Shown here: in pieces, positions 1 to 64,000 of the stretch
How the letters are laid out: the number at the start of each line of letters is the position of its first letter
Position numbering within the stretch: the first letter of the stretch is position 1
NCBI GenBank assembly: GCA_913009205.1
Contig: CAJVYC010000005.1
Location: 1-64,000, forward strand
Origin: an uncultured Fluviicola sp.
GTDB taxonomy: Bacteria; Bacteroidota; Bacteroidia; Flavobacteriales_D; Crocinitomicaceae
Direction: 5' to 3'
Length of the DNA: 64,000 nt
The notes under the pieces: model-generated
Told to the model about the DNA's origin: nothing
The model's input: only the letters and a program-made list of their open reading frames with translations
The model's database searches: none
Translations under genes and position numbers: made by a program

Positions 1-42
1 TAAGTTAACTAATTGTTCTGCGAAATCTTTTAAATCTGCCAT
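1..42 (-). CDS. rplL: 50S ribosomal protein L7/L12, N-terminal fragment (runs off the window)
   Basis: Fourteen codons from an ATG at position 42 leftward to the window edge read MADLKDFAEQLVNL, the usual start of bacterial L7/L12. The gene follows rplJ in the same direction after a gap of about 60 bases, as in the conserved rplKAJL cluster. L7/L12 forms the flexible stalk of the 50S subunit that recruits translation GTPases. The rest lies outside the window, so completeness cannot be judged. Confidence 0.9.
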   Translation of the reverse strand, partial: MADLKDFAEQLVNL

Positions 43-103
43 TTTCTATCGTTTTTAAAAATTGTAATTTATTGTTTGTAATTTAATTAGTGCATTGTAT
101 TGA

Positions 104-625
104 TTATCCTTCTCTTTCAGAAAGTGTTTTAACAATACCTGAAAGTGTATTTCCACCACTCTTAAGAGCAGAAATAACATTTTTAGCAGGTGATTGTAAT
201 AACCCGATAATATCTCCAATAACCTCTTCTTTAGATTTGATGTTTACTAGATTGTCTAGTTGATCATCTCCAATGTAGATAGCCTCTTCAATATATGCTC
301 CTTTAAGTAAAGGCTTTTCAGATTTTTTTCTGAATTCCTTTATGATCTTAGCAGGTGCATTTCCTGTTTCTGAAAATAATAAAGATGTGTTCCCTTTTAA
401 GATTGTTGGCAAATCGCCAAAATCTTTATCAGAACTCTCCATTGCCTTTGCAAGCAATGTGTTTTTAACTACAGCCAACTTCACACCTGCTTTATAGCAA
501 GCACGACGTAAGTTTGATGTTTTACCAGCGTCCAACCCAGAAATATCTGCTAAATAAATAGTAGTGTTTTCTGTAAGCTGTGCAGTTAACGTTTCAATCA
601 CTTGTGATTTTTCTTGTCTTGTCAT
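104..625 (-). CDS. rplJ: 50S ribosomal protein L10
   Basis: The 173-residue protein starts MTRQEKSQVI and has the family's normal length. L10 anchors L7/L12 dimers on the ribosomal stalk through its C-terminal helix. The N-terminal rRNA-binding part is recognisable in the stretch DISGLDAGKTSNLRRACYKA (about residues 27-46) and in VVKNTLLAKA. It lies 11 bases after rplA and before rplL on the same strand, the standard order. In other bacteria L10 represses its own operon by binding its leader; no such leader structure was identified here. Confidence 0.96.
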   Translation of the reverse strand: MTRQEKSQVIETLTAQLTENTTIYLADISGLDAGKTSNLRRACYKAGVKLAVVKNTLLAKAMESSDKDFGDLPTILKGNTSLLFSETGNAPAKIIKEFRKKSEKPLLKGAYIEEAIYIGDDQLDNLVNIKSKEEVIGDIIGLLQSPAKNVISALKSGGNTLSGIVKTLSEREG

Positions 626-636
626 AAGTCTGTGTT

Positions 637-1332
637 TTACTGCTCAATGAATCCTTTTGTATCAATCTCGATACTTGGGCTCATTGTGCTGGACATGAAT
701 ATACTTTTAATATAAACACCCTTAGCCGCTTGAGGCTTCAGTTTTACCAACGTAGTTAATAATTCTCTTGCGTTTCCTGCAATATTCTCTGCATCAAAAG
801 ATGCTTTTCCTATTGCTGCATGAATAATACCAGTCTTCTCAACTTTAAAGTCAATCTTACCACCTTTCACGTCTTTAACCGCTTTAGCAACGTCCATGGT
901 CACTGTACCAGTCTTTGGGTTTGGCATAAGACCACGAGGCCCTAATACACGTCCTAAAGGACCTAATTTACCCATTACACTTGGCATAGTTACAATTACG
1001 TCAACATCTGTCCAACCTCCTTTAATCTTATCGAGGTACTCATCTAATCCAACAAAGTCTGCTCCGGCAGCTGTAGCTTCAGCTTCCTTATCTGGAGTAA
1101 CTAAGGCTAACACCTTCACATCTTTACCTGTACCGTGAGGTAAGGTAACAACGCCTCTAACCATTTGGTTTGCTTTACGTGGGTCTACATTAAGACGCAC
1201 AGCAAGGTCCACAGATGGATCAAAGTTTGTGTTGGAGATTTCTTTTATTAAAGCTGAAGCTTCTGAGACAGTGTAGGTTTTAGCCTCCACTTTCGCAGTA
1301 TTCACTTTTTGCTTTTTAGTTAATCTTGCCAT
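637..1332 (-). CDS. rplA: 50S ribosomal protein L1
   Basis: This 231-residue protein is of typical L1 length. The family signature around [20 protein letters not shown] (about residues 120-139) is clear, followed by the TGTVT segment. L1 binds 23S rRNA helices at the mobile L1 stalk and helps release deacylated tRNA from the E site. It lies 18 bases downstream of rplK and 11 upstream of rplJ, consistent with one leftward transcript. Confidence 0.97.
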
Positions 1333-1350
1333 TTTATAGATTCTTTTTTA

Positions 1351-1788
1351 TTATAAAGGTGCAGTACCTTTTGTTTTAATTCCCATTGAACGCGCAGTAC
1401 CGGCTACCATTTTCATGGCAGACTCAATACTAAAAGCATTTAAATCGGGCATTTTGTCTTCTGCAATGACTCTAATTTGATCCCAAGAAATAGTCCCTAC
1501 CTTCTTAACGTGTGGCTCACTAGATCCTTTTTTGACCTTGATTGCCTCAAGAATTTGTACAGCAGCTGGAGGAGTTTTAATAACAAAGTCAAAAGACTTG
1601 TCTTTATATACTGTAATCGCAACTGGCAATACTTTTCCTTGCTTATCTTGTGTTCTAGCGTTAAACTGCTTACAGAACTCCATGATATTCACACCGGCAG
1701 CACCTAAAGCGGGTCCAACTGGTGGCGAGGGGTTAGCCGCACCTCCACGAACTTGCAATTTTACTACTTTACTGACTTCTTTTGCCAT
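1351..1788 (-). CDS. rplK: 50S ribosomal protein L11
   Basis: The 145-residue protein starts [12 protein letters not shown] and carries the conserved N-terminal [20 protein letters not shown] (about residues 14-33) and the C-terminal rRNA-binding end [13 protein letters not shown]11 binds the GTPase-associated region of 23S rRNA and is needed for stringent-response activation of RelA-type enzymes. It follows nusG by about 80 bases, the usual order. Confidence 0.97.
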
Positions 1789-1868
1789 TTTCTGTTTTTA
1801 AAAAATTTGTCGATTTAGTTTAAAGTGGAAGCTTTAAATAAAACCTATAATATAGCGTGTAACAATTA

Positions 1869-2423
1869 TTATACTTTCTCTACTTGCATGTAGCTTAGCT
1901 CTAATGGTGTTTTTCTTCCGAAAATTTTAACCATTACCTCTAGCTTGCGTTTTTCTTCATTGATCTTCTCAACAGTTCCGTTGAATCCGTTGAAAGGTCC
2001 ATCAACAACCTTTATCGTTTCACCAATAGTGAATGGAATATTTACATTCTCATCCTTCACAGAAAGCTCATCTACTTTCCCTAACAACCTATTGACTTCA
2101 CTTTGTCTTAATGGCACTGGCTCTCCTCCTTTAACTTCTCCTAGAAAACCAATTACTCCATTAATAGATCTTATAATGTGAGGTATTTCACCTGCAAGGC
2201 TTGCTTGCACCATGATATAACCTGGAAAATAAACGCGCTCTTTGTTTGTTTTTTTTCCATTACGTATCTGTATCACCTTTTCGGTAGGAACCAAAATATT
2301 TTCTATATAATCCTGAAGGTTCAAACGTGTGATTTCAGACTCAATATAGGATTTGATTTTGTTTTCCTGTCCACTAACTGAACGGACAACATACCACTTT
2401 TTTGTACTTTTTGTGTCGGTCAT
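1869..2423 (-). CDS. nusG: Transcription termination/antitermination factor NusG
   Basis: The 184-residue protein has the NGN domain at the N-terminus (KKWYVVRSVSGQENKIKSYI, then the VYFPGYIMVQ strand) and a C-terminal KOW motif around VVDGPFNGFNGTVEKINEEK. NusG binds RNA polymerase and links it to Rho or the ribosome. The gene begins five bases after secE, a conserved pairing. It is slightly longer at the N-terminus than E. coli NusG. Confidence 0.96.
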   Translation of the reverse strand: MTDTKSTKKWYVVRSVSGQENKIKSYIESEITRLNLQDYIENILVPTEKVIQIRNGKKTNKERVYFPGYIMVQASLAGEIPHIIRSINGVIGFLGEVKGGEPVPLRQSEVNRLLGKVDELSVKDENVNIPFTIGETIKVVDGPFNGFNGTVEKINEEKRKLEVMVKIFGRKTPLELSYMQVEKV

Positions 2424-2428
2424 GCTTA

Positions 2429-2614
2429 TTATTTAATTAACTCAAAGTAATAAGATATAACGCCGCTAAAAACAGTATCAACACCCCAAACTACTAATGC
2501 CAATACTACAGAAAATGCAGCAACAATAACAGTAAGACGTTGCGCTTCAGACCAAGGCGTCCACGTTACGTGATTTTTTAATTCGTTATAAGACTCTTTA
2601 ATATAGTTTACCAT
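2429..2614 (-). CDS. secE: Preprotein translocase subunit SecE
   Basis: This 61-residue protein has the short single-span form of SecE: an amphipathic N-terminal segment (VNYIKESYNELKNHVTWTPW) followed by one transmembrane helix (about residues 27-48). SecE clamps SecY in the Sec translocon of the inner membrane. The position immediately before nusG and just after tRNA-Trp supports the call, since such a short protein carries few diagnostic residues. Confidence 0.93.
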   Translation of the reverse strand: MVNYIKESYNELKNHVTWTPWSEAQRLTVIVAAFSVVLALVVWGVDTVFSGVISYYFELIK

Positions 2615-2669
2615 CTTTGTAGGTATTTATTTTTTCTACTACTGAAATAATAAAACTTCAGTAAATATG

Positions 2670-2742
2670 CACGGGATGGGAGACTCGAACTCACGACACC
2701 TGGTTTTGGAGACCAGTGCTCTACCAACTGAGCTAATCCCGT
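2670..2742 (-). tRNA. tRNA-Trp (CCA anticodon)
   Basis: The minus strand folds into a complete cloverleaf. The acceptor stem is ACGGGAT/ATCCCGT with G as discriminator, the anticodon stem-loop is CTGGT-CTCCAAA-ACCAG, and the anticodon is CCA. The T stem has one apparent U·C mismatch at the second pair. CCA is not encoded. A tRNA-Trp between tuf and secE is common in bacteria. Confidence 0.95.
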
Positions 2743-2783
2743 ATGGATTGCTCAAAAAGAGCTAAACCCGTTATAAAAGTCAA

Positions 2784-2807
2784 GGCGTCCCGAAAAAACG
2801 GAACACC
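2784..2807 (-). terminator. Hairpin between tuf and tRNA-Trp
   Basis: On the minus strand a 9-bp stem with two G·T pairs (GGTGTTCCG/CGGGACGCC) closes a loop of six T. It lies about 30 bases after the tuf stop codon. The following tract (TTGACTTTTAT) is only moderately T-rich, so it could be a weak terminator, an attenuator or a processing signal before tRNA-Trp. Function is inferred from position and fold only. Confidence 0.45.
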
Positions 2808-2834
2808 TTTACTCTATATACTATAGACTAATTT

Positions 2835-4022
2835 TTAGTCTAAAATTTCAGTTACCTGACCTGCTCCTACAGTTCTACCACCTTCACGGATAGCAAAACG
2901 TAAACCAATGCTCATTGCAATTGCAGAAATCAACTCAACATGAATTGTTAAGTTATCTCCAGGCATTACCATTTCAACTCCATCAGGAAGAGAAATGTTA
3001 CCCGTTACATCAGTTGTACGAACGTAAAACTGTGGTCTGTAGTTATTATGGAATGGAGTGTGACGTCCACCTTCTTCTTTTTTAAGTACGTAAACCTCAG
3101 CTTTAAACTTAGCATGTGGTGTTACAGATCCTGGCTGAACGATTACCATTCCTCTAGAGATCATTGATTTCTCAATACCTCTTAAAAGAATACCAGCGTT
3201 ATCCCCAGCTTCTCCTCTATCAAGGATTTGACGGAACATTTCAATACCAGTAATTGTAGAAGTTAATTTCTCAGCTCCCATACCAATGATCTCAACAGGA
3301 TCTCCAGTGTTTGCAATACCAGTTTCGATACGACCTGTAGCTACAGTTCCACGACCAGTAATAGAGAATACATCTTCAATAGGCATCAAGAAAGGCTTAT
3401 CTACCTCTCTTAACGGCTCTTCGATCCAAGTATCAACAGCTGCCATTAGTTCAACAACAGTATCAACCCATTTTTGCTCACCGTTTAATGCACCAAGTGC
3501 AGAACCAGCTATTACAGGACCATTATCACCATCATACTCGTAGAAAGATAAAAGATCTCTGATCTCCATCTCTACTAGCTCAAGTAATTCCTCATCATCA
3601 ACCATATCTACTTTGTTCATAAATACAACGATACGTGGAATACCTACCTGACGTCCTAAAAGGATATGCTCACGTGTTTGTGGCATTGGTCCATCAGTTG
3701 CAGCAACAACTAGTATTGCTCCATCCATTTGTGCAGCACCCGTAACCATGTTCTTTACATAATCGGCGTGACCTGGACAGTCAACATGTGCGTAGTGACG
3801 GTTGGCCGTCGCGTACTCAACGTGCGAAGAGTTAATTGTTATACCACGCTCTTTTTCTTCTGGAGCGTTGTCAATTTGATCAAAAGCCGATGCTTCTGAA
3901 AAACCAGCGTCTGCTAATACCTTAGTAATTGCAGCTGTTAATGTTGTTTTACCGTGATCTACGTGTCCAATAGTACCTACATTAAGGTGTGGTTTCGAAC
4001 GATCATATGTTGCCTTTGCCAT
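2835..4022 (-). CDS. tuf: Elongation factor Tu
   Basis: The 395-residue GTPase delivers aminoacyl-tRNA to the ribosomal A site. G motifs are intact: GHVDHGKT at 19-26, DCPGH at 81-85 and NKVD at 136-139. The remaining two beta-barrel domains are full length, ending in [10 protein letters not shown]. It is transcribed after four tRNA genes and before tRNA-Trp/secE/nusG, the same arrangement as tufB in E. coli. No second tuf copy lies in the window. Confidence 0.98.
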
Positions 4023-4085
4023 TTTGTATTTAATTTAACTTAGTTATATATTAGTGTTCAATTGTATTTATACTTATCTATTTTG

Positions 4086-4157
4086 AGCCAATGACGAGAA
4101 TTGAACTCGTGACCTCTTCCTTACCAAGGAAACGCTCTACCCCTGAGCTACACCGGC
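4086..4157 (-). tRNA. tRNA-Thr (GGT anticodon)
   Basis: The minus strand forms acceptor stem GCCGGTG/CATTGGC with two G·T pairs and T as discriminator. The anticodon stem-loop is TTTCC-TTGGTAA-GGAAG with anticodon GGT. It sits directly upstream of tuf, as thrT does in E. coli. Confidence 0.95.
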
Positions 4158-4285
4158 TTTTGCTTGCTGGTCTCACGTCTGATTCAATAAAAAATCAAAT
4201 CAAAACTCAAAAGAGCTGCTTGTTATTTGCAGATGAAACGCCTGTAAACAACAATATCCTCACAAAACTGCAAGGATGGAAATTG

Positions 4286-4358
4286 AGCGGGAGACCAGGT
4301 TCGAACTGGCGACATTCAGCTTGGAAGGCTGACGCTCTACCAACTGAGCTACTCTCGC
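4286..4358 (-). tRNA. tRNA-Gly (TCC anticodon)
   Basis: The minus strand gives the anticodon stem-loop TCAGC-CTTCCAA-GCTGA, anticodon TCC, and a normal D arm and T arm (T stem GCCAG/CTGGT). The acceptor stem is GCGAGAG/CTCCCGC, leaving an A·C mismatch at pair 4-69. The mismatch may be tolerated, corrected by editing, or show that this copy is not the only source of this tRNA. Confidence 0.93.
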
Positions 4359-4382
4359 AATATTTAATTAATGTGAAAAAAG

Positions 4383-4464
<82 letters not shown>

Positions 4465-4485
4465 AAAGTACAAAAGTACATTTTG

Positions 4486-4559
4486 AGCCGATGGAGGGAC
4501 TCGAACCCCCGACCTGCTGATTACAAATCAGCTGCTCTAGCCAGCTGAGCTACATCGGC
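4486..4559 (-). tRNA. tRNA-Thr (TGT anticodon)
   Basis: The acceptor stem GCCGATG/CATCGGC is fully paired with T as discriminator. The anticodon stem-loop GCTGA-TTTGTAA-TCAGC gives anticodon TGT. It is the first gene of the leftward Thr-Tyr-Gly-Thr-tuf transcript, matching the E. coli thrU-tyrU-glyT-thrT-tufB order. Confidence 0.95.
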
Positions 4560-4663
4560 ACATTGTTGGTTTTTCAATATTTGAAAGAACTTAAAAAAGT
4601 ACTCCCCATTTCGTTTAGGGAGTGCAAATGTATGAAACTTATTTCTTTTGACAAGCAAAAAAT

Positions 4664-4708
4664 GAAAAAAAAATAAAAAAAAGAAGGGTGAGAAATTCCC
4701 ACCCTTCT
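4664..4708 (-). terminator. Rho-independent terminator after hpf
   Basis: Reading leftward, a perfect 9-bp stem AGAAGGGTG/CACCCTTCT with a 9-base loop is followed by a long T-rich run (plus-strand A run at 4664-4681). It lies 23 bases after the hpf stop and should separate rpsU-xerC-hpf from the tRNA-tuf transcript. Confidence 0.88.
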
Positions 4709-4730
4709 GACTAATATACAATCGTCTGAT

Positions 4731-5024
4731 TTAAGCCTTTTTAGACTTGTGACGCTCAACTTGTTTTTTTAATGCTTGTACAGCAAGATAAGCTGCTTCC
4801 TCAAAACTCTTGCACTGTTTTTTGGCAAAAAGTTCACTCCCTGGGAGTAATAATTTAACTTCAGCAATTTTATTCTCTGACATATCGTTTTTATCGATCT
4901 TTAAATATATTTCACTTGAGATAATACTATCGTAAATCAATTCTAATTTTTTGACTTTTTCCTGAATGAATTGAATTAGTTTTTGGTCTGCCGTAAAATG
5001 AACGGTATTGATTCTTAAATCCAT
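4731..5024 (-). CDS. hpf: Ribosome hibernation-promoting factor (short HPF/RaiA type)
   Basis: The 97-residue protein has the single-domain HPF/RaiA fold pattern: MDLRINTVHFTADQKLIQFI, then alternating strands, and a basic C-terminus (QALKKQVERHKSKKA). Family members bind the decoding centre and stabilise inactive 70S or 100S ribosomes in stationary phase. It lacks the C-terminal dimerisation domain of long HPF. It begins three bases after xerC, an arrangement common in Bacteroidota, and is the last gene before a strong terminator. Confidence 0.9.
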   Translation of the reverse strand: MDLRINTVHFTADQKLIQFIQEKVKKLELIYDSIISSEIYLKIDKNDMSENKIAEVKLLLPGSELFAKKQCKSFEEAAYLAVQALKKQVERHKSKKA

Positions 5025-5027
5025 AGT

Positions 5028-5918
5028 CTAATTTTTTTTACCCCTAGGATGGGATTGTGAATAAATACTTGTTATCTCCGCGAACGAATTATGGGTATAC
5101 ACCTGCGTTGCAGATAAACTAGCATGTCCCAAAAGTTCTTTTAGAACTTCCAGTCCAGCACCGTTGTTTAACATGTGCGTTGCAAAGGTGTGCCTCAAGA
5201 CATGAGGACTCTTTTTCTCCAAACCCGTCGCCATTCCAAGGTAACTATTTATTTTCCTATAGACAAACTTTGAATATAATTTTTTACCATTGTTTAATAC
5301 AAAGAAATTTTCGTGATTCACACTCAATTCAGACCTCATTGAACGGTACACCTCTATCAGCTTGAACAGGTATTTGGATATTGGAATTATTCTTTCCTTG
5401 TTCCTTTTTCCAAGAACTTTGATTTGATTAAAACCAACATCACTGTCAATTAGACCGATAAGCTCACTTGATCGAATCCCTGTTTGATAGAACATCTCAA
5501 ACACTAATCGGTCTCTTACTCCTTCAAAATCGTCTTTAAATAGATTGACAGTCTTGGTTTCTTCTAACTCCTTTTTTTGAGCAAATGATGGTAATCTCTT
5601 TTGATTTTTAGGTCCTTTAACCAATTGCATCGGTGTCGATTCCAAATATTGTTCTTTAACTAACCATTTGAAGTAAGTGCGTAAAGAAGATAACTTTCGA
5701 TTTACCGAGTTGTTGACATAGTCATTATCGATTAGATCAACCATCCAGGCTCTTACAAGTCTTGAGTCGACTTCTTTAAGACCTTCTAATGAATCTATTT
5801 CGGTAAACTCATGGAATTGTGAGACATCCTTTTGATAGGCTAGCGAAGTGTGCTCTGAAAACCGTTTTTGGGTAGTCAAGTAATCAATAAAACCATCAAG
5901 CATAAAAAAAGGAACCAT
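5028..5918 (-). CDS. xerC: Tyrosine recombinase XerC
   Basis: This is a site-specific recombinase of the XerC/D family, which resolves chromosome dimers at dif with XerD and FtsK. The N-terminal SAM-like DNA-binding domain spans about residues 1-90 and the catalytic domain about 105-290. Catalytic residues are visible: Arg in TGIRSSELIG, HxxR in HVLRHTFATH, the histidine in LLGHAS and the tyrosine nucleophile in TQVYTH. The ATG at 5918 is preferred over a TTG at 5957 because AAAGGAG lies seven bases upstream of it and it gives 296 residues, the normal length. The XerC rather than XerD assignment rests on context with hpf and is less certain. Confidence 0.88.
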   Translation of the reverse strand: MVPFFMLDGFIDYLTTQKRFSEHTSLAYQKDVSQFHEFTEIDSLEGLKEVDSRLVRAWMVDLIDNDYVNNSVNRKLSSLRTYFKWLVKEQYLESTPMQLVKGPKNQKRLPSFAQKKELEETKTVNLFKDDFEGVRDRLVFEMFYQTGIRSSELIGLIDSDVGFNQIKVLGKRNKERIIPISKYLFKLIEVYRSMRSELSVNHENFFVLNNGKKLYSKFVYRKINSYLGMATGLEKKSPHVLRHTFATHMLNNGAGLEVLKELLGHASLSATQVYTHNSFAEITSIYSQSHPRGKKN

Positions 5919-5932
5919 GATAGGCTCCTTTA
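5919..5932 (-). promoter_or_regulatory. Ribosome binding site deciding the xerC start
   Basis: On the minus strand AAAGGAGCCTATC precedes ATG at 5918. Strong Shine-Dalgarno sites are uncommon in Bacteroidota, so this one is useful evidence that translation of xerC starts at 5918 rather than at the TTG adjacent to the rpsU stop codon. Confidence 0.6.
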
Positions 5933-5957
5933 CGTATTTTGACTCGAAATGTTTCAA

Positions 5958-6149
5958 TTACATTTCAGCAGATTGCATTCTTTGCTTATAAGCAGCACGA
6001 ATCCTTCCTTGTCTTTTCGAGATAGAAGGCTTAGTAAATTGCTTACGCTCTCTCAATTGTCTCATCACTTTAGTTTTTTCGAATTTCTTCTTATACTTTT
6101 TGATGGCTCTTTCGATGTTTTCACCTTCTTTTACTGGAATAATTAGCAT
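5958..6149 (-). CDS. rpsU: 30S ribosomal protein S21
   Basis: The 63-residue basic protein carries the S21 pattern: IPVKEGENIERAIKKYKKKF at the N-terminus and a KQFTKPSISKRQGR segment. S21 lies near the anti-Shine-Dalgarno end of 16S rRNA; in Bacteroidota it helps sequester the anti-SD sequence. It is the first gene of a leftward rpsU-xerC-hpf operon with a recognisable promoter just upstream. Confidence 0.95.
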   Translation of the reverse strand: MLIIPVKEGENIERAIKKYKKKFEKTKVMRQLRERKQFTKPSISKRQGRIRAAYKQRMQSAEM

Positions 6150-6182
6150 ATCTTATGTTGTTTTCTTTCTATTATCGGGTCG

Positions 6183-6211
6183 CAAATATATAACTAAAAA
6201 ATTAAATTCAA
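6183..6211 (-). promoter_or_regulatory. Bacteroidota-type promoter for rpsU-xerC-hpf
   Basis: Reading leftward, TTG (6211-6209) and TATATTTG (6190-6183) are separated by 18 bases. This matches the primary sigma-factor consensus of the phylum, TTG-N(17-23)-TAnnTTTG. The -7 element lies about 33 bases before the rpsU ATG. Confidence 0.65.
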
Positions 6212-6239
6212 CTTATAATTGTTAATAATTTTAGTTGAA
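6207..6239 (-). terminator. Probable terminator after the acyl-CoA dehydrogenase gene
   Basis: A nearly complete inverted repeat (TTCAACT...AGTTGAA with partly paired AT-rich inner arms) lies about 20 bases after the dehydrogenase stop codon. On the minus strand it is followed by ATTTAATTTTTT. It overlaps the -33 region of the rpsU promoter. Confidence 0.55.
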
Positions 6240-6260
6240 TTGCTTGTTTTTATTTCATCC

Positions 6261-7400
6261 CTACTTTAATATCTCTCTTGAGATTACGATTTTCTGAATT
6301 TCTGACGTTCCTTCTCCAATAGTCATCAGTCTTGCATCACGAAGGAATTTTTCTGCTGGGTACTCTTTTGTGTAACCATACCCTGCCATTATTTGCATAG
6401 CTTCATTCCCGCATTTAACAGCTACTTCACTAGCGAAATACTTAGCAAAAGCGCCTTCTTTCGTCAATGGTAATTTTTGGTTCTTTAAATATGCAGCTTG
6501 AAAAGTTAGCATTTCTGCAGCTTCTACTTCGGTTGCCATATCAGCCAGTTTAAAGCCGATTGCTTGGAATTGAGCAATTGGTTTTCCAAACTGCTCTCTT
6601 TCTTTTGCGTACTTTACAGATGCTTCATAAGCTCCACGAGCAACTCCACAACTTAGTGCCGCAATTGAAATTCTTCCGCCGTCCAGGATCTGCATTGCTT
6701 GCTTAAATCCCTGTCCAACTTCTCCTAAAACATTATCATTTGAGACGCGAACATTATCAAAAATCAACTCAGCTGTTTCACTTGCACGAACTCCAAATTT
6801 ATCTTTAATTTTTACCGCTGAAAATCCAGGAGTTCCTTTTTCAATAACAAAAGCTGAAACACCATTGCTATCTAAAAGTTCACCTGTCCTTACAAGAACA
6901 ACAGATATATCTGCCGATAAACCATGAGTAATCCAGTTTTTCGCGCCATTTATAATCCAATCATCACCATCTTTTACTGCGGTCGTTTTCATGCGCATTG
7001 CATCTGAACCTGTATTTGGTTCGGTAAGCCCCCAAGCACCGATATGCTCTCCTGAAGCAAGTTTCGGAAGGTACTTTTTCTTTTGCGCTTCAGAACCGTG
7101 GTAATAAATATGTCCTGTACATAATGAGTTGTGCGCTGCGACGCTAAGTCCAACACCACCACAAACTCTTCCCAACTCCATCAGAACAGTAGCATATTCG
7201 AAATAACCCATCCCACTGCCTCCGTACTCTTCTGGAATATAAATTCCAAGAAGACCAAGGTCACCCATTTTTTTCATCACATCAACAGGGAAGAATTCTT
7301 CCTCATCCCACTTGTTCATATGCGGTCTTATTTCTTTTTCAGCAAAGTCACGCACCATCTGTGCAATCATCTTTTGATTTTCGTCTCTCTCAAAATTCAT
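6261..7400 (-). CDS. Acyl-CoA dehydrogenase
   Basis: The 379-residue flavoenzyme belongs to the short-chain acyl-CoA dehydrogenase family and introduces a trans-2 double bond into acyl-CoA with FAD. Signature motifs are present: GAWGLTEPNTGSDA (about 136-149), QFGKPIAQFQAIGFKLADMA and the C-terminal GEGTSEIQKIVISREIL with the usual catalytic glutamate position. Length is normal. It is the last gene of a leftward run starting at apt or upstream. Substrate chain length cannot be read from sequence; butyryl-CoA or a branched acyl-CoA is likely by family. Confidence 0.93.
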   Translation of the reverse strand: MNFERDENQKMIAQMVRDFAEKEIRPHMNKWDEEEFFPVDVMKKMGDLGLLGIYIPEEYGGSGMGYFEYATVLMELGRVCGGVGLSVAAHNSLCTGHIYYHGSEAQKKKYLPKLASGEHIGAWGLTEPNTGSDAMRMKTTAVKDGDDWIINGAKNWITHGLSADISVVLVRTGELLDSNGVSAFVIEKGTPGFSAVKIKDKFGVRASETAELIFDNVRVSNDNVLGEVGQGFKQAMQILDGGRISIAALSCGVARGAYEASVKYAKEREQFGKPIAQFQAIGFKLADMATEVEAAEMLTFQAAYLKNQKLPLTKEGAFAKYFASEVAVKCGNEAMQIMAGYGYTKEYPAEKFLRDARLMTIGEGTSEIQKIVISREILK

Positions 7401-7435
7401 GTATAACTCGAATATAAGTTGTTTTGTCCTCTAGT

Positions 7436-7966
7436 CTAATAGGCCACTAAATTAGTAATATTGTTAGAAAACCCTTTTAATTTTTCTACTCCATTTAAAA
7501 AGTCTAGTGAGACGAGAAAGTTGAACCCAGCAACTTCCCCACCCGCTTTTTGAACTAATCTACCTGCTGCCTCTGCGGAACCTCCGGTTGCCAACAAATC
7601 GTCATGAAGTAAAATCTTTTGACCTGCTGAAACGGCATCAATGTGCATTTCAATTGTTGCGCTTCCATATTCCAAATCATAATTTACACTTAAGACATTG
7701 TGCGGTAGCTTTCCCTTTTTTCTGATTAGAATAAACGGAATGCCAAGTTTCATAGCTAAAGGATAGCCAAATAGAAACCCTCTACTTTCAATTCCTGCAA
7801 CTGCATCAAGATCTGAATCTTTATAAATGTTGTATAGATGATCAACGACTTCGACTGATAATTTAGCATCCATCATAATAGGCGTGATATCCTTGAAAAC
7901 AATACCCTGCTTTGGGAAATCAGGGACATCTCGGATAGCTGCGGAAAGTTTTGATTCTAATGACAT
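7436..7966 (-). CDS. apt: Adenine phosphoribosyltransferase
   Basis: The 176-residue cytosolic purine-salvage enzyme converts adenine and PRPP to AMP. The type I PRTase PRPP-binding motif HDDLLATGGSAEAAG lies at about 121-135, and the N-terminal DFPKQGIVFKDITPI and GIESRGFLFG stretches are typical. Length matches the family. The start is two bases from the stop of the helix-hairpin-helix gene, so the two are probably co-transcribed. Confidence 0.96.
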   Translation of the reverse strand: MSLESKLSAAIRDVPDFPKQGIVFKDITPIMMDAKLSVEVVDHLYNIYKDSDLDAVAGIESRGFLFGYPLAMKLGIPFILIRKKGKLPHNVLSVNYDLEYGSATIEMHIDAVSAGQKILLHDDLLATGGSAEAAGRLVQKAGGEVAGFNFLVSLDFLNGVEKLKGFSNNITNLVAY

Positions 7967-7968
7967 GT

Positions 7969-8817
7969 TTAAATTTTTAAGTAGTTTTTAATTTTCGAAA
8001 ACAACTCTAGATCGATCAATTTTGATTCTAAAATATCTTCAATCTGATTATAATTGCCGCTGGCCAATCTCATTTTAACAATTGAATTAGCGACTTTATA
8101 CGATATATATGGATGGCTTTTCAATTCGTCAATAGAGCAGGAATTTATATCAATTAATCTAAGATCTTTCTTATTTAAAATGATGTTTTCACTAACCTCA
8201 TCGTATTTTTCACTATCGAATTTCCAAATCTCGAGCAATTGTTTAGTGTCACAATACCCTCCAAGTTCCTCTCTGTATTCAATAATTTTCTTGGCATAAA
8301 AATCGCCAATTCCAGGTATTGATTTCAGATTTTCAATATCCGCAGTATTGATATCAACTTTTATGAATTCCTTTTCAGGCAAAGGTTCAAATTGTTTCTT
8401 GGCTTCAAATTCAGGATAAAAGGTCGAATCTTTGATCAAATCAAACAAGTCTGATGAAATCACAAAAATCTTTTCCAGATCATTATTTGATTTAAGTCCT
8501 CGCTTTGAAAAATTTAAAACAACATCAACTTGTTTCTTTGAAAGTCCGAGTTTCAACCAATCTTCCTCTTGATACTCGTTGGGATCAAATGCTTGTTCAG
8601 GCGCTTTAAATTTAGATGCCCATACTTTCTTCTTAGACTTCTTCTTGTATTCACGCTTTGCGTCTATTTCCTCTTCAATCTTCTCAAGTTCTTCGAAACT
8701 GATTTGAATATTATTATCATCGCTGAAAGCGGTAATAATTCTTGGAGTGTACGAAATTAGAGCAGCAATACACAACAACAAAAGCAGGCCTCGCCTATTT
8801 CTCTTGGAGATTGGCAT
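7969..8817 (-). CDS. Membrane-anchored helix-hairpin-helix (ComEA-like) protein
   Basis: This 282-residue protein has a basic N-terminus and one hydrophobic segment (about 9-27), suggesting an inner-membrane anchor with the rest outside the cytoplasm. A charged linker rich in lysine and glutamate follows (about 42-68). Helix-hairpin-helix repeats then appear: DINTADIENLKSIPGIGDFY (about 153-172) is a clear ComEA-type motif, and DINSCSIDELKSHPYISYKV is a second, degenerate one. ComEA proteins bind DNA in the periplasm during natural transformation. This protein resembles the larger multi-HhH proteins of Bacteroidota whose role is not proven. Its end abuts apt and its start overlaps the symporter stop. 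Confidence 0.8.
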   Translation of the reverse strand: MPISKRNRRGLLLLLCIAALISYTPRIITAFSDDNNIQISFEELEKIEEEIDAKREYKKKSKKKVWASKFKAPEQAFDPNEYQEEDWLKLGLSKKQVDVVLNFSKRGLKSNNDLEKIFVISSDLFDLIKDSTFYPEFEAKKQFEPLPEKEFIKVDINTADIENLKSIPGIGDFYAKKIIEYREELGGYCDTKQLLEIWKFDSEKYDEVSENIILNKKDLRLIDINSCSIDELKSHPYISYKVANSIVKMRLASGNYNQIEDILESKLIDLELFSKIKNYLKI

Positions 8818-10733
8818 TATGCCTTTTTAATTGCATCCTTGTACCTTGATAACTCTTTGCTTACTTTGGGAGCTAATATTACCAATCCAATAATATTAGG
8901 GAATACCATCGCGAAAATCATTGCATCAGAAAAGTCAATCACAGCGCCTAAACTAATTGAAGCTCCCACTATAACGAAAAACAAGAAAATAACTTTATAA
9001 GTGGTATCTGCTATTTTAGTTTTTCCGAATAAGTATTTCCAAGCTTGAAGTCCATAATACGACCAAGACAACATTGTAGAGATGGCAAACAAAACTGCTG
9101 CGATCATAAGTACCCAATCAAAATAAGGAATTGTTGAATTGAAAGCCTGAGCAGTTAATTCAATCCCTTGTACATCTGAGTTTCCATATTCAATAAACCC
9201 TCCATCAATGTTCGTAATGATCAATACTAATGCCGTCATCGTACAAATAATTACTGTGTCAATAAACGGTTCTAATAAGGCAACAATACCCTCACTCGCC
9301 GAGTATTTTGTTCGAACAGCTGAATGCGCAATTGCAGAAGAACCTACCCCTGCTTCATTTGAGAACGCCGCTCTTTGGAAACCAACAATCAGTACCCCAA
9401 CTATACCTCCTAATGCGGCGCTTGAGTTAAATGCTCCGTCGTAGATCAAGCCGAAAGCTTCTGGTATTGATGAATAATGCATTCCAAGTATTACTAGCGC
9501 TGCTCCCACATATATTACGGCCATGAATGGGACAACCTTTTCTGTAACAGATCCAATTCTCTTAATCCCTCCAATGATAACAATACCTACGATAATGGCC
9601 ATCACAATACCAATAATAACACCGGCCGCTCCACTTTCGAATCCTAGTTTTCCTGAAATTTGAGCTGCGGCTTGATTTGCTTGGAACATATTTCCACCAC
9701 CGAAGGACCCCCCAATACACATTATCGCAAAAAAGATAGCTAGTACCTTTCCAAGCCCACCTAATCCTTTCTCTTTTAATCCTTTTGATAAATAATACAT
9801 TGGCCCTCCATGAACAGTTCCATCCTCGGTAACTTCACGGTATTTCACACCCAACGTACATTCAGTAAATTTGGTAGCCATGCCTAAGAAACCAGCCAAT
9901 ATCATCCAAAAAGTAGCACCTGGACCACCCAATGAGATTGCAACAGCAACACCAGCAATGTTCCCTAATCCAACGGTTGCAGAAAGAGCAGCTGTCAAAG
10001 CCTGAAAGTGAGAAACTTCACCTTCCGCACCTTCGACGGCAATAGTCTCGAACACATCTCCACCTGGAGTTGAATCGCCCTCTGCTACATCCGCAGTATG
10101 ATGATCAATATCATCATAATCGCCCTTAACGATTTTAACGGCAGTCCTAATCAAAGTAAAGTTGACGAACTTGAAGTATATAGTGAAAAATAATGCTCCT
10201 AATATTAATATGATTAGAACCAGTGGAACACTAACATACGTACCCGAAAAGGCAAGCTTAACAGTTCCAGCTTTCTTTGCAATCAATATCAATTCCCCAT
10301 TTTTATCTTTCGCTATACGCCCAAAATCACTTAGTAGCTTTACTTCCTCAACATCTTTCGAAGCATTAATTTTAAAATCCGAAAACTTAATGATTATGCT
10401 ATCTTTTCCTCCTTCAAATAATTCCTCAGGAATTTCGAATGACGAATTCTGATTTACAGAACCAGCCTTAATCGGAAAAAAGATAATTGACCCAACGAAA
10501 TCAGCGATTGGTTTAAATACTAAATCTATTTTCTCATCTAACCCAATTTTTTTGTTTAATACGATTGTATCACTAACAAGTCGCAAAGCACTTTTAATTG
10601 AATTAGCCTCATCCGCATCTAATTGATAATATTGATTCACCTTAATTGACTTGCCATTTGTGGTTTCTTCAACTTCTTGCGAAAAGTTTACAAATGTCGT
10701 CAACAAGACAACTAAACCTATAAAATGCTTCAT
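8817..10733 (-). CDS. Sodium:alanine symporter family (AGCS) transporter with a periplasmic insert
   Basis: The C-terminal 450 residues are a full AGCS/DAACS transporter: the core motif ALSATVGLGNIAGVAVAISL (about 249-268), GGPGATFWM, GGSFGGGNMFQANQ and AFSNEAGVGSSAIAHS. AGCS proteins co-transport alanine, glycine or related amino acids with Na+. At 638 residues it is longer than usual (about 450-550). It begins with a cleavable-looking signal peptide, and roughly 100 polar residues lie between the first helical segment (VFKPIADFVGSIIFFPI) and the next (VPLVLIILILGALFF), probably facing the periplasm. A -7 element lies just upstream. Substrate is unknown. Confidence 0.9.
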   Translation of the reverse strand: MKHFIGLVVLLTTFVNFSQEVEETTNGKSIKVNQYYQLDADEANSIKSALRLVSDTIVLNKKIGLDEKIDLVFKPIADFVGSIIFFPIKAGSVNQNSSFEIPEELFEGGKDSIIIKFSDFKINASKDVEEVKLLSDFGRIAKDKNGELILIAKKAGTVKLAFSGTYVSVPLVLIILILGALFFTIYFKFVNFTLIRTAVKIVKGDYDDIDHHTADVAEGDSTPGGDVFETIAVEGAEGEVSHFQALTAALSATVGLGNIAGVAVAISLGGPGATFWMILAGFLGMATKFTECTLGVKYREVTEDGTVHGGPMYYLSKGLKEKGLGGLGKVLAIFFAIMCIGGSFGGGNMFQANQAAAQISGKLGFESGAAGVIIGIVMAIIVGIVIIGGIKRIGSVTEKVVPFMAVIYVGAALVILGMHYSSIPEAFGLIYDGAFNSSAALGGIVGVLIVGFQRAAFSNEAGVGSSAIAHSAVRTKYSASEGIVALLEPFIDTVIICTMTALVLIITNIDGGFIEYGNSDVQGIELTAQAFNSTIPYFDWVLMIAAVLFAISTMLSWSYYGLQAWKYLFGKTKIADTTYKVIFLFFVIVGASISLGAVIDFSDAMIFAMVFPNIIGLVILAPKVSKELSRYKDAIKKA

Positions 10734-10767
10734 GATAATATTGTGATTAAATAATTTTGAACGGAAA

Positions 10768-10775
10768 CAAATATA
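10768..10775 (-). promoter_or_regulatory. Candidate -7 element upstream of the AGCS transporter
   Basis: The minus strand reads TATATTTG about 35 bases before the ATG, matching TAnnTTTG. No clear TTG was found at the matching -33 distance, so this is a partial match. Confidence 0.35.
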
Positions 10776-10840
10776 ACAATAAAAAACTTGAATTTTAGGT
10801 GATCTTGACGAGCGGTAATTAGTGCTCTAATTGAAATTGA

Positions 10841-11237
10841 TTAACCAATCTTCTTATCTGTGAATCGCTCCCTAGAATGAATATTTCTTAAGCCTTTCAC
10901 AATAATTGTATCAATTCCTGGGTTAATCCGATAATTTCCTTCGGCATCTTTCAAACCAATAATGCTAGCCCTATAATATATCTTGACTCTATCTCATTTA
11001 TTGATTTGTTCAGAAGCTTGAAATAATCAAAAAGACAGTGAATAATTTATCGTATTCAGACAGCTCAGCGACTTCACTATACCCGACTGTTGAGATAGTA
11101 ATTATTGTCATGTAGAAAGAATTGATAAAGCTCCATTCTTTAATGAACACATAACCAGACGTTCCGACTGCAATTTTTAATGAAATTAATCCTAGGAAAT
11201 AGGATAGTCTGGACAGAAGCTCAGACCGTAATAGCAT
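10841..11237 (-). pseudogene. Decayed TrkA-type potassium channel
   Basis: Reading leftward from ATG at 11237, 75 codons encode the pore half of a two-helix K+ channel: GTSGYVFIKEWSFINSFYMT, then the selectivity filter TVGYSE and FLIISSF, ending in a stop. The expected cytoplasmic TrkA-N domain is missing. In another frame, at about 10980-10900, the sequence encodes SIIGLKDAEGNYRINPGIDT followed by IIVKG, a characteristic TrkA-C segment of the same channel family. The channel has therefore lost its middle by deletion and its reading frame is broken. The pore fragment follows the PspC gene by three bases and could still be translated. Confidence 0.72.
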
Positions 11238-11240
11238 AAG

Positions 11241-11471
11241 TCATAATTCCCAGATCGTGTTTCTTTTTCTTCTTTGCAATTTAAAGTAATGCTTATGCTC
11301 TAATATCCAAGCCATAATCAAATAAATCAACAACGGTGATCCGAGCGCAATAAAGGACGAGTAAATAAATCCAAGCCTCACTTTGGAACTACTAATACCA
11401 AGCTTTCTAGCCCACCAAGCACAAACACCGAAGGATTTTAACTCGAAAAAAAAGATTGTTTTTTGAATCAT
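11241..11471 (-). CDS. PspC-domain small membrane protein
   Basis: This 76-residue protein contains a PspC-like pattern: FGVCAWWARKLGISSSKVRL followed by a hydrophobic stretch FIYSSFIALGSPLLIYLIMA. PspC proteins sense envelope stress through PspA in proteobacteria, but in Bacteroidota they occur as single-domain proteins of unknown role. It lies four bases after DUF2851 and just before the broken channel. No PspA or PspB gene is nearby. Confidence 0.75.
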   Translation of the reverse strand: MIQKTIFFFELKSFGVCAWWARKLGISSSKVRLGFIYSSFIALGSPLLIYLIMAWILEHKHYFKLQRRKRNTIWEL

Positions 11472-11475
11472 TTTA

Positions 11476-12654
11476 TTAATTCTTGAGGATCTTATTTCCT
11501 ACGGCGCAAGATAAGCATTTTTTATGACAGCAATAATAGCGATACAACCCCATTAAACCTTGAGAGTCATAGGCATTTTCAACAATAACTCCAGAAGCTT
11601 TCCATTTTTTCAAAACAGAATTGTTCTCAGGGGGAATGGACTCTAGAATTTCAATTGCCATATCCCGGTAATCTTCATTGCCACTAATCTCACTTCGATA
11701 CCAGAGAAAGGGCACAACTCCATTAATTAGAAGTCCATTTTTAAACCCTTTCGACAAGGCCTGAACTCCAACCCTCTCCATGTCGACGCTACTCTTGTCA
11801 AAAATCAGATTAAATGCCTCAATGATCTTTTCTGAAGAGCCAACATCGATTAGGTAATCAAGTTCTGATTCGCCCATGAGATGTGCAAATTGCTTTAACC
11901 GCACCGTTGGGAAGTTTTTGGGTCTCATTCCTTTAAAATGCCATTGGTTTGGCCCCTTACTATCAGGAGATTTACTCGTTAACATTCCACTTTCAGACAC
12001 CATTAACATATAACGTTGAGAAGGACTTAAATGCGCCAATTGAGAATGCGGGACGCATCGAATCAATTCGAGAAACGCAAGTTTATTCAAATTGGATCCA
12101 AAGGCTGCAGCGAAAAAAACATATAAAGGAGAATGCTTATTGTTCGAATACGATTGAATCAATTTTATTCTATCGTTCAGCTTTTCTACTAAGGACTTAC
12201 CAATCATTGATTGTAGAAAAACGAGGTCAATTGAGTCTAAATCGTTTTTACAAATTATTTGATTCGAATTCTCTATATAACTCCTGTGTTTATCCCAGTG
12301 CTCTAAATCAATTAGCTCCCTCATTTCAAGGACAGGTAGCTTTAAACCATTCTGATAGACGTCTTTGTCGTTTTGATAGACTACATGCAAAATAACGTTG
12401 TTATAGTTCTCATCATGATGGTGTTTGTGTACATACCAGTCTGAACTTTTGACATGGATTTCAATGTGTCCATAAAAGGTAATACCATTCATTCGAATGG
12501 ATCCATGTTTAAAGTCGGGCCCCTTTAGAAGTGTATTATGAAACCCAAAATTTAATATTTCGACATCTGTTCCATCAGTGAGTTTTAGCTGTGGTTTAAG
12601 AATGCGTTTGTTGTTCCAAACAAACTGAAGGTAGTCTTCGGTCATAGGGTGCAT
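11476..12654 (-). CDS. DUF2851 family protein
   Basis: The 392-residue soluble protein matches the DUF2851 family known from Bacteroidota. Visible features are EDYLQFVWNNKRILKPQLKL near the N-terminus, a histidine-rich GHIEIHVKSSDWYVHKHHHD segment (about 82-101) and a C-terminal cluster of four cysteines (CCHKKCLSCAVG). The HxE/HHHD pattern and the terminal cysteines could bind metal, which is inference. Function is unknown. ATG at 12654 or, three codons in, ATG at 12645 are both possible starts. Confidence 0.8.
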   Translation of the reverse strand: MHPMTEDYLQFVWNNKRILKPQLKLTDGTDVEILNFGFHNTLLKGPDFKHGSIRMNGITFYGHIEIHVKSSDWYVHKHHHDENYNNVILHVVYQNDKDVYQNGLKLPVLEMRELIDLEHWDKHRSYIENSNQIICKNDLDSIDLVFLQSMIGKSLVEKLNDRIKLIQSYSNNKHSPLYVFFAAAFGSNLNKLAFLELIRCVPHSQLAHLSPSQRYMLMVSESGMLTSKSPDSKGPNQWHFKGMRPKNFPTVRLKQFAHLMGESELDYLIDVGSSEKIIEAFNLIFDKSSVDMERVGVQALSKGFKNGLLINGVVPFLWYRSEISGNEDYRDMAIEILESIPPENNSVLKKWKASGVIVENAYDSQGLMGLYRYYCCHKKCLSCAVGNKILKN

Positions 12655-12719
12655 TGTGTAGGTTAATTCAATTGTTCCCTGTGTTTTACTAAACAGGGAT
12701 TGTCTCTTAATATAAGATA

Positions 12720-12757
12720 CAAAAAAAAGCGCTCCGGATAAACCAAAGCGCTTTTTA
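12720..12757 (-). terminator. Rho-independent terminator after the OmpA-family gene
   Basis: A perfect 10-bp stem AAAAAGCGCT/AGCGCTTTTT with a 13-base loop lies 18 bases after the OmpA-family stop codon, followed on the minus strand by a T run. Confidence 0.88.
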
Positions 12758-12774
12758 CAAGAATTATTTTCGAC

Positions 12775-14931
12775 CTAGTACCTTAAGTACTTTAAGTATT
12801 TCGCATCTGCTTCAGCAGCAGTCTCTAGATCAAAATCCATTTGAAGGACATCACCTTCCGTTCTTCTATTGAATTGATGAAGCAACTCAAATGTAGCTTT
12901 ATCCGATCTTTTATATTTATTAATATAAGCTTCAGTTAATTTGATTTCCTCATAGCCTGAGATAACCTTTTCACTTGGCTCATCAACATAATAAACACCG
13001 CCTTTTTTCCAAACAGTTCTTACGACGTTTTCCCCGTCTCCAACTGGAATTATTCTTCTAGGATCAACACCTTTTTCTTCAACTAAGAACTTGTAACATG
13101 CTCTTGCACGATTCTCGGAAAGAATCTGGTTACGTGGATTACTTCCACGTGAATCCGTGTGCGAGCTTAATTCCAATTTCATTCCTGGATACTCCTCTAA
13201 TAACTCTAAAACGTATAGCAATGAATCTTTAGAATTGATTGTTTCATCAACCAAAAGCTCCCATTTATTAAGTGCGTAACGTACTTCGGGCAATCGAATA
13301 GGCTTCTTCGGAATCATCACCATATCTACAACGAAATCCTGGTCATACCCAACACCTACTGTAGTAATGTCCTGACCATCAGGGACTGGATGATACTTCG
13401 TTTCATCGCCAGAAATGTTGATCTTATATGAAATTTCTTCATTTACATAACGAGTTCCAAATGTCGCATCTTCCGTTGGACGCTTATCCCAAAAAACAGA
13501 ACCTCTATCATCTGAATAACCCTCCCATTTAGACCCATCAGAACCTACAACACTAACCTTAACGTCCTCAAGAAGGATAGACTTATCAACTAACTCAGTA
13601 ACATTTACTTTCAATGAGAACAAGTTTGGAGGCATCACGTAGGAGAAGATGTCTGGATTCGTTTCTCCATTGACACTTTTTCTTTCTGAAGTAAAATAAC
13701 CCAAACGAGGAGTCACTTCAATTAAAGCGTAATCGTTGTTCGGACTATTAATTGGAGAACCTAAGTTTGTTGGGTTTTCCCATTTGTTTTCTTCACCAAC
13801 CTTCGCTGCTTTGAAAATATCAAGTCCTCCCATGCCTGCTCTTCCATCTGACGCGAAAATTAATTCACCATTCAAACCAAAAGAAGGAAATAATTCATTT
13901 CCTTTTGTATTGATCTCTGGCCCCATATTAATTGGTGCAGACCAAGTTTCAGCTTTCCTGTCGTACTCTGTATACCATAAATCTCTACCACCAAAACCAC
14001 CTGATCTATCAGACGCGAAAATCAAGTACTTACCATCTAACGTGCATGGATGACCAACAGATATAGTATCGTGTGATTTAAGCCCCAAGATTTTAGTTGG
14101 CTCGTTCCATTCTGTTTTTCCTTTTGCTTCAGACATCCAGATATCACAACCTAGATTTTGTTTCTTTATATTAGGACATCTAGTAAAGAACATTTTTTTG
14201 AAACGAGAATCAAATGCGATTGTTCCTTCGTTATCAATAGTGTTCACTCCATCTCCTTTAACTAAGTAGGGTGCAGTCCAATTTCCTTTCCTATCTAAAT
14301 CGGAAGCCCATAAATCCATAAATGACTCACCTGTTCTAGGATCAGAATCTTTACCTGTCACTCCATCTCTTGCTGAAGCCCAATACATTCTATTTCCTTT
14401 TCTATCTCCAAACATTGGAGCCATATCAAATTGATCCGTATTGATGGCAGTTTGGTTCTCGATTACGTGCTTCGTTTTTGTAGCAATAAATTCTTTGCTC
14501 TTCTTACATGACTCAATACCTACTTTGGCTAAATCACTATCAGGGACAATTGCTAAATAAAGTTCGTACTGTTCGATTGCCTTTTCGTACTCAGTCATCA
14601 TTCTTAACATTTCAGCATTCTTCAAGTAAACATCTGCTTCTTCACCTTCATAATCAAGCAATAATGCCTTGCTAAACCATTCGTTCGCTTCTCTAAATTG
14701 ATTCGTGAAACGATAGCAATCAGCAGTCTTATAGGCCATTTCACCTTTCAACTTTTTAGCTTGCTTCCCTTTTCGAGTAATCTTACCGTAAGCAACAGAA
14801 CAGTCCTTAATACCGTCATAATATTGCTCACTTGCAAATGTTAAGCGTGCTCTTGAAACGGCATTGTTTTGGGATTGACTCACTGTAGCAAGGCTAAGCA
14901 AGAAAATAGTTAAGGCAATTTTAATCTTCAT
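12775..14931 (-). CDS. PorE-like OmpA-family protein (TPR, PD40 propeller, OmpA C-terminal domain)
   Basis: The 718-residue exported protein starts with a signal peptide (KIALTIFLLSLATVSQS). Tetratricopeptide-type helices follow (about 25-150), then WD40-like PD40 propeller repeats (about 165-430, with DLWYTEYDRK and GLDIFKA blades), a carboxypeptidase-regulatory-like segment (about 445-540), and an OmpA/Pal peptidoglycan-binding domain (about 555-680). That last domain has LELSSHTDSRGSNPRNQILS and the RA residues that contact peptidoglycan. This four-domain order is that of PorE, a T9SS component of Porphyromonas gingivalis, though many Bacteroidota carry several paralogues. It is monocistronic with its own terminator. 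Confidence 0.87.
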   Translation of the reverse strand: MKIKIALTIFLLSLATVSQSQNNAVSRARLTFASEQYYDGIKDCSVAYGKITRKGKQAKKLKGEMAYKTADCYRFTNQFREANEWFSKALLLDYEGEEADVYLKNAEMLRMMTEYEKAIEQYELYLAIVPDSDLAKVGIESCKKSKEFIATKTKHVIENQTAINTDQFDMAPMFGDRKGNRMYWASARDGVTGKDSDPRTGESFMDLWASDLDRKGNWTAPYLVKGDGVNTIDNEGTIAFDSRFKKMFFTRCPNIKKQNLGCDIWMSEAKGKTEWNEPTKILGLKSHDTISVGHPCTLDGKYLIFASDRSGGFGGRDLWYTEYDRKAETWSAPINMGPEINTKGNELFPSFGLNGELIFASDGRAGMGGLDIFKAAKVGEENKWENPTNLGSPINSPNNDYALIEVTPRLGYFTSERKSVNGETNPDIFSYVMPPNLFSLKVNVTELVDKSILLEDVKVSVVGSDGSKWEGYSDDRGSVFWDKRPTEDATFGTRYVNEEISYKINISGDETKYHPVPDGQDITTVGVGYDQDFVVDMVMIPKKPIRLPEVRYALNKWELLVDETINSKDSLLYVLELLEEYPGMKLELSSHTDSRGSNPRNQILSENRARACYKFLVEEKGVDPRRIIPVGDGENVVRTVWKKGGVYYVDEPSEKVISGYEEIKLTEAYINKYKRSDKATFELLHQFNRRTEGDVLQMDFDLETAAEADAKYLKYLRY

Positions 14932-15073
14932 AAAATGTCTTTTTTCAGGTCTAAATTTGTTGCCAATTCGCTTGACAGATAGTTATAAGTGGTCATAAAA
15001 GTAACAAAAAAAGTAATTGAAAAGTTCTCGACTTTCATTAATTCACAATCATTTTAAATTTGAACGTTTCAAA

Positions 15074-16114
15074 TCAGTCCACATAGGTATATTTCTCCCA
15101 TTTATCTATCACTTTACCAAATCCTTCGGAGAGTTCAGAATTTAAGCGTAAATATTCGTCTTTAGACGGATGCTGAAAACCAAGCGTCTTAGCATGAAGC
15201 GCTTGACCTTGAAGTAGTTTAAAGCAATTCTCAATGAATTTTTTATATTTTGAGCTGGTCGTACCTTTCAAAATCGAATCTCCGCCATATTCTAAATCAT
15301 AAAACAATGGATGTCCAATGTATTTCATGTGAACTCGAATTTGATGCGTTCGTCCGGTTTCCAACTTACATTCAACCAAAGTGACATAACCATACCTCTT
15401 CAAAACCTTGTAATGAGTTACGGCATGCTTGCCATAATCTCCTTCGGGAAAAACGGTAAACATCTTTCTATTCTTCAATGATCGACCAATATGCCCAGTA
15501 ACGGTACCTTCATCTTCTTTAACGTCTCCCCAAACAAGGGCGTGGTATCTTCTTTCCGTAGTTCTATCAAAAAATTGCTTTGCAAGATGTGTTAAAGCCT
15601 GTTCGGTTTTAGCCACCACCAATAATCCAGTGGTATGCTTATCCAATCGATGCACGAGACCAGGTCGGCTGTAAAGGTTCTCCTCTTTATCAGGTAAGTT
15701 TTCAAAGTGATATATCAAACCATTGACTAAGGTACCAGTATAATTACCTAATCCAGGATGAACCAGCATATTCGGAGATTTGTTAACCACTAACAAATCG
15801 TCATCTTCATAAACGATATCAATGGGAATATCCTCAGGGATCAATTTATTTTCTCGCATTGGAAATGGCAACTCCATGGTCACTAAATCACTTGGCTTTA
15901 CTTTGTAGTTTGATTTAACGGCAATCTCATTTACAAATACATTGCCTTCTTTGCAGGCGTTCTGAATTCTATTTCGAGTCGTATTTGGCATTCTATCGAG
16001 TAGAAACTTATCCACTCTTAATAATTTAAGTTTTGGATCCGCCACAAACCTGAAATGCTCATAAAGCTCTTCGTTGTTTGTTTCTTCTAGTTCTGGATTT
16101 TTTTCTTCCGTCAT
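15074..16114 (-). CDS. rluD: RluA-family 23S rRNA pseudouridine synthase (RluD-like)
   Basis: The 346-residue cytosolic enzyme isomerises uridine to pseudouridine, by family probably in helix 69 of 23S rRNA. An S4 RNA-binding domain lies at about 30-95 (LRVDKFLLDRMPNTTRNRIQ). The catalytic domain contains the active-site aspartate in VHRLDKHTTGLLVVAKT and the ETGRTHQIRVHM motif. It is followed by normal C-terminal strands. Assignment to RluD rather than another RluA member rests on S4 presence and length. Confidence 0.9.
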   Translation of the reverse strand: MTEEKNPELEETNNEELYEHFRFVADPKLKLLRVDKFLLDRMPNTTRNRIQNACKEGNVFVNEIAVKSNYKVKPSDLVTMELPFPMRENKLIPEDIPIDIVYEDDDLLVVNKSPNMLVHPGLGNYTGTLVNGLIYHFENLPDKEENLYSRPGLVHRLDKHTTGLLVVAKTEQALTHLAKQFFDRTTERRYHALVWGDVKEDEGTVTGHIGRSLKNRKMFTVFPEGDYGKHAVTHYKVLKRYGYVTLVECKLETGRTHQIRVHMKYIGHPLFYDLEYGGDSILKGTTSSKYKKFIENCFKLLQGQALHAKTLGFQHPSKDEYLRLNSELSEGFGKVIDKWEKYTYVD

Positions 16115-16169
16115 AAATTGGGGTTCTACATTTAGGAATATTAGAACTTTAAAAGGTAAACAGCAAAGT

Positions 16170-18413
16170 TTAGTTTTTTATGATTTTATGAAGTTTGTTG
16201 ACTCCAACAATCTTAATGAAGTACATTCCACTCGGAAGTTCGTTCATATCAATAGTTGGGAATTCAGACTTTAAAACTACTTGACCTTGCATATTCAAGA
16301 ATTCTGCTCCATTAAATTTTTGATCCATCTCAATTGTAACCTTCGAGCTGGTTGGATTTGGGTAAATAGATACATTCGGCTCTGTTAATTTGAATGAATG
16401 ATCTTCAATACCAAGTGTAACATCCATTCCTGTTGAGAAAATTGGACGAATCATAACAGACCCTTCAATAGCAGATTGATCCCAAGATGCTCCGCCATTA
16501 TTGCTGTAAAAGGTATGCTCATTTTTAATAATATTCCTATCCAATCCGACATTCAATCTATCAGTTTCAAATTGACGCCATCCAATATAGAATGTACCTG
16601 TTACAAATTGCCAAGCTGTATCTGGCAACATATAATATGTGAAAATATTTTGATCATAACCGTATTTAGGTGAACGAGGGAAGAACAATCCATCTTCATA
16701 CAATACCGACCCTGGCACTCCATTATTGTCACCCCAAATTGTTAACAAGAATAGGTTATTTGAAACATCAACAACGGATGGAACAAAATGAATCATTGCT
16801 CCGATAACTGAATCAGCCTCATAGGGCGTGTATTGAATTGCCAATCTTGATTGCGGTCCTGTTGTTCCATAAGCAAGTTCGGCACTTCCATCATCGTAAC
16901 TGTAATAGTTTTCAAATTTTTGCATCGTTTTCGTAGAGTCGTTGATTGCTTCATTTTGATCTGGAACAATAACTTCTGATCTAATCTCAAATTCTTGAGA
17001 AATACCAGGCTTGAGATGATCGAATGCATAGTGCGTTTTAAAATCATGCATTGAATAAGGAATTGAATTCGCTTGGTAATTTATTGGATTGTCCGCGAGC
17101 AAACCTGCTTCAAGAATTACTGAATCTTCGATAATGTTGTTGAAATAAATTCGAGTCATTCCCGGCAGCGCGTTAACCAATCCTGGAAAACTATTTGCCA
17201 TTACGACCTGAACTTCTTCGGACATTACATCACTGTGGTTTGGAACATTTACGTAATGGTCCCAAGGTACTGAGGTGAATTCGTTCAATAAAGTGTAAAG
17301 CGGATATGAAAAGGCCATATCTCTTAAGTTCGTATCCGCGAAGCCAAGAGGTTCAGCTCTTAAATTAACGTAATCTATATGGAAGGGGTCTAAACTTCCA
17401 GAAAGTCCTCCAAAATTTTTGAATCTAAATTGAAAACCATCATTAAAATAACCGAGATCTGTTACTGGAATATGCGCCAATTTGAATGGTAAAACAGGCC
17501 CACCGTTTGTACTCCAGATTCGATTCCACTGACCTAAGTCATGTTCGTAGAATTCAAGAACAAGTGAATCTTCTTCTTCCGGTTCATCGCTATGTCCTTG
17601 GGGTTGGTACATGAAACTGAAATAAACAGAATCTGAGGGATTCAATGCCCCCATCTTAATCGGCTTGGATGTCAGATGATCTGCATACCCAACATTTGTT
17701 GTGCCAATCGCATAAGGAAACCCTGTTTCATCTAGTCCATCGAAAGTTACCATACCCAAAGACCACGGATCTTTACCCATACTATAGTTATGGTAAGCTT
17801 GGTCGTCCAGCCAATAAGAGCTTGTATCGTCCAAAACATCAAAAAATTGTGTTGCTGAATCTTGGAAGAATTCCGCACCAACGATCCAAATCGTATCAGG
17901 ATTAAGATCAACTCCATTCGTTGTTTGAATTGTATCGAATATATAAAACGGCGGAAACACACTTGTTTGGAAATGCGTTACTGGATAGGATGATAAATCA
18001 CCAATTTTAATTTGAGTTGAAGCAAATGGAATTACCGTCGAAACTAACGTTTGCTCATCCCATACTTTTCTAAAAGTCTGCTGTCCAGTGTATAATGAAT
18101 CCGTCGACACAGGCACATCAAGCATATCCAAAAGTCGGTACACTTTATCAAAAGTTACCAATGGATTTCCAAAATCATCAAAATAGAATTGAAATTTATT
18201 CAAACTGAATTCATCGAAAAATGGCATTTCCAAGGTGTCCGAAGTATAGATAAAAGTACTATCAAAAGTACCAACATTAATCTTTGAAGCAGTGTTGTGT
18301 AAACCTTTGGATTGTAGCGCAGGATTTCCTGTAAGCGGTCCAACTTCTTCACCGTATTGAGCGGAAGATGTTAAGCCAGAGAGAACGTAAATAATTGTAA
18401 ATAGGTGTTTCAT
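16170..18413 (-). CDS. T9SS type A sorting domain-containing secreted protein
   Basis: The 747-residue protein starts with a signal peptide (KHLFTIIYVLSGLTSSAQ) and ends in a Por-type A sorting domain of about 75 residues (VSIYPNPTSSKVTIEMDQKF, then MYFIKIVG). It should therefore be exported by Sec and then across the outer membrane by T9SS, and anchored or released there. The middle 600 residues are beta-rich, with many Trp, Tyr and Asp. They show no domain I can name; no catalytic motif is seen. It starts six bases after the PASTA gene and is probably in one transcript with it. Confidence 0.85.
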   Translation of the reverse strand: MKHLFTIIYVLSGLTSSAQYGEEVGPLTGNPALQSKGLHNTASKINVGTFDSTFIYTSDTLEMPFFDEFSLNKFQFYFDDFGNPLVTFDKVYRLLDMLDVPVSTDSLYTGQQTFRKVWDEQTLVSTVIPFASTQIKIGDLSSYPVTHFQTSVFPPFYIFDTIQTTNGVDLNPDTIWIVGAEFFQDSATQFFDVLDDTSSYWLDDQAYHNYSMGKDPWSLGMVTFDGLDETGFPYAIGTTNVGYADHLTSKPIKMGALNPSDSVYFSFMYQPQGHSDEPEEEDSLVLEFYEHDLGQWNRIWSTNGGPVLPFKLAHIPVTDLGYFNDGFQFRFKNFGGLSGSLDPFHIDYVNLRAEPLGFADTNLRDMAFSYPLYTLLNEFTSVPWDHYVNVPNHSDVMSEEVQVVMANSFPGLVNALPGMTRIYFNNIIEDSVILEAGLLADNPINYQANSIPYSMHDFKTHYAFDHLKPGISQEFEIRSEVIVPDQNEAINDSTKTMQKFENYYSYDDGSAELAYGTTGPQSRLAIQYTPYEADSVIGAMIHFVPSVVDVSNNLFLLTIWGDNNGVPGSVLYEDGLFFPRSPKYGYDQNIFTYYMLPDTAWQFVTGTFYIGWRQFETDRLNVGLDRNIIKNEHTFYSNNGGASWDQSAIEGSVMIRPIFSTGMDVTLGIEDHSFKLTEPNVSIYPNPTSSKVTIEMDQKFNGAEFLNMQGQVVLKSEFPTIDMNELPSGMYFIKIVGVNKLHKIIKN

Positions 18414-18419
18414 AGGTTT

Positions 18420-19244
18420 TTATTGAGGTGGATCTGTACCTTCAGAATCAGTAAATTCTGTAGTTGCTACCACTGTAATTGAGCCACCTGAAGCTACAAT
18501 AGCCCCCTCTTCGAACTCAGGAGATTGAGTATATATTCTAGCCATGGAAGAATCTGCTGAAGTTAAACAGCCTGTGCATGATCCGATAAAGAATTCCATA
18601 TTAAGCATATTGTCAACTCTCTGTTTTGCTTCAACGATACTAAGACCATAAAGGTTCGGCAATTCCAATGGAATTCCCGACTCGTTTCTACCGACAATTA
18701 ATTTTATTCGAGAACCAATAGGAAGTTTCATTCCTTTCGTAACATTCTCTCCATTGAATAATTGTGCCAATACAGCACCATGTGCTTCGCGAGAAGCCCT
18801 GTAATCAATTGAGTATCTGAATTCTCTATTTCTCAAAACACCTTCTGCAAACCGTTGAGATTTATCAATTAAACCGGGCATTTCAACAAGCATTGTTCTT
18901 TTTGAAACACGCAACTTAATAGTTCGCCCTTCCTTTACATAAAGCTTTGTTGATGACGTCGCTCCAGGATCTTGTTCCAAGACAGTTCCTGCTACTTTCG
19001 ATGGGTCATAGATGGAGTCTAAAACAGCATAATTCAATTTTGTGCCCGCCAAAAGACTTTTTGCATTGTTTGAATTCTTTCCAACCATATCAGGAACGGA
19101 AATCTTCTGTCCGTGATGCGTTCTCCTGTCTAGACAACTTTGTAGCGAAAAGAACATAATCATATACAGTAGGACTAGCGCACCGAAGTTTATTAAGAAC
19201 GACTTACTCCAAACAAAATTCCCTAATTTCTTTAGTATATCCAT
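18420..19244 (-). CDS. Membrane-anchored PASTA-domain protein
   Basis: This 274-residue protein has a short cytoplasmic N-terminus and one transmembrane helix (about 17-35). Three PASTA repeats follow outside the membrane (VPDMVGKNSNNAKSLLAGTK, then VEMPGLIDKSQRFAEGVL, then LELPNLYGLSIVEAKQRVDN). PASTA domains bind peptidoglycan or beta-lactams, often on Ser/Thr kinases. No kinase domain is present here, as is usual for Bacteroidota PASTA proteins. Its place next to rluD and a T9SS protein suggests an envelope role. Confidence 0.87.
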   Translation of the reverse strand: MDILKKLGNFVWSKSFLINFGALVLLYMIMFFSLQSCLDRRTHHGQKISVPDMVGKNSNNAKSLLAGTKLNYAVLDSIYDPSKVAGTVLEQDPGATSSTKLYVKEGRTIKLRVSKRTMLVEMPGLIDKSQRFAEGVLRNREFRYSIDYRASREAHGAVLAQLFNGENVTKGMKLPIGSRIKLIVGRNESGIPLELPNLYGLSIVEAKQRVDNMLNMEFFIGSCTGCLTSADSSMARIYTQSPEFEEGAIVASGGSITVVATTEFTDSEGTDPPQ

Positions 19245-19274
19245 ACGATAGGTTGAGATTGCAAATATACGTTT

Positions 19275-19955
19275 TTAGAAGTTTGGTGAAAGCTCGTGCG
19301 ACTTGTAGAAGTCATCAATATAATTGAAGGCTTCTAGAGGCGTGTCAACAATTCCAAACAGGTCCAAATCTTTTTCAGAAATATTCCCTTCCATTTCGAG
19401 CATTGCCATCTTTACCCAATCAATTAATCCCGTCCAATACTCCTTACCAATAAGAACTACAGGTCTATTATTGATTTTTTTCGTTTGAATAAGTGTTAAC
19501 GCTTCGAAAAACTCATCAAGTGTTCCAAATCCACCAGGAAGCACGACAAATCCTTGTGCATACTTCACGAACATTACTTTTCTAACGAAGAAATAATCAA
19601 ACTCTAAATTATGTTCTGAGTCGATAAATGCATTGTGACTTTGCTCAAAAGGCAAATCGATGTTCAATCCAACTGATTTACCTCCCCCCTCTTGAGCACC
19701 TTTATTTCCAGCTTCCATAATCCCAGGACCACCGCCAGTAATTACTCCATATCCACCTTCAGCAAGTAGCTTTGAAACTTCAACTCCCATTTGGTAATAT
19801 TTATTATCGGGCTTCGTTCTAGCTGATCCAAAAACGGAAACACATGGTCCAATTTTGGCCATTCTTTCGTATCCTTCCACAAATTCAGCAATTATTTTAA
19901 ATATTGCCCAGCTATCATTTGTTTTAATGTCGTTCCAGTCTTTGATTTTAATCAT
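19275..19955 (-). CDS. LOG family protein (TIGR00730 Rossmann fold)
   Basis: The 226-residue cytosolic protein carries both LOG signatures: GGGPGIMEA at 74-82 and PGGFGTLDE at 140-148. Enzymes of this group hydrolyse nucleoside 5'-monophosphates to base plus ribose 5-phosphate; the plant members release active cytokinin. In bacteria most act as AMP or pyrimidine nucleotide nucleosidases. The substrate here is unknown. Confidence 0.9.
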   Translation of the reverse strand: MIKIKDWNDIKTNDSWAIFKIIAEFVEGYERMAKIGPCVSVFGSARTKPDNKYYQMGVEVSKLLAEGGYGVITGGGPGIMEAGNKGAQEGGGKSVGLNIDLPFEQSHNAFIDSEHNLEFDYFFVRKVMFVKYAQGFVVLPGGFGTLDEFFEALTLIQTKKINNRPVVLIGKEYWTGLIDWVKMAMLEMEGNISEKDLDLFGIVDTPLEAFNYIDDFYKSHELSPNF

Positions 19956-20162
19956 ATCGTAAATAGTTTTTAAGACTTGTGTTTCTATACCAAGGTTGTT
20001 CTAAAGTTCGAACCAAATCTGTATAAGTTAATCCTTGTATTTTAGGGCTATACTAGACTTTAAACTAAACAAAATTAGTATAATATAGCTATAACGAGCG
20101 TTTCAAATTAAAATTATAATTCATTTACAAAGATGTCGTGGAATTGACGTAAATTCGACATT

Positions 20163-21131
20163 ATGGGGAAGCGATTGTTTTTATTATTCTTCTTATTTGG
20201 AAGCTGGAATTCTATTCCACAGAATACTATCCCTGCGACGGATAAGGCTTCATCGGCGTCAGAATTAGAAGTATTCGTTTTGCCCAAACCAACCTTCTTT
20301 GCGAAAGACTGGAGATTCAATAGAAACAGGTTCATTTGGTCATCCGTCGGAATAGGAAGTGCTTGGGGAGGAAGTATGATTGGGTTGAACCAAGTTTGGT
20401 ACAGCCAAATCAACAAAAGCGCTTGGAACACCTTCGACGATTCGAAAAACTGGCTACAAATGGATAAGGTAGGACATTTCTATGCTGCCTACAAAATTAA
20501 CGCCCTCGCAACTGAACTTTACGAATGGTCTGGAGTTAAGAGTAAGAATGCCGTTTGGTATGGAGTTGGAGTAAGTCTTGGGTTTCAAACTACTTTAGAA
20601 CTTTTAGATGCCCACACGGAAGAATGGGGATGGTCCTGGGGCGACGTTGCGGGCAACGTTTTAGGTTCCGCAGGCTATCTGACTCAGAAGTTGATTTGGA
20701 ACGAACAAAGAATCATTCCTAAGTTTTCTTATACACCCACTGAATTTGCAGAAATAAGACCAAGTGTGCTGGGGGGAACGTTTGCGGAATCACTTTTAAA
20801 AGACTATAATGGACAAACGTATTGGTTAAGTGTAAGTCCTGGTGCGTTTTTCAAGAACAGCAAAATCCCAAAATGGGCATGTATATCAATTGGATATAGT
20901 GCACACGAAAAACTTGTTGGTTCAGAAGCATTTTACCAAGATCCGATTACAGGATTGGAGTACAATGAACAACGCGAATTTCTTTTTTCACTTGATATTG
21001 ATTTTAGCCGAATTCCAGTAAAACGACCATGGGTACGGGCGATGCTCAAGCAATTGAATTACCTCAAAATTCCGTTTCCAGCATTGATGCTTCGTGATGG
21101 AAAGTTGATGGCACGGCCTTTTTATTTTTGA
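20163..21131 (+). CDS. DUF2279 family protein
   Basis: This 322-residue protein starts with a signal peptide (KRLFLLFFLFGSWNSIPQ). The DUF2279 core starts with MDKVGHFYAAYKINALATEL (about 101-120) and includes the hydrophobic GVGVSLGFQTTLELLDAHTE and EWGWSWGDVAGNVLGSAGY. It is probably membrane associated and its function is unknown. It is the only rightward gene between 5 and 31 kb, divergent from the LOG gene with about 205 bases between them. Confidence 0.8.
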   Translation: MGKRLFLLFFLFGSWNSIPQNTIPATDKASSASELEVFVLPKPTFFAKDWRFNRNRFIWSSVGIGSAWGGSMIGLNQVWYSQINKSAWNTFDDSKNWLQMDKVGHFYAAYKINALATELYEWSGVKSKNAVWYGVGVSLGFQTTLELLDAHTEEWGWSWGDVAGNVLGSAGYLTQKLIWNEQRIIPKFSYTPTEFAEIRPSVLGGTFAESLLKDYNGQTYWLSVSPGAFFKNSKIPKWACISIGYSAHEKLVGSEAFYQDPITGLEYNEQREFLFSLDIDFSRIPVKRPWVRAMLKQLNYLKIPFPALMLRDGKLMARPFYF

Positions 21132-21188
21132 CGTAATTCATCTTAGAGTCTAGACTTTAGATAGCAAATTTAGAAAGTTGAGTAAAGA

Positions 21189-22727
21189 TTACTGCAATAC
21201 GACTTGATAATTAAAAGTCACAATATTTCCTTCGGATGCATCGGGCGTCATACCGAATTCTGTTCTATTAATTGTTCCAGATCCGATAAGTACCATTTGT
21301 CCTTCCAAATCAATTCTTTGGAGTGTTACTTTTGTCTTTTTAGTAACTCCAAGCATTGTAAAATCTCCATCCAATTCATAAGTATTTTCTGATTTCGGCA
21401 TAAAGCCAGCTGCTTCAAACTTCATCGTTGGATACTTTTTCACATTGAAATATTCATCCCCTCGCAATGACTCATCACGCATAGAAGAAAACGTGGTAAA
21501 ATGCTTCATAGGAAGTGTGATAGTCAAACTTGATGCTGTTGGGTCATCACTAATGCGAACTGAGCCCATCACTATTTTGAACGCACCTTTATTCTTCCCT
21601 TCTTCACCCAATTCAAATTTAACAGTTGAGGAATCACTTAAAAGTATATAATCCCCCGTGATATCTAATAGAGACAATGCCTCTGGTGGTGCGATCACAT
21701 TTCCTTCTTTGTCAACTCCCCCTTCCGCAGTAAGCATAACTTGATTTTCGAATTCCTGTTGTTCTTCATTGACCATATAACCGGGAATAATCGTTGCGCC
21801 CACAAGTAACAACGTAAACAAACTCGAGCCAACATAAGCTCTTCCTAAAACAGCATTAATCAAAGCGATTCCAACGAAGACTCCTAACATGGCATCGATT
21901 CCTCCCATTTTATAGAATACTGTTCCCGCCCAAAGAAAGCCGAATGAAACACCCATAACTAAGGTGTAAGACAATCCAATTGCAAGAGCGCTTCTCTTTT
22001 TCGAGAGCCACAACTTTTGGGTAAAGTACATTCCAAAAGCTCCGATAAACAGTCCACCTATTACATCACCATCAATCATTACTGCAGATTCGCCTTCAAT
22101 TAGGCTTAGTAAATACGGAAGCGTTGCAATTATCAGCATGGAAACAAGAATTCTTAATGTCAGTCCTTTATTATAGAACGAAGCCGATAAAAATGATGCA
22201 GCTACAACTATAATCCCGAATGAAGATGAGGCCAAACTACCAAGGAAAAGTGAAATTCCCGTGAAAAACAAAAGCAATCCAGTCAATAAGTCTTCGTGGT
22301 CCGATTCATCAAAAAACTTTTTGAGAAGCTTCAATTTAAGCACTCCGATTTCAAACCCTAAAACAGCAAGGATTGCACCGACGACTAAAAACTTGTTTAC
22401 CGAAATATAATCTGCGCCAAGAAAATTGACGGTTTTGCCTTGAAACAATATTAAAAAACCGACTACCGTAATCAACGGAACGATTACTCTCACATAATCC
22501 TTCTGAAGAAACTTCACTTGCGATGCGATGAAGTTTGCACTCACCAATCCAACAAGCGAATAGATAAGAAAGGCCGAGTCTGGATCAAAACTAGAAGCCA
22601 ATACTTGCACAATTCCAGCAAAAACTAACACTCCAAAGAAATTTACAAACCGTTTGTCATTTTTAATTTGAAGTGCAATAGCAGTTAATGACAATGCGAT
22701 GAGCGAGACAATAATAAAAGTATTCAT
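21189..22727 (-). CDS. Polytopic membrane protein with C-terminal YceI domain
   Basis: The first 330 residues form about ten to eleven hydrophobic helices (MNTFIIVSLIALSLTAIALQ onward). The last 165 residues (about 345-512) are a YceI-like lipocalin domain, with TASSLTITLPMKHFTTFSSM, DEYFNVKKYPTMKFEAAGF and a terminal FNYQVVL strand. Secreted YceI proteins bind isoprenoid-type lipids. Here the lipocalin would sit on the periplasmic side, tethered to a membrane domain of unknown family. The reading frame is continuous, so the fusion is not an assembly join of two ORFs. Confidence 0.8.
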   Translation of the reverse strand: MNTFIIVSLIALSLTAIALQIKNDKRFVNFFGVLVFAGIVQVLASSFDPDSAFLIYSLVGLVSANFIASQVKFLQKDYVRVIVPLITVVGFLILFQGKTVNFLGADYISVNKFLVVGAILAVLGFEIGVLKLKLLKKFFDESDHEDLLTGLLLFFTGISLFLGSLASSSFGIIVVAASFLSASFYNKGLTLRILVSMLIIATLPYLLSLIEGESAVMIDGDVIGGLFIGAFGMYFTQKLWLSKKRSALAIGLSYTLVMGVSFGFLWAGTVFYKMGGIDAMLGVFVGIALINAVLGRAYVGSSLFTLLLVGATIIPGYMVNEEQQEFENQVMLTAEGGVDKEGNVIAPPEALSLLDITGDYILLSDSSTVKFELGEEGKNKGAFKIVMGSVRISDDPTASSLTITLPMKHFTTFSSMRDESLRGDEYFNVKKYPTMKFEAAGFMPKSENTYELDGDFTMLGVTKKTKVTLQRIDLEGQMVLIGSGTINRTEFGMTPDASEGNIVTFNYQVVLQ

Positions 22728-22820
22728 AGCTTGAAAAATTATTCTTTTGACAAATATACACCTTTAATTACCGTGGTAAATAATTCGATTCATATTTTTT
22801 TTTTAGCGATTGTAATAAAA

Positions 22821-23570
22821 TTAAAGCAATAGGGTATTCTTTAGCGGTAAATCAGCCAATTTGTGAATATAAGAGCTTCTAAGATTCAATTCCAAAATCA
22901 TTAAATGATCCATTCTATGACAATCCGTCGCAACAAAATCAACCAATTTTTCATCGACCAATAATTGAGCTTGCTTCTTCACTTCAGGGCCATAATGTCC
23001 GTTAAGCGAGTTGAAATTCATTTGAATGTTGATCCCCATATCTCTCCACTGTGCAGCCCTATCGACAGAACCAAGTGTAAATGCGTAGCGTTCAAAATGA
23101 GCAAGGACTGGTTTGTAATTCTGAGACAAAAACTCAAAATACAAACGGTCAATTTGGCTGGGCTCTGAATGAAAAGAGAATTCGAAAAGCACGTAATTGT
23201 CGCCGAAAGTAAGTAGTTTTTCTTTCTCTTCTAACTTCTTCAATAATGTTTCATCAAAATAGTATTCCGCCGCAGCTTCAAGTTCAATTGATAAATTGTG
23301 TTCTTTCATCGCAACCTTCACCTTTTCCAAACCACCGAGAATGATCTCAGGTGTGTTTCGGTAATAGTCACTCATGATGTGTGGTGTGGTAACTATCTTC
23401 TTATAACCGAAAGATTCAAATTTGGCGAGCATGGCAATTGTTTCATCCATCGACTGCGAACCATCATCAATTCCAGGAATTAAATGACTGTGCATATCTA
23501 CCCCAAATTTAGAAAGATCGAACTGAGGAAGATCGGGTTGTTTTCTTCCAAATAGCCTGCCAAACATCAT
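22821..23570 (-). CDS. CpsB/YwqE-type tyrosine-protein phosphatase (PHP fold)
   Basis: This 249-residue protein is a PHP-domain metallophosphatase. Metal-binding motifs are DMHSHLIPGIDDG (about 25-37), TTPHI, the histidine in AHFERY and the C-terminal DCHRMDH. Family members dephosphorylate bacterial tyrosine kinases that control polysaccharide export. It is the last gene of the leftward sugar-nucleotide operon and its start overlaps the rfbB stop. No Wzc-type kinase or Wza exporter is in the window, so its partner must be elsewhere. Confidence 0.9.
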   Translation of the reverse strand: MMFGRLFGRKQPDLPQFDLSKFGVDMHSHLIPGIDDGSQSMDETIAMLAKFESFGYKKIVTTPHIMSDYYRNTPEIILGGLEKVKVAMKEHNLSIELEAAAEYYFDETLLKKLEEKEKLLTFGDNYVLFEFSFHSEPSQIDRLYFEFLSQNYKPVLAHFERYAFTLGSVDRAAQWRDMGINIQMNFNSLNGHYGPEVKKQAQLLVDEKLVDFVATDCHRMDHLMILELNLRSSYIHKLADLPLKNTLLL

Positions 23571-24631
23571 TATTTATTTTGGTACATTGTTTCATAATAC
23601 TCTTTATACGATCCACTTGTTATCTGATCAATCCACTTTGTGTTCGCCAAATACCAATCAACCGTTTTATCTAGTCCTTCTTCAAATTCAAGCGATGGTT
23701 TCCAATTCAATTCCGCTTCTAGCTTTGAAGCGTCAATCGCATAACGCATATCGTGTCCTGCTCTATCAACCACATAGGTGATCAGCTTTTCGCTTTCACC
23801 TTTAGAACGGCCTAGTTTCGTATCCATCGTATTGCAAAGGTATTTTACAAGTTCAATGTTTGTCCACTCGTTTAAGCCTCCAACGTTGTATGACTCTCCT
23901 GCACTTCCTTCATGGAAAATAGCATCAATTGCGTTGGCGTGATCTTCAACCCAAAGCCAATCTCTAATATTGTCTCCTTTACCATAAATTGGTAGCGGTT
24001 TGTTATGCACAATATTATTGATCATTAACGGAATTAGCTTTTCAGGAAATTGATGACTTCCGTAATTGTTTGAGCAATTCGATATTTTAATCTGCAATCC
24101 ATATGTATGGTGAAATGCCCTTACAAAATGATCCGATGATGCTTTTGATGAACTATAAGGACTTCTTGGATCGTACGCCGTTGTTTCTTCAAATAAACCT
24201 TCGGCTCCTAAAGAACCGTAAACCTCATCCGTTGATACATGATGAAAAACATGTTTCGAAAAATCATTCGACCAAGCATCTTTGGCACACTGCAATAAGT
24301 TTACTGTTCCTACAACATTTGTCATTACGAATTCCATTGGTCTTTCAATAGAACGGTCTACGTGAGACTCTGCAGCCAAATGGATAACATCTGTGATTTG
24401 ATACTCATCAAATATCTGTTTGATTCTTGAAGTGTCACAAATATCATCTTTCAGAAAAATGTGTTGATCTGAGACGGAAATATCTGTGAGGTTATTAAGG
24501 TTTCCAGCATACGTTAATTTATCGAGATTGATAATTCTGTAATCTGAATATTTATTCACTAAAAGTCGTACAACATGAGAACCAATGAACCCTGCACCGC
24601 CTGTAACCAAAATATTTTTCGTCCAATTCAT
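23570..24631 (-). CDS. rfbB: dTDP-glucose 4,6-dehydratase
   Basis: The 353-residue NAD-dependent SDR enzyme makes dTDP-4-keto-6-deoxyglucose. Motifs: GGAGFIGSHVV for NAD binding, HVSTDEVYG, and the YSSSKASSDHFV stretch with the YxxxK pair. ATG at 24631 is chosen because the alternative upstream TTG at 24652 would overlap the preceding gene and add seven residues absent from the family. With rfbA, rfbC and rfbD across the divergent promoter region, the full dTDP-L-rhamnose pathway is present. Confidence 0.95.
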   Translation of the reverse strand: MNWTKNILVTGGAGFIGSHVVRLLVNKYSDYRIINLDKLTYAGNLNNLTDISVSDQHIFLKDDICDTSRIKQIFDEYQITDVIHLAAESHVDRSIERPMEFVMTNVVGTVNLLQCAKDAWSNDFSKHVFHHVSTDEVYGSLGAEGLFEETTAYDPRSPYSSSKASSDHFVRAFHHTYGLQIKISNCSNNYGSHQFPEKLIPLMINNIVHNKPLPIYGKGDNIRDWLWVEDHANAIDAIFHEGSAGESYNVGGLNEWTNIELVKYLCNTMDTKLGRSKGESEKLITYVVDRAGHDMRYAIDASKLEAELNWKPSLEFEEGLDKTVDWYLANTKWIDQITSGSYKEYYETMYQNK

Positions 24632-24632
24632 A

Positions 24633-25937
24633 CTATAAGCTCCAATATTCAATGTTCTTAATCCTGTCCTTGAAGATACCTTTTACATCTACAAAAACAC
24701 CTTTATCGTCATTCAACATTGCTCTGAAGTCCTCTTCTTCCAATGATTTGTACTCAGCGTGATTAACAGCAACGATAACCGCATCATAATTATTTGTCGG
24801 ATGCTTTGTCAATGGAACACCGTACTCATCTTCCATTTCTTTAGAAGATGCATGCGGATCAACCAAATCAACCTTAACTTGGAATGAATTCAATTCCTTT
24901 ATAATATCAATTACTTTAGAATTACGAATGTCAGAAACATCTTCTTTAAACGTCGCTCCCATAATTAGAACCTTGGCATCTTGGATTGCTTTTCCTTTCG
25001 CCAATATCCTTTTAACGGTTGTTTTTCCAATATAGAATCCCATTGAATCATTCACATAACGACCACTCGTAATCACTTTTGAGTGGTATCCAGCTTGCTT
25101 CGCTTTATGGGTTAAATAATACGGATCAACACCAATGCAATGTCCACCAACCAAACCTGGTGAAAACTTCAGGAAATTCCATTTTGTTCCAGCAGCTTCT
25201 AAGACATCATACGTATTGATATTTAATTTATCAAAGATGATTGAAAGTTCATTTATTAGAGCAATATTGACATCGCGCTGTGTGTTCTCAATTATTTTTG
25301 CTGCTTCGGCAACTTTTATAGAAGCTGCTCTGTGAACTCCAGCATCAACTACAAGTTCGTATGTTTTTGCAATCTCCTCCAAAGACGTTTCACAACAACC
25401 AGAAACTACTTTGATTACATTCTGCAAAGTATGTTCTTTATCCCCTGGATTAATTCTCTCTGGAGAATATCCAACCATGAAGTCGTCTATGAATTTCAAT
25501 CCAGAAATTTCTTCAAGAACAGGAACACAGTCTTCTTCAGTACATCCGGGGTAAACTGTTGATTCAAATACAACATAGTCTCCTTTTTTCAAAACTTTCG
25601 CTACCGTAGAAGTAGCTCCCAATAAAGGTTTTAAATTAGGTAAATTCGAACCGTCGATTGGAGTAGGAACCGCAACCACGAAAAATCTAACCTCTTTTAA
25701 ATCCTCTATATTTGCTGTGAATTCAATATCACAACCTTCGAAGGCTGAGGCATCCAATTCTTTACTAGGATCGACTTTATTCTTCATCAATTGAACTCTC
25801 TCTTCATTGATATCGAAACCAATAACCTTCGTTTTTTTTGCAAATTCTAATGCAATTGGTAATCCAACATATCCCAGACCTATAACAGCGAGCGTAGCTT
25901 CTCCGTTAATTAAATCATTATAAATTGATTTGCTCAT
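24633..25937 (-). CDS. UDP-N-acetylhexosamine 6-dehydrogenase (TviB/WbpO-like)
   Basis: The 434-residue nucleotide-sugar dehydrogenase has VIGLGYVGLPIALEFAKKT (NAD-binding), ESTVYPGCTEEDCVPVLEEI, VGYSPERINPGDKEHTL and GGHCIGVDPYYLTHKA, which holds the catalytic cysteine. The sequence is of the TviB/WbpO type, which oxidises UDP-GlcNAc or UDP-GalNAc to the uronic acid in two steps. With the wlb-like genes next door, UDP-GlcNAc is the likely substrate (inference). It overlaps the next gene upstream by 20 bases. Confidence 0.9.
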   Translation of the reverse strand: MSKSIYNDLINGEATLAVIGLGYVGLPIALEFAKKTKVIGFDINEERVQLMKNKVDPSKELDASAFEGCDIEFTANIEDLKEVRFFVVAVPTPIDGSNLPNLKPLLGATSTVAKVLKKGDYVVFESTVYPGCTEEDCVPVLEEISGLKFIDDFMVGYSPERINPGDKEHTLQNVIKVVSGCCETSLEEIAKTYELVVDAGVHRAASIKVAEAAKIIENTQRDVNIALINELSIIFDKLNINTYDVLEAAGTKWNFLKFSPGLVGGHCIGVDPYYLTHKAKQAGYHSKVITSGRYVNDSMGFYIGKTTVKRILAKGKAIQDAKVLIMGATFKEDVSDIRNSKVIDIIKELNSFQVKVDLVDPHASSKEMEDEYGVPLTKHPTNNYDAVIVAVNHAEYKSLEEEDFRAMLNDDKGVFVDVKGIFKDRIKNIEYWSL

Positions 25938-26955
25938 TTCTTACTTTATAAATTCGTTCAATAATCTCAACTACTTTAAGACCTTCGAGGGCATTTGTTG
26001 TAGCCGTTGTTCTTCCTTTTAGAGTATCTATTACGTTTTTAATAACATAATTGTGATTCGCCGCTGATCCTTTGTATGGACCATAATCATTGGCAGGATT
26101 AGATTCTTTAAGTTCTGGCATTTCATACCCTTCAATGTTACAGACTTCTACCTCATTCATATATTGTCCACCAATCTTCACACTTCCTTTTTCGCCGATA
26201 ATTGTCAATGAACTCTCTAAGTTCTGGTTGGCAACTGCAGTGGAATAATTAATAGATCCCATTCCGCCATCGACAAAATCAAAATTAACAAATCCAGAAT
26301 CTTCGAAATCGGTTGAATAGGCATGCGTAAAGTCCGCGAAACGTCCTTTAATATTATCAATATCGCCAAATAACCAATACATGATATCAATAAAATGAGA
26401 GAACTGGGTAAAAAGCGTTCCTCCATCAAGATCAGAAGTTCCTTTCCATCCTCCTTTTTTATAATAGCGATCGTCACGGTTCCAATAGCAGTTTAATTGA
26501 ACCATAAATGTTTTGCCTAGCTTTTTCTCTTCAATAATCGACTTGATCCATTCTGAAGGTGGTGAATACCTGTTCTGCATTACACAAAACACATTCTTAG
26601 ACCTTTGAAGTGATTTGAAAATTACCTTTTCGCAATTGTCTTTGGTAAGCCCCATTGGCTTTTCACAAACAACATGCTTGTTTGCCTCAATTGCTTTCAG
26701 GCTTTGTTCCGCATGCAGTCCATTTGGTGTGCAAATATTAGCCACATCAAATTCAACTTCTGAATTGATTAACTCATCAACTGTTTTGAAGAAAGGAACA
26801 TCAAAGTGATCTGCATCGCATTCTTCTTTAGAGCGAACGTCAACCATAGCGACAAGTTCAGACTCTTCATCTCGTCGAATCATTTCAGCATGCCGCTTCC
26901 CAATATGTCCAGCACCAATTACAGCAAATTTTATCTTTTGATCTTCACGAATCAT
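25918..26955 (-). CDS. wlbA: Gfo/Idh/MocA-family UDP-GlcNAcA 3-dehydrogenase (WlbA-like)
   Basis: The 345-residue oxidoreductase has an N-terminal Rossmann fold (FAVIGAGHIGKRHAEMIRR) and the family EKPMG motif (about 98-102). It continues into a C-terminal substrate domain (YYKKGGWKGTSDLDGGTLFT, then SHFIDIMYWLFGD). WlbA/WbpB oxidises UDP-GlcNAcA at C3 before transamination. Adjacent acetyltransferase and aminotransferase genes of the same pathway make this role likely. It overlaps both neighbours by short stretches, showing tight coupling. Confidence 0.85.
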   Translation of the reverse strand: MIREDQKIKFAVIGAGHIGKRHAEMIRRDEESELVAMVDVRSKEECDADHFDVPFFKTVDELINSEVEFDVANICTPNGLHAEQSLKAIEANKHVVCEKPMGLTKDNCEKVIFKSLQRSKNVFCVMQNRYSPPSEWIKSIIEEKKLGKTFMVQLNCYWNRDDRYYKKGGWKGTSDLDGGTLFTQFSHFIDIMYWLFGDIDNIKGRFADFTHAYSTDFEDSGFVNFDFVDGGMGSINYSTAVANQNLESSLTIIGEKGSVKIGGQYMNEVEVCNIEGYEMPELKESNPANDYGPYKGSAANHNYVIKNVIDTLKGRTTATTNALEGLKVVEIIERIYKVRNEQINL

Positions 26956-27530
26956 TACTTATTGATTTTGGTAACTGTTTTATTTTCTAATCTATATTCT
27001 TCTTTGCTTTCTGGACAGAACGCTGTTCCATTTGCATCAAATTCCAATCTGTGTCCGTGTTCACTCATCCAACCCAATTGTCTCGCTGGATTCCCAACAA
27101 CCAAGGCGTACGCAGGAATTGTTTTGGTTACAACAGCGCCTGCACCAATAAATGCAAACTCACCGATATCATGCCCACAAACAATTGTAGCGTTGGCTCC
27201 AATTGTTGCGCCTTTCTTTACTGTCGTCTTTGCGTATTCATTCTTTCGTATGACTGCACTTCGTGGGTTCGTTACATTTGTAAAAACCATTGACGGTCCT
27301 AAAAACACATCATCTTCACAAATGACTCCAGTGTATATTGAAACATTGTTTTGAACCTTGACATTCTTTCCTAAAACTACTTCAGAAGAGATTACAACGT
27401 TCTGACCGATATTACATTTATCTCCGATTGTACAGTTTGGCATAACATGAGAAAAGTGCCAAATTTTTGTTCCTTTTCCTATGACACAATCGTCATCAAT
27501 AATTGCAGTTTCGTGAGCGAAGTAATTCAT
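26955..27530 (-). CDS. wlbB: UDP-2-acetamido-3-amino-2,3-dideoxyglucuronate N-acetyltransferase (WlbB/WbpD-like)
   Basis: The 191-residue protein is a left-handed beta-helix acetyltransferase with regular hexapeptide repeats (IGKGTKIWHFSHVMPNCTIG onward). The signature ATIVCGHDIGEFAFIGAGAV precedes GNPARQLGWMSEHGHRL. In the WlbB/WbpD family it acetylates the 3-amino group to give UDP-GlcNAc(3NAc)A. Length matches the family. It overlaps wlbA and the decarboxylase gene by single bases. Confidence 0.9.
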   Translation of the reverse strand: MNYFAHETAIIDDDCVIGKGTKIWHFSHVMPNCTIGDKCNIGQNVVISSEVVLGKNVKVQNNVSIYTGVICEDDVFLGPSMVFTNVTNPRSAVIRKNEYAKTTVKKGATIGANATIVCGHDIGEFAFIGAGAVVTKTIPAYALVVGNPARQLGWMSEHGHRLEFDANGTAFCPESKEEYRLENKTVTKINK

Positions 27531-28525
27531 TATCGTGTAATATAATCGTCAAAATTATAATGAGCTGTTTCATTCAGTTCATCTTTAGTCAATGATTTAA
27601 AGTATTCATATGTAATCTTTAACCCTTCACTTCTATCAACCTTAGGAGACCAATTCAAAATATTTTCTGCTTTTGTAATATCCGGTCTTCTTTGTTTTGG
27701 ATCGTTAACTGGTAAATCTTTGAAAATTACCTTTTGATCGGACTGTGTTAATTCAATAATCTCAGTTGCAAAATCTGCAATTGAAATTTCTGAAGGATTT
27801 CCGATGTTCATTGGTTGTGTATAATCACTCATCAATAACGAATAAATGCCAGTCATTAAATCATCTACATAGCAGAAAGATCTAGTTTGAGACCCATCAC
27901 CAAAAATGGTCAGATCTTCTCCTCTCAAGGCTTGACCAATAAACGCAGGCAAAACACGCCCATCATTCAATCGCATTCTAGGTCCATAGGTATTAAAAAT
28001 CCGAATGATTCTAGTTTCTAAGCCATGGAATGTGTGATACGCCATTGTAATCGCTTCTTGAAAACGTTTTGCTTCATCATAAACACCTCGTGGTCCAACG
28101 GGGTTAACATGCCCCCAATACTCCTCTGTTTGCGGATGAACCTCAGGGTCACCATAAACTTCAGAAGTAGAAGCTATTAAAATTCTAGCCTTTTTTGCTT
28201 TGGCCAAACCTAGACAATTGTGAATTCCCAATGAACCAACTTTTAAGGTTTGAATCGGGATTTTTAAATAATCAATTGGGCTAGCCGGTGACGCAAAGTG
28301 CAAAATATAATCGAGCTCCCCTGGAACATCAATAAACTTTGTGACATCTTGGTTGCAAAATTCAAAATTATCCAATCCCATCAGGTGTTCAATGTTCTCG
28401 ATACGCCCCGTGATAAGATTATCCATTGCAATTACATGAAAATCTTTTTTTACAAACATGTCGCACAAATGGGATCCAAGAAACCCTGCTGCGCCTGTTA
28501 TTAATACTTTCTTTCTTTCGCTCAT
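27530..28525 (-). CDS. UDP-glucuronate decarboxylase (UDP-xylose synthase)
   Basis: This 331-residue SDR enzyme makes UDP-xylose from UDP-glucuronate with NAD retained. Motifs include [55 protein letters not shown] and [11 protein letters not shown], which holds the catalytic Tyr and Lys. The SPASP and HPQxExYWG blocks are specific to the UXS group. It sits beside the UDP-glucose dehydrogenase gene that supplies its substrate, starting two bases after it. Confidence 0.93.
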
Positions 28526-28526
28526 T

Positions 28527-29843
28527 TTATGATCCTAGAACTGTTACTCTACCCATTGAATTATAGTAAAAACCTAAACCTTCCATTTGCTCAATACCGT
28601 AGAGATTTCTACCGTCAAAAATGATGGGTTGTTTAAGTAATGATTTCATCTTGTCAAAGTCTGGTGTTCGAAATACCGACCATTCCGTTGCAATTAAAAG
28701 AGCATCAGCTCCTTCGATACAAGAATATTGATCTTTGGCATATTCAATTTTATCACCAATCTCCGATTTAACGTTCTCAGCTGCTTCAGGATCAAAAGCA
28801 ATAATTTCTGCCCCTGCCTTCACTAGTTCGTCAATCATATACAAAGCCGAAGCTTCTCTAATGTCATCTGTATCTGGCTTGAAAGCCAATCCCCAAATCG
28901 CAAAACGTTTTCCTTTTAAATCACCGAAATAGCTAATCAATTTTTCAACAATCTTTGTCTTTTGTGTGGCGTTAACTTCGAGGACACTATTGATAATCTC
29001 AAAACTATATCCCGCTTGATTTCCACTTCTGACTAAGGCCTGAACATCTTTAGGGAAACAACTTCCTCCAAATCCAATTCCAGGATACAGGAACTTATGT
29101 CCAATTCTAGAGTCTGAACCAACACCTTGTCTAACTTTATCAACGTCAGCTCCAACCAATTCACAGAAATTTGCAATTTCATTCATGAAAGTGATCTTCG
29201 TTGCGAGGAAAGAGTTTGCTGCATATTTCGTTAGTTCGGCGGACTTCTCATCCATAATGATGATTGGTCTATTACTTTGGACAAACGGATCATACAGCTC
29301 CGTCATTATTTTAATAGCTTTTTCGTGCTCCGTTCCAATTACAACTCGATCCGGATTCAAGAAATCGTCTACCGCAAATCCTTCTCGTAAAAATTCTGGA
29401 TTCGATACTACGGCAAAATCTACAGTTGCTTTCTCACGAATTTTCGCTTCAACTTTCTCTGCTGTTCCAACTGGAACGGTAGATTTATCAACGATGACTT
29501 TAAACTCTGTCATCATTTCTCCCAGTTGATCTGCGACATTTAGCACGTAGCTAAGATCAGCAGAACCATCCTCACCTGGAGGCGTTGGCAAAGCCAAAAA
29601 TATAATTTCGGCAAAATCAACTGCGGCTTTCAAATCTGTTGTGAATGAGATTCGTTCTGCTTTAATGTTTTTTTCAAAAATGACATCAAGATTGGGCTCA
29701 TAGATAGGAACAATACCATTTTTCATTTGATCCACTTTCTTCTCGTCAATATCAACACAGACAACTTGGTTTCCTGTTTCAGCGAAACACGTTCCTGATA
29801 CTAGTCCAACATATCCAGTTCCTACAACTGCTATTTTCTTCAT
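28527..29843 (-). CDS. ugd: UDP-glucose 6-dehydrogenase
   Basis: The 438-residue enzyme oxidises UDP-glucose to UDP-glucuronate with two NAD+. Motifs: [58 protein letters not shown] and the catalytic cysteine in [14 protein letters not shown]. Length is standard. It differs clearly from the TviB-like dehydrogenase in the same operon, so the two are not redundant copies. It begins two bases after the aminotransferase stop codon. Confidence 0.95.
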
Positions 29844-29845
29844 TC

Positions 29846-30985
29846 TTATGCTTTAATTTTTAAAAACTCTTCGATCGAAGAACAGATGTAATCCAATTGA
29901 TCCTGCTCCATTTCGGTGTGAATAGGCAACGATATTACCCTATGCGTCAACCAATCCGTAATTGGCAATTCAGTTTCTCCGCTTCCAAATGATTCAAACA
30001 TTTTTTGTTTATGCGCAGGAACTGGATAATAGATCATTGAGGGCACATCTCTGTCAGCTAGAAATTGATTTAGCTCATCCCTGTCTATCCCTTCAAATGT
30101 AAGTGTGTATTGGTGAAATACGTGTCTTGAATATTCTGTTCTAACCGGAGTTTTAATACCAGGGATATTTGCAAAGAAGTTATCGTAATGATCTGCTACT
30201 TTTCGCCGCGCATCAATATATCCATCCAGTTTTCTCAATTTGATTCTCAACACCGCCGCCTGAATACTATCGAGTCGAGAATTACACCCTACAACATCGT
30301 GATAGTAGCGCTTACTCTGTCCATGATTTGCAATCATTCTCATTTTATCGGCAAGCTCATCATTGTTTGTGCATATTGCACCTCCATCTCCGTAACACCC
30401 CAAATTTTTCGATGGAAAGAACGAGGTACAACCAATATCCCCAATAGTCCCAGTCTTAGTAGTTTTTCCATTTTCATGGGAATAATCACTACCAATTGCC
30501 TGAGCGTTGTCTTCTATAACGAATAAATCATACTTTTTAGCTATGGCCATTATAGCATCCATATTAGCTGCCTGTCCGTACAAATGTACAGGGACTATTG
30601 CTTTGGTCTTACTCGAAATGGCAACTTCGATAGAATCAGGAGCGATACAAAATGTATCACGATCCACTTCAACAAAGATTGGCTTCAAACCCAATAAAGC
30701 CATCACTTCCGTGGTCGCTATATACGTGAAAGATGGAGTAATAACCTCATCCCCGGGCTTCAACCCAAGCGCCATTAATGCTATCTGTAAAGCGTCCGTT
30801 CCATTGGCACAAGGAATAACATGCTTCACGCCAAGGTAATCTTCCATTTCAGATTGAAAGGATTTCACCTCAGGCCCGTTAATGAATTGTGCACTTTCTA
30901 AAATAGATGCTATTGCCGAATCTATAGCAGGTTTAATGTCCTGATACTGAGACATTAAATCGACCATTTGTATTTTTTTCATCAC
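29846..30985 (-). CDS. wlbC: DegT/DnrJ/EryC1-family sugar aminotransferase (WlbC/WbpE-like)
   Basis: The 379-residue PLP enzyme has CANGTDALQIALMALGLKPG, EVITPSFTYIATTEV, the VIEDNAQAIGSDY stretch and the PLP lysine in FFPSKNLGCYGDGGAI. WlbC/WbpE transfers an amino group to UDP-3-keto-GlcNAcA. With the dehydrogenase, wlbA- and wlbB-like genes, a complete route to UDP-GlcNAc(3NAc)A is encoded. It is the first gene of the leftward operon. Start could be the first or second of two adjacent methionines. Confidence 0.88.
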   Translation of the reverse strand: MMKKIQMVDLMSQYQDIKPAIDSAIASILESAQFINGPEVKSFQSEMEDYLGVKHVIPCANGTDALQIALMALGLKPGDEVITPSFTYIATTEVMALLGLKPIFVEVDRDTFCIAPDSIEVAISSKTKAIVPVHLYGQAANMDAIMAIAKKYDLFVIEDNAQAIGSDYSHENGKTTKTGTIGDIGCTSFFPSKNLGCYGDGGAICTNNDELADKMRMIANHGQSKRYYHDVVGCNSRLDSIQAAVLRIKLRKLDGYIDARRKVADHYDNFFANIPGIKTPVRTEYSRHVFHQYTLTFEGIDRDELNQFLADRDVPSMIYYPVPAHKQKMFESFGSGETELPITDWLTHRVISLPIHTEMEQDQLDYICSSIEEFLKIKA

Positions 30986-31187
30986 TAGATGTATTATGCG
31001 TTTATGAAGAGGGGTTAAAGATAATTAATTGCAGGGAACTAACGCTTACGATATGGATTAATTGCTTTAATAGCTACTGCATTTTTATTTTTATTTTAGG
31101 ATGTATACTACCCGGAAACTATCCACGTTATTCAGCGTGCAATAAAGAGAAGAAATTAACTAACTTTACAACCCTCAAAGACAAGAC
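30986..31187. promoter_or_regulatory. Divergent promoter region between the two sugar-nucleotide operons
   Basis: About 200 AT-rich bases separate the leftward wlbC operon from rightward rfbA. TAACTTTA at 31158-31165 for rfbA and minus-strand TATCTTTA at 31016-31023 for wlbC resemble TAnnTTTG but neither has a good -33 match. No operator was recognised. A shared regulatory region is inferred from geometry. Confidence 0.4.
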
Positions 31188-32066
31188 ATGAAAGGAATAA
31201 TTTTAGCTGGCGGTTCGGGAACTCGATTGTATCCAATTACCAAAGGGGTATCAAAACAATTGCTCCCAATCTATGATAAACCGATGATTTATTATCCGTT
31301 GTCAGTGTTAATGCTTGCTGGAATTAGAGATGTTTTAATCATCTCAACACCTGAGGATCTGCCCAATTTTGAAAAACTGCTTGGTGACGGAAGTAATTTC
31401 GGAATCAATTTGACGTATAAAGTTCAGCCGAGTCCAGATGGTTTGGCACAGGCATTTATTATTGGTGAAGAATTTATTGGTAGTGATGATGTTTGTTTGG
31501 TATTGGGCGACAATATATTCCACGGACATGGCTTGACTAAAATGTTAAAAAACGCAAGAAGAAATGTTGAAGTAGATCGAAAGTCTACGGTCTTTGGTTA
31601 TTATGTCAACGATCCTGAACGTTACGGCGTTGCAGAATTTGACAAAAATGGAAATGTAATTTCCGTGGAAGAAAAACCTAAACACCCTAAATCTAATTTT
31701 GCAGTCGTTGGATTGTACTTCTACACGAACGATGTTATTGAAATCGCAAAGAACATTAAACCATCTCATCGAGGCGAATTGGAGATCACAACAGTTAATG
31801 AAATCTATCTAAGCAAAAACGAATTAAAAGTTGAACTAATGGGCAGGGGATATGCATGGCTTGATACAGGGACGCATGAGTCATTGTTGGAAGCAAGTAG
31901 CTTTATTCAAACAATAGAAAAGCGCCAAGGTTTAAAGGTGGCTTGCCTGGAGGAAATCGCTTATGAAGAAGGATTCATAACAGCAGAAAAAGTAATGGAA
32001 TTAGCACAACCTCTCGCCAAATCAGGATACGGTCAATACTTAATTAAACGTGTTACAAAAAATTGA
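31188..32066 (+). CDS. rfbA: Glucose-1-phosphate thymidylyltransferase
   Basis: The 292-residue enzyme makes dTDP-glucose from dTTP and glucose 1-phosphate, the first step to dTDP-L-rhamnose. The nucleotide-binding motif [20 protein letters not shown] lies at about 8-27; [25 protein letters not shown] and [18 protein letters not shown] are typical. It overlaps rfbC by four bases (rfbC uses TTG), showing translational coupling. Confidence 0.97.
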
Positions 32067-32635
32067 AATTATTTAAGACACATATTAAAGACCTCGTTGT
32101 GCTAGAACCAATAGTTTATGGCGACAATCGAGGTTATTTTTTCGAGCCGTTCAATCAAAAATGGTTCAACGAAAATGTGGGTAAAACTAAATTTATTCAG
32201 GACAATGAATCACAATCGAGTAGAGGCGTTTTAAGGGGCTTGCATTTCCAAAAACCACCAATGGCACAAGCCAAATTGATTCGGGTAATCAAAGGTGAGG
32301 TAAGGGATGTTGCCGTTGACTTAAGATTAGAATCTCCGACATATGGAGAATCGTTTTCGATTCTTTTAAATGAGACAAATAAGAAACAACTTTTCGTTCC
32401 AAGAGGTTTTGCGCATGGCTTCGCAGTATTAAGCGAGATAGCAATTTTTGCATATAAAGTAGACAATGATTACTCCCCAGAAAACGAAGGTGGAATTCAA
32501 TGGAATGATGCTACTTTAAGTATTGACTGGAAACTAAAAGATGACGACGTTCTGCTCTCAGGAAAAGACAAAGAACTCGGTTGCTTTAAAGATTTCGTAA
32601 GCCCATTTATCAATGAATATATTAGTAACAGGTAA
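32063..32635 (+). CDS. rfbC: dTDP-4-dehydrorhamnose 3,5-epimerase
   Basis: The 190-residue cupin enzyme epimerises C3 and C5 of dTDP-4-keto-6-deoxyglucose. Conserved blocks are [35 protein letters not shown] (with the catalytic His) and [16 protein letters not shown]. The start is a TTG overlapping the rfbA stop; no ATG lies close enough to replace it. The end overlaps rfbD by 23 bases. Confidence 0.95.
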
Positions 32636-33467
32636 AAACGGACAACTCGGTTGTGAGATTCAAGATCTAGCTATTAACTCACAACATAATTTTATTTTTG
32701 CAGATTCAAGCGAGTGTAACATTCACAACCTCGAATCTATTGAAGCAAATGTTATTCTAAACAAAATAGACTCGATTATCAATTGCGCTGCCTATACTGC
32801 TGTTGACAGCGCAGAAGACAACGAAATGGATGCGCTTGAAACAAACCTTTTCGGAGTTAGTAACATCGATAAAATAGCCGTAAAGCACAACCTATCTTAC
32901 ATTCACATTTCAACAGATTACGTTTTCGACGGAACAAAAACAAGCCCTTATCAACCAGCCGACGCGACTTCTCCGATTGGAATTTATGGAACCAGTAAAT
33001 ATTTGGGTGAACAAGTTATCGTTAATTCAAAAGCGCAGGCAATTGTAATCAGAACCTCTTGGCTCTATTCCTCTCACGGGAACAACTTTGTGAAAACGAT
33101 GCTTCGACTTGGAAAGGAAAAAGAATCTTTAAATGTAGTTGGAGATCAAATCGGAAGCCCAACATACGCTCTAGATCTAGCCCAAGCATGTATTAAAATT
33201 TTAGATGGAGGCGAATTCGGAGGTTCACAACGTGTTTACCATTACGCCAACTCCGGATCAATCTCATGGTTCGATTTCGCTTCAAGAATAATGAAAGAAA
33301 AGAAGCTGAATTGTAAAGTCAACCCTATCACGACTGAAAAATATCCTACAAAAGCAAAACGACCTGCATATTCAGTTTTAAATACTGATGACATAGAACG
33401 AGATTTTGCAGTTGTAGTTCCGGAATGGGAAAAGTCATTGTCAGATTGCCTGAGAAAATTGGATTAG
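32613..33467 (+). CDS. rfbD: dTDP-4-dehydrorhamnose reductase
   Basis: The 284-residue SDR enzyme reduces dTDP-4-keto-L-rhamnose to dTDP-L-rhamnose. Motifs: [45 protein letters not shown] and the YGTSKYLGE catalytic pair. Length is normal. It closes the rfbACD gene set; rfbB lies in the opposite operon about 8 kb away. Confidence 0.95.
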   Translation: MNILVTGKNGQLGCEIQDLAINSQHNFIFADSSECNIHNLESIEANVILNKIDSIINCAAYTAVDSAEDNEMDALETNLFGVSNIDKIAVKHNLSYIHISTDYVFDGTKTSPYQPADATSPIGIYGTSKYLGEQVIVNSKAQAIVIRTSWLYSSHGNNFVKTMLRLGKEKESLNVVGDQIGSPTYALDLAQACIKILDGGEFGGSQRVYHYANSGSISWFDFASRIMKEKKLNCKVNPITTEKYPTKAKRPAYSVLNTDDIERDFAVVVPEWEKSLSDCLRKLD

Positions 33468-33597
33468 TTTCACACCGTTCTTTCCAAGATTTCCAAGCTA
33501 AATCTATTACTCGTTCCCCAATTTATTCGTAATATAGCCGCTCTATTCATCCAGTAGAGATTGTATTAATAATATCAAGTTTAAATCAAAAGAACAA

Positions 33598-34590
33598 TTG
33601 AGTTACAAAAGAATTAAGAATCAAAGAGTTTTAGTAACTGGAGGTGCTGGTTTTATTGGCTCAAATTTGTGCGATGACTTACTTAAAAATGACAATCATG
33701 TTGTTTGCTTTGACAACTTCTCAACTGGATTAATAGAAAACATTGCCCCTTTTCTGCAGAATGAAAATTTCACTTTAATAAAAGCGGACATTAGATCTTT
33801 AGAAGCTTGTCACAATGCGATGCAAAATATTGATATCGTATTGCACCAAGCAGCTTTAGGTTCTGTTCCAAGATCACTTAACGATCCGATCTCAACAAAT
33901 GAAGTAAATATTTCAGGTTTTTTAAATGTTCTCATTGCTGCTAGAGATGCCAATGTAAAACGCTTTGTTTATGCTGCAAGTTCGTCAACATACGGAGACT
34001 CTCAGGAACTTCCGAAAATTGAAGAGAATATTGGGAAACCACTTTCTCCATACGCTGTTACGAAATACGTGAACGAGCTTTATGCGCACGTTTTTGGATT
34101 AAATTATGGAATGCAAGTCATTGGATTACGTTATTTCAATGTCTTTGGAAGACGTCAATCCCCGCAAGGAGCCTATGCGGCCGTGATCCCAAAATTCGTT
34201 GAACTGCTGATCAATCATCAATCACCAAAGATTAATGGTGACGGAACATTTTCGCGTGATTTCACATATATCGATAATGTCATTCAAATGAATCATTTAG
34301 CGGCATTGACGGATAATCCTAGCGCAACTGGAGAAGTTTTTAATACCGCAGTTGGACAAAAAGCAGATTTAAATCAACTCACAGCGAAGCTTAAGGATTT
34401 ATTGAAACAATTTGACCCTGTCATTGAAGACATTGAAATTGAACATGGTCCTGAAAGAAATGGAGACATCCCTCATTCATTGGCTTCAATTGAAAAGGCC
34501 CAAACAATGCTTGGCTATTCACCTACGCACACTTTAGAGACTGGTTTAGTTGAAGCAATCGACTGGTATTGGTCGGACTTAAAAAAATAA
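33598..34590 (+). CDS. UDP-GlcNAc 4-epimerase-like SDR (WbpP family)
   Basis: This 330-residue NAD-dependent epimerase has VLVTGGAGFIGSNLCDDLL, LHQAALGSVPRSLNDPISTN, YAASSSTYGDS and SPYAVTKYVNELYA. The AALGSVPRS and FGRRQSPQGAYAAVIPKF blocks are those of WbpP, which interconverts UDP-GlcNAc(A) and UDP-GalNAc(A). The start is TTG at 33598, giving the normal N-terminus; no ATG is suitably placed. It follows rfbD after 130 bases with no recognised terminator. The exact sugar cannot be fixed by reading. Confidence 0.88.
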   Translation: MSYKRIKNQRVLVTGGAGFIGSNLCDDLLKNDNHVVCFDNFSTGLIENIAPFLQNENFTLIKADIRSLEACHNAMQNIDIVLHQAALGSVPRSLNDPISTNEVNISGFLNVLIAARDANVKRFVYAASSSTYGDSQELPKIEENIGKPLSPYAVTKYVNELYAHVFGLNYGMQVIGLRYFNVFGRRQSPQGAYAAVIPKFVELLINHQSPKINGDGTFSRDFTYIDNVIQMNHLAALTDNPSATGEVFNTAVGQKADLNQLTAKLKDLLKQFDPVIEDIEIEHGPERNGDIPHSLASIEKAQTMLGYSPTHTLETGLVEAIDWYWSDLKK

Positions 34591-34644
34591 GGAAATCCTT
34601 CTTTTCTTATTTAGACACTGATTCTATATTAACGTCTATATGTT

Positions 34645-34675
34645 TTGATTTAAAGTCATTCTCATTATATATTTG
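34645..34675 (+). promoter_or_regulatory. Bacteroidota-type promoter upstream of cysQ
   Basis: TTG (34645-34647) and TATATTTG (34668-34675) are separated by 20 bases, a close match to the phylum consensus. Transcription would run through the cysN remnant into cysQ, giving a leader of about 120 bases. Confidence 0.6.
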
Positions 34676-34708
34676 TTTAAATGAAAAACCACGACGAAGC
34701 CTTTGATG

Positions 34709-34801
34709 ATCGATCCGTGTAGACAAAATAGAATTACGGGAAGTATCATTTTGGTGGGTGATTCAACAAACGAAACTGTTGCGGCAGGAATGATAATTTA
34801 A
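34709..34801 (+). pseudogene. 3' remnant of cysN (sulfate adenylyltransferase large subunit)
   Basis: In one frame, about 30 codons read IDPCRQNRITGSIILVGDST then NETVAAGMII and a stop. This matches the end of CysN, where an NRxTGSFxLID...TNETVGAGMI pattern is typical. No upstream part of cysN is present, and the fragment has no plausible start of its own. cysQ begins four bases later. The fragment is best read as the tail of a lost cysDN locus that once preceded cysQ. Confidence 0.72.
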
Positions 34802-34805
34802 TTTT

Positions 34806-35600
34806 ATGGCATTAACAGAACTCTTATCCATTACCATTGAAGCTGCTTTGAAAGCGGGAAAACGAATCATGGAGATTTATGAAAACGAAGATTTTGAAGT
34901 TGATTTTAAATCGGACAACTCACCTTTGACAAAGGCAGATATCGCTTCGCATAACATCATTGAATCATATTTAATACAGACTGGAATTCCAGTTCTTTCG
35001 GAAGAAGGAAAAGGAATCGAATACAAAGACCGAAAAGATTGGAACCGACTTTGGATTGTTGACCCAATCGATGGAACGAAGGAATTCATTAATAAAAACG
35101 GTGAATTTACTGTAAACATTGCATTGATTGAAGATCAGAAACCTATTTTGGGTGTGATTTACGTTCCTGCGCTGAACGATTTATACTACTCAACAATTGA
35201 TGACGGCGCATTTAAAATGGCTGGAATTATTGAAATGAAATCGTTTCATGAAATTCACGCGGCGGCTGTAAAACTTCCCATCATTAACTCCGAAAGACGG
35301 TATACAGTTGTTGCCAGCCGATCTCACTTGACCCAAGAGACAAAAGATTACATGAAAACATTGGAAGAAACGCATGGAAAAGTCAATTTCATTTCAAAAG
35401 GAAGTTCACTAAAACTGTGCATGATTGCCGAAGGTGCCGCCGACTGCTACCCTCGATTTGCCCCAACAATGGAATGGGATACCGCAGCAGGACAAGCAAT
35501 TTGTAATCACGCAGGATATTCAGTTATCGACTGGGAGACGAAAGAAGAAATGAAATACAACCGAGAGCAATTATTAAACAATTCGTTTTTGGTGAAGTGA
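34806..35600 (+). CDS. cysQ: 3'(2'),5'-bisphosphate nucleotidase CysQ
   Basis: The 264-residue inositol-monophosphatase-fold enzyme hydrolyses PAP (and PAPS) to AMP, relieving product inhibition in sulfation and sulfate assimilation. Metal-binding motifs are present: SEEG at about 62-65, DPIDGTKEFINKNGEFTVNI and the C-terminal MEWDTAAGQAICNHAG. Length is normal. A cysN tail immediately upstream shows its original context, but no intact cysC, cysD, cysN or cysH is in the window. Confidence 0.93.
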   Translation: MALTELLSITIEAALKAGKRIMEIYENEDFEVDFKSDNSPLTKADIASHNIIESYLIQTGIPVLSEEGKGIEYKDRKDWNRLWIVDPIDGTKEFINKNGEFTVNIALIEDQKPILGVIYVPALNDLYYSTIDDGAFKMAGIIEMKSFHEIHAAAVKLPIINSERRYTVVASRSHLTQETKDYMKTLEETHGKVNFISKGSSLKLCMIAEGAADCYPRFAPTMEWDTAAGQAICNHAGYSVIDWETKEEMKYNREQLLNNSFLVK

Positions 35601-35742
35601 AAATCACTTGATTGGCGATCTCAAAGTGAATATGACGTCCATTGAAGTAAAAATAGAAATGTGTTTTTTTAACAGAATTCAATAAGAACCACAATTGAAC
35701 GTTAAACAGGAAACCTTATACTTGTAAAATATTACAATTCGA

Positions 35743-36504
35743 ATGCACAGACTTCTACTCATAGCAGGATTTATATCGATCATTTCATTGAATGGAATGA
35801 GTCAAAGAAAAGTTGCCGATTCGGTAATTGGAACTCCATGGGTTTCCGTTCAATACGGTTTAAACTTTACAGGTGGTGATCTTAGAGAAAACCATGGTTT
35901 TTTCAACCACATCGGACTTTTAGCGGGATATAAAACCAAAAAAAATTGGATTTATGCTGCAGAAGGAAACTACATGTTTGGTGGAGACGTAAGAACAACG
36001 GGATTGTTTGACGCCTTGGTCGATTCCAAAGGCAACATCACGGATCAAAATGGTGACATTGCAACTGTTCAAGTACTTTCGCGAGGAATGTATATCAATG
36101 GTTCTGTAGGTAAGATTTTACCTGTTCTAAGTCCAAATCCAAATTCGGGTCTTTACGTGAGTTTAGGCGCTGGATTTTTAGCACACAAATTGAGAATAGA
36201 AACACAAGAACATGTAGTTCCCGAAATAGAACTGGACTACAAGAAAGGCTATGACCGCTTGGCTCAAGGTTTGAATATTAGTGAGTTTGTTGGGTACGCC
36301 TTTATGGCCAACCAAGGTTTTGTGAATTTTTACGCCGGCATTTACTTTCAGCAAGGATTTACATTTAACAAAAGAGAGATTTTCTTTGACACCCCAAACG
36401 TACCCGTTCCTCACAACATGATGTTGGACATCCAATACGGAATTAAGCTGGCATGGTTGGTCCCTGTTTACCAGAGAAAGCCCAAAGACTTCTATTTCGA
36501 TTGA
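35743..36504 (+). CDS. Predicted outer-membrane beta-barrel protein of unknown function
   Basis: The 253-residue protein starts with a signal peptide (HRLLLIAGFISIISLNGMSQ). Repeated amphipathic strands such as WVSVQYGLNFTGGD, NWIYAAEGNYMFGGD and VNFYAGIYFQQGFTF look like a small outer-membrane barrel. No family name is certain. Its stop codon overlaps the waaA start as TGATG, so the two are translationally coupled, which hints at a lipopolysaccharide or outer-membrane role (inference). Confidence 0.78.
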   Translation: MHRLLLIAGFISIISLNGMSQRKVADSVIGTPWVSVQYGLNFTGGDLRENHGFFNHIGLLAGYKTKKNWIYAAEGNYMFGGDVRTTGLFDALVDSKGNITDQNGDIATVQVLSRGMYINGSVGKILPVLSPNPNSGLYVSLGAGFLAHKLRIETQEHVVPEIELDYKKGYDRLAQGLNISEFVGYAFMANQGFVNFYAGIYFQQGFTFNKREIFFDTPNVPVPHNMMLDIQYGIKLAWLVPVYQRKPKDFYFD

Positions 36505-37715
36505 TGTCTCTGCTTTATAACATAAGCATCTTTTTTCTCAGCCTCGGACTGCGAATTGCCTCATTATTTAATCCAAAGGCAAAACTCTGGGTGAAAGGTA
36601 GAACCCATTTGTTTCGGGAGTTACCCAACGTAGAAGGCAAAAAAGTGATCTGGTTTCACTGTGCATCATTAGGCGAATTTGACCAAGGACTTCCGTTAAT
36701 GAATAAGATAAAGGAAAATGACCCTTCGGTTTTTCTAATTGTCACTTTCTTCTCTCCATCTGGAATGCAGCATTATCAGAAGCGCAGCCACAAGGCAGAT
36801 CACGTTTGTTATATTCCATTGGACACGCCTTCGAAAGCCAAAAAATTCATCAAAGCCATTCAGCCAGAATCAGCATTTTTTATCAAGTATGAATTTTGGA
36901 CAAATCATATTTTGGCTTGTAAAAACAACGGGACGAAGATTTACAATGTGAGCGGTATTTTCCGACAAAACCAACACTTTTTTAAATCTTCAGGAGGCTT
37001 TTTTAGAAAGACTTTACAACTCTTTGATTGGTTTTTCGTGCAGAATGAAGAATCGCTTAGTTTATTGAACAGTATTGGAATAAAGCAAGTTTCAATTAGT
37101 GGCGACAGCAGGTTTGATAAAGTTTGTGAGAACAAAGCCAACTTAGAAAAAAACACTGCTATTTCTAAATTCTGCCGAGATGAAATCGTTTTCATAATAG
37201 GAAGTTCATGGCCAAAAGACGAGGAGATTTTGCTTCCCATCATCAATCAACTGAAGTGCAAAGTAATTATAGCTCCGCATAACATTGATGAAAGACATGT
37301 AAAAGGAATTGCGAGTAAGCTGGAGGGTTCTTTCGTGCTTTATTCAGATGAGACCTCAATTGACAATCAAGACGTTTTGATATTGGACACAATTGGACAT
37401 TTATCGAGTGCCTACGCATTTGGATCGGTAGCGTATGTCGGAGGTGGGTTTTCGGGAAGTTTACACAATATATTGGAGCCAGCTGTTTTTGGAATGGGCG
37501 TGATTTACGGTCCGAAACATAGTCGTTTTCCTGAGGGACGTCAGTTCATTGAAAATGGGTTTGGATTTGAGGTAAGAACGAGTGAAGAGTTGAAATCTAC
37601 AATTGAAGCGATTCTATTGGATAAAGAAACTATTGATGATAAGGCTGCAGATTTTGTTCAGAAGAACATTGGAGCTTCGGATAAGATCTTTGAAAAGCTT
37701 AATAATAGATATTAG
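36504..37715 (+). CDS. waaA: 3-deoxy-D-manno-octulosonic acid (Kdo) transferase
   Basis: The 403-residue GT30 enzyme transfers Kdo from CMP-Kdo to lipid A precursor at the cytoplasmic face of the inner membrane. An N-terminal anchor helix (LLYNISIFFLSLGLRIASLF) is followed by WFHCASLGEFDQGLPLMNKI, then YEFWTNHILACK and, near the end, YVGGGFSGSLHNILEPAVFG. The ATG at 36504 is chosen over one 17 codons upstream because it gives the family N-terminus and a stop-start overlap with the barrel gene. Confidence 0.94.
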   Translation: MSLLYNISIFFLSLGLRIASLFNPKAKLWVKGRTHLFRELPNVEGKKVIWFHCASLGEFDQGLPLMNKIKENDPSVFLIVTFFSPSGMQHYQKRSHKADHVCYIPLDTPSKAKKFIKAIQPESAFFIKYEFWTNHILACKNNGTKIYNVSGIFRQNQHFFKSSGGFFRKTLQLFDWFFVQNEESLSLLNSIGIKQVSISGDSRFDKVCENKANLEKNTAISKFCRDEIVFIIGSSWPKDEEILLPIINQLKCKVIIAPHNIDERHVKGIASKLEGSFVLYSDETSIDNQDVLILDTIGHLSSAYAFGSVAYVGGGFSGSLHNILEPAVFGMGVIYGPKHSRFPEGRQFIENGFGFEVRTSEELKSTIEAILLDKETIDDKAADFVQKNIGASDKIFEKLNNRY

Positions 37716-37746
37716 ACCGGTCTTAAACTCTCTTTTAGATTTTAGA

Positions 37747-37780
37747 AAAGAGATTGTCTAACATCTAAATTCTAATCTCT
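37747..37780. terminator. Possible bidirectional hairpin between waaA and oxyR
   Basis: AAGAGATT (37747-37754) and AATCTCTT (37773-37780) form an 8-bp inverted repeat with an 18-base loop in the gap between converging waaA and oxyR. There is no clear T run on either side, so termination is only suggested by position. Confidence 0.3.
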
Positions 37781-37804
37781 TCAAAAGCGCAGCCACTCCG
37801 AAAA

Positions 37805-38725
37805 TCACTTCCAACTCAATAACTTCAAGTCCTCCTTTCCAGATTTAAAATACTTCAACTGAACCAAGCGAATCAACTTCTCCAATGATGACCATTTCGG
37901 ATTTCGATTTGAGCTCACGGCGATAATTTCACGCGCTGGATATTCTTTAAGTTCGTCCGATTGAATTCGAACAACATTTTTAAGATTCAATAATCCCTTA
38001 TAATTAGACGGAATAAGAGTGTAACCGTCATGTAAATCCACCATTTTAACGAGAAGTTCGATATTACCACCTTCGTAATTCCATCCCAACTTGCTTTTCT
38101 CCTCCAATTCACAAAAATGAATCATCTGTGTTCTGAGGCAATTTCCCTTACTTAATAGCCACGGATGATATTCTTCCAACTTCTGCGGTGATATCGTTTT
38201 GGCCTTGATCATTGGTGCATAAGCATAAATTTCTTCGTGAAACAAAACGGTCGTTCTCCACTTCGGCTGGTGAACAGGCCCTGCGAGAATCCCCATGTCG
38301 ATTGTCTTTTCTTCAAGAGCGATCAAAATTTCCTCGGTTTTCATTTCTTCGATAATCAATTCAACATCCTTTAAATCTTTCATCCATTCATCAAACATTC
38401 CTGGCAACATGTAACCAGCAATTGTTGGAATTATCCCGACCTTAACCTGTTCTCGATATGCACCTGATCGTTGCTCTCCCAATAACTTAACACGTGAATA
38501 TTCCGATAAAACATCTCGAACAATAACGAGGAGTTCCTTGCCGTATTCTGTCAATTCAAGAGGAGACCTCGAACGGTCAAAAATTTGATTTCCCAAGGTT
38601 TGTTCTGCCTTTTTAATTTGCATTGAAAGTGTTGGCTGCGTTACAAAGCACCTTTCGCTGGCTCTTTGAAACTGACGTTCTTCTGCAACCGTAACGATGT
38701 ACTGCATTTGTTGAATGGAAATCAT
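37805..38725 (-). CDS. oxyR: OxyR-type LysR-family redox regulator
   Basis: The 306-residue regulator has an N-terminal winged helix-turn-helix (about 1-60, with FVTQPTLSMQIKKAEQTLG) and a LysR substrate domain. Two cysteines at 196 and 205 in the block GNCLRTQMIHFCEL have the same nine-residue spacing as the redox pair of E. coli OxyR (C199/C208). OxyR proteins activate peroxide-defence genes after oxidation. It is divergent from dps, peroxiredoxin and thioredoxin genes, which supports the role. Confidence 0.92.
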   Translation of the reverse strand: MISIQQMQYIVTVAEERQFQRASERCFVTQPTLSMQIKKAEQTLGNQIFDRSRSPLELTEYGKELLVIVRDVLSEYSRVKLLGEQRSGAYREQVKVGIIPTIAGYMLPGMFDEWMKDLKDVELIIEEMKTEEILIALEEKTIDMGILAGPVHQPKWRTTVLFHEEIYAYAPMIKAKTISPQKLEEYHPWLLSKGNCLRTQMIHFCELEEKSKLGWNYEGGNIELLVKMVDLHDGYTLIPSNYKGLLNLKNVVRIQSDELKEYPAREIIAVSSNRNPKWSSLEKLIRLVQLKYFKSGKEDLKLLSWK

Positions 38726-38742
38726 ATAAACAATATTTATAC

Positions 38743-38791
38743 AAATATAATTTAAATCGATTTATACTATAGCTGATTCAGCATAAATTTG
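38743..38791. promoter_or_regulatory. Divergent oxyR/dps promoters with a central palindrome
   Basis: For dps, TAAATTTG (38784-38791) matches the -7 consensus; for oxyR, the minus strand reads TATATTTG at 38750-38743. Between them lies the perfect inverted repeat GCTGA-T-TCAGC (38772-38782). Neither -33 element is clear, as expected for activator-dependent promoters. The palindrome is a candidate OxyR site, although it does not match the E. coli ATAG-type pattern. Confidence 0.5.
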
Positions 38792-38812
38792 TAGTAACAA
38801 AAACGAAACATT

Positions 38813-39256
38813 ATGAATACAGAAACATATATCAGCAACCTAAATCAATTGCTTTCGAGTTATCAAATTCATTATCAAAATTTGCGCTCATTGCACTGGA
38901 ATGTAAAAGGAAGAGCATTTTTTGAACTTCACCTTAAGTACGAAGAATTGTATACGAGGTCTCTTGAAATAATTGATGAACTCGCAGAAAGAATACTTTC
39001 GATTGGAGAAGTGCCTTTATCGCGATTTTCAGAATATGCTAAAACGAGTAAAATTCATGAAAATGAAATCATTAAGGATGGATCAACTGGAGTGCAGTAC
39101 ATTTTAGATGCTCAATTGAGCTTACTCGAACAGGAAAAAGAGATTTTGGCGCAGTCCGACGAAAAAGATGACGAGGGGACACATTCTTTAATGAGTGATT
39201 TGATTGGAGAAAAAGAAAAATTGAATTGGATGTTCAAATCGTGGCTTGAGCACTAA
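38813..39256 (+). CDS. dps: Dps-family DNA-binding ferritin
   Basis: The 147-residue protein has the Dps ferroxidase signature: HWNVKGRAFFELHLKYEELY (about 28-47), then ELAERILSIGEVPLSRFSEY. Dps dodecamers oxidise Fe(II) with hydrogen peroxide and store iron. It lacks a lysine-rich N-terminal tail, so non-specific DNA binding may be weak. It is the first gene rightward of the shared oxyR promoter region. Confidence 0.93.
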   Translation: MNTETYISNLNQLLSSYQIHYQNLRSLHWNVKGRAFFELHLKYEELYTRSLEIIDELAERILSIGEVPLSRFSEYAKTSKIHENEIIKDGSTGVQYILDAQLSLLEQEKEILAQSDEKDDEGTHSLMSDLIGEKEKLNWMFKSWLEH

Positions 39257-39308
39257 TAATATTTATTAATTTTGACGCAGATTTTAAAACAACAAAAATA
39301 GAAATAAG

Positions 39309-39950
39309 ATGAGTGTATTAGTAGGAAAAAAATTTCCAAGCCTAGAAGTATCTGCCATGAACGAAATGGGAGATACAATCAAAGTAAACGTTTTTGAAGA
39401 AGCTAAGAATAACGGAAAGAAAGTGTTGCTTTTCTGGTACCCAAAGGACTTTACGTTCGTTTGTCCTACTGAGCTTCATGCTTTTCAAGCGGCTTTGGGT
39501 GAGTTCGAAAAAAGAAACACTTTGGTAATAGGCGCTTCATGTGATACTCCAGAAGTTCATTTCGCGTGGTTAAACACACCGAAAGACCAAGGAGGAATAG
39601 AGGGTGTAACGTATACCATTTTAGCTGACACGAATAGAAACCTATCTTCTATATTAGAGATTTTAGATGTACAAGATGTGATTTATGATGAGGATTTAGA
39701 TGCTGAAATTGTAGTTGGAGATAGCGTTACTTACAGAGCTACTTATTTACTGGATGAAGATGGTGTAGTATTCCATGAGGGAGTAAATCACATGCCAGTT
39801 GGAAGAAATGTAAATGAGTTTTTAAGGCTTATCGATGCCTTTACGCACGTTCAGAAAAATGGAGAAGTATGTCCAGCTAACTGGGAAGAAGGAAAGACGG
39901 CTATGTCTGCAGATAGAAAGGGAACTGCAGAGTATCTTTCTAAGCACTAA
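39309..39950 (+). CDS. Peroxiredoxin (AhpC/Prx1 type)
   Basis: The 213-residue 2-Cys peroxiredoxin reduces hydrogen peroxide and organic peroxides. The peroxidatic Cys52 lies in FWYPKDFTFVCPTE, and the resolving cysteine in NGEVCPANWEEG (about 184-195). It is followed 15 bases later by a thioredoxin gene, its probable electron donor. Codon use and start context are ordinary. Confidence 0.95.
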   Translation: MSVLVGKKFPSLEVSAMNEMGDTIKVNVFEEAKNNGKKVLLFWYPKDFTFVCPTELHAFQAALGEFEKRNTLVIGASCDTPEVHFAWLNTPKDQGGIEGVTYTILADTNRNLSSILEILDVQDVIYDEDLDAEIVVGDSVTYRATYLLDEDGVVFHEGVNHMPVGRNVNEFLRLIDAFTHVQKNGEVCPANWEEGKTAMSADRKGTAEYLSKH

Positions 39951-39965
39951 AATAGATTAAAACGC

Positions 39966-40280
39966 ATGTTTACAGAGTTAACAGAAGACACCTTAGAGTC
40001 TACAGTAAAGTCAAATGATATCGTCCTTGTGCAGTATTCAGCAGGCTGGTGTGGAAACTGCAGAATTATGAAGCCTAAGTTTAAAAGAATGGCTACAGAG
40101 CATGAAAATGCTGAATTCGTGATGGTAGATGCAGAAAAACTTCCTGAAAGCAGAAAGATGGCCAATGTGGACAACTTACCCACCTTCGCAGCGTTCAAAA
40201 ATGGGCAGTTGGTAAAGCAGATTCAAACTAATAAAGCAGATGTCTTAAAAGAATTCGTAGATGAGGTTACCCGTAATTAA
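39966..40280 (+). CDS. Thioredoxin-family protein with CGNC active site
   Basis: The 104-residue protein has the thioredoxin fold with the active site WCGNC (Cys29, Cys32) instead of the usual WCGPC, and the cis-proline in DNLPTF. Replacement of Pro by Asn between the cysteines should change the redox potential. It lies between peroxiredoxin and a DUF6952 gene and overlaps the latter by 20 bases, suggesting it reduces the adjacent peroxiredoxin (inference). Confidence 0.92.
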   Translation: MFTELTEDTLESTVKSNDIVLVQYSAGWCGNCRIMKPKFKRMATEHENAEFVMVDAEKLPESRKMANVDNLPTFAAFKNGQLVKQIQTNKADVLKEFVDEVTRN

Positions 40281-40518
40281 ACACTTGAATATGTTTATTC
40301 AAGAGAATGACCAGGACTATGTGCTAGAGGCCATAGAAACTTTAGAATATTTAACCGAATCATCTGCTATAAAAGATGATGAGTTAGATGTCATAGGGGA
40401 GCTATTGTCAAATATGTATGGTGCTTTGGAAGTAAACACAGCAATAAAAGATGGTAAACCAGAGAAGGAAGCCATGAATGAATTCATGCAGCGTGTAACT
40501 GGTTCCATTGATAGATAG
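40261..40518 (+). CDS. DUF6952 family small protein
   Basis: The 85-residue acidic, mostly helical protein begins MRLPVIKHLNMFIQENDQDY and ends MQRVTGSIDR, matching a small conserved family of Bacteroidota (DUF6952). It has no cysteine, signal peptide or membrane segment, so it is probably cytosolic. Its start lies inside the end of the thioredoxin gene, so translation is coupled. Function is unknown; linkage points to peroxide defence. Confidence 0.8.
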   Translation: MRLPVIKHLNMFIQENDQDYVLEAIETLEYLTESSAIKDDELDVIGELLSNMYGALEVNTAIKDGKPEKEAMNEFMQRVTGSIDR

Positions 40519-40539
40519 GTTTAAACAGAAAACTAGTCG

Positions 40540-40578
40540 AAAAGCGCATCTGGATTTATCTAGATGCGCTTTTTTTTG
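40540..40578 (+). terminator. Rho-independent terminator after the peroxide-defence operon
   Basis: A perfect 12-bp stem AAAAGCGCATCT/AGATGCGCTTTT with a 10-base loop and a following T run lies 22 bases after the DUF6952 stop codon. Confidence 0.92.
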
Positions 40579-40626
40579 GGTTGAAATGAAATTACTATTC
40601 GTTTAAAATCCGAAACATTCCAGTTT

Positions 40627-40716
40627 ATGGAACGACTTAAATTTGCAGCGCCAGCAGTAGTAAACGGTGGAGAAATTGTTTCAGATTTCACATTGGATGA
40701 TTATATCGGAGTATAA
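40627..40716 (+). pseudogene. 5' remnant of a second peroxiredoxin gene
   Basis: The 29-codon ORF reads MERLKFAAPAVVNGGEIVSD then FTLDDYIGV and stops. The APAVVNGGEIVxDF pattern followed by a Y-I-G turn is typical of the N-terminal part of AhpC/Prx-type peroxiredoxins, just before the strand leading to the catalytic cysteine. Everything after it is missing. It lies just downstream of the terminator that ends the active peroxiredoxin operon, so a tandem paralogue has probably been deleted. Confidence 0.65.
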
Positions 40717-40752
40717 ATCGTATCTTTCTAGAAGCTAATTTAAATTACTACT

Positions 40753-42546
40753 ATGAAGAAAAATTACTTTTTACTACTAACGCTATGCATGATACTTTCA
40801 ACGGCATCAGTTGCTCAAACCTATAACTTTACGACAGCAGGAGCTACTGGAAGGTTTGGACCAACTCAACCTCAAATTGATGCTGCATATGCGGCTACTA
40901 CTCTTGCAGGAGCGGTTATAATTAATACACAAGGAATTCAAGAATGGGTAGTACCAGCAACTGCGAGTTACTCAATTGAAGTTTCTGGTGCAGGTACCAC
41001 TAACGGAACTGGCGCTAACCTATCTGGTGAATTCTCTTTGACTGCTGGCCAAACACTTTACATTGCTGTAGGGCAAAACGGTGCTCCACTTGTTTGTGCG
41101 GGTAATGGGGGGTCATTTGTTGGTGCTGGTGCCAGCCTCATTGCTTCAACCCCGCTTATTGTTGGTGGTGGTGGAGCTGGATACACTGCTTTCGTTTCTC
41201 CACTATCTGATGCTCCATTCACAAATGATGGTAACCAAGGAAATGTTGGGTTTGGCGGAACAGCTGGAAACGGAGGTCAAACTAACACAAACAACACTCC
41301 GTATGGTGGTGGTGGTGGTGGTGGATTCTTTTCAAACGGAGTCAATACTTCTAACTATGGTGATGTAGGAAGAGGATTTCAACAAGGCGCTATTGGTGGT
41401 GACATGTCCATTAACTCGGCAACCTCTGACGGTGGCTTCGGTGGTGGTGGATCTGGATACCCAAATGATGAGCCTGGTGGCGGGGGGGGGTACTCCGGCG
41501 GCGGCGGTGGCGGTGCTATCAATAATTCAAATACAGGAATTGGAGCTGACCGTTTAGGTGGTGCAGGTGGATCATTTAATGGTGGAACAAATGTTAATAA
41601 CATTGGGCCAAACATTGGTGAAGGTGCTGTTACAATTATCATGCTTTGTGATGCTTTAACAACGACGGTTTCTTCTTCATCTGTATGTTTAAGTGAAATG
41701 GTTACGCTTACAGCATCTTCTATTAACTCAGGTACAATTTCGTGGGACAACGGTATTACTGATGGTGTAGCTTTTACTCCAGCACTTGGAACCACTACAT
41801 ACACAGCAACTAGTTCTAATGGAAATGATTGTTCATTTTCTGTTGATATTACGGCAAACCCTCTACCAACAGTTGACGCGGGTGCTGATATTAGTATATG
41901 TAATAACGGAAGTATTGTGACACTCACCGCTACAGGAACCGGTGATACATATTCTTGGGATAATGGCGTAACTGACGGTGTGGCTTTTGTGCCATCTGCT
42001 GGAACGACCACCTATACCGTTACTGCAACTAACACTGCTTCTGGATGTTCAAGTACAGACATGGTTGATGTCACAGTTTCTTCCTCAATGATCATCGTTG
42101 GAAGCACGCAAGATGAATTTACTGGCGGAGATGGCTACATTAATATTCAAGTAACCGGAGGTATTTTACCATTAACTTATTCTTGGGATAACGGTCTTGG
42201 AAACGTTGAAGATCCTTCAGCGTTATCTGCGGGGATTTATACCGTAACTGTAACCGACTCTCTTGGCTGCACAGCAACTGCTACTTATGCTATCTATTCT
42301 CAAGTGGGTATTTCAGAATTGGAAACAGAATTACTCGTTTATCCAAATCCTGTTATTCACGAATTGAATATAATTTTGAATGGTCAATTTGACTATGAGG
42401 TATCGAATCTTGTAGGACAAGTGTTATTCTCTGCTAAAGGAAATAATGAAGCACCTGTAGATTTTGAAAACCTCCCGAAGGGAACGTACTTCTTGAACGT
42501 AAAACAAGACGATCAAAGTAAAATAGTGAAGATAATAAAGCAATAA
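40753..42546 (+). CDS. Glycine-rich T9SS type A surface protein with SprB-like repeat
   Basis: The 597-residue secreted protein has a signal peptide (KNYFLLLTLCMILSTASVAQ) and then a glycine-rich domain (about 75-300) with runs of five to six glycines. Two Ig/PKD-like repeats follow (each with SWDNG and a TTTYT strand, about 310-450), then a SprB-type repeat (about 455-515, with LPLTYSWDNGLGNVEDPSAL). The C-terminus is a type A sorting domain (VYPNPVIHELNIIL). Such proteins are exposed adhesins of T9SS bacteria. The glycine region holds a run of nine G bases (41482-41490) in frame. A strong terminator follows. Confidence 0.88.
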   Translation: MKKNYFLLLTLCMILSTASVAQTYNFTTAGATGRFGPTQPQIDAAYAATTLAGAVIINTQGIQEWVVPATASYSIEVSGAGTTNGTGANLSGEFSLTAGQTLYIAVGQNGAPLVCAGNGGSFVGAGASLIASTPLIVGGGGAGYTAFVSPLSDAPFTNDGNQGNVGFGGTAGNGGQTNTNNTPYGGGGGGGFFSNGVNTSNYGDVGRGFQQGAIGGDMSINSATSDGGFGGGGSGYPNDEPGGGGGYSGGGGGGAINNSNTGIGADRLGGAGGSFNGGTNVNNIGPNIGEGAVTIIMLCDALTTTVSSSSVCLSEMVTLTASSINSGTISWDNGITDGVAFTPALGTTTYTATSSNGNDCSFSVDITANPLPTVDAGADISICNNGSIVTLTATGTGDTYSWDNGVTDGVAFVPSAGTTTYTVTATNTASGCSSTDMVDVTVSSSMIIVGSTQDEFTGGDGYINIQVTGGILPLTYSWDNGLGNVEDPSALSAGIYTVTVTDSLGCTATATYAIYSQVGISELETELLVYPNPVIHELNIILNGQFDYEVSNLVGQVLFSAKGNNEAPVDFENLPKGTYFLNVKQDDQSKIVKIIKQ

Positions 42547-42562
42547 CTATTCATTATTAAAT

Positions 42563-42592
42563 AAAAAAGGGGGGCTAATGCCCCCCTTTTTT
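42563..42592. terminator. Bidirectional Rho-independent terminator
   Basis: A perfect 13-bp stem (six A, six G and C, paired with G, six C and six T) closes a TAAT loop. It lies 16 bases after the T9SS gene and about 100 bases after the end of the converging transporter gene, so it can stop transcripts from both sides. Confidence 0.92.
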
Positions 42593-42688
42593 ATAACTAG
42601 TAAATCAAGAATTCGAAGTTCAAAATATGCATAACAAGATTCCAGGTCCGAGCGTTTTCAAAAAGTTCTTTGAGCGTTCGTTTTTCAT

Positions 42689-44080
42689 CTAAAAAAGGAT
42701 TAGCGCGGTTACGAATATGACAATTCCAATACCCATTAATGCAATCGTATACGGTAGAATGGACTTTGCTTTTAATCCTGTAATCCCGAGTAAAGGCAAT
42801 GCCCAAAAAGGCTGTAGCATATTTGTTATTTGATCACCGTAAGAAAGCGCCATAACTGATTTCGAATAACTCAATCCAAGATCATGCGCTGCTTGCAAGA
42901 TTATTGGGCCTTGAACCGTCCATTGCCCTCCTCCACTCGGAACAAAAATATTAACGATTCCAGAACTGAAGAACGTTAGAATTGGATATGTTGTTTCGTT
43001 TGAAATTGCAACAAAAAAGCTTGAAAATTCATTCGCCAATCCACTGCTTGTCATTATTCCAATAATTCCAAAGTAAAGCGGGAATTGAATTAATATGCCA
43101 GACGCTCCGACGATAGCTGCATCGATTGCTTTTAAGAAAGCGCGTACATTACTATGGATCGAAAGACACAATCCAAGCAATAGCATGTTTATGAAATTGG
43201 GGTTAATAACCCCAAGACCTTGCCTTCCCGTGATTCCTTTATAAAAAAGATATGCGGCATAAATAAATATAATGAGACCGAATGCTAGTGAGAATATTCG
43301 TGACGCATCCAAACGCTCAGCCCCCTCTGCTTTCTCTTCAATCACATCCGTTTTCACTTGAATACTCGGTAAAGGGCTTTCTTTTTTCGATCTCTTTCCG
43401 AGCCAATACATAAATGCAGGAAGAAGAACCACAAGCATTAACATCACGGTCAAGTTCATTGGACTAAAAATCGTTTGATCCATGGAAATTGAACTTGGGT
43501 ATTCTCCCAATTGCGACGGATCGACCACGCCTTTCATCATTTCAGTGATACTATCATTCTCAGCGGCCTTCAATGGTGCTGTTCCCGAAATCCCGCCGTG
43601 CCATACCATTAAACCACTATATCCAGCAGCACCGATCAAAGCGTAATTTAATTTGATTCCTTTTTTTGCTGCGTGTTCTCCAACCTTCCGCGCGAGAATG
43701 GCTCCAAAAATAAGCCCCAATCCCCAATTGAATAAAGAAACGAGAACGGTAAGAAGCGTAACTAAAGCCGCTGAATTGGCCGTGTTCGTGCAAAACTGCG
43801 TTACATATCCAATAAATTGATCCACAGGTTTTGTCAAGGCGAGCGCGTGTCCCAATACCAACATCAGCATCATTTGAACTGCAAATGCAAGAAGACCTTG
43901 CGCCCACAAACCATCACTCCAAAAACCTAGAATTTCCCCTCCGCGGTCCAAGCCGGAAACCTTTGAATCCGTAAAAGCCCAAGCCAATGTGAACGTAATT
44001 GCCGTCAACACCAAGGCAATCGAGAAAGGAGATGGCATCAGCGATTTAAATGCCTTTTCAATAAGTGAAATGATTTTCAT
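42689..44080 (-). CDS. Short-chain fatty acid transporter (AtoE/TIGR00366 family)
   Basis: The 463-residue protein has about 12 hydrophobic helices and matches the AtoE family: PSPFSIALVLTAITFTLAWA at the start, the WHGGISGTAPLKAAE block and SGIVNIFVPSGGGQWTVQGP near the C-terminus. AtoE proteins take up short-chain fatty acids such as acetoacetate or butyrate. Length is normal. It is divergent from ribD with about 80 bases between. The substrate is inferred from family only. Confidence 0.88.
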   Translation of the reverse strand: MKIISLIEKAFKSLMPSPFSIALVLTAITFTLAWAFTDSKVSGLDRGGEILGFWSDGLWAQGLLAFAVQMMLMLVLGHALALTKPVDQFIGYVTQFCTNTANSAALVTLLTVLVSLFNWGLGLIFGAILARKVGEHAAKKGIKLNYALIGAAGYSGLMVWHGGISGTAPLKAAENDSITEMMKGVVDPSQLGEYPSSISMDQTIFSPMNLTVMLMLVVLLPAFMYWLGKRSKKESPLPSIQVKTDVIEEKAEGAERLDASRIFSLAFGLIIFIYAAYLFYKGITGRQGLGVINPNFINMLLLGLCLSIHSNVRAFLKAIDAAIVGASGILIQFPLYFGIIGIMTSSGLANEFSSFFVAISNETTYPILTFFSSGIVNIFVPSGGGQWTVQGPIILQAAHDLGLSYSKSVMALSYGDQITNMLQPFWALPLLGITGLKAKSILPYTIALMGIGIVIFVTALILF

Positions 44081-44158
44081 GAATTGGATCCGTTAAGGGC
44101 TGCACTAAAATAGAAATGATTGTCAAAATTTCGTCTTTTTTATATGTAAATTCGCTCC

Positions 44159-45190
44159 ATGAACTCTGACAATCACTTCATGAATCGCTGTATAGAATTA
44201 GCGAGAAAGGGAAAAGGGCACGTTGCTCCTAACCCACTCGTTGGAGCTGTAATTGTTCATAACGGGAAAGTTATTGGTGAAGGACATCACGAAAAATACG
44301 GCCAAGCGCATGCAGAAGTCAACGCAGTTAATTCTGTAAAAGACCAATCTTTACTTTCTGAAGCGACGATTTATGTTTCCTTAGAGCCGTGTGCACATTT
44401 CGGAAAAACACCACCTTGCGCAGATCTATTGACGCATCACAATTTTTCACGCGTTGTTGTTGGTTGCACCGACACGTTCGATCAAGTCAGTGGAAAAGGA
44501 ATTGAAAAACTACAAAACGCAGGAATTGATATCACAATCGGTGTTCTAGAAAAAGAATGCAGAGCATTGAACAAGCACTTCTTCACATTTCACGAAAAGA
44601 AAAGACCATTTGTGTTTTTAAAATGGGCAGAAACGACCAATGGATTAATTGACAATCAAAATTTTAATTCCGACGGTGAAGTTACTTGGATTTCAGTTCC
44701 CGAAGTAAAATCGAGAGTTCACAAATGGAGGTCAGAACACATGGCAATTTTGGTTGGGAGGAAAACCGTTGAGGCAGACAATCCTTCTTTAACAGTTCGA
44801 GAAGTCTCAGGAACAAATCCAATCCGCGTTATTATTGATAGCCAAGCGCAATTGACTTCGGATTACGCTGTCTTCAACAATGAGGCAAATACGATCGTTC
44901 TCAATACAAAAAAATCAGAAAATTTAGACGGCGTTGAATACATCCAATTGGATGCAATCAATCCTGAAACACTATTAAATACGCTCTACGAAAAAGGAAT
45001 TCAATCTGTTTTTATTGAGGGCGGCGCAGCAACATTACAATCTTTCATCGATGTCAATCTTTGGGACGAAGCGTGCACAATTGTTGGTCAAGGAGCTTTC
45101 GAAGAAGGAACAAAAGCACCACAATTGGCAGGAACACATACTAAAGAATTATTCTTTGGTGACACATTTAAACATTATAAGAATCTATGA
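44159..45190 (+). CDS. ribD: Bifunctional riboflavin biosynthesis deaminase/reductase RibD
   Basis: The 343-residue enzyme carries out steps two and three of riboflavin synthesis. The N-terminal deaminase domain has the zinc motif HAEV (51-54) and PCAHFGKTPPC (Cys78, Cys87). The C-terminal reductase domain (about 148-343) has WRSEHMAILVGRKTVEADNP and the VFIEGGAATLQSF block. Its stop overlaps the following transporter start by four bases (ATGA type). Confidence 0.95.
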   Translation: MNSDNHFMNRCIELARKGKGHVAPNPLVGAVIVHNGKVIGEGHHEKYGQAHAEVNAVNSVKDQSLLSEATIYVSLEPCAHFGKTPPCADLLTHHNFSRVVVGCTDTFDQVSGKGIEKLQNAGIDITIGVLEKECRALNKHFFTFHEKKRPFVFLKWAETTNGLIDNQNFNSDGEVTWISVPEVKSRVHKWRSEHMAILVGRKTVEADNPSLTVREVSGTNPIRVIIDSQAQLTSDYAVFNNEANTIVLNTKKSENLDGVEYIQLDAINPETLLNTLYEKGIQSVFIEGGAATLQSFIDVNLWDEACTIVGQGAFEEGTKAPQLAGTHTKELFFGDTFKHYKNL

Positions 45191-46065
45191 TTGCATTAAT
45201 CTTTTCAGTCATAAGTTCAAGTTTAATCTTTGTTCTCTTCAAGTTGTTTGATCGGTACAAAATCGACACATTTCAAGCCATCGTCTTCAACTATTTCATG
45301 GCATTCATAATCGGATTCAGCCTTTATGGAAATCAATGGAACCCTAAATCCATGGATGAAACGGGTTGGATGGTTTATGCCGCAATCAGTGCAATTCTAT
45401 TCATTGGATTGTTCTTTGTCATGGCCAAAAGTGCTCAAATCAATGGCGTTGCTTCAACATCCGTTGCCGTAAAAATGAGCATGGCCATTTCCATCATTTT
45501 GATGATTGTTGGCTATTCCGAAAGCTTCAATATTCTTAAAATCATTGGGATTCTGTTTGCAATTCTCGGCGTCTTCTTGGTTTCTTATTCAAAAGGAAGT
45601 AAAACGAATGCGACGTGGATGTTGCTCCTTTTGTTTTTTGGAAGTGGAGCGCTCGATTTCACATTGAATTACGTTCAAAATTATGAATTGGGTTCAATGT
45701 CAACGGCACTATTTTCAGCCATCGGACTTGGAATGGCTGGAATTATAGGTTTTCTCATTTTGATAGTGAAATTCATAAATGGCAGTTCCAAGTTTCACAT
45801 TAAGAACGTCATTGCGGGAATCTTTTTAGGCATCCCAAATTTCTTTTCAATTTACCTATTGATTCTTTCATACAGCACAACGGGATGGCAAGACTCGACG
45901 GTTTTGGCAATAACAAATGTATCTGTTGTCTTGCTTTCATCCTTGCTCGGATTTATCGCCTTCAAGGAAAATGCATCAAAGCAAAAAATTATAGGATTGA
46001 TTTCGGCTATATTAGCAATAGGAATCTTGTATCTCGCAAATAATTGGAATATTACTAATAAATAA
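45187..46065 (+). CDS. DMT-superfamily (EamA-type) transporter
   Basis: The 292-residue membrane protein has ten hydrophobic helices in two similar halves, each starting with a charged turn, as in EamA-type drug/metabolite transporters. Typical elements are SVAVKMSMAISIILMIVGY in the first half and FKENASKQKIIGLISAILAI at the end. Substrate is unknown. Coupling to ribD by overlap might mean a flavin-related metabolite, but this is inference from one overlap only. Confidence 0.82.
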   Translation: MIALIFSVISSSLIFVLFKLFDRYKIDTFQAIVFNYFMAFIIGFSLYGNQWNPKSMDETGWMVYAAISAILFIGLFFVMAKSAQINGVASTSVAVKMSMAISIILMIVGYSESFNILKIIGILFAILGVFLVSYSKGSKTNATWMLLLLFFGSGALDFTLNYVQNYELGSMSTALFSAIGLGMAGIIGFLILIVKFINGSSKFHIKNVIAGIFLGIPNFFSIYLLILSYSTTGWQDSTVLAITNVSVVLLSSLLGFIAFKENASKQKIIGLISAILAIGILYLANNWNITNK

Positions 46066-46069
46066 GCTT

Positions 46070-46924
46070 ATGACAATTCACCCTTTAAATACTGGTAATT
46101 TTAAGCTCGACGGAGGCGCTATGTTCGGTGTCGTTCCTAAATCGTTATGGCAGCGAACAAACCCAGCGGACAGTAATAATTTGTGCGATTGGTCAATGCG
46201 ATCATTGCTCATCGAAGATGGAGATCGATTGATTTTATTGGATACGGGGATTGGAGACAAGCAGACTGAAAAGTTCTTCTCGCATTATTATCTATCGGAT
46301 GAAAACAGTTTAGAACCGAATTTGAAACGATTGGGTTATTGCCTGGATGATATCACAGATGTTTTTCTAACTCACTTGCATTTTGATCATTGCGGTGGAG
46401 CGATTAAATGGAACAAAGACAGAACGGGATTTGAACCTGTATTTAAGAATGCAACATATTGGAGCACTGAAAAACATTGGAAATGGGCGACGGAACCGAA
46501 TCCAAGAGAAAAAGCCTCATTTCTGAAGGAAAATATAATGCCACTTCAAGAGAGCGGTCAACTTAAATTTATTGAGCGTTTTGGTGATTACACGACAAAT
46601 GTATTCAACAATTTCGATGTCTTATTTGTTGACGGGCATACCGAAAGCATGATGATTCCTCATATTCATTACAAAGGAAAGACATTGGTTTTTATGGCTG
46701 ATTTACTTCCAAGTGTTGGCCATATTCCGATTCCATACGTAATGGGATATGATACGAGACCGCTTCTTACTTTAAATGAAAAAGAAAAGTTTTTAAAAAC
46801 TGCGGCAAACGACGAACTTATATTGTTCATGGAACATGATCATGCAAATGAACTTGCTACTGTAACGAACACGGACAAAGGCGTTCGATTAGATAAGACA
46901 TTCAAATTTTCAGAGTTGTTCTGA
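46070..46924 (+). CDS. MBL-fold metallo-hydrolase
   Basis: The 284-residue protein has the metallo-beta-lactamase motif HLHFDHCGG (H102, H104, D106, H107), a later histidine in DGHTE and a final one in EHDH, so a two-metal site can form. The closest group by reading is the lactonase-like MBL-fold hydrolases. No signal peptide, so cytosolic. It begins four bases after the transporter gene and is probably in the ribD transcript. Substrate unknown. Confidence 0.88.
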   Translation: MTIHPLNTGNFKLDGGAMFGVVPKSLWQRTNPADSNNLCDWSMRSLLIEDGDRLILLDTGIGDKQTEKFFSHYYLSDENSLEPNLKRLGYCLDDITDVFLTHLHFDHCGGAIKWNKDRTGFEPVFKNATYWSTEKHWKWATEPNPREKASFLKENIMPLQESGQLKFIERFGDYTTNVFNNFDVLFVDGHTESMMIPHIHYKGKTLVFMADLLPSVGHIPIPYVMGYDTRPLLTLNEKEKFLKTAANDELILFMEHDHANELATVTNTDKGVRLDKTFKFSELF

Positions 46925-46961
46925 TTTTTTTTGTATTTTCAACATCCTCAATACTATTACT

Positions 46962-48353
46962 ATGGATCAATATTTACTGCAAATTCTCAAAGAAACAAAC
47001 ACGATTATTATCCCTGGTTTAGGAGCATTGACAATCACAAATGCAACTACAGGTGAAGTAATGTTTATGCCTTATCTAAAGCATGACGACGGGAAATTAT
47101 CCGCTCACATTGCTGCTAAAGAAGGAATTGAGGAAAACGAAGCAAAAAATATTGTTGCCAAGCACGTTAGAGAAATCCAGACCTCTGTTGATAAAGGGGA
47201 ATCTTATAGCATGTTTCAATTTGGAACGTTTAGCAAAGGCGCAGATGGTGATATCGAATTTGAAAACTGGGAAGCTGATAAGGCTGCACCAGTTGCAGAA
47301 GAAACTCCAAAAGCTGCTCCAATTGTAGTTGAAGAACCGAAAACAGAAATTCCAAAAGCTGAGGAACCTGTTAAAGAGAAGCCCGCACCTAAGGTAATTC
47401 CAGTTGAAAAGCCAATCGAAAAACCGAAACCTGCACCAAAAGAAGAAAAGCCTAAGGCTGCTGAAAAGCCAAAAGTTGAGCCTAAAAAAGTACCAGTTGA
47501 AAAGCCTGTAGTTATTCCTGTTGTTAAAAAAGAAGTAGAAAAAGCGCCAGTTCAGAAACCTGCGGCAAAACCCGTAGCTAAAAAAGAGGTAGAAAAACCG
47601 AAGTCAGAACCAAAAGAAGAAGCGCCAAAAGCAACAGAAAAGAAAGTAATCCCGGTTGTAGTTCCTGTAACGCCACCGACTCCAAAACCTACTCCAACTC
47701 CAGCACCTAAAAAGGAAATGAATATCGTTGAGAAGGAGGAACTTTCAAAAACGACTGATAAATTAGAAAAACTTAAGAAAGAGAAAGCCGAAAGAAAGCC
47801 TAAGAAAAAACGCGGTATCGGTTTCTATATGTTGCTTCTCTTTTTACTATTGCTTATTGGAGGTGGAACCTTTTTCGCAATGGATTACGACAACTTAAAA
47901 CAACACATTCCATTCTTGGCAGATGCTAAAGAGACAAAAGACGAACCCAAAGAGTTGGACAAATTGAAAGATTCCATGGGTGATGAAAACGAAGAATCTC
48001 CAGAAGTAATCGATGATGAAATAGATGCAAATCCTGACGCGGAGATTATTGATGATGAAAACCCAGAAACAGATCCTATTGTTGAAGAAACACAAGATCC
48101 AGAGCCTGAAGTAGCGAGAAACGAATCAAACGATCAACCTTTCCATATCGTGGCAGGTGCATTTGGTTCGGTAGACAATGCCAACCGACTAGTTGAAAAA
48201 CTTAAAGGAATGGGATATCCTGCGAAAACGTTTGTAAGAGGCGCGCAAAACATTGTAAGTGTGCAATCATATGCTACGAGAGCAGAAGCGCAAGCAGACA
48301 TGTCAAATGTTCAGGATGGAGCTCCAAAAGGATGGGTTTTGGAATGGCGTTAA
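46962..48353 (+). CDS. HU-CCDC81/SPOR-domain membrane protein
   Basis: The 463-residue protein has an N-terminal HU-CCDC81 pair (about 1-105, with LLQILKETNTIIIPGLGALT and MFQFGTFSKGADGDIEFENW). A long Pro/Lys/Glu/Val repeat linker follows (about 108-285), then one transmembrane helix (about 286-307), an acidic stretch, and a C-terminal SPOR domain (about 390-463). The HU-like part should lie in the cytoplasm and SPOR in the periplasm, where SPOR domains bind denuded glycan strands at division sites. This architecture recurs in Bacteroidota. It converges tail-to-tail with DUF5723, one base apart. Confidence 0.88.
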   Translation: MDQYLLQILKETNTIIIPGLGALTITNATTGEVMFMPYLKHDDGKLSAHIAAKEGIEENEAKNIVAKHVREIQTSVDKGESYSMFQFGTFSKGADGDIEFENWEADKAAPVAEETPKAAPIVVEEPKTEIPKAEEPVKEKPAPKVIPVEKPIEKPKPAPKEEKPKAAEKPKVEPKKVPVEKPVVIPVVKKEVEKAPVQKPAAKPVAKKEVEKPKSEPKEEAPKATEKKVIPVVVPVTPPTPKPTPTPAPKKEMNIVEKEELSKTTDKLEKLKKEKAERKPKKKRGIGFYMLLLFLLLLIGGGTFFAMDYDNLKQHIPFLADAKETKDEPKELDKLKDSMGDENEESPEVIDDEIDANPDAEIIDDENPETDPIVEETQDPEPEVARNESNDQPFHIVAGAFGSVDNANRLVEKLKGMGYPAKTFVRGAQNIVSVQSYATRAEAQADMSNVQDGAPKGWVLEWR

Positions 48354-48354
48354 T

Positions 48355-49809
48355 CTAAATCGTACATTTTGTTGGAGAGCGGTCTCTTGATCTCGAACCC
48401 CTCGATGATTTCATTCTTGATCTGCATTTAGGATTATACCTTAATGGAATCTTTACATGGACATAAATATCAGCACCGTAAATATCATGCGTTTTAATCC
48501 AACTCCAAAGCTTATCCGTACCAATCGTAATTGGCCCTAGACGGACAGAAGCGCCCATTTGCGGGTATCTATACTCGTACAAGCTAAATGGAATAGCAAA
48601 ATCAAAAAAGAACGATTCAAATCGAGGTGTGAGGCTTAAACTATTTGCATGGCGAATCCCAAAACGTCTTTTTGGAACTGGAATTCCTTGGACAATCGTT
48701 GCATTCACATAAATCTTTGATGCCCATAAATTATAGTCGAATTGAACAGAAGCAAATGTGGGCAGTCGAATTTTGTTTTGCTTTCTCACCTGCCCTTGCG
48801 TAATAGCAGATTCTGCGTCTTGTAAAGCAGTTGTGAAATTATCATCATTTACATCTTGATTAGAATAGTTGTACCAATCGTAATTATCAAAATCGTACCC
48901 GGAAAATAAATAGTCCCCTTCGGCAAATTTTAAAGATCCAATGTCCATAATTGAAACTCCAAGCTTATATAGATACGGCATAGAATTACATCCCATTTTT
49001 TTTGAATTAGGGAAATAACTTCTCGCATTCCCTTTCATTTTCTGATAGGTGAATCCAAGGTCTAATCCCCAACCGCCCTTTGGGTTAAGATCAACGTTTG
49101 GAGTATACATCGCATCAGCTTCAAGATGAGCAATCGGCAAAAGACTATCATTATCAACAAAGAATTGGGCATCATAAATATTCATTGCACCGCCGCCAAT
49201 TGAAAACAACTTAGACAGGCTAATTCCCCCCATAAACATATGTTGACGGCTCTTGAAAAAGGTATATGCGTAAGTCCCTTTAATTTCTCCAAACCCCAAA
49301 GCTGCAACCTTCAAATTTTTCACTGTATAATCAATGTCGTGTTGAAGAACATAATTTTGAACTCCATTTTCAATGTAATTACCCGCGTATTCAGGAAGTG
49401 TTCGGACGCCTAAATAACTTCTAGCTCCAGTTGAAATAGCTGCGGCATGATTTCCTTGACTCCAAACAGCTGAGGGACCCGTTGCAAAACTTTTATTAAA
49501 CGCATGGTACTTGTTCTTACCTTGATTGTAGCCTATATCATCTTCCGTTAGCCGAATGTCATCTTTGATAACGTCTTTGGTGATGTCATACCACCTTTGA
49601 TCTCTGAGGTAAACAAGATTATTATTGGTGTATGAACCAGCCCCAAACAAATTGATGTCCAACCATACTTTCGCATCCAAAATGGATGAAGGATTAATAT
49701 AAAGACTATTGGTTGGCGTATAATTGCTACTCAATGATCCAAAATTATTCTGTCCGTTTACATGAATTGTAAAGATCAAGAATAAAGTTATGAAGATGAG
49801 TGTTTTCAA
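48355..49809 (-). CDS. DUF5723 family predicted outer-membrane protein
   Basis: This 484-residue protein has a signal peptide (KTLIFITLFLIFTIHVNG) and a long beta-rich body with SSNYTPTNSLYINPSSILDA near the N-terminus, as in DUF5723 proteins of Bacteroidota. Aromatic-ended strands suggest an outer-membrane beta barrel. The C-terminus is rich in Arg and Ser (MKSSRGSRSRDRSP), unusual for a barrel and perhaps exposed. Its function is unknown. It follows gapA by 20 bases on the same strand. Confidence 0.78.
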   Translation of the reverse strand: MKTLIFITLFLIFTIHVNGQNNFGSLSSNYTPTNSLYINPSSILDAKVWLDINLFGAGSYTNNNLVYLRDQRWYDITKDVIKDDIRLTEDDIGYNQGKNKYHAFNKSFATGPSAVWSQGNHAAAISTGARSYLGVRTLPEYAGNYIENGVQNYVLQHDIDYTVKNLKVAALGFGEIKGTYAYTFFKSRQHMFMGGISLSKLFSIGGGAMNIYDAQFFVDNDSLLPIAHLEADAMYTPNVDLNPKGGWGLDLGFTYQKMKGNARSYFPNSKKMGCNSMPYLYKLGVSIMDIGSLKFAEGDYLFSGYDFDNYDWYNYSNQDVNDDNFTTALQDAESAITQGQVRKQNKIRLPTFASVQFDYNLWASKIYVNATIVQGIPVPKRRFGIRHANSLSLTPRFESFFFDFAIPFSLYEYRYPQMGASVRLGPITIGTDKLWSWIKTHDIYGADIYVHVKIPLRYNPKCRSRMKSSRGSRSRDRSPTKCTI

Positions 49810-49829
49810 GTTCTGGTTTCTAGTTGGCT

Positions 49830-50819
49830 TTAAATTTTCTGGACGAGATCAAGTAAACGGTTCGAGTAGCCTGCTTCGTTATCGTACCAACCCATTATTT
49901 TAACCATATTACCGATTACACTGGTAAGTTGTGAATCGAAAATACAACTGTTTGGGTTGCCAATAACATCGACGGAAACAATTGGATCTTCCGTGTAAGC
50001 CATTATTCCTTTTAGGCTTCCGCTTGCGGCTTCACGCATGGCTTTGTTAATTTCATCAGCGGTCGGTGGGTTCTTTACAACCAACGTTAAATCGGTCATT
50101 GAACCATCTGGAACGGGAACTCTAATTCCACACCCTCCGATGTGACCTTCCAGTTCTGGAAAAATCTTTGCCAACGCCTTTGCTGCTCCAGTTGTTGTTG
50201 GAACAATTGATTCGGCCGCAGCTCTTGCTCTTCTTAAATCTTTGTGAGGCGCATCGTGCAATCGTTGATCGGAGGTATAACTGTGCACTGTTGTAATAAA
50301 CGCGCTTTCAATTTCACACATTTCCATTATGACCTTTAGCATTGGAGCGGCTGAGTTTGTCGTACAGGACGCATTAGAGATAATTTTATCATCAGGTGAC
50401 AGCAAATTATCATTCACCCCTAAAACGACTGTCTTAATCTCAGAACTTTGAGGTGGGGCAGATAAAATAACTTTTTTAGCGCCACCCACAAAATGCTTCG
50501 AAGCAAGTTCTCTTGTTCTAAATACTCCTGTGGACTCTAAAACAAAATCAACATTCAATTCCGCCCACTTTATGCTTTCAGGATTTCTTTCGCTGATGAA
50601 TAGAATTGTTTTTCCATTCTCAAAAACGAACTTGTTTCCTTCAATTTTGAATTCATATTTCAATCCGCGATGAACACTATCGTATTTAAACAAATGTGCA
50701 AGTGTTCTTATATCAGCCAAGTCATTGACGACTGCTACATTTACATTATCATTCTCTAATGACATTCTAGTGAAGTACCTTCCGATTCTTCCGAAACCAT
50801 TAATTCCGATATTTTTCAT
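49830..50819 (-). CDS. gapA: Type I glyceraldehyde-3-phosphate dehydrogenase
   Basis: The 329-residue glycolytic enzyme oxidises glyceraldehyde 3-phosphate with NAD+ and phosphate. Motifs: INGFGRIGRYFTRMSLEN for NAD binding, Asp33 consistent with NAD preference, the catalytic Cys152 in SNASCTTN and the C-terminal WYDNEAGYSNRLLDLV. Length is normal. No pgk or other glycolytic gene is adjacent. Confidence 0.95.
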   Translation of the reverse strand: MKNIGINGFGRIGRYFTRMSLENDNVNVAVVNDLADIRTLAHLFKYDSVHRGLKYEFKIEGNKFVFENGKTILFISERNPESIKWAELNVDFVLESTGVFRTRELASKHFVGGAKKVILSAPPQSSEIKTVVLGVNDNLLSPDDKIISNASCTTNSAAPMLKVIMEMCEIESAFITTVHSYTSDQRLHDAPHKDLRRARAAAESIVPTTTGAAKALAKIFPELEGHIGGCGIRVPVPDGSMTDLTLVVKNPPTADEINKAMREAASGSLKGIMAYTEDPIVSVDVIGNPNSCIFDSQLTSVIGNMVKIMGWYDNEAGYSNRLLDLVQKI

Positions 50820-50873
50820 TGGGATTGTTTGGTATAAATCTAACGAAGAAATTCAGATACTTCGCATAAGAAC

Positions 50874-50904
50874 ATAAAAAAAGGGTGACCGATTGGCCAC
50901 CCTT
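50874..50904 (-). terminator. Rho-independent terminator after the T9SS type B gene
   Basis: On the minus strand a stem AAGGGTGGCC/GGTCACCCTT (one mismatch, four-base loop) with a T run follows 20 bases after the T9SS type B stop codon. Confidence 0.85.
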
Positions 50905-50923
50905 CTCACTTATTTTCTAATGG

Positions 50924-53389
50924 TTAATGAACTACTTGAATAAATCCTTGCTTTGTGAGTGGTTCACCGCCTTCGAGAACAGCATTAATGATATAGTAAT
51001 AGGTTCCCTCACTGACAATGTTTCCATTGTTATCTCTACCATTCCACCCACCAGTAGTGCTATCGAAAGAATAAATATTGTTCCCCCAACGGTTTACAAT
51101 ATTACATTCGAATGATTGAATCCCTTCTGATTGCACAAACCAAATATCGTTTCCTACCGCAGATGATAATGAGACAATATTAGGAACAATAATGTCACAA
51201 AGTTTGTACCCTATTGCAGCTGAAGCCGTCCCCGAATGACAAATATTGGATGCTGTAACCGTATAAACGCCAGGCTCTGTAACTACAATCATTGAATCTG
51301 AGCTACCCGTATTCCAATCCCAAGTTGTTGCCGAAGCTTCTTGCGCTGGATCCATTTCGTATTCCACTCCATAACACAACACTGTATCAGACAATGCTGC
51401 CCAGACATAAGGTGGGAAGGACACTTCCATTGTTACTGGAGTGCTGCATGCGTTATCCGTATATGTTATTTCATACGTCCCCGGAGTTGAAGTATATACT
51501 TGAGGATTCTCAGTAAACTGGTTTGGATCAAAATTAATTGAAGTATCAGCAGAACTCCATACACCACCATTGTAGGATTCCGTTCCTTGTAAAAAAACGC
51601 CTAAGTTACATCCAATAGTGTCATTTTGAATCACCGGTTGAGGAAGAACGTATAAGAATACTGTTGTATCATAATCACATCCAAAATCATCAGTAATGTT
51701 GTATGTATATCCATAATTCCCAGGTGCATTTGGCTGAACAACCAATAGCGTATCGCTTTGTCCTGAAATAATTGTTGGGTCAGGAGACCAATCTTCAGTA
51801 ACTACTGTGTTTTGGTAACCCGATGTTCCAGGGAAGAAAGAAGGATCAAAGAACAATCCCCACTCAAAAATCCAACCATCATCCGTCCCTAAGTTATCCT
51901 GAACAATAATTGTCCATTGACCATTAATTGGACATCCGGCAAAGTTAGCAAATGAAGTTTCTGGCTCATACGTTACAGAAGGATCAATTGAATTTCCAGC
52001 CGACCAATCAACAGGTTGCGTTGGAGGATTTGCAGGAATAAAAGGAACTGCGATAATGTTTCCCAAGTTTGCAGTCATTGAACCAGCAATTGTATTAAAA
52101 ACTGTACTAAAACAATATTCCCAACCTTCACCAGCTCCACCACCACCAATATCATCAAATGGATGACCTAGGAAAGTATTACCACCACTTGTTCCTCCCG
52201 GTATAAATCCTGGTCCATAAGAATTAACCAATGGCACTTGAGTTCCATTCGGACATTCAAGGGCTATTTCTAAATCTCCCAAATACGAATGTTCCATTGT
52301 AATACACACTTGATTTAAATCTTGCGCATTTGAAATTACAGCGCCTTGTGGAAAACCGCCGATATCAATTGGTGCTTGGTATTGAGCGCCCGAACCATCT
52401 GGTAAATACGTTAATCCAGCAAATGAACCACCCAATTGGAATTGTCCAGCGGGAATATCAATACCAACAGTATCTGTAGGAGTAACACCACCAATTAAAT
52501 TGGTATTCTGTCCTAAACAAACTGTATCTTCTTGAGGACCTGTTCCTGCGAAACTTGGCAATTGTGAAACTCTCGCTTTGCAAAGTATTCGCTCAATTTG
52601 AGGGAAGTTATCTGATATTTTTAAATCAATTAAGAATCCATTTCTCGTTGGAGGCGTGAACCAAATTGAATCGTTGTTAGGATATGTTCCACCATCACTG
52701 ATATACCAATCAAAATCAACGTTGGTTAAATTTTGAGAATATCCAAACCCTGTTGATTCAAGAGAGTTCGGGAAGATTGGTTTCGCTACCAACAAGACGC
52801 TGTCACCAAAACATACATCAACAAAACCTGTATCAATAGGATTTAGTGCATTTGCGCCGACACCATTAATGAATGCCTCTATGTGCGGTTCGAATGGTTG
52901 ATTTGGATTTCCACATTGTGCATTCGCGATCCATCCTGATCCTTCAGAAGGTCCAGCATCAGAAATAAACACAACGGTTAAACAACCACTTGAATTGTTC
53001 CAACTCGCTGTATATGCAAATCCGTTTGGATCAGTTCCGGAATTGTGAACTCCCAATAAAGGGGATGAAGTGTCAGGTCCATCGTATACATAAATTGAAT
53101 CCGATGGATCAACATTAAACTCGAAGCCCGCATTGATTGCGAATGTAAGTGTCATCTTTGTTCCAAGTGTCAAATCCGGACAGAATACCGTAGTATCATT
53201 AAAGTTGGCCGAATAATTCGCTGCGCTTCCATCATCGTAGAAGTTCTGTGCGCCAACACCAAAGGTGCTACAATCGGCAGGATTAGCTTCTGAATAACCG
53301 GGGTCTCCCATCAAAACAATTTGTCCGAAACTGTTTAGAGTAGTCATTGCGAATAAACAAACCGCAAGAGATTTAATAAATTTTTTCAT
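50924..53389 (-). CDS. T9SS type B sorting domain-containing protein with CUB and P-domain-like regions
   Basis: The 821-residue secreted protein has a signal peptide (KFIKSLAVCLFAMTTLNSFG) and a CUB-like domain (about 35-160, with SIYVYDGPDTSSPLLG). A proprotein-convertase P-domain-like region follows (about 355-510, with VCITMEHSYLGDLEIALECP and the IVQDNLGTDDGWIFEW strand), then PKD-like modules. The C-terminal gliding-motility type (type B) sorting domain runs from about 735, with RWGNNIYSFDSTTGGWNGRD. It should be exposed on the cell surface. No protease motif is seen, so a binding role is likely. Confidence 0.88.
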   Translation of the reverse strand: MKKFIKSLAVCLFAMTTLNSFGQIVLMGDPGYSEANPADCSTFGVGAQNFYDDGSAANYSANFNDTTVFCPDLTLGTKMTLTFAINAGFEFNVDPSDSIYVYDGPDTSSPLLGVHNSGTDPNGFAYTASWNNSSGCLTVVFISDAGPSEGSGWIANAQCGNPNQPFEPHIEAFINGVGANALNPIDTGFVDVCFGDSVLLVAKPIFPNSLESTGFGYSQNLTNVDFDWYISDGGTYPNNDSIWFTPPTRNGFLIDLKISDNFPQIERILCKARVSQLPSFAGTGPQEDTVCLGQNTNLIGGVTPTDTVGIDIPAGQFQLGGSFAGLTYLPDGSGAQYQAPIDIGGFPQGAVISNAQDLNQVCITMEHSYLGDLEIALECPNGTQVPLVNSYGPGFIPGGTSGGNTFLGHPFDDIGGGGAGEGWEYCFSTVFNTIAGSMTANLGNIIAVPFIPANPPTQPVDWSAGNSIDPSVTYEPETSFANFAGCPINGQWTIIVQDNLGTDDGWIFEWGLFFDPSFFPGTSGYQNTVVTEDWSPDPTIISGQSDTLLVVQPNAPGNYGYTYNITDDFGCDYDTTVFLYVLPQPVIQNDTIGCNLGVFLQGTESYNGGVWSSADTSINFDPNQFTENPQVYTSTPGTYEITYTDNACSTPVTMEVSFPPYVWAALSDTVLCYGVEYEMDPAQEASATTWDWNTGSSDSMIVVTEPGVYTVTASNICHSGTASAAIGYKLCDIIVPNIVSLSSAVGNDIWFVQSEGIQSFECNIVNRWGNNIYSFDSTTGGWNGRDNNGNIVSEGTYYYIINAVLEGGEPLTKQGFIQVVH

Positions 53390-53393
53390 CGTT

Positions 53394-53756
53394 CTACTTC
53401 TTTTGCATTTCGTAATTCAACACTACCTTTGACTTAATCACGAGCAATCGGTCATCTCCAGAAATTTGAAAATACTGATTTTGACCTTGGATCTCAAGTC
53501 CTAAATCAATAAAATTGGCACCTTCAGTAGGCATACTAATCGTTTGCAATTGATTTGTCTTCTCTCCAATTCCTTTTGAAAAGTATATAGCATTGTCCAA
53601 AGCATAATCCAATAGAGCATATTCTTTTGGAGAGCTTTCCATCATTTCATTCAATTCAGTAGAAGTATACTTTGATAAAAGTCTTTGATCAATTTCTTGC
53701 GAAAAAGATGCCGCTCCTAGGAAAAACGAAAAACACAAGGTGGTAATTAGTTTCAT
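53394..53756 (-). CDS. Small secreted protein of unknown function
   Basis: The 120-residue protein has a signal peptide (LITTLCFSFFLGAASFSQ) and a charged, non-membrane body including SSPKEYALLDYALDNAIYFS. I do not recognise a family. It lies four bases upstream of the T9SS type B gene on the same strand, so the two are probably co-expressed and may work together at the cell envelope (inference). Confidence 0.65.
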   Translation of the reverse strand: MKLITTLCFSFFLGAASFSQEIDQRLLSKYTSTELNEMMESSPKEYALLDYALDNAIYFSKGIGEKTNQLQTISMPTEGANFIDLGLEIQGQNQYFQISGDDRLLVIKSKVVLNYEMQKK

Positions 53757-54066
53757 AATTCTATTTTAGTTCTAAATACTAGACTCGTTTTCAAGAAAAA
53801 AGGTTGGCTGGGTTATTTTTTTTATTCCTTTACAACGGATTCATTTACATAAGCATGATAAATTTAAATATTTAATCCGAAAAAAAGCGAAAATACAAAC
53901 AGTTATTTATAGGCGCTAAATCCTGTTATTAGTGCCCATTTTTATTCTTTCGATTGTGCATAAGTCGTTATAAATTGCTAATAAGTTCGTCTTTCTTAAC
54001 CCTTAGGATTTAGTAATAAAACTTAAATTCGTAGCGAATAAAACACTTACAACCAAAGCCGAATCA
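53757..54066. other. Intergenic region between divergent genes
   Basis: About 310 AT-rich bases lie between the small secreted-protein gene and the transketolase operon. TAAATTCG at 54024-54031 is a partial match to a -7 element for transketolase, with no clear -33. No gene, repeat or RNA structure is recognised. Confidence 0.4.
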
Positions 54067-54909
54067 ATGGAGTCAAACGAAATAGCGAAAGTAGCATCTC
54101 AAGTTCGAAGAGATATTGTTAGAATGGTAGCAGCAGTAAGCTCTGGACACCCAGGTGGTTCATTAGGTTGCGCTGATTTCTTGTCGACACTTTACTTTGA
54201 TACGATGAATCACAATCCTACCGATTTCAAGATGGACGGTAGAGGAGAAGACTTGTTCTTTTTATCAAATGGTCACATCTCACCAGTTTGGTACAGCGTA
54301 CTAGCTCGGTCAAATTATTTCCCTGTTCCAGAACTTGCAACGTTTAGAAAACTTGGAACACGTCTTCAAGGTCACCCTTCTACAGACCATCATTTGCCAG
54401 GGATTCGAATGGCTTCTGGTTCTTTAGGACAAGGATTATCCGTTGGTATTGGAGCTGCTGCAACAAAGAAATTGAACGGAGACGATAGTTTGGTATATAC
54501 ACTTCATGGAGATGGAGAAATGCAAGAAGGTCAAATTTGGGAAGCGGCACTTTATGCTTCTGCCAAAAAGGTTGACAACCTAATTGCAACAATAGATTAC
54601 AACGGAAGACAAATTGATGGAGATTTGGAAGACATCATCTCATTAGGTAACCTAACTCAAAAGTGGCAAGCTTTTGGATGGGAAGTACTTGAAATGGGGG
54701 GTCATAATATTGATAAAATTAGAGCAACATTGGCGAAAGCAAAAAGCTTGACCGGTAAGGGAAAGCCTATTATGATCGTTATGGCTACAGAAATGGGACA
54801 AGGAGTTGACTATATGATGGGGACGCACAAGTGGCACGGTGCTGCTCCAAACGACGAACAACTTGCAAGCGCTTTAGGACAATTGGAAGAAACTTTAGGA
54901 GATTATTAA
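54067..54909 (+). CDS. Transketolase, N-terminal (thiamine-diphosphate-binding) subunit
   Basis: The 280-residue protein is the N-terminal half of a split transketolase, which moves two-carbon units in the pentose phosphate pathway. The thiamine-binding motif HGDGEMQEGQIWEAALYASA (about 147-166, with the following ATIDYNGRQIDG) and the histidines in SSGHPGGSLG and MGTHKWHGAAP are present. The other half is encoded about 1.35 kb downstream, after an unrelated VWA gene. The next gene starts at the base after this stop codon. Confidence 0.93.
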   Translation: MESNEIAKVASQVRRDIVRMVAAVSSGHPGGSLGCADFLSTLYFDTMNHNPTDFKMDGRGEDLFFLSNGHISPVWYSVLARSNYFPVPELATFRKLGTRLQGHPSTDHHLPGIRMASGSLGQGLSVGIGAAATKKLNGDDSLVYTLHGDGEMQEGQIWEAALYASAKKVDNLIATIDYNGRQIDGDLEDIISLGNLTQKWQAFGWEVLEMGGHNIDKIRATLAKAKSLTGKGKPIMIVMATEMGQGVDYMMGTHKWHGAAPNDEQLASALGQLEETLGDY

Positions 54910-56265
54910 TTGAAAAAATTTCTACTCATAGTATTTACTGTTCTTAGTTCGATTTCATTCGGACAGGAGACGGAATTGACAAGAATCTTATTTATTCTCG
55001 ACGCATCGAATAGTATGAACGCTCATTGGGGAGATAAAACGAGAATTGAAACGGCGAAAGATCTTTTGGCTAAGACGGTTGTAGGTCTTGAAGGCACGCC
55101 CAATTTGGAAATAGCACTGCGCGTTTACGGACATCAATCGCCGATTACAGCAACATTTCAAGATTGTGACGATACGAAACTTGAAGTACCATTTGGAAAG
55201 AACAATCACCAAAGAATCACATCCAGAATTAAATCGATTCAGGCTAAAGGAACAACGCCAATTGCGAGATCATTAGAAGCAGCAGCGGGAGATTTCCCTG
55301 ATGCTAAAAGTCGAAACATCATCATTCTAATAACAGATGGTTTAGAAGCGTGTGACAATGATCCGTGTGTGATTGCCAAAAAACTGAAAGATAAAGGTGT
55401 TAATGTTACTCCTTTTGTTATCGGACTGGGTCTAGACTTGTCTTATCTTGAAAAATTCAATTGTATCGGAAACTTTACGGATGCCGAAACTGAAGACGCT
55501 TTCGCAAAAGTCTTGCAATCGGTTGTTAACAAAGCTTTATCAAACACAACAACGCAGATCAATCTTAATACAGTTGATGGATCACCGAATGAAACCGACG
55601 TGACGATGTTCTTGTATGAAGCGGGAACTACGAATTTAAAGTATACTTTCACCCATACAATCAACCTTTATGGAAATCCCGACACGTTAATTCTCGACCC
55701 AGCGTATAAATACGATTTGGTCGTAAATACAACGCCAAGAATTGAAAAGAAGGACATTACGATTTTAAAGAATACGCACAATACGATTGAAGTTGATGCC
55801 GGCCAAGGCGAAATTCAAATTCGTTGGCTTAATGCTGCTAAACCTTATCAGGTGGATGCACGAATAACTTTACAAGAAGACCCAAAGACTCTGAACACGG
55901 AGAAAATAGGAGGAACAGATAGGTATCTTGTTGGTTGGTACAATGTTGAGATTCTTACGCTTCCTAGAATTTATGTTTCTGTCAATGTTGAACAAAGCTT
56001 AAAAGCTTCCATAAATATAAAAGCCCCTGGGTGGATTAAATACACAGCTGGATCAGCTATTACGGGTCAAATATTCACTCAAAATGACAACGGAACTTTT
56101 GACTGGGTATGTAATCTGGAAGACGGAACTAAATCTGGAAAATATCAATTACAACCTGGGGCCTATCGACTCGTTTACCGCCAGAAAAATCTAAAAAAAT
56201 CTGAGTACACCTTAGAGAAGAACTTTAGAATAAATTCGAATAAAACTACATCTATACAATTATGA
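54910..56265 (+). CDS. Secreted VWA-domain protein inside the transketolase operon
   Basis: The 451-residue protein has a signal peptide ([17 protein letters not shown]) and a von Willebrand factor A domain (about 24-205) with the MIDAS motif DASNS at 31-35 and the later [13 protein letters not shown] stretch. The C-terminal 240 residues are beta-rich, without a name I can give. The start is TTG at 54910, right after the transketolase stop, and gives the signal peptide its normal start. It ends in ATGA overlap with the C-terminal transketolase gene. An exported metal-binding protein between two cytosolic subunits is unusual. Confidence 0.85.
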
Positions 56266-57239
56266 CAGAAACTATTGAAATCGAAGTGTTGGGAAAGAAA
56301 GACACAAGATCTGGCTTTGGTGAAGGACTTCTAGAAATAGGAAAACGAAATAAAGATGTTGTAGCACTTTGTGCTGATCTTACTGGATCTTTAAAGATGA
56401 ATGCATTTGAAGACGAATTCCCTGAGCGCTTTTTTCAAATTGGAATTGCTGAAGCCAACATGATGGGAATCGCAGCAGGAATGACGATTGGAGGGAAAAT
56501 TCCATACACTGGAACATTCGCCAATTTTTCAACAAGTCGGGTTTATGATCAAATTCGTCAATCGATTGCATATTCTCAAAAAAATGTAAAAATATGTGCT
56601 TCACATGCGGGCCTTACTTTAGGTGAAGATGGCGCGACACATCAAGTTTTAGAAGACATTGGAATGATGAAAATGCTTCCAAACATGACGGTTATTGTTC
56701 CTTGTGATTTTAACCAAACGAAGCAAGCAACAATTGCAATCGCAGATCTTGAAGGGCCTGTTTACTTGCGTTTTGGTAGACCATCAGTTCCAATTTTCGT
56801 GAAACCAGATGCTGATTTCCAAATTGGGAAAGCGGATACAATAATCGAAGGAACAGATGTAACTATCATCGCTTGTGGACATTTGGTTTGGAAATCAATC
56901 GAAGCGGCTCAAGAATTGGCCAAAAAAGGAATCTCTGCTGAAGTAATAAATATGCATACGATTAAACCTTTTGACAACAAAGCTGTCTTAGACTCTGTAG
57001 CGAAGACTAGATGTGTTGTTTCTGCTGAGGAACACATGATTAATGGAGGCTTGGGTGATTCAATTGCACAATTACTTTCGAGATCAAATCCAGTTCCACA
57101 AGAATACGTTGGCGTAAACGATACGTTCGGAGAAAGTGGAACACCGGATGAATTGATGAAGAAATACGGAATCGATACGGCAAATGTTGTTGCTGCAGCG
57201 GAAAAAGTAATTGAACGATTGGTCACAGGTCCGACCTAA
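56262..57239 (+). CDS. Transketolase, C-terminal subunit
   Basis: The 325-residue protein holds the pyrimidine-binding and C-terminal domains of transketolase. Recognisable blocks are [20 protein letters not shown] (with the glutamate that activates thiamine), [20 protein letters not shown] and the regulatory-domain stretch [19 protein letters not shown]. Together with the subunit at 54067-54909 it forms a complete enzyme of the split type common in Bacteroidota. It starts inside the VWA stop codon. Confidence 0.94.
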
Positions 57240-57308
57240 TCAGGAAGCTAGAAAACCTGTTAAAGGCGGGAAAAGAGAACAAAACAGCCCAAGGAGCAGA
57301 ACAAATCG

Positions 57309-58502
57309 ATGAGTAACAAAGAAGACTTTTTATCATTTCAGGGACAAACAAACCCGTTTCCATACCTCATAGAAGTTGAGAATGCGGAAGGCATTTACAT
57401 CTACGATAAAGCCGGAAAGTCTTTTTTGGATATGATTGCTGGTGTTGCAGTAAACAATATTGGCCACAATCATCCGCTGGTGAAAGATGCGATCAAAACC
57501 CAAGTTGACCGCCACCTTCATGTTATGGTTTACGGTGAATTTGTTCAAGATGCTCAACTCAATTTTGCCAAACGACTTACGGCATTACTTCCCGAATCAC
57601 TAGATTGCGTTTATACTGTAAACTCAGGAACAGAAGCCAACGAGGCAGCTCTAAAACTTGCAAAACGCCTAACTGGAAGAACTGAACTCATTTCGTTTAG
57701 AGGCTCTTACCATGGAAGCACGCACGGTTCTCTAAGTGTTTCTGGAAACGAAATGAAGAAAGAAGCATTTCGACCTTTGTTGCCTGATGTTCGTTTTTTG
57801 AATTACAATTCAATTTCAGACTTGGATCAAATTACAAACAAAACCGCTGGAGTAATAATAGAAACCGTGCAAGGAGATGCTGGCGTTCGAATTCCGTCCA
57901 AAGACTTTATGATGGCCTTGAGAGCTAAATGTTCGGAAACGGGAGCACAATTAATCTTCGATGAAATTCAATGCGGTATTGGTCGAACGGGGAAACTATT
58001 TGCTTTTGAGCATTTCAATGTTGTTCCAGACCTATTAACGCTTGGTAAAGCGCTAGGCGGAGGGATGCCAATCGGAACACTTGTTTCGTCTACAAGTAAG
58101 TTGAAAGAATTCACATACAATCCTATGCTTGGTCATATCACAACGTTTGGAGGCCATCCTGTTATTTGCGCTGCTGCCGACGCTTGCTTGCAAGTCATGA
58201 CCGATGAAATTGATTTCTCGGAAGTTGAACGATTGGGGAAATTGCTGGAAGGTCTACTTTCTAACGAACCTGAAATTCTTGAAATCCGTCGAATTGGAAT
58301 GATGTACGCTTTTGACATGGAATCGTTCGAACGCGTAGAAAAAGTTGTAAAAAGATGTTTGGATAAAGGCTTGATTAGCTTTTGGTTCTTATCCCATCCA
58401 TATAGCTTTAGATTGTCTCCTCCTTTGAATATTACTGAGGTAGAAATGAGAACTGCCGCAGGCATCATTCTTGAAGCAATCCGAGAAACAGCAATCGATT
58501 AA
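57309..58502 (+). CDS. Class III PLP-dependent aminotransferase
   Basis: The 397-residue enzyme is of the acetylornithine/aspartate aminotransferase family. Motifs: TVNSGTEANEAALKLAKRLT, RGSYHGSTHGSLSVSG, FDEIQCGIGRTGKLFAFEHF and the PLP lysine in LTLGKALGGGMPIGTL. The amino-donor and acceptor cannot be read from sequence. It follows the transketolase operon by 69 bases and is probably read through, with a terminator after it. Confidence 0.88.
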   Translation: MSNKEDFLSFQGQTNPFPYLIEVENAEGIYIYDKAGKSFLDMIAGVAVNNIGHNHPLVKDAIKTQVDRHLHVMVYGEFVQDAQLNFAKRLTALLPESLDCVYTVNSGTEANEAALKLAKRLTGRTELISFRGSYHGSTHGSLSVSGNEMKKEAFRPLLPDVRFLNYNSISDLDQITNKTAGVIIETVQGDAGVRIPSKDFMMALRAKCSETGAQLIFDEIQCGIGRTGKLFAFEHFNVVPDLLTLGKALGGGMPIGTLVSSTSKLKEFTYNPMLGHITTFGGHPVICAAADACLQVMTDEIDFSEVERLGKLLEGLLSNEPEILEIRRIGMMYAFDMESFERVEKVVKRCLDKGLISFWFLSHPYSFRLSPPLNITEVEMRTAAGIILEAIRETAID

Positions 58503-58513
58503 AGATTAATTAA

Positions 58514-58553
58514 GAGCGGTTTATCAATAAACAAACCGCTCGAGTTTCTTTAT
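58514..58553 (+). terminator. Terminator after the class III aminotransferase gene
   Basis: A perfect 9-bp stem GAGCGGTTT/AAACCGCTC with a 10-base loop lies 11 bases after the stop codon, followed by a T-rich stretch. The remaining bases to 58775 hold no supported gene; a short hydrophobic ORF there was rejected. Confidence 0.75.
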
Positions 58554-58775
58554 TCTTCGACATTTTCATCGAAATAATTTTTCAAATTTAATTCCTGTCG
58601 CTCCTACGAAGCCGGAAATAAAGAACGCTACAAAGAGCGCCATTAATGGCTTTTTTTTTACTGGTTTTTGGTTTTATCTGGTTTATACAATTAGAACGCA
58701 CTGTGCGCGTGTATAATTATAAGCCGATTGGAATTAACAATAAAATAACAGAAGTTGAAATTTTAAGTTGGGAAG

Positions 58776-60056
58776 TTATTTAGTGCCTTGAGTTAGGAAG
58801 TCGAGAATTGAGGTTTCAATTTTTTGGTATTCATCCTTTGCTATACAATAAGGCGGATTCACAAAAATCACATTTCCTAGAGGTCTCAGCAGGATTCCAT
58901 CTTTCAAAAAGTGATTGTAAGCTTGCATTTTTATGTCTGAAAAATACGTATTCCCCTCACCCGTTTTTATTTCAAAAGCCAAAATGGTTCCTTGTTGCCT
59001 GATATTTTCAACACAACCCAATTCACCAAGTTCAAATGCGAATTCAGCATTCCAATTCCCAATTGACTCTATTGTCTCCCATGTTTCTTTCCGTTCAAAG
59101 AGGTCTAAATTTGCACATGCAACTGCACACGCGATCGGATTTGCAGTAAACGAATGCCCGTGTAAGAGTGCTTTGGTTGTTTCGTCTCCTAAAAACGCGT
59201 TGTAGATTTCATCTGAAGCAACGGTTAATCCAAGCGCCATCACTCCTGCCGTTAAGCCCTTCGAAAGTGTTATTAAGTCTGGTTTTACTGAACAATGATC
59301 CATAGCGAATAATTTTCCCGTTCTTCCGTAACCCGTCATTACCTCATCAAAGATGATAAGGACATTGTGCTGGTGCGCCAAAGTACTCAGTTGATCTAGG
59401 AATTGGGGTGAATACATTCGCATTCCTGCAGCTCCTTGCACCAATGGTTCAATAATCATTCCCGCAAATTCTCCTGAGGCAAAAAGAGATTCAGCTTGCT
59501 CTAGAATTGAATCTTCGTTATTACCGTTTGGGAAATCAATGTAATCGGAGTCGAAGAATAAGGGTTCAAATGGAGCATTGAAATACCCTCTTTGTCCAAC
59601 AGACATTGCACCGAACGTGTCGCCATGATACGAGCCTTGCATTGCTAAAAAACGTTGTTTCCCTTCTCCTTTATTGTGCCAATATTGAATCACCATTTTC
59701 ATTGCAATCTCAACAGCTGTTGATCCATTATCCGAGAAAAATACTTTAGTTAAATTTTCTGGCATATAGCCGACAGTTCGCACTGCGAGTTCAACTGCCT
59801 TCGGGTGTGTCACTCCTGCAAATACAATATGATCAATCGTTTTAAATTGATTATTGATTGCTTCACCTATATGCGGATGGGCGTGACCGTGCGTATTTAC
59901 CCACCAAGATGAGTTCGCGTCAATATATTCTTTCCCTTCAGAATCGGTTAGGTAAATGCCCTTGGCTTTGACAATCTCAAGCGGCGTGCCAGCGGTGTGG
60001 TGCTGAGTGAATGGATGCCAAACGTGGGCTTTGTCTTTCTGGGTAAGTTCGCTCAT
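58776..60056 (-). CDS. bioA: Adenosylmethionine--8-amino-7-oxononanoate aminotransferase
   Basis: The 426-residue PLP enzyme converts KAPA to DAPA in biotin synthesis with S-adenosylmethionine as amino donor. Key blocks: VWHPFTQHHTAGTP at the N-terminus, DANSSWWVNTHGHAHPHIGE, QGSYHGDTFGAMSVGQRG and the PLP lysine in LITLSKGLTAGVMALGLTV. The WHPFTQ and DANSSWW motifs separate BioA from other class III enzymes. bioD lies upstream on the same strand, separated by a relic of about 160 bases and other non-coding sequence. Confidence 0.94.
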   Translation of the reverse strand: MSELTQKDKAHVWHPFTQHHTAGTPLEIVKAKGIYLTDSEGKEYIDANSSWWVNTHGHAHPHIGEAINNQFKTIDHIVFAGVTHPKAVELAVRTVGYMPENLTKVFFSDNGSTAVEIAMKMVIQYWHNKGEGKQRFLAMQGSYHGDTFGAMSVGQRGYFNAPFEPLFFDSDYIDFPNGNNEDSILEQAESLFASGEFAGMIIEPLVQGAAGMRMYSPQFLDQLSTLAHQHNVLIIFDEVMTGYGRTGKLFAMDHCSVKPDLITLSKGLTAGVMALGLTVASDEIYNAFLGDETTKALLHGHSFTANPIACAVACANLDLFERKETWETIESIGNWNAEFAFELGELGCVENIRQQGTILAFEIKTGEGNTYFSDIKMQAYNHFLKDGILLRPLGNVIFVNPPYCIAKDEYQKIETSILDFLTQGTK

Positions 60057-60235
60057 GGTGCAAAGTTAAAAGTTCTATGGAGTTGAGTTGATTTTTTTCT
60101 TAGCTGTATTTGCTTTTTAACCGCGGAGGTACAAAAGGCACAAGGATTAACATTGTATTGGCACTATTTTTTACATTCGAAAAATTGTGGGATAAATTTT
60201 TCTTACTTAATAAGTAAACCTAAATACTACTTAAA

Positions 60236-60396
60236 ATGACTGAGAATGAACTTTCACGAATTGCATACCACAAGGAGATGGAATTACATAAAACTTTGGG
60301 GCCTGAACTTTTTGAAAAAGTATACGAAGAGTGTCTGTTAGATATTTAAAAAAAAGCAGGTTTAAACTTTGTTCAGTAGAAATCAATTCCAATTAA
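60236..60396 (+). pseudogene. GxxExxY-family protein, broken by two stop codons
   Basis: From ATG at 60236 the frame reads MTENELSRIAYHKEMELHKT then LGPELFEKVYEECLLDI before a stop. After it, KKAGLNFVQ, a second stop and KSIPINYK continue in the same frame. The block HKTLGPxLxExxYEECL is the defining motif of the GxxExxY family (TIGR04256). Two in-frame stops and loss of the C-terminal half mark it as a relic. It lies between bioA and bioD on the opposite strand and overlaps the bioD 3' end. Confidence 0.8.
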
Positions 60397-61017
60397 TTAC
60401 AAAAGAGATATAATTGATTCAGCTTGTTCCAATACAAAGGTCTTATTCAATTCTTTTGCCATTGGGATTCGTGCCAAAAACTTTACCCCCGTCGATTTTA
60501 ATATAATCTCTTCAGTAGCTTTATTTTCAGCCCCAACAAAAACGAGTCCTTCAATAATAACCCCCCGGCTTTGAAGCACCTCTAGAGTCAGCAAAGTATG
60601 GTTGATGCTTCCCAAGTAATGCCTAGAAACGACAATTGTAGGCAAGTTCCAGCATTCAATAATATCTGCGAAAGTAAGTCCATTTGAATTGACAGGAACC
60701 ATAATCCCTCCTGCTCCTTCAATAATTAGATTACCTTCGACTTCAGGGATATCCAAATCATCTTTAGCTATTTCAACTCCATCAATCTCAGCAGCAGCAT
60801 GCGGTGACATTGGCTCTGATAATCGAAAAGCTTCAGGTAAAACCGTCACGTTATCTGTAAAACGATCGACCTTGATTGAATCCGAATTGTCCAAATCCCC
60901 TGCTTGAATTGGTTTCCAGTAAGACGCTTTTAAAGCTTCTGCGATAATAGAACTTACAACGGTTTTCCCAACGTCCGTTCCGATCCCAGTGATTACTAAT
61001 TTAGAATTCTTATTCAT
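60397..61017 (-). CDS. bioD: Dethiobiotin synthase
   Basis: The 206-residue ATP-dependent enzyme closes the ureido ring of dethiobiotin from DAPA and CO2. The P-loop variant GTDVGKT lies at 13-19; YWKPIQAGD and EGAGGIMVPVN follow. Length is near the family norm. It starts eight bases after pheT, which suggests read-through from pheT. No other bio genes besides bioA are in the window. Confidence 0.94.
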   Translation of the reverse strand: MNKNSKLVITGIGTDVGKTVVSSIIAEALKASYWKPIQAGDLDNSDSIKVDRFTDNVTVLPEAFRLSEPMSPHAAAEIDGVEIAKDDLDIPEVEGNLIIEGAGGIMVPVNSNGLTFADIIECWNLPTIVVSRHYLGSINHTLLTLEVLQSRGVIIEGLVFVGAENKATEEIILKSTGVKFLARIPMAKELNKTFVLEQAESIISLL

Positions 61018-61025
61018 CCTATATA

Positions 61026-63458
61026 TTATCTCAATTGAGCACCAAGTTTGCTTTCCAAAGAAGTTCTAATCTTCTCCATAATCGCGTCAACTTGATTGTC
61101 TTTCAATGTTTGTTCTGCGTCTTGGAATTTAAAAGAAACCGCATAAGATTTCTTACCTGCTTCTAAATTCTTTCCTTCATACACATCAAACAGTCCAACT
61201 TCTTTTAAGATTTTCTTGTCACAACCGCGCGCGATTTCCTCAATTTCTGAGAAGTTCACGTTCACGTCTAATAACAAAGAAAAATCACGACGAACAGCGA
61301 ATGTTTTTGGAAGTTCACTGAATTTAATCTTTGAGAACTTCAAGCTATCGATAATCATATCCCAATCTAAATCAGCGATAAACACATCGTTCTTAATTCC
61401 GAAATGCTTCTTCATTTTGTCCGAAGCCCATCCAATTTCACCTACTTTATTTTTCAAAACGTACAATTGAACACCGTCTTGTAGCAAAGAACTCTTAATT
61501 GCTTTCTCCTTAAGCATAGCAGCTAACCCCAGTCTTTTAAATACATTAAGAGCCATTCCTTTAACCGTGTAAAAAGATACATTGTCTTTATTCGAGTTCC
61601 AGCTTTCCTTTTCCTTAGATCCAGAAAGTGCAATTACTAATCTTCTGTTTTCTTTATACCCCGAATCAAATTTATGGTATGTCTTTCCAAATTCGTACAA
61701 TTTCAAATCAGGGTTTTGACGGTTTTGATTGCGCGCCACCATTTCCAATGCATTAAAAATAAGCGACTGACGCATCACATCTAAATCCAGACTCAATGGA
61801 TTTAACATCTCCACATTACGCTCAGGCAAGACTACATCACCTCCTATTTTTTTTGAATATTCTGATTTTGTCAGTGAATTGTTCAATGCTTCGATGCATC
61901 CCATTCCTACCAAAATTTCTGAAATCACATTTTGAACTTTCTCAACATCTGGCTTCGCGAAATGCGAAATAGATGAATTTAATTTCTGCGGAACAGGAAC
62001 ATTATTGAACCCATAAATCCGTAATACTTCTTCGATAACATCAGCTTCACGGGTAACATCTACCCGATAAGTGGGAACTTCAATTGTAACCGTATCGCCG
62101 TTATCCGAAACGATAATCAAATCCAAATTGGATAAGATCTCATTTACCATTTCTTTTGAAACCTCAGTCCCAATCAATTTATTACATCTTGTATAGCTAA
62201 ATTCAACTTTCTTATTTTCTACAGGCTTAGAGTTGGTGTCAACGATATCCATTGCAATCGTTCCTCCCGCAACTTCTTGAATTAAAAGAGCTGCACGTTT
62301 CAAAGCATAATCAATAATGTTCGGATCAACACTTCTTTCAAAACGAAACGAAGCATCGGTATTCAAGCCATGCATCTTTGCGGTTTTACGAATACAAACT
62401 GGATTGAAATAAGCTGCTTCCAAGAATACATTTGTAGTTTCATCTTTAATTCCGGAATCTGCTCCACCCAATACTCCAGCAATACATAGATTTTCTTCTC
62501 CGTTTGTAATCATCAAATTTGTTGATGCAAGATCGCGCTCTACATCATCAAGTGTTTTGAATTTATCTCCGTCATTTGCTGTTTTTACAACAATTTTTCC
62601 ATTCAATTTCGCTACATCAAATGCGTGCAATGGCGCTCCTACCTCATGCATCACAAAGTTTGTAACATCTACTACATTATTGATTGGTGAAAGCCCAATC
62701 GCTCTCAATCGCTTTTGCAACCAAGCCGGTGAAGCTTCCACTTTAATACTTTTGATTGTAGTTCCCATATATCTTGGGCAAAGCTCACTATCTTCAACGC
62801 TAACGTCTATTTTTAAATCATTTGATTGAACCTTGAACGCATCTACAGATGGAAACATCAATTGCTTTCCAGCCTTATCATGTACATTCAAATAAGCAAC
62901 CAAATCGCGGGCAACACCAATATGTCCTAGTGCATCTGAACGGTTTGGCGTTAATCCAATCTCGATTTCAAAATCATTTTCCAATTCAAAGTACGAAGCG
63001 GCTTTTATTCCAACTTTAACTTCACTGTCCAGAACCATAATTCCATCGTGTCCTTTTCCAAGTCCCAATTCATCTTCAGCGCAAAGCATTCCTGCCGATT
63101 CAACACCTCTAATTTTGGATTTCTTAATCTTGAACGCTTCTTCTGGAGAAGGATATAAAGTACATCCAACGGTCGCAACGACAACTTTAATTCCCAGAGC
63201 AAGATTTGACGCCCCGCAAACAATTTGAAGTGGTTCGCCTCCAATCGAAATAGTTGTTACGTTCAATCGGTCCGCATCTGGATGTTTCTCAATCGATAAA
63301 ACCTCCCCGATAAAAACGCCTTCAAGTCCACCTTTTACTGCTTCTATTTTGTGAATCCCCTCCACTTCTAGCCCAGTATTCGTTAGAATCTCACCCATTT
63401 TTTCAAGTGACAAATCCGTATCGACATATTGCTTTAACCAATTGTATGAAACCTTCAT
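61026..63458 (-). CDS. pheT: Phenylalanine--tRNA ligase beta subunit
   Basis: The 810-residue subunit has, in order, the tRNA-binding (EMAP/OB) domain (about 40-155), B3/B4 editing domain (about 215-385, with NVVDVTNFVMHEVGAPLHAF), B5 domain (about 410-480), the core catalytic-like domain and the C-terminal FDX-ACB anticodon-binding domain (about 715-810). It pairs with the alpha subunit encoded elsewhere to charge tRNA-Phe. Length is standard. Confidence 0.96.
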   Translation of the reverse strand: MKVSYNWLKQYVDTDLSLEKMGEILTNTGLEVEGIHKIEAVKGGLEGVFIGEVLSIEKHPDADRLNVTTISIGGEPLQIVCGASNLALGIKVVVATVGCTLYPSPEEAFKIKKSKIRGVESAGMLCAEDELGLGKGHDGIMVLDSEVKVGIKAASYFELENDFEIEIGLTPNRSDALGHIGVARDLVAYLNVHDKAGKQLMFPSVDAFKVQSNDLKIDVSVEDSELCPRYMGTTIKSIKVEASPAWLQKRLRAIGLSPINNVVDVTNFVMHEVGAPLHAFDVAKLNGKIVVKTANDGDKFKTLDDVERDLASTNLMITNGEENLCIAGVLGGADSGIKDETTNVFLEAAYFNPVCIRKTAKMHGLNTDASFRFERSVDPNIIDYALKRAALLIQEVAGGTIAMDIVDTNSKPVENKKVEFSYTRCNKLIGTEVSKEMVNEILSNLDLIIVSDNGDTVTIEVPTYRVDVTREADVIEEVLRIYGFNNVPVPQKLNSSISHFAKPDVEKVQNVISEILVGMGCIEALNNSLTKSEYSKKIGGDVVLPERNVEMLNPLSLDLDVMRQSLIFNALEMVARNQNRQNPDLKLYEFGKTYHKFDSGYKENRRLVIALSGSKEKESWNSNKDNVSFYTVKGMALNVFKRLGLAAMLKEKAIKSSLLQDGVQLYVLKNKVGEIGWASDKMKKHFGIKNDVFIADLDWDMIIDSLKFSKIKFSELPKTFAVRRDFSLLLDVNVNFSEIEEIARGCDKKILKEVGLFDVYEGKNLEAGKKSYAVSFKFQDAEQTLKDNQVDAIMEKIRTSLESKLGAQLR

Positions 63459-63611
63459 TTTTTCTTGTATTCTATTGTTATCACGAAAGTAATGAAATTG
63501 GATGATTCGATTGTTGGATTTTTGAGATTTAGAGCGGTAATATGGAGAGAGGTAGTATTTAGATTGAGAAGATTGTAAATATTAGACTCGTTCACCTTTT
63601 CATTGAAACAG

Positions 63612-63660
63612 ATTCCAACTTCCAACTTCCAACTTCTAACTTCTAACTTCTAACTTCTAA
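63612..63660. repeat. Heptanucleotide tandem repeat (seven units)
   Basis: Seven consecutive 7-base units run over 49 bases: ATTCCAA, then two CTTCCAA, then four CTTCTAA. The last four units are identical. It lies in the 350-base gap between pheT and the partial gene at the window end, and no ORF covers it. Such repeats can vary in copy number by slippage. Confidence 0.95.
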
Positions 63661-63810
63661 AAATTAATAAAGCGAAGCGATCCAAAGGTCTAGATTGTTA
63701 ATTACCCTATACCATTCTGAAATTCAATAGAAAATCATCATTTTTGTAAAAAGACTCTCGAAATCAAAATAGTCTCACTACTAATTTTTCTTTTTATATC
63801 AATAATCTCC

Positions 63811-64000
63811 ATGGGCGAAGTTGGAAAAACGTATGCTTTGTCAATAACAAATGAAGGGGAAACATACACGAGTAAAACCTCAATCTTAGCTCCTATCCCT
63901 CCGGTAACTAGCTATTGGTTGCCAGAGCCCGGAACGCCAAATCACGGTTACTCTTGGCGCGCTCTAACGGATCCGTCAAATCAATTTGATGGCTATTTCT
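63811..64000 (+). pseudogene. N-terminally truncated DUF4249-like gene, runs off the window
   Basis: From ATG at 63811 the frame reads MGEVGKTYALSITNEGETYT followed by SKTSILAPIPPVTSYW. This matches the middle of DUF4249 proteins, where a GExGKxYxLxI strand and a PPVPPID turn occur about 100-120 residues in. The expected lipoprotein signal and first beta domain are absent. Upstream in the same frame an open, hydrophobic stretch (IVSLLIFLFISIISM) has no start codon. It may be a remnant whose first 100 codons were deleted, or a diverged gene using an unrecognised start; the end is outside the window. Confidence 0.45.

Follow-up and report, generated by a model that had tools for sequence, protein, structure and literature searches.

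The described systems closest to the locus studied here are the thioredoxin-dependent 2-Cys peroxiredoxin systems, in which a peroxiredoxin (Prx) of the Prx1/AhpC type operates with thioredoxin (Trx), and the AhpC-AhpF system, in which the 2-Cys Prx has a dedicated, often operon-borne reductant. Thioredoxins are usually promiscuous, and the active site of canonical TrxA is CGPC. We know of no third helical part of the Trx-dependent 2-Cys Prx systems, and the accessible portion of the open-licence PMC literature yielded no third part of such a system. The window, that is, the whole 64,000-nucleotide stretch of DNA analysed here, encodes a Prx with the motifs FVCPTEL and GEVCPA that adjoins a thioredoxin, as in the Trx-dependent systems, from which it differs in two respects: CG[NS]C replaces CGPC, and an extra helical protein, DUF6952 (PF22264), accompanies Trx in 141 of 142 genomes. 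With AhpC-AhpF the locus would share a dedicated reductant for a 2-Cys Prx, but here the Prx is partnered by a free Trx together with DUF6952, and AhpF was absent at E 1e-100 from 50 genomes of one family, f9. The DUF6952 family, of which the window gene is a member, carries no function and is here tied to one Trx subfamily. The same portion of the literature contained nothing on DUF6952, on CGNC in connection with thioredoxin or on this module, and its sole hit for WCGNC was an unrelated PCR paper (PMC4433792).

Table 1. Genes, catalytic sites and terminator of the window cluster (positions within the window)
Feature	Position	Strand	Basis
oxyR-type LysR regulator, divergent from the cluster	37805..38725	-	Pfam HTH_1 + LysR_substrate
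Dps-like ferritin-fold protein	38813..39256	+	Pfam Ferritin, 69.1 bits
Typical 2-Cys peroxiredoxin (Prx), 213 aa	39309..39950	+	Pfam AhpC-TSA + 1-cysPrx_C
Presumed peroxidatic cysteine codon, C52 of FVCPTEL	39462..39464	+	sequence; invariant in alignment A4
Presumed resolving cysteine codon, C188 of GEVCPANW	39870..39872	+	sequence; invariant in alignment A4
Thioredoxin (Trx) of the DUF6952-linked subfamily, 104 aa	39966..40280	+	Pfam Thioredoxin, 75.7 bits; A1 profile, 170 bits
Trx active site CGNC (WCGNC)	40050..40061	+	sequence
DUF6952 (PF22264), 85 aa, four helices in model, no cysteine	40261..40518	+	Pfam
20-base overlap of trx and DUF6952 frames; DUF6952 start inside trx	40261..40280	+	ORFs
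Intrinsic terminator, 16 pairs, -23.1 kcal/mol, z -6.8	40539..40574	+	terminator scan + folding energy

A sequence-only reading of this cluster had described oxyR as divergent from dps, followed by Prx, a CGNC Trx and a cysteine-free DUF6952 whose gene overlaps trx by 20 bases, with a strong terminator at the end, and all of this was borne out by the open reading frames, the Pfam matches and the folding energy (Table 1). Since the whole scan returned 6 terminator-like sites versus 5.3 expected, it is strength alone that counts for this terminator. The regulator has the LysR domains and two redox cysteines at the C-x8-C spacing of OxyR (C196 and C205), both of which align with cysteines of the solved OxyR 3ho7 in the printed alignment, and the solved relatives that match it best carry the name OxyR; it falls below the NCBIfam OxyR equivalog cut-offs (146.4 versus 500 and 130.8 versus 329 bits). 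The Dps-like protein has the ferritin-like domain expected of Dps and likewise lies below the corresponding equivalog cut-offs (63.1 versus 170, 44.2 versus 300 and 43.9 versus 114 bits). With an AhpC-TSA domain, C52, which we take to be the peroxidatic cysteine, and C188, presumably the C-terminal resolving one, the Prx is of the typical 2-Cys class, scoring 104.7 bits against the AhpC equivalog TIGR03137 (cut-off 272 bits). The Trx exceeds the PF00085 cut-off of 23.5 bits, misses that of the canonical TrxA model TIGR01068 (61.9 versus 96.8 bits) and, having CGNC, lacks the canonical CGPC site. DUF6952 scores 84.8 bits over residues 1-84, with a PF22264 cut-off of 27 bits. Outside the cluster, the Kdo transferase gene kdtA lies just past oxyR (36453-37715), and past the terminator comes a gene (40753-42546), with a G run near position 41482, whose glycine-rich product carries a Por_Secre_tail sorting domain.

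The distribution of DUF6952 was surveyed in a phylum sample of 395 Bacteroidota genomes, the window's own included, of which 62 carry PF22264 in one copy each; further searches of families f9 and f25 added 97 and 13 new genomes, giving 505 distinct ones. For the reading of gene neighbourhoods, the best 80 of 111 loci matching the window protein, picked by closeness to it and possibly sharing species with the 62-genome sample, were joined by loci from a further 61 DUF6952 genomes of the 395-genome sample, the total set comprising 142 loci (L083, L087, L094, L095, L102 and L110 had been fetched twice and are left out of these counts). In every one of the 142 loci a CG[NS]C Trx precedes DUF6952 on the same strand, with no more than 233 bases between them, so the constant linkage that the sequence-only reading had proposed to look for was found. 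That reading had also taken CGNC as support for a specialised redox pair: the site is indeed constant in the partner Trx (CGNC in 136 loci, CGSC in 6), but the motif alone is not exclusive, as another, different Trx with CGSC, scoring 37.9 bits, occurs in L194.

Across the 505 genomes, DUF6952 was found in 141 and the linked type of Trx in 142, with 141 common to both, and the two genes are adjacent in 140 of the 140 genomes whose assembly permits the test; in the remaining genome, G404, they sit on the ends of two contigs split by the assembly. Trx was counted at over 100 bits with profile A1, built from 22 DUF6952-linked Trx, so that this census is partly circular. In the 395 genomes, with 12 candidates scored per genome, A1 at E 1e-18 recovered the same 62 DUF6952 genomes (128 to 174 bits) plus one more, and scores fall from 128.5 bits for the linked Trx to 70.9 bits for the next match, a CGPC Trx. 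The latter lies near OsmC-like and Dps-like genes, named from sequence alone. The f9 and f25 genomes outside the first sample lessen the circularity, yet both families contributed training rows. In f9, DUF6952 is present in 73 of 100 genomes and the same 73 have Trx, always adjacent, whereas in f25 DUF6952 occurs in 13 of 23 genomes and Trx in 14, namely the same 13 plus G401. The lone Trx of G401 (L199 2833-3114, 109 bits) has CGTC and is perhaps a remnant; its genome contains neither DUF6952 nor a Prx at E 1e-60. A DUF6952 mostly without a Trx neighbour, which the earlier reading had named as contrary evidence, thus did not materialize, one co-occurrence exception having been met in 505 genomes. 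In one further locus, L098 (G277), the DUF6952 match contains one in-frame TGA and covers profile positions 9-79 only, being possibly shortened or misassembled.

The pair varies jointly even within genera: g15 includes 10 genomes with both genes and 23 with neither, g178 includes 4 with both and 4 with neither, and g14, g80 and g69 also mix genomes with and without Trx-DUF6952. The pairing is therefore more than plain shared ancestry, and, because the flanking genes vary (in 61 of the 62 sample genomes, the downstream neighbours of DUF6952 represent 27 clusters, the largest numbering 20), it is not a matter of general synteny either. Judged by genome comparison, the pairing and adjacency of Trx and DUF6952 are near-obligate. 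DUF6952 might still be a coupled passenger, held to trx by the overlap of their frames without any shared function, and the overlap does measure 20 bases in 39 of the 142 loci. This explanation seems to us very improbable: the pair is kept without overlap in 91 loci (it spans 1 base in 7 and 4 bases in 5) and, in all 73 f9 genomes, with the two matches separated by 5 to 22 bases; both genes are absent together within genera; and lone loss would be expected more often than the single Trx on its own, that of G401, among 142. The 20-base overlap was accordingly rejected as an essential feature of the arrangement. Trx and DUF6952 most likely form one functional unit, as far as co-occurrence can tell.

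The window DUF6952 is predicted to fold into a four-helix domain (pLDDT 93.3, pTM 0.81). Cysteines are lacking in 125 of the 142 loci and number one or two in the other 17, and five residues (M1, L28, G46, E47 and V79) are invariant across 23 members, both distant forms among them; the distant forms L142, L127 and L147 also score above the PF22264 cut-off. Comparison of the model with the PDB gave no clear fold match, the best Foldseek E being 1.7 and the VIA-align Z at most 5.4, with the helical rows at noise level, and such a missing match is no proof of a new fold; no PDB sequence matched A2 at E up to 1, and tblastn against plasmids at E 1e-5 gave no match.

The wider neighbourhood of the pair is variable. 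The upstream neighbour is of the OxyR type in 7 of 108 loci, and the window and L079 likewise have such a gene near the module; dps lies near the module in one of the other 141 loci (L037, downstream), the flank lengths differing among loci. A constant oxyR-dps-prx-trx-DUF6952 cluster was rejected, oxyR and dps being seldom beside the module, and these two genes are local additions to it. A KatG cluster supplies the upstream neighbour in 34 of 108 loci and a Tpx cluster the downstream neighbour in 22 of 138, and a family model confirmed one member of either cluster; together with the OxyR-type genes, these neighbours are consistent with a peroxide-defence role of the pair.

Prx itself (threshold E 1e-60) is present in 139 of the 141 DUF6952 genomes, the exceptions being G395, which keeps the pair, and G444, which also has the pair and is 78% complete. 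In the phylum sample, 58 of the 62 genomes have Prx near the pair: in 53 it lies upstream on the same strand, in 4 it is convergent just downstream and in 1 it lies 2.3 kb upstream; among the remaining genomes, 1 has it on another contig, touching the contig end, and 3 have it elsewhere. In G269 a second Prx type occupies the usual place of Prx. Of the f25 genomes with DUF6952, 12 yielded a Prx, always within ~2.3 kb of the pair, seven convergent and five upstream (positions by eye; in G404 proximity was measured to Trx); 7 of these 12 genomes come in addition to the 58 of the phylum sample. In f9, by contrast, Prx lies within 20 kb of the pair in none of the 72 genomes that have both, and where the two share a contig the shortest distance is 335 kb. 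The Prx neighbour, whose general absence the sequence-only reading would have held against a partnership, is therefore close in the phylum sample and distant throughout f9, and linkage of Prx to the pair in most genomes holds for that sample and fails overall (65 of 141 genomes, in several arrangements). Closeness of Prx outlasts rearrangement and replacement, yet it is recurrent, not universal. The earlier suggestion that DUF6952 may be a partner or modulator of Trx or Prx gains partial support. Exclusivity of Prx to DUF6952 genomes was likewise rejected, as the profile A4, which gave 6 of 333 sample genomes without DUF6952, is too narrow and understates the count, and the broader profile A8 gives 88 of 333, most of them in one distant family, f18. 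In L002 a second peroxiredoxin match (964-1482), 45% identical, lies just downstream of DUF6952.

These observations bear on what the pair acts upon. It could serve other or wider substrates, as a specialised disulfide reductase or a stress regulator, with Prx merely a co-regulated neighbour in some lineages, which would account for the Prx located elsewhere in 3 of the 62 sample genomes and in all 72 f9 genomes, as well as for the broad-type Prx of the 88 sample genomes without the pair. We regard this as rather unlikely, given that the pair is repeatedly found close to Prx in several different arrangements, the convergent one of f25 among them, and with the second Prx type of G269, and that the f9 Prx differs where the pair is missing. 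The distance between Prx and the pair throughout f9 slightly raises its standing and slightly lowers that of the reading we prefer, in which the pair recycles Prx.

The f9 family allowed Prx to be compared in genomes with and without the pair. Its Prx gene lies beside kdtA and an aspartokinase gene in either case (KdtA in 38 and aspartokinase in 34 of the 40 loci read); a kdtA-like gene thus adjoins the unlinked f9 Prx as kdtA does oxyR in the window, a parallel possibly due to chance. Prx scores 383 to 400 bits in 72 of the 73 genomes with the pair (one, incomplete, has none) and 305 to 367 bits in 23 of the 27 without it (four have none). GEVCPA is found in 17 of the 17 DUF6952-bearing loci read, which were hand-picked from 72 and include all ten of genus g15, versus 0 of the 23 without the pair, which represent all pair-less f9 genomes having Prx at E 1e-60. 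The tail after CPxxW measures 21 to 25 residues in the 15 measured of the 17 loci with the pair and 4 to 11 residues in 19 of the 23 without it, and in L205 (G501), which lacks the pair, serine replaces the resolving cysteine. Much of the f9 Prx difference lies around the resolving cysteine. On a KdtA tree, from which the two loci without KdtA (L230 and L232) were left out, the state of the pair switches five times, and well supported branches force three of the switches; in three independent row pairs the motif follows the Trx-DUF6952 pair in all three and the tail length in two (sign test, 0.25 at best). The alteration of Prx in the absence of the pair is accordingly best seen as a lead from sequence comparison, the independent cases being few and the motif having been chosen after the sequences were seen. 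AhpF was considered as the replacement reductant in pair-less f9 genomes and rejected: none was found at E 1e-100, with at most 23 candidates scored per genome, in the 39 genomes with the pair or in the 11 without it, and AhpF therefore does not explain the Prx difference. A Fur-family gene lies beside the unlinked Prx in L197 (2940-3449, PerR-like, below the cut-off), L218 (1836-2285) and L196 (4249-4659), and several f9 loci that lack DUF6952 seem to be without it, which is an impression and no count.

An alteration of this kind would also be expected if DUF6952 acted on Prx itself, for example as a helical cap that stabilises the oligomer or opens the disulfide for Trx, its gene lying beside trx only since both proteins must be made together; the presence of Prx in 139 of 141 DUF6952 genomes suits this possibility as well. 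It nevertheless strikes us as probably wrong, because in 72 of 72 f9 genomes Prx is far away while DUF6952 remains with Trx, and because G395 has the pair without a detected Prx. Sequence distances among the three proteins, compared over 130 loci (the 142 were reduced to 135 with usable Prx or DUF6952 length and then to 130 by dropping identical rows), point the same way: the partial rank correlation is 0.57 for Trx-DUF6952 with Prx held constant, 0.36 for Trx-Prx and 0.32 for DUF6952-Prx, the last being the weakest of the three. The tightest correlation, that between Trx and DUF6952, fits Trx as the direct partner and may reflect adjacency or shared rates. An artificial Trx-DUF6952 chain, in which the trx stop codon of L065 was read as Q, was folded with a single-chain program from alignment A7, of 16 rows only, and gave a mean pLDDT of 79 and a pTM of 0.56, so that the relative placement of the two domains is not confident; of the other joint-fold alignments, A5 was discarded for misaligning the Trx-only rows, and A6 was sound but without DUF-only rows.

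Taken as a comparison of genomes, the data show the Trx-DUF6952 pairing, the recurrent linkage and near-universal presence of Prx, and the peroxide-defence neighbours. The reading that we favour, with confidence just short of evenly balanced, is that a dedicated Trx recycles a 2-Cys Prx and has DUF6952, a helical and mostly cysteine-free protein, as its accessory subunit. The constant unit would consist of the CG[NS]C Trx and the small four-helix DUF6952; the pair would reduce the disulfide formed between the peroxidatic and resolving cysteines of Prx, and DUF6952 would bind Trx rather than Prx and may steer it to the Prx region around the resolving cysteine. Counting against this reading are the lone Trx of G401, the pairs without Prx in G395 and G444, the distance of Prx in f9, the non-exclusive Prx and the pTM of 0.56. 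A more specific version, possible but doubtful, is a three-part peroxide reductase in which a helical adaptor free of redox cysteines makes a fold of general use, the CG[NS]C Trx, the dedicated reductant of one 2-Cys Prx by docking at its resolving-cysteine tail, a tail that would decay where adaptor and Trx are missing.

The constancy of the pair, and the near-constant presence of Prx alongside it, suggest that a peroxide-defence machine of Bacteroidota may have a third component, DUF6952, which had been overlooked. The family thereby gains a concrete, testable partner, and the question is raised of how thioredoxins come to serve a single client. Should the adaptor reading be right, some Bacteroidota (62 of the 395 sample genomes) would rely for peroxide defence on a component that has so far been named only as a DUF.
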